Shown: positions 1-40,259 of the stretch, in pieces
How positions within the stretch are numbered: position 1 is the first letter of the stretch
Layout of the letters: each line of letters opens with the position of its first letter
From: Lachnospiraceae bacterium
GTDB taxonomy: Bacteria > Bacillota > Clostridia > Lachnospirales > Lachnospiraceae
Assembly (NCBI GenBank): GCA_024691145.1
Contig: JAILNW010000052.1
Span: 1 to 40,259, forward strand
DNA: 40,259 nt
Direction: 5' to 3'
Program-made: the position numbers and the translations under genes
The notes under the pieces: generated by a model
What the model saw: the letters and a program-made list of their open reading frames with translations, nothing else
Told to the model about the DNA's origin: nothing
Database searches by the model: none

Positions 1-1
1 T

Positions 2-1534
2 GATGCTTACGGAGCAGATGTAAAGGATAATAATATATCTGATATTCCTATATTACAGATAAATACAAATAAATGTGATATGGAAGACATTAATCATAAT
101 AAGAAGATTGATGTTAAAGGGAAATATGTTATCACCAATAAGAATGGACATATATATAATGAAGGAGATTTTTCATCATTTAAAGGACGAGGTAATTATA
201 CATGGAATAATGATGGAAAGAAGCCTTATAATATTATTCTTTCTGAAAGTGACAGTCTTTTAGAAATGCCAGAATCCATAAACTGGTGTCTTATAGCTAA
301 TGCTTATGATATAAGTCTTATGAGAAATTATATAGTTTATAATTTTGCTGATGATATGGGAATGGAATACACTCCTGATGTAAGATATGTGAATCTTTAC
401 ATTAATGATGAATATGCTGGATTGTATTTGTTATCTGAAAAACATGAGGTGGCGTCTAATAAGATAGATTTAAGTGAAGATGGGGTTTTATATCAGTTAT
501 ATCCCAAATCAAGAAATCCAGAGATAGCATTTGAATTAAATGATTCAACGAGACTTATGGCCATAGATTATCCATATGAATTTAAAGGAGATACATATGG
601 AAGATGTAAAGATTATATAGATGAATTTGAAGAAGCTTTATATTCTGATGATGGAATTAATTCTAAGGGAAAGCGTTATGATGAATATATAGATATGGAA
701 TCATTTGCAAAAAAATATCTTATAGAAGAAATGTTTGCAAATTGGGATGGAACTTATGCAAGCCAGTTATTCTTTAGAAAGAATTCCTCAGATGTATTAC
801 ATGCAGGTCCCGTGTGGGATTATGATTTGTCCATGGGAAGCATAAGTGGCTTAGGAACAGAAAGTATACAGCCAAATGTTAAAAAAGCTGATGCATGGTG
901 GTACAAGAGACTTTGTACATTTGATGATTTCATGGAAAAAGTAAAGGAAGTTTATATTAATGAATTTGCCAGTGCTTATGAAAATATTAGTGATACAAAG
1001 ATTGATGAGTATACAGCACATATAAAAGAAGCAGCTGCTATGGATACTGAGAAATGGTATGCAGATGGAAGCAGGATTGCTTATGATGAAGATGCTGAAA
1101 AGATAAAGACATTTATAAAGGAAAGAAAAGAATTCCTTGATGACTGGCTTATAAATGGAAGAGAATATGTAAAAGTGTACGTGAAATACTATGATGAGGA
1201 AGGTACAGAGCATACAGATTATTATTCATGCAAAAAGGGAGAAAAGTTAGAAGACTTTAGTGACAGATATGAAAAAACAATAACAGATATGAGTTTTGAT
1301 AATGGAAGCAAGTATGACTTTAATGATGTTATCAATAATGATGTAGCTGTACATATTGAGTTTGAAAAGGGAGATACAGAAAAAGGCGGTTTGCTGAATT
1401 CAATAAGTACCTGGAGTAAACAAAATAAATTAACTTCTGACTTGATTTTAGCATTTATTCCGTTTATTATAGTATATGGAATGATTTTGATTAAGGAATA
1501 TAATTTAAAAAAAGTTACTATTCTAAACCTGTGA
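2..1534 (+). CDS. CotH kinase-like protein with C-terminal TM segment (5' end lies outside the window)
   Basis: Frame is open from base 2 (DAYGADVKDNNISDIPILQIN...) into the listed ORF at 80; motifs FSSFKGRGNYTWN, KPYNIILSES, YLLSEKHEV and GPVWDYDLSMG fit CotH-family proteins; hydrophobic C-terminal helix. Confidence 0.85.
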   Translation, partial: DAYGADVKDNNISDIPILQINTNKCDMEDINHNKKIDVKGKYVITNKNGHIYNEGDFSSFKGRGNYTWNNDGKKPYNIILSESDSLLEMPESINWCLIANAYDISLMRNYIVYNFADDMGMEYTPDVRYVNLYINDEYAGLYLLSEKHEVASNKIDLSEDGVLYQLYPKSRNPEIAFELNDSTRLMAIDYPYEFKGDTYGRCKDYIDEFEEALYSDDGINSKGKRYDEYIDMESFAKKYLIEEMFANWDGTYASQLFFRKNSSDVLHAGPVWDYDLSMGSISGLGTESIQPNVKKADAWWYKRLCTFDDFMEKVKEVYINEFASAYENISDTKIDEYTAHIKEAAAMDTEKWYADGSRIAYDEDAEKIKTFIKERKEFLDDWLINGREYVKVYVKYYDEEGTEHTDYYSCKKGEKLEDFSDRYEKTITDMSFDNGSKYDFNDVINNDVAVHIEFEKGDTEKGGLLNSISTWSKQNKLTSDLILAFIPFIIVYGMILIKEYNLKKVTILNL

Positions 1535-1605
1535 AGCAGATGGTCTGCGACATATGGATGAAAGTTAAAAGTGAATAGTAATATTAAAAAGAGGGAGGCT
1601 AGAGG

Positions 1606-2367
1606 ATGGCTTATTTTGACAAGGAGAATGCCGGAAGATATGAAGATCTTGGCAAGTTCAGGCATGAGTACAAGTATGTTATTACAGATAAAGAGATGGC
1701 TGTGATAAAACTGAAACTTGATGCTATGCTTAGTCGTGATAAGCACGTGCAGACTGAAGGAAGATATAAGGGTATGTATCATATAAGAAGTGTATATTTT
1801 GATGATATGTTTAATACATGCTATTATGAGAATGAAGATGGAACTGATCCACGTGAAAAGTTCCGTATGAGAATTTATAATTGTTCTGATGAAAGAATTA
1901 ATCTTGAACTAAAAAGAAAGAGATGTAATAAAACACAGAAACTTTCCTGCCGACTTACAAAGGAACAGTGTATAAAGATAATTAATAAAGAAGAGATACC
2001 TGTCTCTAATGACAATCCTGCACTGCTTAACAAGTTTTTGCTTCAAAGAATTAACAGGGGACTTGAACCAAAGGTTATTGTTCAGTATGACAGAATACCA
2101 TATGTTTATGATTTGGGTAATGTCAGAATTACTTTGGATATGAACATAGCTTCGTCTGAGAGATTTGATGAATTTTTTAATCCGGATAATCCGGCAAGAC
2201 CTATTCTTGGAGCGAGACGTAATGTTTTAGAGGTAAAGTGGGATGAGTATCTGCCATCTCATATATATAAGAGCATTATGATACCAAATATAATGCAGAC
2301 AGCATTTTCCAAGTATTATTTATGCAGAAGATTTGGACTTGGAGAAGTAAGAAATACAAATATTTAA
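1606..2367 (+). CDS. VTC-domain (polyphosphate polymerase-type) protein
   Basis: FRHEYKYVITDKE, YHIRSVYFDD, REKFRMRIYN and LELKRKR motifs typical of the VTC catalytic domain; RBS gggagg upstream. Confidence 0.85.
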   Translation: MAYFDKENAGRYEDLGKFRHEYKYVITDKEMAVIKLKLDAMLSRDKHVQTEGRYKGMYHIRSVYFDDMFNTCYYENEDGTDPREKFRMRIYNCSDERINLELKRKRCNKTQKLSCRLTKEQCIKIINKEEIPVSNDNPALLNKFLLQRINRGLEPKVIVQYDRIPYVYDLGNVRITLDMNIASSERFDEFFNPDNPARPILGARRNVLEVKWDEYLPSHIYKSIMIPNIMQTAFSKYYLCRRFGLGEVRNTNI

Positions 2368-2401
2368 ATAATTATAATAAAGTACAAAAGGAGATTTAAT
2401 A

Positions 2402-3076
2402 ATGGGATTTAAAGACATTTTGAAAAAATCATTTATGGAAGGTTATTCTTCATCAGACATTAATGCAAAGGCAGTTCTTACATGTATGCTTTTTACTGCA
2501 CTTATTGCATTGTTTATATTTTTCGTATATAGGGTTATGACAAGAAAGAGCTTTTATAATAAGAACTTTAACATTTCACTTGTGGCAATTGCACTTATAA
2601 CAGCAGGTATTATACTTACAATTCAGTCAAGTGTTGTAATATCTCTTGGTATGGTTGGTGCATTATCCATCATAAGATTCAGAACTGCAATTAAGGATCC
2701 TATGGACCTTATATATATGTTCTGGGCAATAAGTGTAGGTATTATATGTGGTGCAGGTCTTTCATTAGTAGCAATTCTTGTTTCCATGGTTTTAGCAATA
2801 GTTATATTTGTACTTGATTATATGCCAGTTGCAAAGGCTCCTATGATGCTTGTAATTACAGCTGATGATATTAATGTTGATGACAAGGTAATAGAGATAG
2901 TTAAGAAGTATAGCAAGTGCTGCACAGTAAAGGCAAGAAATATGACAGCAGAAAGACTTGACATGACTGTTGAGATAAGAACAGCAGAAGATAGCAAACT
3001 TTTAAAAGAGTTACTTAAATTAAAAGGAATAAAGAGTGCTTCGATATTGGCACATGATGGAGAAGTAACATTCTAG
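2402..3076 (+). CDS. DUF4956-type membrane protein
   Basis: N-terminal TM helices with GMVGALSIIRFRTAIKDPMDLIYMFWAISVGI signature; RBS aaaggaga; adjacent to VTC gene. Confidence 0.8.
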   Translation: MGFKDILKKSFMEGYSSSDINAKAVLTCMLFTALIALFIFFVYRVMTRKSFYNKNFNISLVAIALITAGIILTIQSSVVISLGMVGALSIIRFRTAIKDPMDLIYMFWAISVGIICGAGLSLVAILVSMVLAIVIFVLDYMPVAKAPMMLVITADDINVDDKVIEIVKKYSKCCTVKARNMTAERLDMTVEIRTAEDSKLLKELLKLKGIKSASILAHDGEVTF

Positions 3077-3090
3077 TTACTGATATATAA

Positions 3091-3116
3091 GGGTCACACG
3101 TTTTGTGTGGCCTTTA
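3091..3116 (+). terminator. Rho-independent terminator-like hairpin after DUF4956 gene
   Basis: ggtcacac-gtttt-gtgtggcc followed by ttt. Confidence 0.55.
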
Positions 3117-3124
3117 AATTATAC

Positions 3125-3153
3125 TTGATAAAATATTTAACAAAGTGTATAAT
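3125..3153 (+). promoter_or_regulatory. Sigma-70-type promoter
   Basis: TTGATA -17 bp- TATAAT upstream of the aminotransferase. Confidence 0.6.
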
Positions 3154-3188
3154 ATTTTAGTGATTATAACAAATTGGAGGTATTTTTT

Positions 3189-4373
3189 ATGATAGCAGAT
3201 AATATGGTAAAATTAGTAGCAGGAAGCTCAGCAATCAGAGCTATGTTCGAAGAAGGCCAGAAAATGGCCGCAAAGTATGGTGCAGAGAATGTATATGACT
3301 TTAGTCTTGGTAATCCAAGTGTAGAGCCTCCTATTGAGATAAAAGAAGCATTTATTAAGGTTCTTAATGAAGAGAAACCTAATCTTGTTCATGGATATAT
3401 GAATAATCAGGGATATCCAGATGTAAGAAAAAGAATCGCAGATTCAGTTAATGCAAAGTTTGATACTAAGTTCACTGAGAATAATATTGTTATGACTGTA
3501 GGTGCAGCAGGTGGTCTTAATGTTATACTTAAGACTTTGCTTAACCCGGGAGATGAAGTTATGACATTTGCTCCTTTCTTTGGAGAGTATCGTAATTATG
3601 TTAATAACTTCAATGGTGTTTTAGTTGAAATCAGCCCTAATACAGTTGATTTTCAGCCAAACCTTGCAGAATTTGAAGAGAGAATAACAGACAAGACAAA
3701 GGCTGTTATTGTTAATACACCTAACAACCCAACTGGTGTTGTTTATTCAGAAGAAACTATTAAGAAACTTGCAGCAATACTTGATGCTAAGTCAAAAGAG
3801 ATAGGACATCCAATTTATCTTATTTCTGACGAACCATACAGAGAGCTTGTATATGATGGAATAGAAGTTCCTTACATTACCAAGTATTATAACAATACAA
3901 TAGTTGGATATTCATTTAGTAAGTCATTATCACTTCCAGGTGAGAGACTTGGATATCTTGTTATTCCTAATGAACTTGATTATTATAATGATGTATATCA
4001 GGCAGCATGTGTTGCTAACCGTATACTTGGTTTTGTTAATGCACCTTCACTTGTTCAGAGAGCAGTTTCATTATGTCTTGACGCAAAGGTTGATGTTGAG
4101 ATTTATAACAGAAACAGAGAGTTATTATATAACTCATTAAAGGATATGGGATTTGAGTGCATTAAGCCACAGGGAGCATTTTACTTGTTTGTTAAGGCTA
4201 AGGGCGGAGATGACAAGGCATTTTCAGCACAGGCCAAGACACATAATCTTTTAATAGTTCCAGGTTCATCATTTGGATGCCCGGGATACTGCAGATTAGC
4301 ATACTGTGTAGATTATTCAACTATTGAAAGATCACTTCCTGCATTTAAGAAATTAGCAGAAGATTACAAATAA
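3189..4373 (+). CDS. Pyridoxal phosphate-dependent aminotransferase (aspartate aminotransferase family)
   Basis: Fold-type I motifs NTPNNPTGVVYS, SDEPYRELVYDG, YSFSKSLSLPGERLGY; RBS ggagg at 3176-3180 favours ATG 3189 over the TTG at 3174. Confidence 0.9.
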   Translation: MIADNMVKLVAGSSAIRAMFEEGQKMAAKYGAENVYDFSLGNPSVEPPIEIKEAFIKVLNEEKPNLVHGYMNNQGYPDVRKRIADSVNAKFDTKFTENNIVMTVGAAGGLNVILKTLLNPGDEVMTFAPFFGEYRNYVNNFNGVLVEISPNTVDFQPNLAEFEERITDKTKAVIVNTPNNPTGVVYSEETIKKLAAILDAKSKEIGHPIYLISDEPYRELVYDGIEVPYITKYYNNTIVGYSFSKSLSLPGERLGYLVIPNELDYYNDVYQAACVANRILGFVNAPSLVQRAVSLCLDAKVDVEIYNRNRELLYNSLKDMGFECIKPQGAFYLFVKAKGGDDKAFSAQAKTHNLLIVPGSSFGCPGYCRLAYCVDYSTIERSLPAFKKLAEDYK

Positions 4374-4389
4374 GATTGGAGATTTAATT

Positions 4390-5445
4390 ATGAGTGGATG
4401 GAAAGATAATGTCAGAGTAGTAGAAGCATATGTACCAGGAGATCAGCCAGACTATCCGGATATGGTTAAGATTAATACTAATGAGAATCCATATCCTCCT
4501 TCTCCTAAGGTAATGGAAGCAGTAAAGAATATTCAGGATTCAAAGATAAAGTTATATCCTAATTTTAATGCCCAGGTCTTAGTTTCGGCATTATCTAAAT
4601 ACCACCATATTGATGAGGATAAGATATTTGTCGGAGTAGGTTCTGATGATGTACTAGCCATGGCTTTTCTTACATTTTTTAATTCAAAGAAGCCAGTATT
4701 GTTTCCTAATATAACATACTCATTTTACAAGGTATGGGCAGGACTTTATCAGATACCATATGAGACACCATTACTTGATGAGAATTTCAGAATTAAAAAA
4801 GAGGATTATTATAAGGAAAATGGCGGAGTTGTTATTGCCAATCCTAATGCTCCTACAGGTATTTGCGAAGGACTTGATTTTATAGAGGATATATTACAGC
4901 ATAACAGAGATGTTGTTGTAATAGTTGATGAGGCATATGTTGATTTTGGTGGAACATCTGCCAAAGAGTTAATTGACAAATATGATAATTTATTAGTTGT
5001 TCAGACCTTTTCAAAATCAAGAGCAATGGCAGGTGTGAGAATTGGTTACTGTATGGGTAACAAAGAGTTAATTAAGGCTATTAATACAGTAAAACACTCA
5101 TATAATTCTTATACAATGAATTATTATTCCATTGTTGCCGGTGTTGCTTCACTTAGTGACAAAGAGTATTTTGATGAAAAGATTAAGATGGTTATAAATA
5201 CAAGAGAACGAGTTAAAAAAGAACTTGAAGAACTTGGCTTTATATGTACAGATTCTAAGACAAACTTTTTATTTGCAAAACATAAGAGTGTTCCTGCAAA
5301 GGAGATTTTTGAAAGCCTTAGAAGTAATGGCATATTTGTAAGATACTTTAACCAGCCGATTATAGATAATTATTTAAGAATATCCATTGGTACTGATGAA
5401 GAGATGGACAGATTCCTGGATTTTCTAAGGAAATACTTTAAATAA
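4390..5445 (+). CDS. hisC: Histidinol-phosphate aminotransferase-like PLP enzyme
   Basis: KINTNENPYPPSP, VGVGSDDVLA, VIANPNAPTG, VVDEAYVDF, QTFSKSRAMAGVRIGY. Confidence 0.8.
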   Translation: MSGWKDNVRVVEAYVPGDQPDYPDMVKINTNENPYPPSPKVMEAVKNIQDSKIKLYPNFNAQVLVSALSKYHHIDEDKIFVGVGSDDVLAMAFLTFFNSKKPVLFPNITYSFYKVWAGLYQIPYETPLLDENFRIKKEDYYKENGGVVIANPNAPTGICEGLDFIEDILQHNRDVVVIVDEAYVDFGGTSAKELIDKYDNLLVVQTFSKSRAMAGVRIGYCMGNKELIKAINTVKHSYNSYTMNYYSIVAGVASLSDKEYFDEKIKMVINTRERVKKELEELGFICTDSKTNFLFAKHKSVPAKEIFESLRSNGIFVRYFNQPIIDNYLRISIGTDEEMDRFLDFLRKYFK

Positions 5446-5476
5446 AAAAGAGGGCATTTGAAAGGGGAATTTTCTG

Positions 5477-6868
5477 ATGAATAAGAAGAAAACTATGATG
5501 ATTACTAATACAGGTGTAATGGCAGCTTTATGCTTTGTTGGTACATTCATCATAAGAATTCCAGCTTATCAGGGGTATATTCATCTTGGGGATGGATTTA
5601 CACTTCTTAGTGGAATTATATTAGGTCCCGTATATGGTGCGTTGGCAGCAGGTATTGGAGCGATGTTTGCGGATATTTTATCAGGCTATGTGCAGTACAG
5701 CATTGCTTCTTTACTAATAAAGGCTGTGTTTGCTTTAATTGCAGGTTATATATATAAAAATGTTAAGATAAAAGACGTACGAATACATACTGCAATATGT
5801 GGCCTTGCAGGATTAACAGTACCTTTGGGGTATATGTTATTTGAAAGTGCTGTTTTAAAAATTGGAAAAGCTGCATTTTTAGGTGTTGTCCCTAATACTA
5901 TTCAGGCAACAGCTGGTGTTATTGTAGCTATTGTTATTATGCAGTCAATTGGTGACAGACTAAGCGTGGTTATGGAGATTTCACCAAAGGAAGAAAGCAG
6001 TCTTATAAAGAATAATAAAGAATCTCAGAAAAAAAAAATAACAAATAAAAATAATAAAAAAAAGCATAATCAATCTAAGAAGAATGTGAAAAAAGTTAAT
6101 AATTGTTCTTGTGATGGTGCTTGTAAAGGCCATGGAGCATGTGGAAAACACTGTATAAAGATAAAAGATCTCGGTGTTACTATCGGAAGTGATACAATTA
6201 TTGAACATATTAATATGCATATACATTGTGGCAAGTTAACTGCTGTTATTGGAAAGAATGGTGCAGGAAAATCAACTCTTGTTAAGGCTATAAATGGAGA
6301 GATAGAACATACTGGAAAAGTTGAGATGAGAGTGACGGAGAATGGAAAAGTATCTGAAATTAATATAGGTTATGTTCCACAGTTCCTTAATATAGAGAAG
6401 AATACACCTACAAGTGTATATGATATGTTTGCTTCATATATTTCAGATACACCGGTATTTTTTAGAAAAAATAAAGAGGTTTATGGCATTATTGAAGAAC
6501 AGCTTAAGATGTTTGAAGCAGAAGAACTTATTGATAAGGCTGTTTGTGATCTTTCTGGAGGAGAATTGCAAAGAGTAATGCTATCCATGGCTACATATCC
6601 GGTGCCAAACCTTCTTTTACTTGATGAACCGGTTTCTGGCATAGATAAGAATGGTATGGATTTGTTCTATAACAATATATGCAGACTCAGGGATAATTAT
6701 GATCTTGCTATTATTCTTATTTCACATGATCTTGAGTATGTAAGAAAGTATGCTGATCATGTTATTTTACTTGATAAAACAATAATTAAAGAAGGCAGTC
6801 CTAAAGAAGTATTTGACAGTAAGGAATTTAGGGAAGTATTTGCATTGGATTTAGGAGGGATAAGTTAA
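5477..6868 (+). CDS. Fusion: ECF-transporter S-component-like membrane domain + Cys-rich linker + metal-type (ZnuC-like) ABC ATPase
   Basis: N-terminal hydrophobic S-component-like region (GVMAALCFVGTFIIRIP...HLGDGFTLLSGIILGP..GALAAGIGAMFADILSG); linker CSCDGACKGHGACGKHC; Walker A GKNGAGKS, signature LSGGELQR, Walker B LLLLDEPVSGID. Confidence 0.85.
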   Translation: MNKKKTMMITNTGVMAALCFVGTFIIRIPAYQGYIHLGDGFTLLSGIILGPVYGALAAGIGAMFADILSGYVQYSIASLLIKAVFALIAGYIYKNVKIKDVRIHTAICGLAGLTVPLGYMLFESAVLKIGKAAFLGVVPNTIQATAGVIVAIVIMQSIGDRLSVVMEISPKEESSLIKNNKESQKKKITNKNNKKKHNQSKKNVKKVNNCSCDGACKGHGACGKHCIKIKDLGVTIGSDTIIEHINMHIHCGKLTAVIGKNGAGKSTLVKAINGEIEHTGKVEMRVTENGKVSEINIGYVPQFLNIEKNTPTSVYDMFASYISDTPVFFRKNKEVYGIIEEQLKMFEAEELIDKAVCDLSGGELQRVMLSMATYPVPNLLLLDEPVSGIDKNGMDLFYNNICRLRDNYDLAIILISHDLEYVRKYADHVILLDKTIIKEGSPKEVFDSKEFREVFALDLGGIS

Positions 6869-8631
6869 TGGAGGCATTATATAAATTTTTGGAGTTTATT
6901 ATCCCTTTTTCGTGGATTTCTTATGATTTTATGAAAAATGCTCTGATAGCCATAATTATAATAACACCATTGTTTGGCATACTTGGAACAATGATTGTTA
7001 ATAACAAGATGGCATTTTTCTCAGATGCTTTGGGACATTCTGCATTTACAGGCATGGCACTGGGAATATTACTAGGTATTTCCAGGGATATTTCTATGAT
7101 TATATTTGCCTGTATATTTGCATTATTACTAAATGTTATTAAAAGAAAAAAGACTATGTCTACAGATACTATTATATCAGTGTTTTCATCACTTAGTACT
7201 GCCATAGGTCTTATGTTTTTAGCGAAAAATGGCAAGTTTGCCAATTATTCAGGTATACTTGTTGGAGATATATTAAGTATAACAGGAAAAGAAATATTAT
7301 CTTTATTGATTATATTTTTAGTAACTATGTTTTTCTGGTATATGTGTTTTAATAAATTACATGCAATAAGTATAAGCACTTCACTTGCAAAAAGCAGAAA
7401 AATAAATATTATGCTTATAGATAATTTATTTGCAATAATTATAGCACTTATTGTAATGACCTCAATTAAATGGGTTGGTATATTAATTATTAATGCACTT
7501 TTAATACTGCCTGCAGCTTCTGCACGTAATATGGCAAAGAATATGAAAGAGTATCATTGCTTTTCAGTGATTATTTCGTTGTTTTCTGGATTATCAGGAC
7601 TTATTCTTTCTTACTACGCAGAGACAGCAACAGGCCCTACAATAGTAGTTATAGCATCTGTTATATTTTTCCTTACGCTTTTACTAAAGTTTAAGGATAA
7701 AGTACAGCAGTTAGTAGCTATTATATTGATAATTACGGTTATTCTGGCTATTATAACTTCAATGTTTGATAATAAAGAGAATGATAAAAAGATAGTTATA
7801 ACAACATCATTTTATCCTGTTTATACAATAGCTGAAAATATAGCTGGAGAGAATGAAGATATTTCAATTGTGAATCTTACTGCCAATGTAAGTGGATGTC
7901 TGCATGATTACCAGCTTACTTCAAAGGATATGAAAACTCTTGAAAAATCAGATGTGCTTATTATAAATGGCGCTGGAATGGAATCATTTATTAATAAGGC
8001 AGCAGATAATTGTAAAAATCTTACAATTATAGATTCCAGCACTGGTGCTGAATTTTTAGAGGGATCAGGACACCACCATCATCATGAAGATGAGGATGAA
8101 GATGAAGATGAAGAAGAATCAGGGGTAAATTCTCACATCTGGTTAGATACAGATAATTATATTATACAGATTAATAATGTAGCTAAGGAGTTATCTGAGA
8201 TTTATCCACAGTATGCTAAGGAGTTTGAGAAAAACAGAGCAGCATATGTTGAAAAGATTGAAAAGTTAGGAAAATATATAAAAGAACTTAATTTTGAAGA
8301 AGACAGTGAGGTTATAGTATTCCATGATGCTTTTGCTTACCTTGCAAATGAAGCAGGATTAGAGGTTCATGGCTGTATTGATGTGGATGATGAGTCTTCG
8401 TTAAGTGCAGGCGTTATAGCTGAAGTTATAGATGAGATTAAGGAACATAATATAAAGTATCTTATTATTGAAAAACAATATTCAAAGACAATTGCAGACA
8501 GCATAGCTGGTGAAACAGATGCTAAGGTAGTTGTTGTTGATAGTATTGTAAGTGGCGATAACAGCAGAGATTCTTATGTTAATGCCATGAAAAAGAATAT
8601 AGAGGTTTTAAAAGAATTATCAGATAATTAA
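6868..8631 (+). CDS. Fusion: ABC-3 family metal permease (ZnuB-like) + metal-binding substrate-binding protein (ZnuA-like)
   Basis: Permease motif FFSDALGHSAFTGMALG and LPAASARNMAKN, followed in frame by VITTSFYPVYTIAENIAG...LHDYQLTSKDMKTL...HHHHHEDEDEDEDEEE...NSHIWLDTDNYIIQ...VFHDAFAYLANEAGL; start overlaps upstream stop (taATG). Confidence 0.9.
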   Translation: MEALYKFLEFIIPFSWISYDFMKNALIAIIIITPLFGILGTMIVNNKMAFFSDALGHSAFTGMALGILLGISRDISMIIFACIFALLLNVIKRKKTMSTDTIISVFSSLSTAIGLMFLAKNGKFANYSGILVGDILSITGKEILSLLIIFLVTMFFWYMCFNKLHAISISTSLAKSRKINIMLIDNLFAIIIALIVMTSIKWVGILIINALLILPAASARNMAKNMKEYHCFSVIISLFSGLSGLILSYYAETATGPTIVVIASVIFFLTLLLKFKDKVQQLVAIILIITVILAIITSMFDNKENDKKIVITTSFYPVYTIAENIAGENEDISIVNLTANVSGCLHDYQLTSKDMKTLEKSDVLIINGAGMESFINKAADNCKNLTIIDSSTGAEFLEGSGHHHHHEDEDEDEDEEESGVNSHIWLDTDNYIIQINNVAKELSEIYPQYAKEFEKNRAAYVEKIEKLGKYIKELNFEEDSEVIVFHDAFAYLANEAGLEVHGCIDVDDESSLSAGVIAEVIDEIKEHNIKYLIIEKQYSKTIADSIAGETDAKVVVVDSIVSGDNSRDSYVNAMKKNIEVLKELSDN

Positions 8632-8648
8632 AAAAGGAGAATTGTAAG

Positions 8649-10238
8649 ATGGGGATAAGAGAAGAGATTGAGAAAAGAAGAACATTTGCCATTATATCAC
8701 ACCCGGATGCAGGTAAGACAACTTTAACTGAGAAGTTTCTTTTGTACGGAGGTGCCATTAATACAGCAGGTTCTGTAAAGGGTAAAGCTAATTCCAAGTA
8801 TGCGGTTTCTGACTGGATGGAGATTGAAAAGGAGAGAGGTATCTCTGTTACATCTTCAGTTCTTCAGTTTAATTATGATGGATATTGCATTAATATACTT
8901 GATACACCTGGACATCAGGATTTCTCTGAGGATACCTACAGAACCCTTATGGCAGCAGATTCAGCCGTAATGGTTATTGATGCATCTAAGGGTGTTGAGG
9001 CACAGACTATCAAGTTATTTAAGGTTTGTGTTATGAGACATATACCTATATTTACATTTATTAATAAAATGGACAGGGATGCGAAGGATTCCTTTGAACT
9101 TCTTGATGATATTGAGAAGGTTCTTGGTATAAAGACTTGTCCTGTTAACTGGCCTATTGGTTCGGGTAAGGAATTTAAGGGTGTTTATGACAGGGATTCT
9201 AAGATTGTATCGTTATTTAAGGCTGTTTCTACAGGTGGTTCAAAGTCAGCTGCAAAAACAGAGGTTCATACAGATGATGCAGAATTCAAAGAAATTGTTG
9301 GAGATATTCTTTATGATACATTTAATGAAGAATTAGAATTACTTGAAGGTGCAAGCGAAGAGTTAGATTTAGACCTTGTTAATAAGGGAGAATTATCACC
9401 TGTATTCTTTGGTTCAGCCCTTACAACATTTGGTGTAGAGACATTTTTAAAGCATTTCTTAAAGATGACTTCTTCTCCACTTGCAAGAAATTCTGACAGC
9501 GGACTTATTGATCCAATTGAAGAACCATTTTCAGCATTTGTATTTAAGATACAGGCTAATATGAATAAAGCACACAGAGACCGTATTGCTTTTATGCGTA
9601 TATGTTCTGGAAAGTTTGATGCAACTAAAGATGTTTTTCATGTTCAGGGAAATAAAAAGTTTAAACTTTCTCAGCCACAGCAGCTTATGGCTCAGGACAG
9701 AAAGGTTATAGACGAAGCCTATGCAGGAGATGTTATAGGTGTATTTGATCCTGGTATTTTTTCAATTGGAGATACAGTTTGTATGCCAAGTCATAAGTTT
9801 AAATATGAGGGTATACCTACATTTGCTCCGGAGCATTTTTGCAGGGTTGTGCAGCTTAATACAATGAAGAGAAAACAGTTCGTAAGTGGTGTTACACAGC
9901 TTGCACAGGAAGGTGCAATTCAGATATTTCAGGAGTATTCTGCAGGAATGGCAGAGATTATAGTTGGTGTTGTTGGTGTGCTTCAGTTTGATGTTTTAAA
10001 ATATAGATTAGAGAATGAATATGGCTGTGAAATCAGACTTGAGCCGTTGCCATATAACTATATAAGATGGATTAAAAATCCTGAGTTTGACCTAAACAAG
10101 TTAAAGAGAGCTAACGATATAAAAAAAGTAAAGGATATGAAGGAAAATCCATTGTTACTATTTGTTAACGAATGGAATATTAGAATATGCCTTGAAAATA
10201 ACGAAGGTTTAGAACTTGAAGAGTTTAGAAGAAACTAA
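8649..10238 (+). CDS. prfC: Peptide chain release factor 3
   Basis: RRTFAIISHPDAGKTTLTEK, DWMEIEKERGISVTSSVLQF, DTPGHQDFSEDTYRTL, FINKMDR. Confidence 0.95.
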   Translation: MGIREEIEKRRTFAIISHPDAGKTTLTEKFLLYGGAINTAGSVKGKANSKYAVSDWMEIEKERGISVTSSVLQFNYDGYCINILDTPGHQDFSEDTYRTLMAADSAVMVIDASKGVEAQTIKLFKVCVMRHIPIFTFINKMDRDAKDSFELLDDIEKVLGIKTCPVNWPIGSGKEFKGVYDRDSKIVSLFKAVSTGGSKSAAKTEVHTDDAEFKEIVGDILYDTFNEELELLEGASEELDLDLVNKGELSPVFFGSALTTFGVETFLKHFLKMTSSPLARNSDSGLIDPIEEPFSAFVFKIQANMNKAHRDRIAFMRICSGKFDATKDVFHVQGNKKFKLSQPQQLMAQDRKVIDEAYAGDVIGVFDPGIFSIGDTVCMPSHKFKYEGIPTFAPEHFCRVVQLNTMKRKQFVSGVTQLAQEGAIQIFQEYSAGMAEIIVGVVGVLQFDVLKYRLENEYGCEIRLEPLPYNYIRWIKNPEFDLNKLKRANDIKKVKDMKENPLLLFVNEWNIRICLENNEGLELEEFRRN

Positions 10239-10263
10239 ATATAAGGGATATATTAAAAGGATG

Positions 10264-10292
10264 TTGAGTTATTTTTAATTTTGTGGTATTAT
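10264..10292 (+). promoter_or_regulatory. Sigma-70-type promoter of the rfb operon
   Basis: TTGAGT -17 bp- TATTAT with TGG extended -10. Confidence 0.55.
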
Positions 10293-10404
10293 TATATCAT
10301 AGTGTGGATTATTATAATCCATTAAATATATGTCAGATGATGGTTACTTTTGCGCATTTTTTAGTAATCACTGAGGGATGACATAAACATAAGGGAGGAT
10401 ACAT

Positions 10405-11286
10405 ATGAAAGGTATTATTTTAGCAGGTGGATCAGGAACAAGATTATATCCACTCACTCAGGTAACATCAAAGCAGTTATTACCAATTTATGATAAGCCG
10501 ATGATTTATTATCCATTGTCAGTGCTTATGAATGCAGGAATCAGAGAGATTCTTATAATCTCTACTCCTGATGATACACCACGTTTTGAGTCATTACTTG
10601 GAGATGGACATCAGTTTGGTGTTGAATTGTCATATGCTGTACAGGAAAAACCTGAAGGACTGGCTCAGGCATTCATTATTGGAGAAGAATTTATAGCTGG
10701 TGATTCAGTTGCTATGATACTTGGAGATAATATATTCCATGGACATGGTCTTACAAAGAGATTAAGAAGGGCCGCTAATAAGTCTACGGGAGCAACTATT
10801 TTTGGATATTATGTTGATGATCCAGAGAGATTTGGTATTGTTGAGTTTGACAGCAATGGTAATGCTATTTCCATTGAAGAAAAACCAGAGAAGCCAAAGT
10901 CAAATTATTGTGTAACAGGTTTATATTTTTATGATAATAAAGTTGTTGAGTATGCTAAGAATCTTAAGCCTTCACCAAGAGGAGAACTTGAGATAACTGA
11001 TCTTAACAGAATTTATCTTGAGGATGGAGCATTAGAGGTTGAACTTCTTGGACAGGGCTTCACATGGCTTGATACAGGTACTCATGAGTCACTTGTTGAT
11101 GCTACTAATTTTGTTAAGACTATAGAGACTCATCAGCATCGTAAGATTGCATGTCTTGAGGAGATTGCATTTAAGAACAGATGGATTACTCTTGATGAGA
11201 TGCAGAAAGCATATGAATTGTATAAGAAGAATCAGTATGGTGCATACCTTAAGGATGTTATGGACGGTAAGTATCTTAATGATTAA
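10405..11286 (+). CDS. rfbA: Glucose-1-phosphate thymidylyltransferase
   Basis: [39 protein letters not shown]. Confidence 0.96.
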
Positions 11287-11316
11287 TAATAATAGTTAAT
11301 ATTGGAGGACATTTAG

Positions 11317-12342
11317 ATGAAAATATTAGTAACAGGTGGAGCAGGTTTTATAGGTGGTAACTTTGTTCATTACATGGTTAACAAGTATCCTGATTATCAG
11401 ATAGTTAACCTTGATTTACTTACTTATGCAGGTAATCTTGAGACATTAAAGCCAGTTGAAGATAAGCCAAATTATAAGTTTGTAAAGGGCGATATCGCTG
11501 ACAGACCATTTATTATGGACTTATTTGAGAAAGAGAAGTTTGATATAGTAGTTAACTTTGCTGCTGAGAGTCATGTTGACCGTTCTATATCTGATCCTGG
11601 TATCTTTGTACAGACTAACGTACTTGGTACAACAGTTCTTCTTGATGCATCAAGAACTTACGGAGTTAAGAGATATCATCAGGTTTCAACTGATGAAGTT
11701 TATGGTGATCTTCCTCTTGACAGACCAGACTTATTCTTTACAGAGACTACACCATTACATACATCAAGCCCTTATTCTTCAAGTAAGGCAAGTGCTGATT
11801 TATTTGTATTGGCATATTATAGAACATATGGATTGCCTGTAACAATTTCAAGATGTTCTAACAACTATGGACCATATCATTTCCCAGAGAAGCTTATTCC
11901 TCTTATGATTAGCCGTGCTTTAGCTGATGAGGAACTTCCTGTATATGGCAAAGGTGAGAATGTTCGTGACTGGTTACATGTATCAGATCATTGTGCAGCT
12001 ATCGATCTTATTATACATGATGGAAAGGTTGGAGAAGTTTATAACGTTGGTGGACACAACGAAAGAACTAACCTTGAAGTAGTTAAGACCATTCTTAAAG
12101 CATTAGGAAAGCCTGAAACACTTATTAAGTATGTTACAGACAGACCAGGACATGATATGAGATATGCAATTGATCCTACTAAGCTTGAAACTGAGCTTGG
12201 ATGGAAACCTCAGTATACATTTGATACAGGTATTGAGATGACTATTGAATGGTACCTTAACAACAAAGAGTGGTGGCAGAACATTCTTTCAGGTGAGTAT
12301 GCCAACTACTTTGATAAGATGTATGGAGAGAGATTGCAGTAA
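11317..12342 (+). CDS. rfbB: dTDP-glucose 4,6-dehydratase
   Basis: TGGAGFIGGNFVHY, VNFAAESHVDRSI, STDEVYGDL, SPYSSSKAS. Confidence 0.96.
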   Translation: MKILVTGGAGFIGGNFVHYMVNKYPDYQIVNLDLLTYAGNLETLKPVEDKPNYKFVKGDIADRPFIMDLFEKEKFDIVVNFAAESHVDRSISDPGIFVQTNVLGTTVLLDASRTYGVKRYHQVSTDEVYGDLPLDRPDLFFTETTPLHTSSPYSSSKASADLFVLAYYRTYGLPVTISRCSNNYGPYHFPEKLIPLMISRALADEELPVYGKGENVRDWLHVSDHCAAIDLIIHDGKVGEVYNVGGHNERTNLEVVKTILKALGKPETLIKYVTDRPGHDMRYAIDPTKLETELGWKPQYTFDTGIEMTIEWYLNNKEWWQNILSGEYANYFDKMYGERLQ

Positions 12343-12360
12343 GAAAGGAGTACCATCAAG

Positions 12361-12915
12361 ATGGGACAGATTACAGTTACAACTTGTGATATAGAAGGAT
12401 TAAAGGTTATAGAGCCTAAAGTATATGGTGATAAGAGAGGATACTTTGTTGAGACTTATAATTACAATGATTATAAGAACGCTGGTATCGAGTGTGAATT
12501 TGTACAGGACAATCAGTCAAGCTCTTCTAAGGGTGTACTCAGAGGATTACATTTTCAGAAGAAGTTCCCACAGGACAAGCTTGTTCGTGTTATAAAGGGA
12601 GAAGTATTTGACGTTGCAGTTGATTTAAGAGAAGGTTCTGAGACTTTCGGCAAGTGGTTCGGAGTTACTCTTTCAGCTGAGAACATGAAGCAGTTCTTTA
12701 TTCCAAAGGGATTTGCACATGGATTTATAGTACTTTCTGATATTGCAGAGTTTGCTTACAAGTGTTCTGATTTTTATCATCCAGAGGATGAGGGCGGATT
12801 ACTTTACAATGACCCTGATATTGGAGTTGAGTGGCCTAAGGTAGAAGGTGTTGAACTTAATATTTCTGAAAAGGATACTAAGTGGAAGGGCATCAAAGAA
12901 ACTTTTGGTAAATAG
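12361..12915 (+). CDS. rfbC: dTDP-4-dehydrorhamnose 3,5-epimerase
   Basis: GYFVETYN, QDNQSSSSKGVLRGLHFQ, IPKGFAHGFIVLSD. Confidence 0.95.
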   Translation: MGQITVTTCDIEGLKVIEPKVYGDKRGYFVETYNYNDYKNAGIECEFVQDNQSSSSKGVLRGLHFQKKFPQDKLVRVIKGEVFDVAVDLREGSETFGKWFGVTLSAENMKQFFIPKGFAHGFIVLSDIAEFAYKCSDFYHPEDEGGLLYNDPDIGVEWPKVEGVELNISEKDTKWKGIKETFGK

Positions 12916-12990
12916 TGATTAATAAATATAAGGCAGAGCAGGATGAGAATTTTGCTCTGCATTATATTATAAAAATATGGAGGATTAGAT

Positions 12991-13842
12991 ATGAAGGTTT
13001 TAGCAACAGGATTTAAAGGACAGTTAGGTTATGATGTTATTAAGAGACTTGAGGCTCTTAACATAGAATGTAAAGGTGTAGATATTGATGATTTTGATCT
13101 TACTAATAAGGATCAGACAATTAACTATATACTTGATTATAAGCCAGATGTTGTTGTGCATTGTGCAGCATATACAGCAGTTGATAAGGCAGAGGATAAC
13201 AGAGAACTTTGCTATAACATCAATGTTAATGGAACAGCATATATTGCTGAGGCTTGTAAAAAGTTAGATGCAAAGATGGTTTATATCAGTACAGATTATG
13301 TATTTGAAGGTCTTGGAACTGACGAATATAAGCCAGATGACAAGAAGAATCCTATTAACTATTATGGAGAGACTAAGTCACTTGGTGAAGACGAAGTAAC
13401 TAAGGCACTTGAGAAATTCTTTATTATCAGAATTTCATGGGTATTTGGTGTAAATGGCAACAACTTTGTTAAGACTATGTTGAGACTTGGTGCAGAAAGA
13501 GACAGCTTAAATGTTGTTGCAGATCAGATTGGTTCACCTACTTATACCTATGATCTTGCAGAACTTATAGCTGATATGATTCAGACTGACAAATATGGTA
13601 TCTATCATGCAACTAATGAGGGATTCTGCAGCTGGTATGAGTTTACTGAAGAGATTATGAAGTGCGGAAACAGAAACTGCAAGGTAAGTCCTATTGAATC
13701 AAAGGATTATCCTACAAGAGCTAAAAGACCATTTAATTCAAGAATGGATAAGTCAAAGTTAGAAGAAAATGGCTTTAAGCGTATGAGAAGCTGGCAGGAG
13801 GCTGTTCAAGAGTATATAAATATACTAGAAAATAATCAATAA
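12991..13842 (+). CDS. rfbD: dTDP-4-dehydrorhamnose reductase
   Basis: VLATGFKGQLGYDV, PDVVVHCAAYTAVDKAED, YISTDYVFEG, NYYGETKSLGE. Confidence 0.95.
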   Translation: MKVLATGFKGQLGYDVIKRLEALNIECKGVDIDDFDLTNKDQTINYILDYKPDVVVHCAAYTAVDKAEDNRELCYNINVNGTAYIAEACKKLDAKMVYISTDYVFEGLGTDEYKPDDKKNPINYYGETKSLGEDEVTKALEKFFIIRISWVFGVNGNNFVKTMLRLGAERDSLNVVADQIGSPTYTYDLAELIADMIQTDKYGIYHATNEGFCSWYEFTEEIMKCGNRNCKVSPIESKDYPTRAKRPFNSRMDKSKLEENGFKRMRSWQEAVQEYINILENNQ

Positions 13843-13907
13843 TTCATCTGTTTGCAGATTGGATTATAGAGCGTAACTGTTAAATGTAGGCAAAGGGAGG
13901 TGTGCTT

Positions 13908-14090
13908 ATGGCAGTGGACATACCACAGATGTCTATTGGGCTTAGCCAGACATCACTAATGAACAACGTCAATATAGCATTGTTATCCAAAAGCCTGGAT
14001 GCAAACAAGGAGATGGGAGATAATATGGTGAAGATGATGGAGCAGTCAGTTACACCTAATCTTGGCCAGAGTATCGATATCTCAGTTTAA
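13908..14090 (+). CDS. Small YjfB-family-like (putative motility-associated) protein
   Basis: MAVDIPQMSIGLSQTSLMNNVNIALLSKSLD resembles YjfB-like short proteins; RBS gggagg 7 nt upstream of ATG 13908. Confidence 0.7.
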   Translation: MAVDIPQMSIGLSQTSLMNNVNIALLSKSLDANKEMGDNMVKMMEQSVTPNLGQSIDISV

Positions 14091-14099
14091 CAAGAATGA

Positions 14100-14132
14100 G
14101 ACCATGATTGTAAAAAAATCATGGTCTTTTTT
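14100..14132 (+). terminator. Rho-independent terminator
   Basis: gaccatgatt-gtaaaaa-aatcatggtc-tttttt, 10 bp perfect stem. Confidence 0.9.
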
Positions 14133-14207
14133 CACAAAAAAATATATGATCTTTTGTATTATTATAACAAAATGCACAAGCAAGCACGAAAATTTACTAC
14201 TTATGTG

Positions 14208-14236
14208 TTGAAATTTTACTAAATACGTGGTAGAAT
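14208..14236 (+). promoter_or_regulatory. Promoter of amylase 1
   Basis: TTGAAA -17 bp- TAGAAT with TGG extended -10. Confidence 0.6.
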
Positions 14237-14313
14237 TTATCTTGATGGATGTATACGTAAAATTTATATTTGACTATTTGATTAATAGGCATTTGGTTAG
14301 GAGGAATTTTTTA

Positions 14314-16602
14314 ATGGGTAGTAAAGTTTCTAAAAAAGTTTGCTTAGGGGTAGGCTCCGCATTGGCAGTGGCAGCCGGAGTTGCAGTTGCTGTGAATGTA
14401 TCAGCTAAGAAGGATAAAAATGTTAAAGCAGACAGTGTTGCACAGATTAACGGAACTATGTTACAGGCATTTGAGTGGTATGTAGAACCAGATGGAAAGC
14501 ATTGGTCTAATTTAGAGAGCATGGCAGCTGATTTTGCTGATAAGGGAATTACAGCTATGTGGCTTCCGCCAGCATATAAGGCTGATAATCCAGAGAATGC
14601 CGGATACAGTACTTATGATTTGTATGATTTAGGTGAATTTGATCAGAAGGGTTCAGTAAGAACAAAGTATGGAACAAAAGAAGAATATTTATCATTAATA
14701 GATACATTACATGAAAACAATATGCAGGTATATGCAGATATCGTACTTAACCATAAAGCAGGAGCAGATGCTGTTGAAAAGGTAAAGGCATATAAGGTTG
14801 ATGGTGGTTCAAGAAATACCGACATATCTGGTGCATATACAATTGGCGCATGGTGTGATTTTAATTTTGAAGGAAGAAATGGAAAGTATTCAACATTTAC
14901 ATGGGATGCAAGCTGCTTCGATGGTGTTGATTATGATGATGATGCAAATAATGGAAAGGGTGAAAATGCACTTTTCAGATTTGAAGGAAAGAACTGGGAT
15001 AATCAGGTAGACGATGAGAATGGCAATTACGATTATCTTATGTTTGCAGATGTTGATTTCGAGAATCAGAAGGTTGTTGATGAACTTACAAAATGGGGTA
15101 AGTGGTATGTTGACACTGCTGATCTTGATGGATTCAGACTTGATGCTGTTAAACATATAAAGTATGATTTCTACAAGAATTGGTTAACTGATTTAAGAAA
15201 GAGTACTGGAAAAGAATTATTCTCAGTAGGTGAATTCTGGAGTGGAGATGTTGGAAAACTTAATAATTATATAAAGGAAACAAGCGGAACTACTTCATTA
15301 TTTGATGCTCCTTTACATTTTAGATTCTGGAAGGCTTCTAATGATGGTGGCGGATATGATATGCGCTACTTATTTGATGATACACTTGTAAAATCTCAGC
15401 CAACACTTGCAGTTACATTTGTTGATAATCATGACTCACAGCCAGGACAGTCACTTGCTTCACATGTACAGTCATGGTTCAAACCACTTGCTTATACAGC
15501 AATCCTTACAAGAGAAGGCGGATATCCATGTGTATTCTATGGAGATTACTATGGAACAGGAAATAAAGGTATTGAAGCTCACAAGAATTCAATTGATAAG
15601 ATTCTTGAAGCAAGAAAAGATTATGCATATGGTACACAGCATGATTATCTTAATGATGAGAACATAATTGGATGGACAAGAGAAGGAGATTCAGTACATA
15701 AGAATTCAGGTCTTGCAGCACTTATTACAGATGGTGCGGGCGGATCTAAGGAAATGTATGTTGGAAAGAGCCATGCAGGAGAGACTTGGTATGATATTAC
15801 TGGTAACAAGTCTGAAATCATTACAATTGATGGTAATGGTAATGGTAAGTTCCTTGTAAATGGTGGATCTCATTCAATCTGGGTTCCAGAGAAAGAAATA
15901 GTAGGCGAGAATATTGTAAAGATATTCTACTACAACAACAGCTGGGATGATTCATATATCCACTACTCAGTTGCAGGTGGAGAATGGACTAAGGTTCCTG
16001 GTGAAAAGATGACAGTTACTAATAACAAGGACTACAAATATTTTGAGATGAACCTTGATAAGGCAAAGAGCATTACAGTTTGCTTTAACGATGGATCAGA
16101 TAACTGGGACAGCAATAACGGTTCTAACTACACTTTAAGAAAAGGTATCTATACTATTAAAGATGGTAGTGTAAGTGATGGCGCTCCAAATGGAGTTGAA
16201 GTTGTAAATCCAACTACTACACCAGATCCAACTAAGACACCTGCTCCATCAAAGACACCAACACCAACAGAAGCACCAACACCAACACCGCCGGTTGAGA
16301 CAGAGACACCATATGATTATGTTGCAACAGTTTACTATTATAATGCAAATAACTGGAGCAATGTTAACATTCACTACAGCATAGATGGAAAGAACTGGAC
16401 AGATGTACCTGGTGTTGCAATGAAGAAGGGAAGCAACGGATATTACACTTACACACTTGAATTAGGAAAGAACGAAGGTGCAGTTGTTTGCTTCAATGAT
16501 GGCAATGGTAACTGGGACAGCAGAAATGCTCAGAACTACTCAATTGGAACAGGATCATTTACAATTAAGGATGGTAATGTTACAGCAGGAGAGCCAAAAT
16601 AA
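14314..16602 (+). CDS. Secreted GH13 alpha-amylase with two C-terminal CBM25/CBM53-like starch-binding modules (amylase 1)
   Basis: Signal peptide MGSKVSKKVCLGVGSALAVAAGVAVAVNVSA; GH13 motifs DIVLNH, GFRLDAVKH, VGEFW, FVDNHDSQ; two modules of type YYYN..NWSNVNIHYSIDGKNWTDVPGVAM; Pro/Thr linker. RBS aggagg favours ATG 14314 over ORF start 14227. Confidence 0.93.
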   Translation: MGSKVSKKVCLGVGSALAVAAGVAVAVNVSAKKDKNVKADSVAQINGTMLQAFEWYVEPDGKHWSNLESMAADFADKGITAMWLPPAYKADNPENAGYSTYDLYDLGEFDQKGSVRTKYGTKEEYLSLIDTLHENNMQVYADIVLNHKAGADAVEKVKAYKVDGGSRNTDISGAYTIGAWCDFNFEGRNGKYSTFTWDASCFDGVDYDDDANNGKGENALFRFEGKNWDNQVDDENGNYDYLMFADVDFENQKVVDELTKWGKWYVDTADLDGFRLDAVKHIKYDFYKNWLTDLRKSTGKELFSVGEFWSGDVGKLNNYIKETSGTTSLFDAPLHFRFWKASNDGGGYDMRYLFDDTLVKSQPTLAVTFVDNHDSQPGQSLASHVQSWFKPLAYTAILTREGGYPCVFYGDYYGTGNKGIEAHKNSIDKILEARKDYAYGTQHDYLNDENIIGWTREGDSVHKNSGLAALITDGAGGSKEMYVGKSHAGETWYDITGNKSEIITIDGNGNGKFLVNGGSHSIWVPEKEIVGENIVKIFYYNNSWDDSYIHYSVAGGEWTKVPGEKMTVTNNKDYKYFEMNLDKAKSITVCFNDGSDNWDSNNGSNYTLRKGIYTIKDGSVSDGAPNGVEVVNPTTTPDPTKTPAPSKTPTPTEAPTPTPPVETETPYDYVATVYYYNANNWSNVNIHYSIDGKNWTDVPGVAMKKGSNGYYTYTLELGKNEGAVVCFNDGNGNWDSRNAQNYSIGTGSFTIKDGNVTAGEPK

Positions 16603-16628
16603 TAGAACTAAATATACATTATATATAG

Positions 16629-16663
16629 AAGGAACCTCTTTACAAAAAGAGGTTCTTTTTTTG
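16629..16663 (+). terminator. Rho-independent terminator
   Basis: gaacctcttt-acaa-aaagaggttc followed by a T run. Confidence 0.9.
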
Positions 16664-16875
16664 CTAAATAATTAGAGGAGTGTAACACTTTGATTTGACG
16701 GTTAGTTTCGGCAAATATTGAACAATAAATACAAACGAATGTGTTGTCAAAATGTCAGTTTTCGTAAATGTAACGTCTGTTATATTATATATTATACATA
16801 TTAAACAAAAGGTTTATAAAAGTTTACGAAAGTCAATATTTTGATATTTAAATGTTAAAAAAATAATACAAAGTG

Positions 16876-16904
16876 TTGCTAAATAATAAAATATATGGTA
16901 CAAT
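16876..16904 (+). promoter_or_regulatory. Promoter of amylase 2
   Basis: TTGCTA -17 bp- TACAAT with TGG extended -10. Confidence 0.6.
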
Positions 16905-17015
16905 AATATTAGTCGAAAGCACATAATTCTTATACTTACTTGTAGACGTTTGGATGTTTAAGTCGTTGTTTGCTGGTTAATATATTAATCGGCTTTGTAA
17001 GGAGGAATGTTATAC

Positions 17016-19649
17016 ATGGGCGGAAAGTTTTCTAAAAAGTTCTATTTGGGAGCAGGTTCTATAACGGCATTAGTTATAGCTGCTATTGTAGGAATAGCAA
17101 TTGGAACTAATGGTGATAAAAAAGCCAAGGCGGGTAATTCAACTTCAACAGTAACTAATAATGGTACTATGATGCAGGGATTTGAATGGTATCTTGATGC
17201 AGATGGTACACACTGGGCAAACCTTGAAAGTAAAGCAAGTGAACTAGCTAATGCAGGAATCACTTCAATGTGGTTACCACCAGCATATAAAGGTGCAAAT
17301 GGTGGCAATGATGTAGGATATGGCGTATATGACTTATACGATTTAGGCGAATTTGAACAGAAGGGTTCAGTAAGAACAAAGTATGGTACAAAAGCTGAAT
17401 ATCTTTCACTTATAGATGCTTTACATAACAATGGCATTCAGGTATATGCAGATATCGTTCTTAATCATAAGGGTGGTGCAGATGCTAAGGCAAATGTTTC
17501 AGCATATAAAGTAAATGGCTGGTCAAGAGGAACTGATGCATCTGGAGCTTATACAATTGGTGCATGGTGTGTATTTAATTTCCCAGGACGTAATGGACAG
17601 TATTCAACATTCACATGGGATGCAAGCTGTTTTGACGGCGTTGACTGGGATGATAACAAAGGAGAAAGTGCAGTATTCAGATTCGCAGATAAAGGCTGGG
17701 ACTGGGAAGTAGATACTGAAAATGGAAATTATGACTACCTTATGTATGCAGATATAGATTTTGACAGTTCAAAGGTTATTAATGAACTTACTAACTGGGG
17801 TACTTGGTATGTTAACACAGCAAATCTTGATGGATTCAGACTTGATGCTGTTAAGCATATAAAGTTTAGTTTCTATAAGAACTGGTTAACTGATGTAAGA
17901 AATAACACTGGCAAGGAATTATTCTCAGTAGGTGAGTATTGGACACAGGATCTTGGAAGATTAAATAATTATCTTAATGTAACTAGCGGAACAACATCAC
18001 TTTTCGATGTACCACTTCATTACAACTTTGAGTCAGCAGCTAATGGCTCTGGCGGATATGATATGCAGACACTTTTTAATAATACACTCGTTAAGAGTTC
18101 ACCAACACTTGCTGTAACATTTGTAGAAAATCATGATTCACAGCCAGGACAGTCATTACAGTCAACTGTAGCAGCATGGTTTAAACCACTTGCATATACA
18201 GCAATACTTACAAGAGAAGGCGGATATCCATGTGTATTCTATGGAGACTATTATGGAACTAATGATGGACAGATATCTTCATCTAAGGCAGTAATTGATA
18301 AGATTCTTGCAGCAAGAAAAGATTATGCATATGGTACACAGTATGATTACATTAATGATTCAAATATAATTGGCTGGACAAGAGAAGGTGATTCTGCTCA
18401 TGCTAATTCAGGTCTTGCAGCTCTTATAACAGACGGAGCAGGCGGAACAAAGAGAATGTATGTAGGAACTTCACATGCAGGAGAACAGTGGAAAGATATA
18501 ACTGGCAACAAGTTAGAAACAGTAACAATTGGAAGTGATGGATATGGTACATTTTCTGTAAATGGCGGATCACATTCTATATGGGTTTTAAGCTCAGGCA
18601 ATGATGATGACGATGACGACGATGATAACTTAGATCCAGTTGCTAAGATTTTCTACTACAATGCAAACGGATGGAGTAATCCATATATTCACTACTGTGT
18701 TGACGGTTCTACATGGACTACAGCACCTGGTGTTAAGATGACTACTACTTCAAACAGCAACTACTACTATTATGAAATCGACCTTGGAACTGCCAGCAAA
18801 GTAACTACTTGCTACAACAATGGAAGCGGTTCATGGGACAGCAATAATGGTTCAAATTATGTAATTAAGAAAGGTATCTATACTGTTAAGAATGGTAATA
18901 TCTCAAGCGGAGCTCCAAATGGAGTTACTGTAGCAACTGTAACAGCAGCACCAACAGCAGAACCAACAGCAACACCAACTGAGACACCAACAGTGGCACC
19001 AACAGTAGCGCCAACAGTAGCACCAACACCAGAGCCAACAGTAACACCAACTGAGACACCTTCAGGCAATGAGGTAACAGTATATTACTATAATTCAAAT
19101 TCATGGAGCAATGTAAATATTCACTACTGCCCAACAGGAGGAAACTGGACAACAGTTCCTGGTATGGCTATGACAGCATATGGTAATGGATATTACAGCT
19201 ACACAATAGATCTTGGTACTGCAACGGGAGCAACAGTATGCTTCAATAATGGCAGCAGCTGGGACAGCAACAATGGAGCTAATTACACAGTAGGAACTGG
19301 TGTATATACAATAAAGAATAAGACAGTAACAGCAACAGAGCCAGATGGTGGAAACAATACAACTACTAATGAAGTAACAGTATATTATTATAATTCAAGC
19401 TCATGGAGCAATGTTTATATCCACTATTGTCCAAATGGAGGCAGCTGGACAAGTGTTCCTGGTGTTAAGATGACTAAGTATAGCGGAAAGTATTATGCTT
19501 ACACAATAGACCTTGGAAGTGCAACAGGAGCAACAGTATGCTTTAATAATGGCAGCGGTAAGTGGGACAGCAATAATGGATCAAACTACACAGTAGGAAC
19601 TGGATCATATACAGTTAAGAATGGATCAGTAACTGCAACAGCACCATGA
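17016..19649 (+). CDS. Secreted GH13 alpha-amylase with three C-terminal CBM25/CBM53-like modules (amylase 2)
   Basis: DIVLNHKGGADA, GFRLDAVKH, VGEYW, FVENHDSQ; three modules (YYNANGWSNPYIHYCVDG.., YYYNSNSWSNVNIHYCPTGG.., YYYNSSSWSNVYIHYCPNGG..); poly-Asp and PT-rich linkers; RBS ggagg at 17001-17005 favours ATG 17016. Confidence 0.93.
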   Translation: MGGKFSKKFYLGAGSITALVIAAIVGIAIGTNGDKKAKAGNSTSTVTNNGTMMQGFEWYLDADGTHWANLESKASELANAGITSMWLPPAYKGANGGNDVGYGVYDLYDLGEFEQKGSVRTKYGTKAEYLSLIDALHNNGIQVYADIVLNHKGGADAKANVSAYKVNGWSRGTDASGAYTIGAWCVFNFPGRNGQYSTFTWDASCFDGVDWDDNKGESAVFRFADKGWDWEVDTENGNYDYLMYADIDFDSSKVINELTNWGTWYVNTANLDGFRLDAVKHIKFSFYKNWLTDVRNNTGKELFSVGEYWTQDLGRLNNYLNVTSGTTSLFDVPLHYNFESAANGSGGYDMQTLFNNTLVKSSPTLAVTFVENHDSQPGQSLQSTVAAWFKPLAYTAILTREGGYPCVFYGDYYGTNDGQISSSKAVIDKILAARKDYAYGTQYDYINDSNIIGWTREGDSAHANSGLAALITDGAGGTKRMYVGTSHAGEQWKDITGNKLETVTIGSDGYGTFSVNGGSHSIWVLSSGNDDDDDDDDNLDPVAKIFYYNANGWSNPYIHYCVDGSTWTTAPGVKMTTTSNSNYYYYEIDLGTASKVTTCYNNGSGSWDSNNGSNYVIKKGIYTVKNGNISSGAPNGVTVATVTAAPTAEPTATPTETPTVAPTVAPTVAPTPEPTVTPTETPSGNEVTVYYYNSNSWSNVNIHYCPTGGNWTTVPGMAMTAYGNGYYSYTIDLGTATGATVCFNNGSSWDSNNGANYTVGTGVYTIKNKTVTATEPDGGNNTTTNEVTVYYYNSSSWSNVYIHYCPNGGSWTSVPGVKMTKYSGKYYAYTIDLGSATGATVCFNNGSGKWDSNNGSNYTVGTGSYTVKNGSVTATAP

Positions 19650-19683
19650 TAAATATGTTAATAAGTTAATAAATACTAATGAT

Positions 19684-19721
19684 AAAGAAGGGGAATTGCA
19701 GAAATGCAGTTCCTCTTTATT
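19684..19721 (+). terminator. Terminator-like hairpin
   Basis: aaagaaggggaattgca-gaaa-tgcagttcctcttt, then ttta. Confidence 0.7.
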
Positions 19722-19770
19722 TACATTAATTACCAGTTAACGAAAATGTTACGAAAATGTAATAAAAATA

Positions 19771-19799
19771 TTGAAATAATGAATAGATAGTGATATAAT
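19771..19799 (+). promoter_or_regulatory. Promoter of amylase 3
   Basis: TTGAAA -17 bp- TATAAT with TGA extended -10. Confidence 0.65.
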
Positions 19800-19901
19800 A
19801 AATTTAGCGGAAAAAATGAGACTTCGGTGTATGTATAAGGTTCTATTAGCTCAGATAATTGGGGGATTATCTGATTGACTATGTGAGGAGGAATGTTATA
19901 T

Positions 19902-22184
19902 ATGGGCAGAAAGAAAGTTTCGAAGAAGTTATTAATTGGCGCAGGAACAACTGTTGTAATGGCATCAGCCGTAATCGTAGCAACATCTGTAATGTCTAAC
20001 GATGATAAAAAGTCTAAAGCAGGTACAGCAACATCAACTAATGGTGTTATGTTACAGGCATTCGAGTGGGACACAACATATGACGGCTCACATTGGAATA
20101 CACTTGCTGCTAATGCAGAGGAACTGGCAGAGGCAGGCTTCACATCTTTATGGCTTCCACCAGCATACAAAGGAAATGCAGGAAAATATGATGTTGGTTA
20201 TGGAGCATATGACTTATATGATTTAGGAGAATTTGATCAGAAAGGAACAGTTAGAACAAAGTATGGAACAAAAGCAGAGTATCTTTCATTAATTGATACA
20301 TTGCATGATAATAACATACAGGCATATGCTGATATTGTTCTAAATCATAAAGGTGGTGCAGATGCAAAGCAGACTGTAAGTGCTTATAAAGTATATGACA
20401 GTAACAGATCATATAATGAATCTGGAGCATATAGTATAGGAGCATGGTGTGTATTTAACTTCCCTGGACGTAATGGACAGTATTCTACATTCACATGGGA
20501 CGCAAGCTGTTTTGATGGCGTAGACTGGGATGATACTGGCAAAACAAGTGGAATATTCAGATTTGCAAATAAAGGCTGGGACTGGCAGGTTGACGGAGAC
20601 AATGGTAACTATGACTACCTTATGTGTGCAGATATTGATTTTGACAACACTTCAGTAGTAAATGAATTAAAAACATGGGGCGAGTGGTATGTAAATACAG
20701 CAAACCTTGACGGATTCAGACTTGATGCTGTAAAGCATATCAAGTTCACATTTTATAATGATTGGCTTACAACTGTAAGAGCCAATACAGGAAAAGATTT
20801 ATTCTCAGTAGGTGAGTACTCGAGCCAGGATGTAAGCAGACTTAATGCATATCTTAATGTTACTAATGGTGCAACATCATTATTTGATGTTCCTCTTCAT
20901 TATAATTTTTATTCAGCATCTAATAGTTCAGGAAATTATGACATGAAAACATTATTTAACAATACACTTGTAAGTTCAGCACCAATGCTTGCTGTAACAT
21001 TTGTTGATAACCATGATTCACAGCCAGGACAGTCACTTGAATCAACAGTAGCAGGATGGTTTAAACCACTTGCATATACAGCAATACTTACAAGAGAAAG
21101 TGGATATCCTTGTGTATTCTATGGAGATTATTATGGAACTGCTGATGGCAGAATAAGTTCATATAAGAGCGTTATTGATAAGATATTACTTGCAAGAAAG
21201 AATTATGCATATGGTACGCAGCATGATTACCTTAATGATGTGAATATCATAGGATGGACTAGAGAGGGTGACTCAGATCATGCTGGTTCAGGACTTGCAG
21301 CACTTATTACAGATGGTGCAGGCGGAACAAAAGACATGTATGTAGGTGCAAACCATGCAGGAGAAATATGGTATGATATTACAGGAAACATTGGAACTAG
21401 AGTGACAATCGGAAGCACAGGTTATGGTACATTTTCTGTAAATGGCGGATCTCATTCAATATGGGTACCTGAAACTCAGGGTGAGCCAGGAACTGAAAAT
21501 GATGTAACAGTATATTATTATAACAAGAGCAACTGGAGCAATGTATATATGCACTACAAGCCAAATGGAGGAAGCTGGACAACAGTACCAGGTGTAGCAA
21601 TGACTTCAGTAGGAAGTGGATACTATGCATATAACATAAGCCTTGGAACAGCAACAGGAGCAACAGTATGCTTCAACAATGGTTCAAATTCATGGGACAG
21701 CAACTATGGTTCAAACTATTATGTGGCAGCAGGCATAGCAACTATTACAAATGGTGCAATAACAACAACTGTACCTTCTGGTGTAACAGAACTTACTGGT
21801 GGCTCTGATCCAACAGCAGCACCAACAGTAGATCCAACGGTTGAACCAACAGTGGAGCCAACGGTTGAACCAACAGTTGAACCAACAGAAACTCCTTCAG
21901 GTAATACAGTAACTGTATATTATTATAATGCAAGCTCATGGAGCAATGTGTATATTCATTATTGTCCAACAGGAGGAACATGGACAACTGCACCTGGTGT
22001 AGCAATGACTTCATATGGTGACGGATACTATAGTTACACTATAGATCTTGGTTCGTCAACAGGAGCAACAGTATGCTTCAATAATGGAAGCGGATGGTGG
22101 GATTCTAATAATGGATCAAACTATTCAGTTGGAACTGGATCATACACAGTTAAGAATGGTACAGTAACAGCAACAACACCTTGA
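19902..22184 (+). CDS. Secreted GH13 alpha-amylase with two C-terminal CBM25/CBM53-like modules (amylase 3)
   Basis: DIVLNHKGGADA, GFRLDAVKH, VGEYS, FVDNHDSQ; modules YYYNKSNWSNVYMHYKPNGG.. and YYYNASSWSNVYIHYCPTGG..; PTVEPT linker; RBS gaggagg favours ATG 19902. Confidence 0.93.
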   Translation: MGRKKVSKKLLIGAGTTVVMASAVIVATSVMSNDDKKSKAGTATSTNGVMLQAFEWDTTYDGSHWNTLAANAEELAEAGFTSLWLPPAYKGNAGKYDVGYGAYDLYDLGEFDQKGTVRTKYGTKAEYLSLIDTLHDNNIQAYADIVLNHKGGADAKQTVSAYKVYDSNRSYNESGAYSIGAWCVFNFPGRNGQYSTFTWDASCFDGVDWDDTGKTSGIFRFANKGWDWQVDGDNGNYDYLMCADIDFDNTSVVNELKTWGEWYVNTANLDGFRLDAVKHIKFTFYNDWLTTVRANTGKDLFSVGEYSSQDVSRLNAYLNVTNGATSLFDVPLHYNFYSASNSSGNYDMKTLFNNTLVSSAPMLAVTFVDNHDSQPGQSLESTVAGWFKPLAYTAILTRESGYPCVFYGDYYGTADGRISSYKSVIDKILLARKNYAYGTQHDYLNDVNIIGWTREGDSDHAGSGLAALITDGAGGTKDMYVGANHAGEIWYDITGNIGTRVTIGSTGYGTFSVNGGSHSIWVPETQGEPGTENDVTVYYYNKSNWSNVYMHYKPNGGSWTTVPGVAMTSVGSGYYAYNISLGTATGATVCFNNGSNSWDSNYGSNYYVAAGIATITNGAITTTVPSGVTELTGGSDPTAAPTVDPTVEPTVEPTVEPTVEPTETPSGNTVTVYYYNASSWSNVYIHYCPTGGTWTTAPGVAMTSYGDGYYSYTIDLGSSTGATVCFNNGSGWWDSNNGSNYSVGTGSYTVKNGTVTATTP

Positions 22185-22199
22185 TTAAATAAATAACAG

Positions 22200-22234
22200 A
22201 GAGCCATAGTCTTAAATGATTATGGCTCTTTTTT
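22200..22234 (+). terminator. Rho-independent terminator
   Basis: agagccata-gtcttaaatgat-tatggctct-tttt; lies between convergent genes. Confidence 0.85.
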
Positions 22235-22239
22235 AAAGT

Positions 22240-22911
22240 TTATTTTAAAAATATTATAAGAATAAGTACAATAATGATAATGAAAAGTACAAGTTTATAA
22301 AACTTATTTTTGTTAGAAGATATATTATCCTTAATAACAGGAAATGTATAAAGTTCAATGTCAGGTTTTATCTTCTTAATGATCTCTGATATATAGAGAA
22401 CACTAGGCTTATATAATTCAACCACTTCGTTGGTCTTTTCCTCTCGGCTGTCATTAGTTATACAATAGTTAGTTGCCTTTGCAATATCATCCTTCATATT
22501 GTCGATAAGATTATCATATACAGACTTTGCAAGGAAAAACTTATAATCAATATCTGTAATAGCATTAATGGAATCCATCATATGTTCAGAATAGGCAATC
22601 TCTTTGTTCAGAAGCATAGCAACATTGTAGGAAGTTACATTAGCAGGAGTTGCATCTGCTTCACACAATAATCTGAAATATAATGAGGCCTCTTTAAAGT
22701 TTTTGATTCTTAGGGCATTGGTTGCAAGAACCCAGTAGGAATCAAGCCTGTTCCTATCGTTAAGATTCTCATCAGGAGTAACATCCTTAGCATCTTTTAT
22801 ATTAAAAATCGTTTTACAGTACTTACATCTGGCATTAACGGTGTTAGTTGTGACTTCCAATAAAGTACCACAGCCAGGACATGTAACAATTTTAATGATT
22901 GTATTTATCAT
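22240..22911 (-). CDS. Zinc-ribbon protein with C-terminal transmembrane tail
   Basis: N-terminal CPGCG...CKYC zinc ribbon, helical central region, C-terminal FYKLVLFIIIIVLILIIFLK helix; only convincing minus-strand gene. Confidence 0.8.
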   Translation of the reverse strand: MINTIIKIVTCPGCGTLLEVTTNTVNARCKYCKTIFNIKDAKDVTPDENLNDRNRLDSYWVLATNALRIKNFKEASLYFRLLCEADATPANVTSYNVAMLLNKEIAYSEHMMDSINAITDIDYKFFLAKSVYDNLIDNMKDDIAKATNYCITNDSREEKTNEVVELYKPSVLYISEIIKKIKPDIELYTFPVIKDNISSNKNKFYKLVLFIIIIVLILIIFLK

Positions 22912-22935
22912 AGCAAATCCCCCTTTTCATTTAAA

Positions 22936-23290
22936 TGCTCGGCAGGATACCCCTACTTCTATAAGTCGGGGAGGAATGTGGTTAGGCATTACCCTGCTTC
23001 CTCATTTTGTTTGATATATGGCGGGATTTATGCTGTAAGCCGGCTCCCGCCTAGCCGTAGTGTAGCCTTCGCCAATGTTATCCTGTGGTTTATGCATAAG
23101 CAACACTGTTCCTACCCATCAGAACTGTTTAATCACTTACCGCAGAGCTGCGGATTAGGCTATACGTCCGCAGGTGCCTATATATTCACAGGTAACGTAG
23201 TGCCCGAAGCACTTAGGCTAGTCAACCAGGCTTTTGCAAGCCCCCACTTCTAAGATAGCAAAACTATCGTAAATGGTGGGTTGTTGACAA
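22936..23290. ncRNA. GC-richer, hairpin-rich intergenic island; candidate structured RNA or remnant of an IS200/IS605-like (TnpB omega-RNA-type) element
   Basis: Sharp composition change versus AT-rich flanks; hairpins cccctacttctataagtcgggg (22950-22971), ggcggga..tcccgcc, ccgcagagctgcgg, gcggattaggctatacgtccgc, gtgcccgaagcac, and cccccacttctaagatagcaaaactatcgtaaatggtggg (23241-23280) followed by ttgttgac. Confidence 0.5.
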
Positions 23291-23378
23291 CAAACATCTT
23301 AGTATAGAGATTCTAGTTATTTTATATCACACAAAGAGAAAAATGTCAAATATAGTTACCATTTTTTTACAAACAGGG

Positions 23379-23407
23379 TTGACAAATGTAAATAAGTGTT
23401 TTAAAAT
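23379..23407 (+). promoter_or_regulatory. Promoter of CAP-domain gene
   Basis: TTGACA -17 bp- TAAAAT. Confidence 0.65.
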
Positions 23408-23461
23408 ATAAAAAGTTGTATATATATGGGTAAAATTACTAAACAGAATGGAGGCATAATT

Positions 23462-24637
23462 TTGAGAAAGTTTATGTTAAAAGGGATGTATACTGCTGCA
23501 ATAGCAAGTATGGCATTGGCACTGGTGTTCGGTACTGGCAAGAAGAGTACTGACAGCGAAGTTAAGGAAGTAACATTTATTAACGAATATTCTGCAATGA
23601 ATAGTAATTGTACTAATAATTCCGTATATTCAGACGAGGCACTTAAGGAGATACAGATAAGAATTATGGATAAGTTCAGAAAGTATTCGCTTAATGAAAC
23701 ATGTGTAATGAATCTTTTGAAGGCTAATACTCAGTATATACCAGATGTTGTTAAATTTCTGGATGAAGACAGACAGTTGCCTTCAGGTCTTCCAACACAT
23801 ATTGTAATTCCTACAGCAAAGCCAGCTGCACCAGTTATTACAACTGAAGCACCAGCAGCTACTATAGCGCCAGCAGCAGAGGCTCCTAAGACAGAAACTC
23901 CTGAGGCAATTAATGAAGAAGCCACTGTGGACAACACACAGGAAACTATTGCTCCTGATGAGGCAGCTCCGGTAACTTCGGAAGCACCAGCAGTTGAAGA
24001 AACTAAGCAGGCAGATGAGGCACAGCCTACAGAGAAACCTGTTGAGACTTTAGCTCCAGTTAAACCAGAAGTAAGTGAAGTACCAGAGGCAACTAAAGAA
24101 CCTGTAGCAGAGACTATAGCTCCAGTATCAACACCAGAACCTGTTGAGATAGCTGATGAGCCTGCCCCATTGGAAGAAACTCCAGTTGTTGAAAAGACAT
24201 ATAGCAATGGAGAATTTGTAATAAGCGAAACTCAGAAGACAATTGTTGATGAGGAGATAAAGCTTGTTAATGAATTGAGAGAGAGTAAGGGACTTAACAG
24301 ATTGACAATCAGTGACAAACTTTCAAGTACTGCACAGTACAGAGCACAGCACCTAGGTGATAATGATTATTTCTCACATTATTACAACGGAGAGAAGCAT
24401 TATAAGGTTGTTGCTGAAACTATGTATGGATACACAGGATATGGTATTGGTGAGAATATCGCATGGATCAGAGGATATTCATCAGACCAGGTTGCTGAAA
24501 CTGCCATGACTGGATTTAAGAATTCAGAAAGCCATTATGAAAACATGCTTAACGAGATCTGGAGAACAGTAGGTGTCGGTGCATATTATAAGAATGGCAA
24601 GTGGTATGTGGTTCAGATTTTTGGAACTGAAAAGTAG
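23462..24637 (+). CDS. Secreted CAP/SCP (YkwD-like) domain protein with Pro/Glu/Thr/Ala-rich central region
   Basis: C-terminal INELRESKGLNRL..SDKLSSTAQYRAQHL..NDYFSHYY...GENIAW...SESHYENMLN..WRTVGVGAYYKNGKWYVVQIFG; N-terminal signal-like helix; TTG start at 23462 has RBS ggagg 7 nt upstream. Confidence 0.85.
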   Translation: MRKFMLKGMYTAAIASMALALVFGTGKKSTDSEVKEVTFINEYSAMNSNCTNNSVYSDEALKEIQIRIMDKFRKYSLNETCVMNLLKANTQYIPDVVKFLDEDRQLPSGLPTHIVIPTAKPAAPVITTEAPAATIAPAAEAPKTETPEAINEEATVDNTQETIAPDEAAPVTSEAPAVEETKQADEAQPTEKPVETLAPVKPEVSEVPEATKEPVAETIAPVSTPEPVEIADEPAPLEETPVVEKTYSNGEFVISETQKTIVDEEIKLVNELRESKGLNRLTISDKLSSTAQYRAQHLGDNDYFSHYYNGEKHYKVVAETMYGYTGYGIGENIAWIRGYSSDQVAETAMTGFKNSESHYENMLNEIWRTVGVGAYYKNGKWYVVQIFGTEK

Positions 24638-24958
24638 AATACATAAGTAACACTTATAAATATTAATAAGAATAGTGGTTAAAAGCTTACATATATACAT
24701 TTTATTTGTGTTTTTTTGAAAAAAATCTAAAAAAAATGGATAAATATTACTATTTATCATTGACTAATTGCTTAAAACGTGGTAAATTAGTTTTGTAAGA
24801 AAAAATTGGAATAATTAGTAAAATATAGTGGATTTTTTGAAATTATATTTTCTGTAGTTACCAATTTGCAACTAGGTGAAGATATTTATATTTTCACTTG
24901 ATGTAATGTAGTTCAATCTACATATAATATAACTCAACATAAGGAGGTTCACTTATTT

Positions 24959-25261
24959 ATGAACAAAACAGAACTTGTAGCTGCAATCGCTGAGGATGCA
25001 GGATTAACTAAGAAAGATGCTGAAAACGCATTAAAAGCATTTATTAACGTTGTTTCAACTGAGATGCAGAAGGGCGAGAAAGTACAGCTTATCGGATTTG
25101 GTACTTTCGAGACTGGACACAGAGCTGCTCGTACAGGACGTAATCCACAGACTGGTGCAGAGATTAAGATCGAAGCTGCTAATGTTCCAAAATTCAAACC
25201 AGGAAAGGCTCTTAAAGACAAAGTAAATGAGAAGCCAGCTAAGAAGAGCAAAAAGAAATAA
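24959..25261 (+). CDS. hup: HU-family DNA-binding protein
   Basis: [32 protein letters not shown]...GFGTFE...[28 protein letters not shown]. Confidence 0.95.
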
Positions 25262-25282
25262 TTGATTATAACAACTTACTAT

Positions 25283-25317
25283 AGAAATTCCCACACCTTC
25301 GGGTAGTGGGAATTTCT
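25283..25317 (+). terminator. Terminator hairpin (possibly bidirectional) after HU
   Basis: agaaattcccac-accttcgggta-gtgggaatttct, 12 bp perfect stem. Confidence 0.75.
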
Positions 25318-25341
25318 TTATATAAATATTGGAGGGAATAT

Positions 25342-26298
25342 ATGAAATTAGTATTTTTAGAAAGCAAATCTTTAGGAGAAGATATAAGTCTTGATAAATT
25401 TAATAATCTTGGGGATGTGGTGATATATGATAACACAATGCCTGAGGAAATAGAAGAGCGTATAAAGGATGCAGATATTGTTATAGCTAATAAAGCACCA
25501 TTAACAGGGGAAAGACTTAAAAATGCAGCTAATTTGAAGCTTATATGCTTAACTGCAACAGGAACAAACAATGTCGATTTTTCCTACACTAATGCCAATA
25601 ATATAGTTGTTACAAATGTTAAAGGATATTCAACTAATTCAGTTGCCCAGCATACATTTGCCATGATGTTTTATCTTCTTGAAAAATTACACCATTATGA
25701 TACATTTGTAAAGTCTGGAGAGTATGAAAATTATGAGATTTTCAGCTATTTTAATAATTATTTTTCAGAACTTTACGGAAAACGCTGGGGAATTATTGGC
25801 CTTGGAGAGATTGGCTTAACTGTTGCAAGAATTGCAAGAAGTTTTGGATGTGATGTCTGCTATTATTCCACAAGTGGAAAAAATAATAATTCAGAGTTTA
25901 ACAGAGCAGAACTGGATGAAATTCTTAAAACTTCTGATATTGTATCGGTTCATTCGCCGTTAAATGCAGATACACTTAATCTTATTGGGAAAAATGAACT
26001 TTCAATGATGAAGAAGAGTGCAATAATTATTAATGTGGGACGTGGAGGTATTATCGATGAAGCAGCCCTTGCTGAAGCGCTTAATAATGGCACAATCAGT
26101 GGCGCAGGAATTGATGTTCTTACAAAGGAGCCTATAGCTAGGGATAATCCTTTAAATGCCATTAAAGACAGTACAAAGCTTATTATTACACCTCATATGG
26201 CATGGGCTACTGTGGAGGCAAGAAAGAGGCTTATGGATGAAGTTTATGCTAATATTGAGGCATATTATGATAAAAAAGAGAGAAATGTTGTTCACTAG
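25342..26298 (+). CDS. D-isomer-specific 2-hydroxyacid dehydrogenase
   Basis: GIIGLGEIGLTVARIARSFGCDV, VHSPLNADT, IINVGRGGIIDEAALAEAL, AGIDVLTKEP; RBS ggaggg before ATG 25342. Confidence 0.92.
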   Translation: MKLVFLESKSLGEDISLDKFNNLGDVVIYDNTMPEEIEERIKDADIVIANKAPLTGERLKNAANLKLICLTATGTNNVDFSYTNANNIVVTNVKGYSTNSVAQHTFAMMFYLLEKLHHYDTFVKSGEYENYEIFSYFNNYFSELYGKRWGIIGLGEIGLTVARIARSFGCDVCYYSTSGKNNNSEFNRAELDEILKTSDIVSVHSPLNADTLNLIGKNELSMMKKSAIIINVGRGGIIDEAALAEALNNGTISGAGIDVLTKEPIARDNPLNAIKDSTKLIITPHMAWATVEARKRLMDEVYANIEAYYDKKERNVVH

Positions 26299-26325
26299 AA
26301 AGTAAATTTATGTAAAAATTTCCTA

Positions 26326-26354
26326 TTGTACTTTTTGGGATTTTTTGGTAAAAT
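26326..26354 (+). promoter_or_regulatory. Promoter of GT39-like gene
   Basis: TTGTAC -17 bp- TAAAAT with TGG extended -10. Confidence 0.55.
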
Positions 26355-26387
26355 ATTACTGTTGCGGTATGAAAGGAAGTTATTATA

Positions 26388-27974
26388 TTGATTGATAGGA
26401 ATTTTGTGAACAGATTTATAAGTGAACACTTCATACTATTTATGGCTATTATGTGTTTGTTTTGCGATTTCTTTTTTAAACAAAGTGACAGACAGGATAC
26501 TATGATAAAGATGTGCCTGGTTTTTGTTGTTTGCTTAATTGCTCTTATATGCAATCTTGTATTCTATATGTGCAGCAAAGGAGAGACTCATACTTATGAA
26601 GTAAAGGATACAAAGAATAAAAATAAGAAAATAGTTAAGTACATACATGATAAGGATGATATAATCAAGAATATAATATTCTTTGGCTTTGTATTAAGAC
26701 TTATATATGTGCTTTTTACCTCGGTAGTTGAAAGACAGAATGATGCAGGGACTTTTGTGCCAAATGAAGGAGGCCATCTTGGCTATATCTTTTATCTTTA
26801 CGATAATGGGAAATTACCGGACTTTAATCCTTTGTCCTTCTGGCAGTATTATCATCCTCCGCTTCATCATATTCTGGCTGCCCTATGGGTTAAGATTAAT
26901 ACCGTAATTGGTGTTAACATAGATAATGCTGTTGAAAATATTCAGTTTTTAGGTTTATTTTACAGCATATGCACAATGTATGTGGCTGATATAATAGCAA
27001 AGGAAGCTTCCATAAAGCGGAAGGGCAGAATATATATAGTAATGCTTCTTTGTTTTTATCCATATCTTATTATGATGTCTGGTGTGGTTAATAACGATGT
27101 ACTTGTTACTTTACTGGTTCTGATGACTATTATGTATATGCAGAGATGGTTTTATAATTCAAACTGGAATAACATAATTAAGCTTGCACTTTGTCTTGGA
27201 CTTGCAACTATGACTAAACTTTCAGCATTGTTGCTGGCACCTGCCATGGCTTTTGTATTTATATATAAGCTTATGAAAGACAGGAATATAAGCATAAAGG
27301 ATTATTTGTTACAATTTGCGGCATTTTTAGGCATATCAGTTCCTATTGCAACATGGTTTCAGTTCAGGAATTTTATTAAGTTTAATATCCCTTTAGGATA
27401 TGTTCCTAATTTAGGTGATAATTCCTGGCAGTATCTTGATATGGGTGCAGTTAGAAGACTGTTTGATTTTTCATTTAGCCAGTTCAGGATACATTATATG
27501 ATATTTGACAGTTCTTCAAAGGATTGTACATATAACATATTTATTGCTCTTTTAAAGTATGCTGCCTTTAATGAACAGTCTTCAAAACTTGAAGGTTCTG
27601 TATTCGGAAGGGTAGTAGCATATACATTGTTACTAACTATGGCAGTATTAAGCATATTTTTATGTATAGAGTTTTTTAAACTTATTAAGAAGTCAATTAC
27701 AAAGGTAAAGGATGATTCCTTTGCAATAGATATATTTTATCTTTTAAATGTGGCATGTATTATGATATCTTATGTTTCATTCTGCCTTAAGTATAAGCAT
27801 ATATGTTCAATGAACATAAGGTATGTAATAATTGCAGTTATTATAATTATTATAATGGGCTGTAAGAAGATGGACATGAAGGATGAACAGGACAGAATTA
27901 GTGGAATATCAAAGAAGGTTACAGTTTTGTTTTGTGTCCTTAGTATGGTTTCTTTTGGATCAATGTTGTTTTAA
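26388..27974 (+). CDS. Polytopic membrane glycosyltransferase (GT39/ArnT/PMT-like)
   Basis: Many TM helices, NEGGHLGYIFYLYDNGKLPD...WQYYHPPLHHILAALW luminal-loop pattern; TTG start with upstream ggaag. Confidence 0.7.
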   Translation: MIDRNFVNRFISEHFILFMAIMCLFCDFFFKQSDRQDTMIKMCLVFVVCLIALICNLVFYMCSKGETHTYEVKDTKNKNKKIVKYIHDKDDIIKNIIFFGFVLRLIYVLFTSVVERQNDAGTFVPNEGGHLGYIFYLYDNGKLPDFNPLSFWQYYHPPLHHILAALWVKINTVIGVNIDNAVENIQFLGLFYSICTMYVADIIAKEASIKRKGRIYIVMLLCFYPYLIMMSGVVNNDVLVTLLVLMTIMYMQRWFYNSNWNNIIKLALCLGLATMTKLSALLLAPAMAFVFIYKLMKDRNISIKDYLLQFAAFLGISVPIATWFQFRNFIKFNIPLGYVPNLGDNSWQYLDMGAVRRLFDFSFSQFRIHYMIFDSSSKDCTYNIFIALLKYAAFNEQSSKLEGSVFGRVVAYTLLLTMAVLSIFLCIEFFKLIKKSITKVKDDSFAIDIFYLLNVACIMISYVSFCLKYKHICSMNIRYVIIAVIIIIIMGCKKMDMKDEQDRISGISKKVTVLFCVLSMVSFGSMLF

Positions 27975-27980
27975 ATACAG

Positions 27981-28018
27981 ATGGTATAAAGCTTTACGGC
28001 TTTATACCATTTTTTTTT
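27981..28018 (+). terminator. Rho-independent terminator
   Basis: atggtataaagc-tttacg-gctttataccat-tttttttt. Confidence 0.92.
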
Positions 28019-28045
28019 CAACTTTTTTGAAAATTTTTCTAATTA

Positions 28046-28172
28046 TAGTTAAGTTTTTACTCTTTCTGGTCGATATCTTTATCGTATGCAATAACATTCA
28101 ATATGCCACTGCTTTTTTTGCTATATTATTTGGCAAGGATATAGCAGCCTGAAAGAGTGGTAAATTTAACTA
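28046..28172 (+). promoter_or_regulatory. Large imperfect inverted repeat immediately upstream of the starch-binding surface protein; candidate structured leader
   Basis: tagttaagtttttactctttctgg (28046-28069) pairs with cctgaaagagtggtaaatttaacta (28148-28172), enclosing small hairpins cgata/tatcg and tgctatat/atatagca. Confidence 0.5.
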
Positions 28173-28190
28173 CGGAAAGGAAGGATTTTA

Positions 28191-30242
28191 ATGAGAGTAA
28201 AATCTAAATTTTTATCTTACCTATTGACCGGAGCTATGGTAGTAAGCATGATTCCGGCTGTAGGAGCTAAAGAGGCAAAAGCCGGAGAGCCGGTAAATGT
28301 TTATGTTAAAATTAGCAGTGATTTAAGTGATAAGTATAAAGTACCTAATATTCATTATTGGGGAAATGCAAGTACTGATTGGCCAGGTGTTCAAATGAAT
28401 GGAACACCTAATATGGGATGGTACTATTATGAGGTACCAGCAGGTGCAACAAGTTTCCTTGTAGTAAATACTGCAGATAATACTACAAGTCCTCAGACTG
28501 ATGATGCAACACTTCCGTCAGAAGATGGATGGTTTGAATTGATTGAGGATAGCAATGCTGAAAAGGGATATTCTTTAAAGACTGTTACTAAGCCATCTGC
28601 TTGGGTTGATGTTCCAACTGAAGATACATCAGGATCGGGCTCATCAGGATCAACAGATACAAATACAACTTCAGATTCAACAGGATCAGGAACAACAGAT
28701 ACAAATACAACTTCAGATTCAACAGGATCAGGAACAACAGATACAAACACAACTTCAGATTCAACAGGAAGTGAGTCTACAAAGACTGACACTGAAGAAG
28801 GCGTTTATAAACTTCATTTCTTAAATGCTGCTGGTTGGGAAAATGTAGGTGTATGGATTTGGCTTGGTAAAGAAAATGCATTTACTGAATGGCCAGGAGT
28901 AGAGGTTAAGAAAGAAGTAGGATCTAATAAGTGGTTTGAATATGATTACAAAGGATCACTTGAAAGCATTAATGTAATTTTTAATGAATTTAAAGAAGGA
29001 GGAGCAGAGACTCCAGCATTAAAAGAAATCTGGTCAGACAAAGAAGGAAAGAATGTGCCAATTACTCCAGGTGAATATTGGATTATATATGAGGTAAGTA
29101 CAAATCCAGATAACCCAGAGGAAACTTCAAGCATGGTATGGGCAAGTACTAATAAAGAGTATATTACTGAGGAATATAAATATGATGGACAGGGTCTTCC
29201 AACACTTGACTGGGCTGAAGAAGCAGAAGCATTAGAGGAAGCAAAAACAGGTTCTACTACAACAATTGATATGGGAACTGAAACTGTAGCTGACAAAGCT
29301 GTTTTTGATGCAATTAAAGGTAAAGACGTTAATGTAGAGTTAAAACTTTCAAATGGTTTAGCTTGGGTAATTAACGGTAAGGATATTACAACAGCTAAGG
29401 ATCTTGATCTTGGAGCAACACTTAATACTAAGAACATTCCAGAAGATACAGTAGAAGCTTTAAAGAAAGATAATGAGTTTGCAAGTACAACAACTCTTTC
29501 ACTTGACTTTAATGGTGATTTTGGTGCAAAATTACAGTTACTTTACCCAGCAGGTAAAGATAAAGCAGGAAAGAAATTCCAGCTGTTCTACTACAACCCA
29601 ACTACAAAAGCTCTTGAAAAACAGGGCGATGTAGTTGAAGCTGATGAAAATGGTAACGTACCATTCACATTTACACATGCTTCTGACTATGTAATTGCAG
29701 AAGAGAAGGCTGCAGCAGCTCCAGCAGCAACAGTAGCTCCTGGAAAGAAAGCTGATGTTATCGTACATGTAAACTTCGGTACTAACGAAGCATGGAGTGC
29801 TATTAATGCTTATTCTTGGACTAAGGGCGGAGATGTTAAGTTCTTAGGAGAATGGCCAGGTAGTGCAATGTCTAAGAATGAGAAGAATGCAGGATGGTAT
29901 TCAATTGCATTTGATGTAAACGGGGCAGATGAAGTAAATATTATATTCAATGATGGAAATGGAACTCAGACTGTAGATCTTAAGTTATCTGCAGCAACAG
30001 GTGAATTCTGGTATACACTTGGAGAGAAAGATGCAGATGGTAAGTTTGCAGCAACTGAAAGCACTACTAAACCAGATGGTTGGGTTGAGTCTGAAGTTAC
30101 AAGCTCTAACGGAACTGGAGCAACTGGAACTAGCTCACCAAAGACAGGAGATAATTCTAAGGCACCTATCGCAGTAGCTGTAATGGCTCTTGCTATAGCA
30201 GGTGGTGTAATTGCATACAGAAAAAGAGAAATGTTTATCTAA
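28191..30242 (+). CDS. Cell-wall-anchored surface protein with several CBM26-like (starch-binding type) modules
   Basis: Signal peptide; modules PNIHYWGNASTDWPGVQM, VGVWIWLGKENAFTEWPGVEV, INAYSWTKGGDVKFLGEWPGSAM; C-terminal SPKTGD + hydrophobic helix + RKR = LPXTG-like sortase signal. Confidence 0.75.
   Translation: MRVKSKFLSYLLTGAMVVSMIPAVGAKEAKAGEPVNVYVKISSDLSDKYKVPNIHYWGNASTDWPGVQMNGTPNMGWYYYEVPAGATSFLVVNTADNTTSPQTDDATLPSEDGWFELIEDSNAEKGYSLKTVTKPSAWVDVPTEDTSGSGSSGSTDTNTTSDSTGSGTTDTNTTSDSTGSGTTDTNTTSDSTGSESTKTDTEEGVYKLHFLNAAGWENVGVWIWLGKENAFTEWPGVEVKKEVGSNKWFEYDYKGSLESINVIFNEFKEGGAETPALKEIWSDKEGKNVPITPGEYWIIYEVSTNPDNPEETSSMVWASTNKEYITEEYKYDGQGLPTLDWAEEAEALEEAKTGSTTTIDMGTETVADKAVFDAIKGKDVNVELKLSNGLAWVINGKDITTAKDLDLGATLNTKNIPEDTVEALKKDNEFASTTTLSLDFNGDFGAKLQLLYPAGKDKAGKKFQLFYYNPTTKALEKQGDVVEADENGNVPFTFTHASDYVIAEEKAAAAPAATVAPGKKADVIVHVNFGTNEAWSAINAYSWTKGGDVKFLGEWPGSAMSKNEKNAGWYSIAFDVNGADEVNIIFNDGNGTQTVDLKLSAATGEFWYTLGEKDADGKFAATESTTKPDGWVESEVTSSNGTGATGTSSPKTGDNSKAPIAVAVMALAIAGGVIAYRKREMFI
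28646..28770 (+). repeat. In-frame 42-bp tandem repeat (GSGTTDTNTTSDST), about 3 copies
   Basis: ggatcaggaacaacagatacaaatacaacttcagattcaaca repeated. Confidence 0.85.
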
Positions 30243-30269
30243 TACTTGAGAATATTTTTCAAATCAAAG

Positions 30270-30303
30270 GAGGCTGTGCCAATTGAGGTGCAGCCTCTTT
30301 TTA
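30270..30303 (+). terminator. Rho-independent terminator
   Basis: gaggctg...cagcctc followed by ttttt. Confidence 0.75.
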
Positions 30304-30473
30304 AAATTAACTATTTATAAGTACTGTTTATAAAAAATTTATAAAATAATTATAAATAATTATAAAAAGTATTGAATTGATTGTAAATAATGTTTATAAT
30401 AAAACTGTTGTTTGAATAATTAATAAAACACCGTATTTAGTGACAGCATTTGAGGAGAGGAGAATAACTAGTT

Positions 30474-30755
30474 ATGGGTAAGTATGGTAAAATTGAGAAG
30501 AGGGCGTTAGTAGTTTCAATAACATTGATGTTTTTAAGCATCAGTCTGACTATTTACTGTTATCTGGCATTGAATGGGGTTGTGCCTCATATAGGTTCAG
30601 AGAAGTATATTCCAGTGATAATGAGGATTGCTAATAAGCTGACTATTCTCGACATATTATTTCATGTACTAATCGTTGAGTTGCATTATAAGAAGAAATA
30701 TCATGAGTTAATTAGCAGGACAACAGTTACACCGTCAGGCGAAAATGAAATGTAA
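30474..30755 (+). CDS. Small membrane protein of unknown function
   Basis: ATG with gaggagagg upstream; one or two hydrophobic helices. Confidence 0.6.
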   Translation: MGKYGKIEKRALVVSITLMFLSISLTIYCYLALNGVVPHIGSEKYIPVIMRIANKLTILDILFHVLIVELHYKKKYHELISRTTVTPSGENEM

Positions 30756-30875
30756 TACTTTGCTAACTTGCACTTGAAAAAGAAGGTTAAAGGTGCTAAC
30801 ATAATAATTAGCAAAATAGGTAGCAAAACTTTATGAAAGGGGGATGTTGTCCAATTTTGGACAGCAACTATTGTT

Positions 30876-32114
30876 ATGAAAAAAAGATATGTAGCAATGG
30901 CACTTAGTCTTGCCATGGTGTTTAGTACTGTATGTGTGCCAACTATGGCATATGCAGATGCAACACCAGAGAATGTTGTAGTAACTTTAGGAAAAGATTT
31001 AACAGATGAGCAGAAGGATACTATGTATAAGTTCTTCGGTGTTAACAAGGACCTTGTTGAGACAATCGAAGTAACTAATGCAGATGAGAGAAAGTTCCTT
31101 GAAGGTGTAGCATCTGATTCCGTAATTGGAAAGAGAACATACAGTTGTTCTTGTATTCAGGAAACTCCTGAAGGAAGCGGAATTAATGTTACTATTGCAA
31201 ACCTTAACTGGGTAACATCATACATGATTTCATCAGCACTTACAACAGCTGGTATTTATAACTGTAATGTTATCGCAGCTTCACCTAAGGAAGTATCAGG
31301 AACTGGTGCACTTACAGGTGTTATGATGGCTTATGAGAAGGTAACTGGTGAAGAACTTGATGAAGAGAAGAAGGAACTTGCAACAGAAGAGCTTGTAGTA
31401 ACAGGTACAGTAGCAGAAGAAGTTGGTACAGACGCTGCAACAGGTATTATTACAGAAGTTAAGCAGGAAGTAATAAAAGAGAAGATTAAAGATCCTGAGG
31501 AGATTCAGGAAGTAATCGAAGAAAAGAGTGAAAAGTATCAGGTAACATTATCTGATGAGCAGGTAGAGTTAATTGCTAATACAATGGTAAAAGTTGCAGA
31601 GCAGAAGTATGATTATGAAAAAGTTAAAGGAACTTTTGAAAACATTACTGATACAGCAACAAGCAATCTTGGAATAGTTACCGAGAAGGTTGAAGAAGCA
31701 AAGGGATTCTTTGGAACAATTGGTGCTTTCTTCGCAGGAATTGGTAAAGCAATCGCAAACTTCTTCAAGGGAATTGGCAATTTCTTCGCTGGATTATTTG
31801 GCGGAAAAGATGCCAAGGAAGAAAATCAGGCAACTGATGATACTGAAGCAACAGAGGATATGGGTATCCTTAATAATATCGATACTTCAGCTTTAGGTGA
31901 TGATGTAATTATCAACTCAACTGATGAAGAGCTTCCTAACAGTACTGTAGATCCAAATGCAGACAAGAAAGAAGAAACTGAGGAAACTGCAGAAGAGACA
32001 GCTGAGGAAACAACAGAAGAGTCTACAGCTGAGGAAACAACAGAAGGGTCTACAGCTGAGACTACAGAAGAGACTGCAACAGAACAGCCAGCTGCAACAG
32101 AGGCTGCAGAATAA
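30876..32114 (+). CDS. Secreted DUF1002-family protein with acidic Thr/Glu-rich tail
   Basis: Signal peptide MKKRYVAMALSLAMVFSTVCVPTMAYA; VTLGKDLTDEQKDTMYKFFGV, YSCSCIQETPEGSGINVTIANLNWVTSYMISSALTTAGIYNCNVIAASP. Confidence 0.85.
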   Translation: MKKRYVAMALSLAMVFSTVCVPTMAYADATPENVVVTLGKDLTDEQKDTMYKFFGVNKDLVETIEVTNADERKFLEGVASDSVIGKRTYSCSCIQETPEGSGINVTIANLNWVTSYMISSALTTAGIYNCNVIAASPKEVSGTGALTGVMMAYEKVTGEELDEEKKELATEELVVTGTVAEEVGTDAATGIITEVKQEVIKEKIKDPEEIQEVIEEKSEKYQVTLSDEQVELIANTMVKVAEQKYDYEKVKGTFENITDTATSNLGIVTEKVEEAKGFFGTIGAFFAGIGKAIANFFKGIGNFFAGLFGGKDAKEENQATDDTEATEDMGILNNIDTSALGDDVIINSTDEELPNSTVDPNADKKEETEETAEETAEETTEESTAEETTEGSTAETTEETATEQPAATEAAE

Positions 32115-32137
32115 TATAAATTCAAGGAGGACTATTT

Positions 32138-32431
32138 ATGGAACCGATTAATAGCATTGATGCAGAGGACGATCAGTTTGCATATCGTTATGACACTCAG
32201 CTTCTTATAGAAAGAAGAGATGAGGATCTTGATGAGGATGAGATAGCTGATTATATAACAAGCCATTTTGAAGGCAATTCATTAATAGCTGCAGGAGATG
32301 AGGACCTTATTAAGATTCATTTCCACACTAATGAGCCTTGGAAGATTCTTGAATATTGTAATACATTAGGCGAGATTTATGACATCGTTGTAGAGGACAT
32401 GATAAGACAGGCTAACGGATTACAGGGATAA
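32138..32431 (+). CDS. Stand-alone protein resembling the C-terminal domain of FakA/YloV (DAK-related fatty-acid kinase)
   Basis: AYRYDTQLLIERRDEDLDEDEIADYITSHFEGNSLIAAGDEDLIKIHFHTNEPWKILEYCNTLGEIYDIVVEDM matches the xYCTEF...GDSLVVVGDDDLVKVHVHTxxPGxVLxYxxxxGxLxxIxIxNM pattern. Confidence 0.7.
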   Translation: MEPINSIDAEDDQFAYRYDTQLLIERRDEDLDEDEIADYITSHFEGNSLIAAGDEDLIKIHFHTNEPWKILEYCNTLGEIYDIVVEDMIRQANGLQG

Positions 32432-32450
32432 TAATATTATAAAAATATAT

Positions 32451-32491
32451 AATTACTGTATGTATATGATATACATACAGTAATTTTTTTT
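32451..32491 (+). terminator. Rho-independent terminator
   Basis: aattactgtatgtatat-g-atatacatacagtaatt-ttttt. Confidence 0.85.
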
Positions 32492-32555
32492 GCCTAAAAT
32501 GACGATATACTAACTAGGTTAGTGTAGGATTTTTGGAAAAAAATGGAGGCATATT

Positions 32556-34691
32556 ATGTCAGCTTTAATGCTTAAAGAAAGAGCAATAAAAATAAATAAA
32601 GAATTAAAGACAAAGATATTAATAATAGCAATTAGACAAGGTCTTATTATGACTATACCTATAACTTTTATAGGGGCAATTGCACTTGTTCTTTTATATT
32701 TTCCTGATAATGTTTATCAGAGATTTATAAAGAATGCCTTAGATGGCAGGTTTTATAATGCCTTGTCGCTTATTAATGTGTGTACTCTTGGCTCAATATC
32801 ACTTATTGTGTCTGTAACTATACCACATTGCTATTCTAAGATGCTAAAGAATAAACTTTTAGCTGTAACCATGCCAACTGCCGGTTTTTTAGGTTATATG
32901 ATTACCATGGGATTTAACTATGAGAATTTTTCGGTAAATTATTTTGGCGGAAGCGGAATGTTTACATCAATTCTTACATCAATAGTAGTATGCAGGGTGT
33001 ATGGTGAGTTTGACAAAAAGACAAAGTTTTATAATAAATTAAATAATTATGCAATGGAATCTACATTAATAGGTGCCATGTCAGGATTTTTCCCTCTTGC
33101 TACATCTATGACCTTATTGTGTGTAATAAGAGCAATTCTTGTATGGGTATTTAAGGTACAGAGCCTGCAGGAACTATTTTCTTTATGTGCTACAGCTTTA
33201 TTTCATGGTATGGGGAATAACCTTGGAAGTGCAATACTTTTTGAATTTGCAGTACAGATACTCTGGCTCTTTGGAATACATGGTAATAATGTTTTTGATG
33301 ATGTTTCAAGCAAACTTTTTGAAAAATCAATTTCAGCTAATCAGGTTGCTATAGCACAGGGACATGTGCCAAAGGAGATTATCAGTAAAACATTTTTAGA
33401 TGTTTTTGTAAATATTGGTGGTTCAGGAACGATACTTTGCCTTATATTTGCATCATTAATATTTGTAAAAAACAAAAAGAGTAAAAGTATATCAAGAATA
33501 GGTTTTATACCTTCTTTGTTTAACATAAGTGAAATAATTACATTTGGATTTCCTGTTGTGCTTAATGGAATAATGTTTATACCATTTGTTATAGTTCCGA
33601 TTATAAGCCTTATAATTGCTTATATAGCAATGTATACAGGTTTTGTTCCTGTGTGTACACAGCAGGTTGAGTGGACAATGCCTATATTTATTAGTGCTTA
33701 TGAGGCAACAGGGTCTGTAAGGGCGATATTTTTACAGATAATAATAATAGTTGTGGGAATATTTGTGTACAGACCATTTGTTCTTTTCTGTGAAAAAGAA
33801 GATGAGGAGAATCTTAAGGTACAGATTAAACAATTAACAGAAAGCATGAAGGAAGCTGAAAAGAACAGAATTGCGCCTGAGTTTATTCAATGTAATGACA
33901 GCAGAAGCATACTTGCAAGAATGTTAATTGAGAATATGAAAGAAGGACTTGATAATGGAGAGTTTAAGATAGCATATCAGCCTCAGGTAAACAGCAATAA
34001 TGAGTGTATAGGTGCTGAGGCTCTTATGAGGTGGAAACATCCTATAGGAGACTATATATATCCTGTTCTAATTATTGAACTTGCAAAAGAAGGAGAGATA
34101 TTAGATAAAATTGAGGATTATCTAATTGATACTGTGTGCAAGGATTTAAAGAAAATGCATGAACAGTATGATGAAAGACTTAAAATCTCAATTAATGTTA
34201 CAGCAGAGTCATTTAAATACTATGATGTAGAGAAAAAGATAGATGAAAAGGTGGAGCTTTACGGAATTGACAGAAGCACACTTTATATTGAAATTACAGA
34301 ACAGCAGGCAGTAACAGCAGGAGATATGGTTGAAAAGGGACTTATGAACCTTAAGAATAAAGGACATAAAATGCTTATAGATGATTTTGGCATGGGCCAT
34401 ACATCTGTAATTTATCTTCAGAATGACACATTTGATTATGTAAAATTTGATGGAGAATTGATTAACAATATGATAAACAATGAAAGAAATTGTGAGATAA
34501 TTCGGTCAATTATTGAACTTAGCAATAAAATCAAGTTTAATACAATTGCTGAATATGTAGAGAACAAAGAGCAGAGAGACAAACTTGACAAAATGGGATG
34601 TAATATTTACCAGGGATATTTTTACAGTATGCCTTTGTTCTATGATGAATTTGTTGAATTTATAGAAAAATATCCGATAAAAAAGAAATAA
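32556..34691 (+). CDS. Fusion: PTS EIIC (lactose/cellobiose CelB-like) membrane domain + EAL c-di-GMP phosphodiesterase domain
   Basis: N-terminal about 410 aa polytopic with LWLFGIHGNNV and NISEIITFGFPVVLN EIIC motifs; C-terminal GAEALMRW, SINVTAES, IEITEQ, LIDDFGMGHTS, VKFDGELI, QGYFYSMPL. Confidence 0.85.
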   Translation: MSALMLKERAIKINKELKTKILIIAIRQGLIMTIPITFIGAIALVLLYFPDNVYQRFIKNALDGRFYNALSLINVCTLGSISLIVSVTIPHCYSKMLKNKLLAVTMPTAGFLGYMITMGFNYENFSVNYFGGSGMFTSILTSIVVCRVYGEFDKKTKFYNKLNNYAMESTLIGAMSGFFPLATSMTLLCVIRAILVWVFKVQSLQELFSLCATALFHGMGNNLGSAILFEFAVQILWLFGIHGNNVFDDVSSKLFEKSISANQVAIAQGHVPKEIISKTFLDVFVNIGGSGTILCLIFASLIFVKNKKSKSISRIGFIPSLFNISEIITFGFPVVLNGIMFIPFVIVPIISLIIAYIAMYTGFVPVCTQQVEWTMPIFISAYEATGSVRAIFLQIIIIVVGIFVYRPFVLFCEKEDEENLKVQIKQLTESMKEAEKNRIAPEFIQCNDSRSILARMLIENMKEGLDNGEFKIAYQPQVNSNNECIGAEALMRWKHPIGDYIYPVLIIELAKEGEILDKIEDYLIDTVCKDLKKMHEQYDERLKISINVTAESFKYYDVEKKIDEKVELYGIDRSTLYIEITEQQAVTAGDMVEKGLMNLKNKGHKMLIDDFGMGHTSVIYLQNDTFDYVKFDGELINNMINNERNCEIIRSIIELSNKIKFNTIAEYVENKEQRDKLDKMGCNIYQGYFYSMPLFYDEFVEFIEKYPIKKK

Positions 34692-34720
34692 TTGTAAAAA
34701 ATTGGATATTTTGCTATACT
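34692..34720 (+). promoter_or_regulatory. Promoter of GGDEF/EAL gene
   Basis: TTGTAA -17 bp- TATACT with TGC extended -10. Confidence 0.55.
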
Positions 34721-34755
34721 AGTTATATAATAATCTAGGATAAGGAGAAATGCTG

Positions 34756-37700
34756 ATGGGTGAAGATATGAACAACAAAGAAAAAAACGATGCTGTTAAT
34801 AATCTATTATTATCGATGCCCGGTGGTGTAATCAGATTTGAAGTATCTGATGATAGTAAAATAACTTTAATTTCAGATAAGGTACTTGAGATATTAGGCT
34901 GCAATAAAGAAGATATAGAGATGCATTATAAGAATAATGTGTCTAATATGGTGCACCCTGAAGACAAGAACATTGTAAAACAGAATATTACTGCAGCATT
35001 TAATTCTTCAAAGTCTTGTGATATAAAATTCAGAATTATTGATATTAATGGTGTTGCGAAGTGGGTAACTGCTGCTACATATATTAGTGAAATGACGTCT
35101 AATATAATAAAGGGATATGCTATAATTAATGATATTACAGAATATATGAAGGCTGAAGAAATACTGGAACAGCAAAAGGTACAGCTTGAAAAGGAAAAAG
35201 AGAATTATAAGCGTATTCTAAATGAAAATTCGGATCTTTATTTTGAATTAAATGTTAATGAAGATACTATGATGATTTATAATATTAACAGGTCCTTTGA
35301 TGAGGTAAACAGCAGTATAACAGAGTTTAGAAGCAGACTTGTTAAATCAAAAAAGATTCATGAGGATGATAAAGATAAAATATTAAAGTTAATTAATCTT
35401 GAAAGCAGTGCAGAACTGGAATTCAGATATATAAGTGTAGATGGAAGCGTTATATGGTGTGCTTTAAAGGTCGTTGCTTCAAATAATCATATTACAAATG
35501 AAAAGATAATAATGGGCTGGATTAATAATATTGATGTTGAAAAGAGAGAAATGTTCTATCAGCTTGAGAAGAATAATCTTGATCCCCTTACAAAATTATA
35601 TAACCAGGCATATGTTGAGCAGAATATTGATGAATATCTTACAACTGAAGGAAAAGATGGCTGCCATATTATGCTTATTGTTGATATTGATAATTTTACA
35701 CTTATAGATGAAAAATTAGGAAGCATATTTGGCGATGCGGTACTTCTTAATATTTCTGAAAGCCTTACAAAGGTATTCAGTGATAAGGATATTATTGCCC
35801 GTGTTGGGGGAGATGAGTTTGTTGTATTTATTAAGAATATTGATGATATAGGAAGTATTATAGAGAAGGTTGAGGAAGTAAGAGCATCTTTATATAAGAC
35901 TTATGCTGGAGAAAACCTTGAAAAGCCTATATCATGCAGTATAGGTATAGCATCATATCCTAATAATGGATATGACTATAAGTCCTTGTTTAAAGCCACA
36001 GATTCTGCTCTTTATTACGCAAAGATAACAGGAAGAGACCGTTATCAGTTCTTTGATACTATGGATATGGAAAAGATTCAGAGTGGAGCAAAGGAGTTAT
36101 TTAATAATTACAATTTTGATAGTATTAAACGTTCAGGTTTTAGCTCATTTAACAGGGAAATTACAAGCTTCGCTTTTGATATTATGATGAAGACCAAGGA
36201 CGTTAACAGTGCAATTAATATTATTCTTGAAAAAATAGGAAAGCAGTTTGATGCAACATATGTAAATATTGTTGAACTCATTGGCAAAAAAGCTGAGATG
36301 ACATATAGATGGAGTAAGCAAAGTGGCAATGCTGTTGGAAGAAAAATGTTATTTAAAGCAGAGGATGCTTTTATAACAAATTATAAGAAAAACTTTGACC
36401 AGCAGGGAATATTTGCCATTGATGATACAGGCAAACAGGAAAGTTCATTTGCACTTAAGTGGCTTTTTGACAAGGATAATGTTAAATCATTTCTTTCCTG
36501 TGAGGTAACGGATGATTCAAGTCTTGAAGGCTGTGTAAATATAGTTGACTGTGAGAAAACAAGAGAGTGGACAAAGAATGAGATAGATTCCCTTACAACA
36601 ATTACAAGGGTTATATCATCATATCTCCTTAAAATGCGTACAACACAGAAAATGGAGGAAAGGCTTAATGAGGTAAAGAACTTTGATTCTGTTACGGGGC
36701 TTCCAACATATTACAAGTTTAAAAATGATGCCAAGGAATATCTTGCAGATAATCAGAGAAAGAAGTTTGTTATTATTAATCTTGATATTTACAGATTCAA
36801 GTCTATTAATGATACATATGGATATAAGGTTGGAGATGGAATTCTAAGAGATCTTGGACAACAGATGATTGCAGAGGGAAGCAAGATTCTTATTGCCTGC
36901 AGAGTTGCTTCAGATAACTTTATGGCATTACTTGAATATAAGAATGAACAGGAAATTATAGATTATGTAAAAAACAGTTCTTTAGAGTTTGAAAAAATGG
37001 AACAGCAGAAGAATCCTAATTATAAAATTAAAATATGTGCTGGTGCATGTGTTGTGGACTCAAATCTCGGTGATGTAATGATTCCTATTGACAATGCCAA
37101 TATTGCAAGAAAACATGCCAAGGAGAATCTTATTGAAACATGTTATTTCTTTAATGATGAAATGAAGAGAAAGCTTCAGATTGAATTTGAAATAACAAAT
37201 ACAATGGAAAAAGCATTGGCTTATCATGAGTTTAAGGTATATCTTCAGCCTAAAGTAAGTCTTTCAGATGGAAAACTTGCAGGTGCGGAGGCACTTGTAA
37301 GATGGGTAAGACCGGATAAGTCCATAATGCCCCCGGATAAGTTTATTCCTTTGTTTGAAAAGAATGGGTTTGTTGTAAATCTAGACTTCTTTGTATATGA
37401 ACAGGTTTGTATTATGATTCGTGAATGGATGGAGAAGGACTGGAATGTTGTGCCTATATCGGTAAATGTTTCAAGAGTACATCTTTATGATAGTCATTTT
37501 GTTGATGATTTCTGCAGGCTTATAGACAGATATCAGATACCTAATGAGTTGGTTGAACTGGAATTAACGGAAAGTATATTCCTTGATAATACTGAGGTTG
37601 CCATTAACACAATGCACAGGTTCAGAAACATGGGATTTAAGGTTTCCATAGATGATTTTGGTGCAGGATATTCTTCACTTAATCTTCTTAAGGAAATGAC

Positions 37701-37962
37701 CAGTGATGTTCTTAAGATTGATAAGGGATTTTTTGGCAATGCAGAACTTCAGAGGGAGGAACAGATTATTCTTTCCAGCATTGTAAATATGGCGAAGCAG
37801 CTTAATATGAAAGTATTATCTGAGGGTGTTGAAACTAATTCGCAATCAGAGTTCTTAAAAAATATAGAGTGTGACCTGGCGCAGGGATATCTATTTGCCA
37901 AGCCTATGCCTAAAGAGGATTTTGAAAATCTGATGGAAAATAACATGCAGTTTAAAGTCTAA
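34756..37962 (+). CDS. PAS-GGDEF-GAF-like-degenerate GGDEF-EAL signalling protein
   Basis: PAS-like N-terminus (GVIRFEVSDD..ILGCNKEDIE..VHPEDK), ARVGGDEFVVF, GAF-like middle region, second GGDEF-like domain with CRVASDNF, EAL with GAEALVRW and IDDFGAGYSSL; RBS aaggag favours ATG 34756. Confidence 0.88.
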   Translation: MGEDMNNKEKNDAVNNLLLSMPGGVIRFEVSDDSKITLISDKVLEILGCNKEDIEMHYKNNVSNMVHPEDKNIVKQNITAAFNSSKSCDIKFRIIDINGVAKWVTAATYISEMTSNIIKGYAIINDITEYMKAEEILEQQKVQLEKEKENYKRILNENSDLYFELNVNEDTMMIYNINRSFDEVNSSITEFRSRLVKSKKIHEDDKDKILKLINLESSAELEFRYISVDGSVIWCALKVVASNNHITNEKIIMGWINNIDVEKREMFYQLEKNNLDPLTKLYNQAYVEQNIDEYLTTEGKDGCHIMLIVDIDNFTLIDEKLGSIFGDAVLLNISESLTKVFSDKDIIARVGGDEFVVFIKNIDDIGSIIEKVEEVRASLYKTYAGENLEKPISCSIGIASYPNNGYDYKSLFKATDSALYYAKITGRDRYQFFDTMDMEKIQSGAKELFNNYNFDSIKRSGFSSFNREITSFAFDIMMKTKDVNSAINIILEKIGKQFDATYVNIVELIGKKAEMTYRWSKQSGNAVGRKMLFKAEDAFITNYKKNFDQQGIFAIDDTGKQESSFALKWLFDKDNVKSFLSCEVTDDSSLEGCVNIVDCEKTREWTKNEIDSLTTITRVISSYLLKMRTTQKMEERLNEVKNFDSVTGLPTYYKFKNDAKEYLADNQRKKFVIINLDIYRFKSINDTYGYKVGDGILRDLGQQMIAEGSKILIACRVASDNFMALLEYKNEQEIIDYVKNSSLEFEKMEQQKNPNYKIKICAGACVVDSNLGDVMIPIDNANIARKHAKENLIETCYFFNDEMKRKLQIEFEITNTMEKALAYHEFKVYLQPKVSLSDGKLAGAEALVRWVRPDKSIMPPDKFIPLFEKNGFVVNLDFFVYEQVCIMIREWMEKDWNVVPISVNVSRVHLYDSHFVDDFCRLIDRYQIPNELVELELTESIFLDNTEVAINTMHRFRNMGFKVSIDDFGAGYSSLNLLKEMTSDVLKIDKGFFGNAELQREEQIILSSIVNMAKQLNMKVLSEGVETNSQSEFLKNIECDLAQGYLFAKPMPKEDFENLMENNMQFKV

Positions 37963-37981
37963 AGTAACAGGAGTGTTTGGA

Positions 37982-38860
37982 ATGGATGTTAATTACGAGT
38001 TATACAAGGTATTTTACTATGTAGGAAAAACACTTAGTTTTTCAGAAGCATCAAAGGAACTGTATATATCACAATCAGCAGTAAGCCAGGCTATTAAGAC
38101 TTTAGAAAAGAAGCTTGGTCAGACGCTATTTATTAGAAGTACAAAAAGGGTAACCCTGACGAAAGAAGGGGAAATACTGTATAAACATATAGAGTCTGCG
38201 GTTAATCTTATTGAAAGAGGAGAAAACCAGATTTTTGAAAGCAAGAATCTTAATGGCGGACAGTTAAGAATAGGTGCAAGTGATACTATTTGCAGGTATT
38301 TTCTTGTGCCATATCTTAATGAATTTCATAAGAAATATCCTAAAATCCATATAAAAGTAACCAATGGAACTTCTCTAAAATGTGTGGATTATCTTGATAG
38401 CAATCAGGTGGATTTGATTATTATTAATTCCCCTAATACCAAGCTTAGTGCAGTAAGCCACACTGAGGATATTAAGGAATTTAAAGACGTATTTATCTGT
38501 AATAAAGAATCTTTTGATTTAAGCAATAAGGTATTGACATTAGAGCAGTTGTTAGATTATCCTATACTTATGCTGGATAAAAATTCTACAACAAGCGAGT
38601 TTTTACATACATTGTTTTTACAGCATTCTCTGGATCTTGTTCCGGACGTTGAACTTAGCAGCAATGATTTGCTTATAGACCTTGCAAAGATAGGTCTTGG
38701 TATAGCATTTGTACCGGATTATTGTGTTAATGAAAGTGAAGAGAATGTTATTATTATAAAGACAAATGAAACTCTTCCTTCAAGGAAACTTGTTGCAGCA
38801 TATAACAGTCAGGCACCTTTAACAGAGGCTGCAAGGTATTTTATAGATTTATTAAAATAG
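37982..38860 (+). CDS. LysR-family transcriptional regulator
   Basis: N-terminal wHTH YYVGKTLSFSEASKELYISQSAVSQAIKTLEKKLGQTLFIRSTKRVTLTKEGE; ATG 37982 after aggag. Confidence 0.92.
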   Translation: MDVNYELYKVFYYVGKTLSFSEASKELYISQSAVSQAIKTLEKKLGQTLFIRSTKRVTLTKEGEILYKHIESAVNLIERGENQIFESKNLNGGQLRIGASDTICRYFLVPYLNEFHKKYPKIHIKVTNGTSLKCVDYLDSNQVDLIIINSPNTKLSAVSHTEDIKEFKDVFICNKESFDLSNKVLTLEQLLDYPILMLDKNSTTSEFLHTLFLQHSLDLVPDVELSSNDLLIDLAKIGLGIAFVPDYCVNESEENVIIIKTNETLPSRKLVAAYNSQAPLTEAARYFIDLLK

Positions 38861-38882
38861 TAATCGGAATGGTGGTTTAATT

Positions 38883-39596
38883 ATGAAAAATAAGGGATTA
38901 TTGTTGTATTTATTATTAATATCCATACTCCTTTCAGGATGTGGAAAAAAGGATCTGTCAAAGCAGGTTGTTGTTACAATTAATGATGAGAAAGTCTATA
39001 TGGACGAAGTTATATGGGAACTTTTTCTTTATGAGTATGACCTTTATGAGGACTCTAAGGATTACGAGAAAGAGAATGGAAAGTCCTACTGGCAGATTGA
39101 TATAGGTGACGGAGTAACTGTAGAGGACGCACTTAAGGAAGAAGTTATTAATGATATTATATTTACCCATATTTTAAGCGGCCAGGCCAAGAAGACAGGC
39201 TCATTTGTAATTGAGGATAATGGTGGCTATGATGAAGTCATTGATAAGGATATGGCGTTAATTAATGATAAATTAGAGGATTATGGCATGACCAGAGAAG
39301 GCTGCCGTAAGTTAATCGAAACTCAGGGACTTTTTAATTATTATCTTGATGAAATTCTTAAAAAGTATGAAGTTGATGAGGACAAAATAAGAGAAGAGAA
39401 CCCTTATGATGAGGAAACATACGAAACAAAGAAGAATTATAACGATTATATTGATTCTCTTATTAAAGATGCAAAGATGCAGAAACTTACGGATGATTAT
39501 AATAACACTTTGCTTGGTATGTACGATGTCCAGATTAATGATAAGGTCTGGGACGCATATAAAGTTGGAGAGTTAACTAAGATGCTTGATAAATAA
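38883..39596 (+). CDS. Lipoprotein, possibly PrsA/SurA-N-like chaperone-type
   Basis: Lipobox LLSGC; VVVTINDEKVYMDEV start of SurA_N-like region. Confidence 0.7.
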   Translation: MKNKGLLLYLLLISILLSGCGKKDLSKQVVVTINDEKVYMDEVIWELFLYEYDLYEDSKDYEKENGKSYWQIDIGDGVTVEDALKEEVINDIIFTHILSGQAKKTGSFVIEDNGGYDEVIDKDMALINDKLEDYGMTREGCRKLIETQGLFNYYLDEILKKYEVDEDKIREENPYDEETYETKKNYNDYIDSLIKDAKMQKLTDDYNNTLLGMYDVQINDKVWDAYKVGELTKMLDK

Positions 39597-39603
39597 GATT
39601 TAT

Positions 39604-39634
39604 AAAGACTGGCTTCGGCTGGTCTTTTTTTTCA
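39604..39634 (+). terminator. Rho-independent terminator
   Basis: aaagactggc-ttcg-gctggtcttt-ttttt. Confidence 0.88.
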
Positions 39635-39716
39635 GCTTTAGAAAAATATGCGTCGGATACAGATTGCCATTGTATATGGCTATGTTTATATAGACTCACA
39701 AAAACTATCTAAATAC

Positions 39717-39745
39717 TTGATTTTTTCACAAAATATAATTATAAT
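39717..39745 (+). promoter_or_regulatory. Promoter of terminal lipoprotein
   Basis: TTGATT -17 bp- TATAAT. Confidence 0.65.
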
Positions 39746-39802
39746 AGAAAGATGTAAGGATTATTTTAACCAAAACTTATTTTATTCAAGGAGGGCTTTT
39801 AA

Positions 39803-40259
39803 GTGAAGTCGAAGAAGATTATATCTATGGCACTTGCTGTAGCTATGTTTGCAGGAACACTTGCTATGACAGGATGTACTAACAAATATGTAAAAGAATC
39901 AAATTCAAAGAAAAGTTTAGCTGTAACTATTGGAGCAGAGAAGATATATATGGATAAACTTGTTCCTTTTATCTACCTTCAGGAATTTATTACAGATGTC
40001 AATAATGAACAGATGAAACAGATGTATGCACAGTATGGTATGGATCCAAGCCAGTATGATTCATGGACTACTGAGAATGACGGAAAGACAGGCGCTGAGA
40101 CTCTTAGAGATAATATTATGGAAAGTTACATAAGATTATATATTCTCAATAAAGAAGCAGCAGCTAATAAGAGTGAAAGTGCTACTATCCCAGAGGATAA
40201 AGAGAAGAAACTTAAAGAGAATGCAGAAAATCTTATAAAGGCTATGTCTGACAAGTGTA
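39803..40259 (+). CDS. Lipoprotein related to 38883-39596 (3' end outside the window)
   Basis: GTG start after ggagggc; (M)KSKKIISMALAVAMFAGTLAMTGC lipobox; SLAVTIGAEKIYMDKL; open to window end, absent from ORF track because truncated. Confidence 0.75.
   Translation, partial: MKSKKIISMALAVAMFAGTLAMTGCTNKYVKESNSKKSLAVTIGAEKIYMDKLVPFIYLQEFITDVNNEQMKQMYAQYGMDPSQYDSWTTENDGKTGAETLRDNIMESYIRLYILNKEAAANKSESATIPEDKEKKLKENAENLIKAMSDKC

Follow-up and report, generated by a model that had tools for sequence, protein, structure and literature searches.

The window analysed here, a stretch of 40,259 nucleotides from contig JAILNW010000052.1 of a metagenome-assembled Lachnospiraceae genome (MAG; GCA_024691145.1), carries on its minus strand, at 22240-22911 in the open reading frame list, a gene for a zinc-ribbon protein which has no Pfam or NCBIfam match (start at 22911, with a GGGGG ribosome site). 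A structured island of 358 bp (22931-23288) lies in the 5' UTR of this gene, and is preceded in the window (14227-22184) by three similar genes in tandem, which encode secreted alpha-amylase-like proteins with repeated C-terminal modules. A first-pass annotation made from the sequence alone had marked a GC-richer, hairpin-dense island at 22936-23290, limits which fall close to the element ends, and both properties are borne out: GC content is 0.45-0.49 across 22900-23299 vs 0.26-0.36 in both flanks, and the minus strand folds more strongly than its dinucleotide shuffles (z -3.6, 0/100), the plus strand less so (z -2.2).

In a cmscan of the whole 40-kb window, HEARO (RF02033) was the sole Rfam family matched, on the minus strand at 23288-23057, with model positions 1-211 complete, 138 bits against a gathering cut-off of 83 bits, and an E-value of 8.5e-29. 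HEARO is the omega RNA of IscB, the guide of an RNA-guided DNA-cutting enzyme related to the ancestor of Cas9. PMC9755519 puts the share of 5' UTRs with RF02033 matches at 65% for these nuclease genes. The island is a small mobile element from which IscB is gone, and whose guide RNA copy is intact; we regard this identity, and the anatomy set out below, as close to certain.

The suggestion of an omega RNA without a nuclease gene thus placed the island correctly in the IS200/IS605 world, but not in its kind, which is an IscB HEARO rather than a TnpB 3' scaffold, and the family matched is an omega RNA itself, as opposed to some ordinary known RNA. The detailed version of that suggestion, an IS605 tnpB omega RNA or coding remnant read from the plus strand, can point to transposon-like ends and to an open reading frame that does exist there (22978-23253, 91 amino acids, ending ...GNVVPEALRLVNQAFASPHF*). 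This frame is antisense to HEARO, however, which rules out the proposed tnpB tail peptide, and the intact homologue described below encodes IscB in the minus-strand sense. Further, although the element shares a transposon superfamily with IS605 tnpB, and a resident tnpA element has a similar end, its guide lies at the 5' rather than the 3' end of the RNA, its fold is another, it has no tnpB homology, and no tnpB 3' end overlaps a 3'-guide omega RNA. With HEARO as the only Rfam family in the window, the plus-strand reading is already refuted, and retains next to no probability.

Structure of the element and deletion of iscB

All parts of the element lie on the minus strand. Its left end (23288) was set by the start of HEARO and the divergent flanks of relatives, and its right end (22931) by alignment with an intact viral relative, L166, and by the ATGA common to relatives. 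From the left, the omega RNA scaffold (23057-23288) opens with the omega-RNA-side transposon-end hairpin, which is also the guide adaptor hairpin (23243-23280; matching CCCACCACTTCTAAAATAGCTTCGCTATTTTAGAAGTTGGG in L166), and contains a nexus pseudoknot, formed between the loop TAGCC (5' strand, 23159-23163) and GGCTA (3' strand, 23063-23067). Outside the Rfam model, a 3' terminal hairpin (GGCGGGA...TCCCGCC, 23020-23051) occupies the same position as in L166 and in a resident IscB locus, C423. There follow a remnant of the iscB 3' end (22982-23002; AGG AAG CAG GGT AAT GCC TAA, RKQGNA*), the far-end transposon hairpin TTCCTCCCCGACTTATAGAAGTAGGGG (22950-22976; matching TTTCTCCCAGACTTATAGAAGTTTGGG in L166) and, just outside the far end, the ATGA target motif (TAM; 22927-22930), which likewise directly follows the other true orphans, as we call IscB-less copies.

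From the end of the scaffold (23057) to that of the element (22931) there are only 126 nt, and where a cis-acting system would have iscB directly 3' of the omega RNA, six C-terminal codons and a stop are left; no RRXRR match was obtained on this contig. Both transposon ends are present and the transposase is absent, as in non-autonomous IS200/IS605-type elements, and the MITE-like character proposed for the island is upheld by the alignment of both ends with intact L166. The CCCCyACTTCTA repeat noticed at 22950 and 23241 is real, and present in both transposon-end hairpins. Among the individual hairpins listed, those at 22950-22971, 23020-23051, 23151-23172, 23243-23280 and one near 23200 stand, whereas the ccgcagagctgcgg palindrome near 23141 forms no helix in the real fold, both of its arms being part of a neighbouring stem.

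The nearest sequence found is L166, a viral contig of 253 kb (IMGVR_UViG_3300028591_000074) with an omega RNA 85% identical to that of the element, and with a complete element in which a 415-aa IscB lies between the ends. The two align from end to end, with a common start (GTCAAy-AACCCACCA), scaffold and 3' hairpin position, and are alike in their ends, linker and ATGA right flank; they differ in that L166 has its 415-aa IscB where the 358-bp element has a deletion. After the 3' hairpin, L166 continues with 415 iscB codons ending RIQGTA*, the far-end hairpin GACTTATAGAAGT, and TATCCTGC...ATTTA followed by ATGAA. As L166 is laid out alike, but with IscB intact between its ends, the element is, on this alignment, an internal deletion derivative of an IS200/IS605-type IscB element, from which iscB was removed except for its last six codons, the latter being indicated by RKQGNA* directly before the far-end hairpin, just as RIQGTA* is in L166. 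L166 has alike short sequences at its ribosome site (ACGAAAGG) and near the end of iscB (ACGGAAAGG), and slippage between sequences of these types is a possible deletion route.

Conservation of the guide RNA fold

Covariation, the lack of which was to have spoken against a structured RNA, is strong. Across 20 omega RNAs (10 IscB-less and 10 with IscB), standard pairs fill 92.8% of pair cells; column shuffling lowers this share to 77%, and sliding the partners to 32-44%. Change on both sides is seen in 33/52 pairs. The element forms 51/52 core pairs. Relative to L166, 14 pairs have changed on both sides in a compensatory manner and one is broken; relative to C423 the counts are 12 and two, where random placement of the same substitutions yields a mean of 1.9 double changes (maximum 7). 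The 3' terminal hairpin adds five compensatory pairs and one broken pair relative to L166. The TAGCC/GGCTA nexus pseudoknot is kept and covaries across the 20 sequences (94/100 pairs vs a shuffle mean of 62, maximum 78); its disruption abolishes editing by OgeuIscB (PMC9640706). Judged from this pattern, the omega RNA has been under selection, with covariation not distinguishing the period before IscB loss from that after it.

These data bear on the main rival to a working guide RNA, namely an inert or decaying relic: an IscB element that was moved once, passively, by TnpA, or deleted in place, and whose RNA meets no IscB any more. The preserved structure would then reflect either a loss too recent for decay or compensatory changes made before iscB disappeared. 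The element is single-copy in its own genome, many carriers of similar elements have no detectable IscB, and, with IscB still present in the nearest relative, it cannot be told whether the changes came before or after its loss. A truncated omega RNA also occurs in an element on contig C212 of this genome. Set against this, the RNA shows no decay, its bit score equalling those of IscB-linked copies in the same genome (138 vs 136.6-142), with 51/52 pairs formed and the pseudoknot intact. On this score, and given such extensive compensatory change, the word 'remnant' used in the first-pass annotation is too strong. Moreover, in the RUG066/G092 family two orphans with a common deletion junction are four compensatory changes apart, with no broken pairs. 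A relic is nevertheless a serious possibility, to which we assign a minority share of the probability.

Insertion site, predicted guide and predicted transcription

Because the genuine orphan loci all end directly before ATGA, and the flanks of sister copies diverge just after it, ATGA is taken as the target motif. This agrees with the NTGA-type TAMs of IsrB (PMC9581776). Left flanks differ between all insertions, and directly 5' of the scaffold a predicted guide (23289-23313, ...CTATACTAAGATGTTTGTT) derives from the flank, as in every copy, and differs in each. The element lies between the ribosome site of the zinc-ribbon gene and a promoter-like sequence (TTGACA-17-TATAAA, 11/12; 23321-23349), which, read from the sequence, would start a transcript near 23313 with a guide of about 25 nt. 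This predicted transcript would cross the element and extend into the zinc-ribbon gene. Of the 27-nt guide of OgeuIscB, about 17 nt are used (PMC9640706).

The last 19 nt of the guide match their own genome at their own site only; no other target was present there at 0-2 mismatches, and 3-mismatch matches were at control level. This is as expected, as the target of a homing guide would be the empty site, predicted here as ...GATGTTTGTT joined to ATGAAAAGG..., with TCTATACTAAGATGTTTGTT then ATGAAA as the predicted guide target in the restored site. A search for the empty site via zinc-ribbon orthologues found no orthologue in 397 genomes of the family.

The position between promoter and ribosome site, together with another orphan just upstream of argF in G092, might also indicate a domesticated 5' UTR element which regulates the zinc-ribbon gene, through its fold or through bound IscB, or a regulator acting in trans. 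Such elements do, however, lie upstream of many unrelated genes, as expected where ATGA is the target motif, with no conserved gene association, and the guide matches its own site only, so that we consider domestication improbable.

In this clade, the end of an IscB element often coincides exactly with the start codon of a host gene, where ATGA or ATGG is the target motif (L024 C423, L045, L048, L049, L050, L065, L085, L090, L099-L127 and L166). The left flank, which yields the guide, usually holds the ribosome site of the host gene, with a Shine-Dalgarno-like motif in 14/17 left flanks vs 3.5 expected from upstream windows. An open reading frame starts within 170 nt after iscB in 29/34 cases, mostly right behind the far end, and a replacement ribosome site (AAGGTGATTTATG) is present in some of the far ends. 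This start-codon bias may in part reflect selection against gene disruption.

Omega RNAs, IscB and transposases in the host genome

The same MAG holds about eight HEARO copies, most of which, apart from the element, end at contig breaks, and one intact IscB (C423:4409-5653, guided_IscB, 394 bits) directly 3' of its own HEARO. The omega RNA of this resident IscB differs from that of the element by about a quarter. A check for further copies, as would suit a multi-copy element, found it to be single in its own genome, the other HEARO copies being 76-77% identical and of another subfamily.

A second internal-deletion element is present in this genome (L030; G000:C212:8752-8961), in which the omega-RNA-side end and the first ~70 nt of the omega RNA are joined to IscB C-terminal codons and the far end; here the scaffold itself is lost, and the omega RNA is truncated.

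The resident IS605-type tnpA elements, L020 (C415), L021 (C395) and L022 (C2), have two types of end. The far end of the element, in plus orientation, aligns with the left end of C415 (score 36 vs a shuffle maximum of 34, 0/300 shuffles), whereas the ends of C395 and C2 resemble those of the resident IscB elements instead; as only the C415 end matches, its TnpA is the best candidate for moving the element. Sequence similarity of the ends suggests two mobilisation groups among these tnpA elements.

Similar IscB-less elements in other genomes

Similar elements were sought as a scaffold 3' motif and a far-end hairpin 37-97 nt apart, a spacing which leaves no room for iscB. A scan of 85,000 genomes turned up 13 loci with this orphan pattern, of which 12 are genuine, and two further loci were viral; 10 of the loci pass the Rfam cut-off, and L083, L085, L086 and L089 are incomplete, through truncation or at a contig end. 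The match at L079, inside a Rhizobiaceae gene and with no Rfam match, was rejected as chance. IscB-less elements are found in Lachnospiraceae, other Clostridia, Selenomonadaceae, Synergistaceae and phage contigs, from gut and rumen hosts. The Clostridia MAG G421 has three copies, two of which (L082 and L084) share an identical scaffold and occupy different sites, while the third is shortened; RUG066 (=G092) has at least four, with one common deletion junction; and a different subfamily is represented by two further IscB-less elements, in G020 and G215. Of 20 viral omega-RNA loci retrieved by scaffold pattern, one of them at the edge of its retrieved stretch, iscB is present in 17 and absent in two.

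In L160, a viral IscB-less locus, the far-end hairpin is gone too, leaving the scaffold, the ribosome site and the start of the host gene. At L032 (G034:C1, 2589-2968), a HEARO-like scaffold directly follows a short CRISPR-like array (36-nt repeats, 66-nt spacing) and holds an antirepeat at its 5' end (GTACTCAAATTTGAT), making this a CRISPR-linked omega RNA without IscB on its 3.1-kb contig.

In a tree of these sequences, IscB-less copies are scattered among IscB-linked ones (pCY360 beside G126:C8, for example, and L087 beside G326), which suggests repeated, independent losses of IscB. The tree has 10 label changes for orphans, with clustering not beyond chance, many inner branches being weak and the losses undated. 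No RRXRR protein was found in five IscB-less carriers (G421, G422, G424, G215 and G020), and no Y1 transposase was detected in four (G092, G422, G425 and G020), most carriers being incomplete MAGs, with only G215 (98%) and G092 (96%) near complete. Plasmid and phage records yielded no near copy of the whole element, and partial omega-RNA matches only. In the literature collection searched, nothing was found on IscB-less elements.

Proposed mechanism and implications

The element resembles known HEARO/IscB omega RNAs in its full-length match, guide adaptor stem, central stem, nexus pseudoknot and flank-derived 5' guide, and departs from them in that its scaffold is followed not by iscB but by an extra 3' hairpin, and then by a transposon end. 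IS200/IS605-derived elements of the PATE or MITE type are short, lack a transposase, have subterminal hairpins at their ends, and are presumably moved by TnpA. The element is likewise short, with hairpins at both ends and no transposase, and is presumably moved by TnpA in trans, but it holds a complete, covarying guide-RNA scaffold between its ends. Altae-Tran et al. (2021) reportedly described standalone omega RNAs beside IscB loci, and proposed that they act in trans; those have in common with our element an omega RNA without an adjoining IscB, whereas the present analysis documents the far transposon end and the deletion junction, as well as families with several copies and hosts in which no IscB was detected.

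On balance, we somewhat favour a non-autonomous derivative of an IscB element that is moved by TnpA and guides IscB in trans. An internal deletion cost the ancestral element its iscB except the last codons, and left both transposon ends and a complete omega RNA. Insertion just before ATGA, in the 5' UTR of the zinc-ribbon gene, placed it behind the predicted host promoter TTGACA-17-TATAAA, from which a guide of ~25 nt of flanking sequence would be transcribed joined to the scaffold. A TnpA encoded elsewhere, such as that of C415 in the same genome, would move the element, and an IscB acting in trans, either the resident C423 enzyme or a phage-borne one such as that of L166, would load its omega RNA; the loaded IscB might cut copies of the locus which lack the element, with repair restoring it (homing or retention). 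Use of the omega RNA by IscB in trans is the best-supported mechanism, and probably, by a modest measure, the correct one. Counted against this explanation are the single copy in the genome, the divergence of the resident IscB's omega RNA, the search for an empty site that found none, and several carriers without detectable IscB, some of them also without a Y1 transposase.

More broadly, and tentatively, omega-RNA elements without a nuclease could be a recurrent class of satellites, arising independently and dependent on IscB transposons, in bacteria of the gut and rumen and in the phages of these bacteria. They would borrow TnpA and IscB from other elements or phages, keep their guide RNA under selection, and need nothing but RNA of their own to home to, or defend, the sites they occupy; we hold this wider view to be possible, though less likely than not. 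Cas9 probably descends from IscB and its omega RNA, and elements that consist of guide RNA only part the RNA from its nuclease, as tracrRNA and CRISPR arrays later did. Such elements would allow tests of IscB action in trans, of a homing advantage conferred by RNA alone, and of the separation of nuclease and guide in evolution, and the family documented here offers compact, natural omega-RNA scaffolds with strong covariation.
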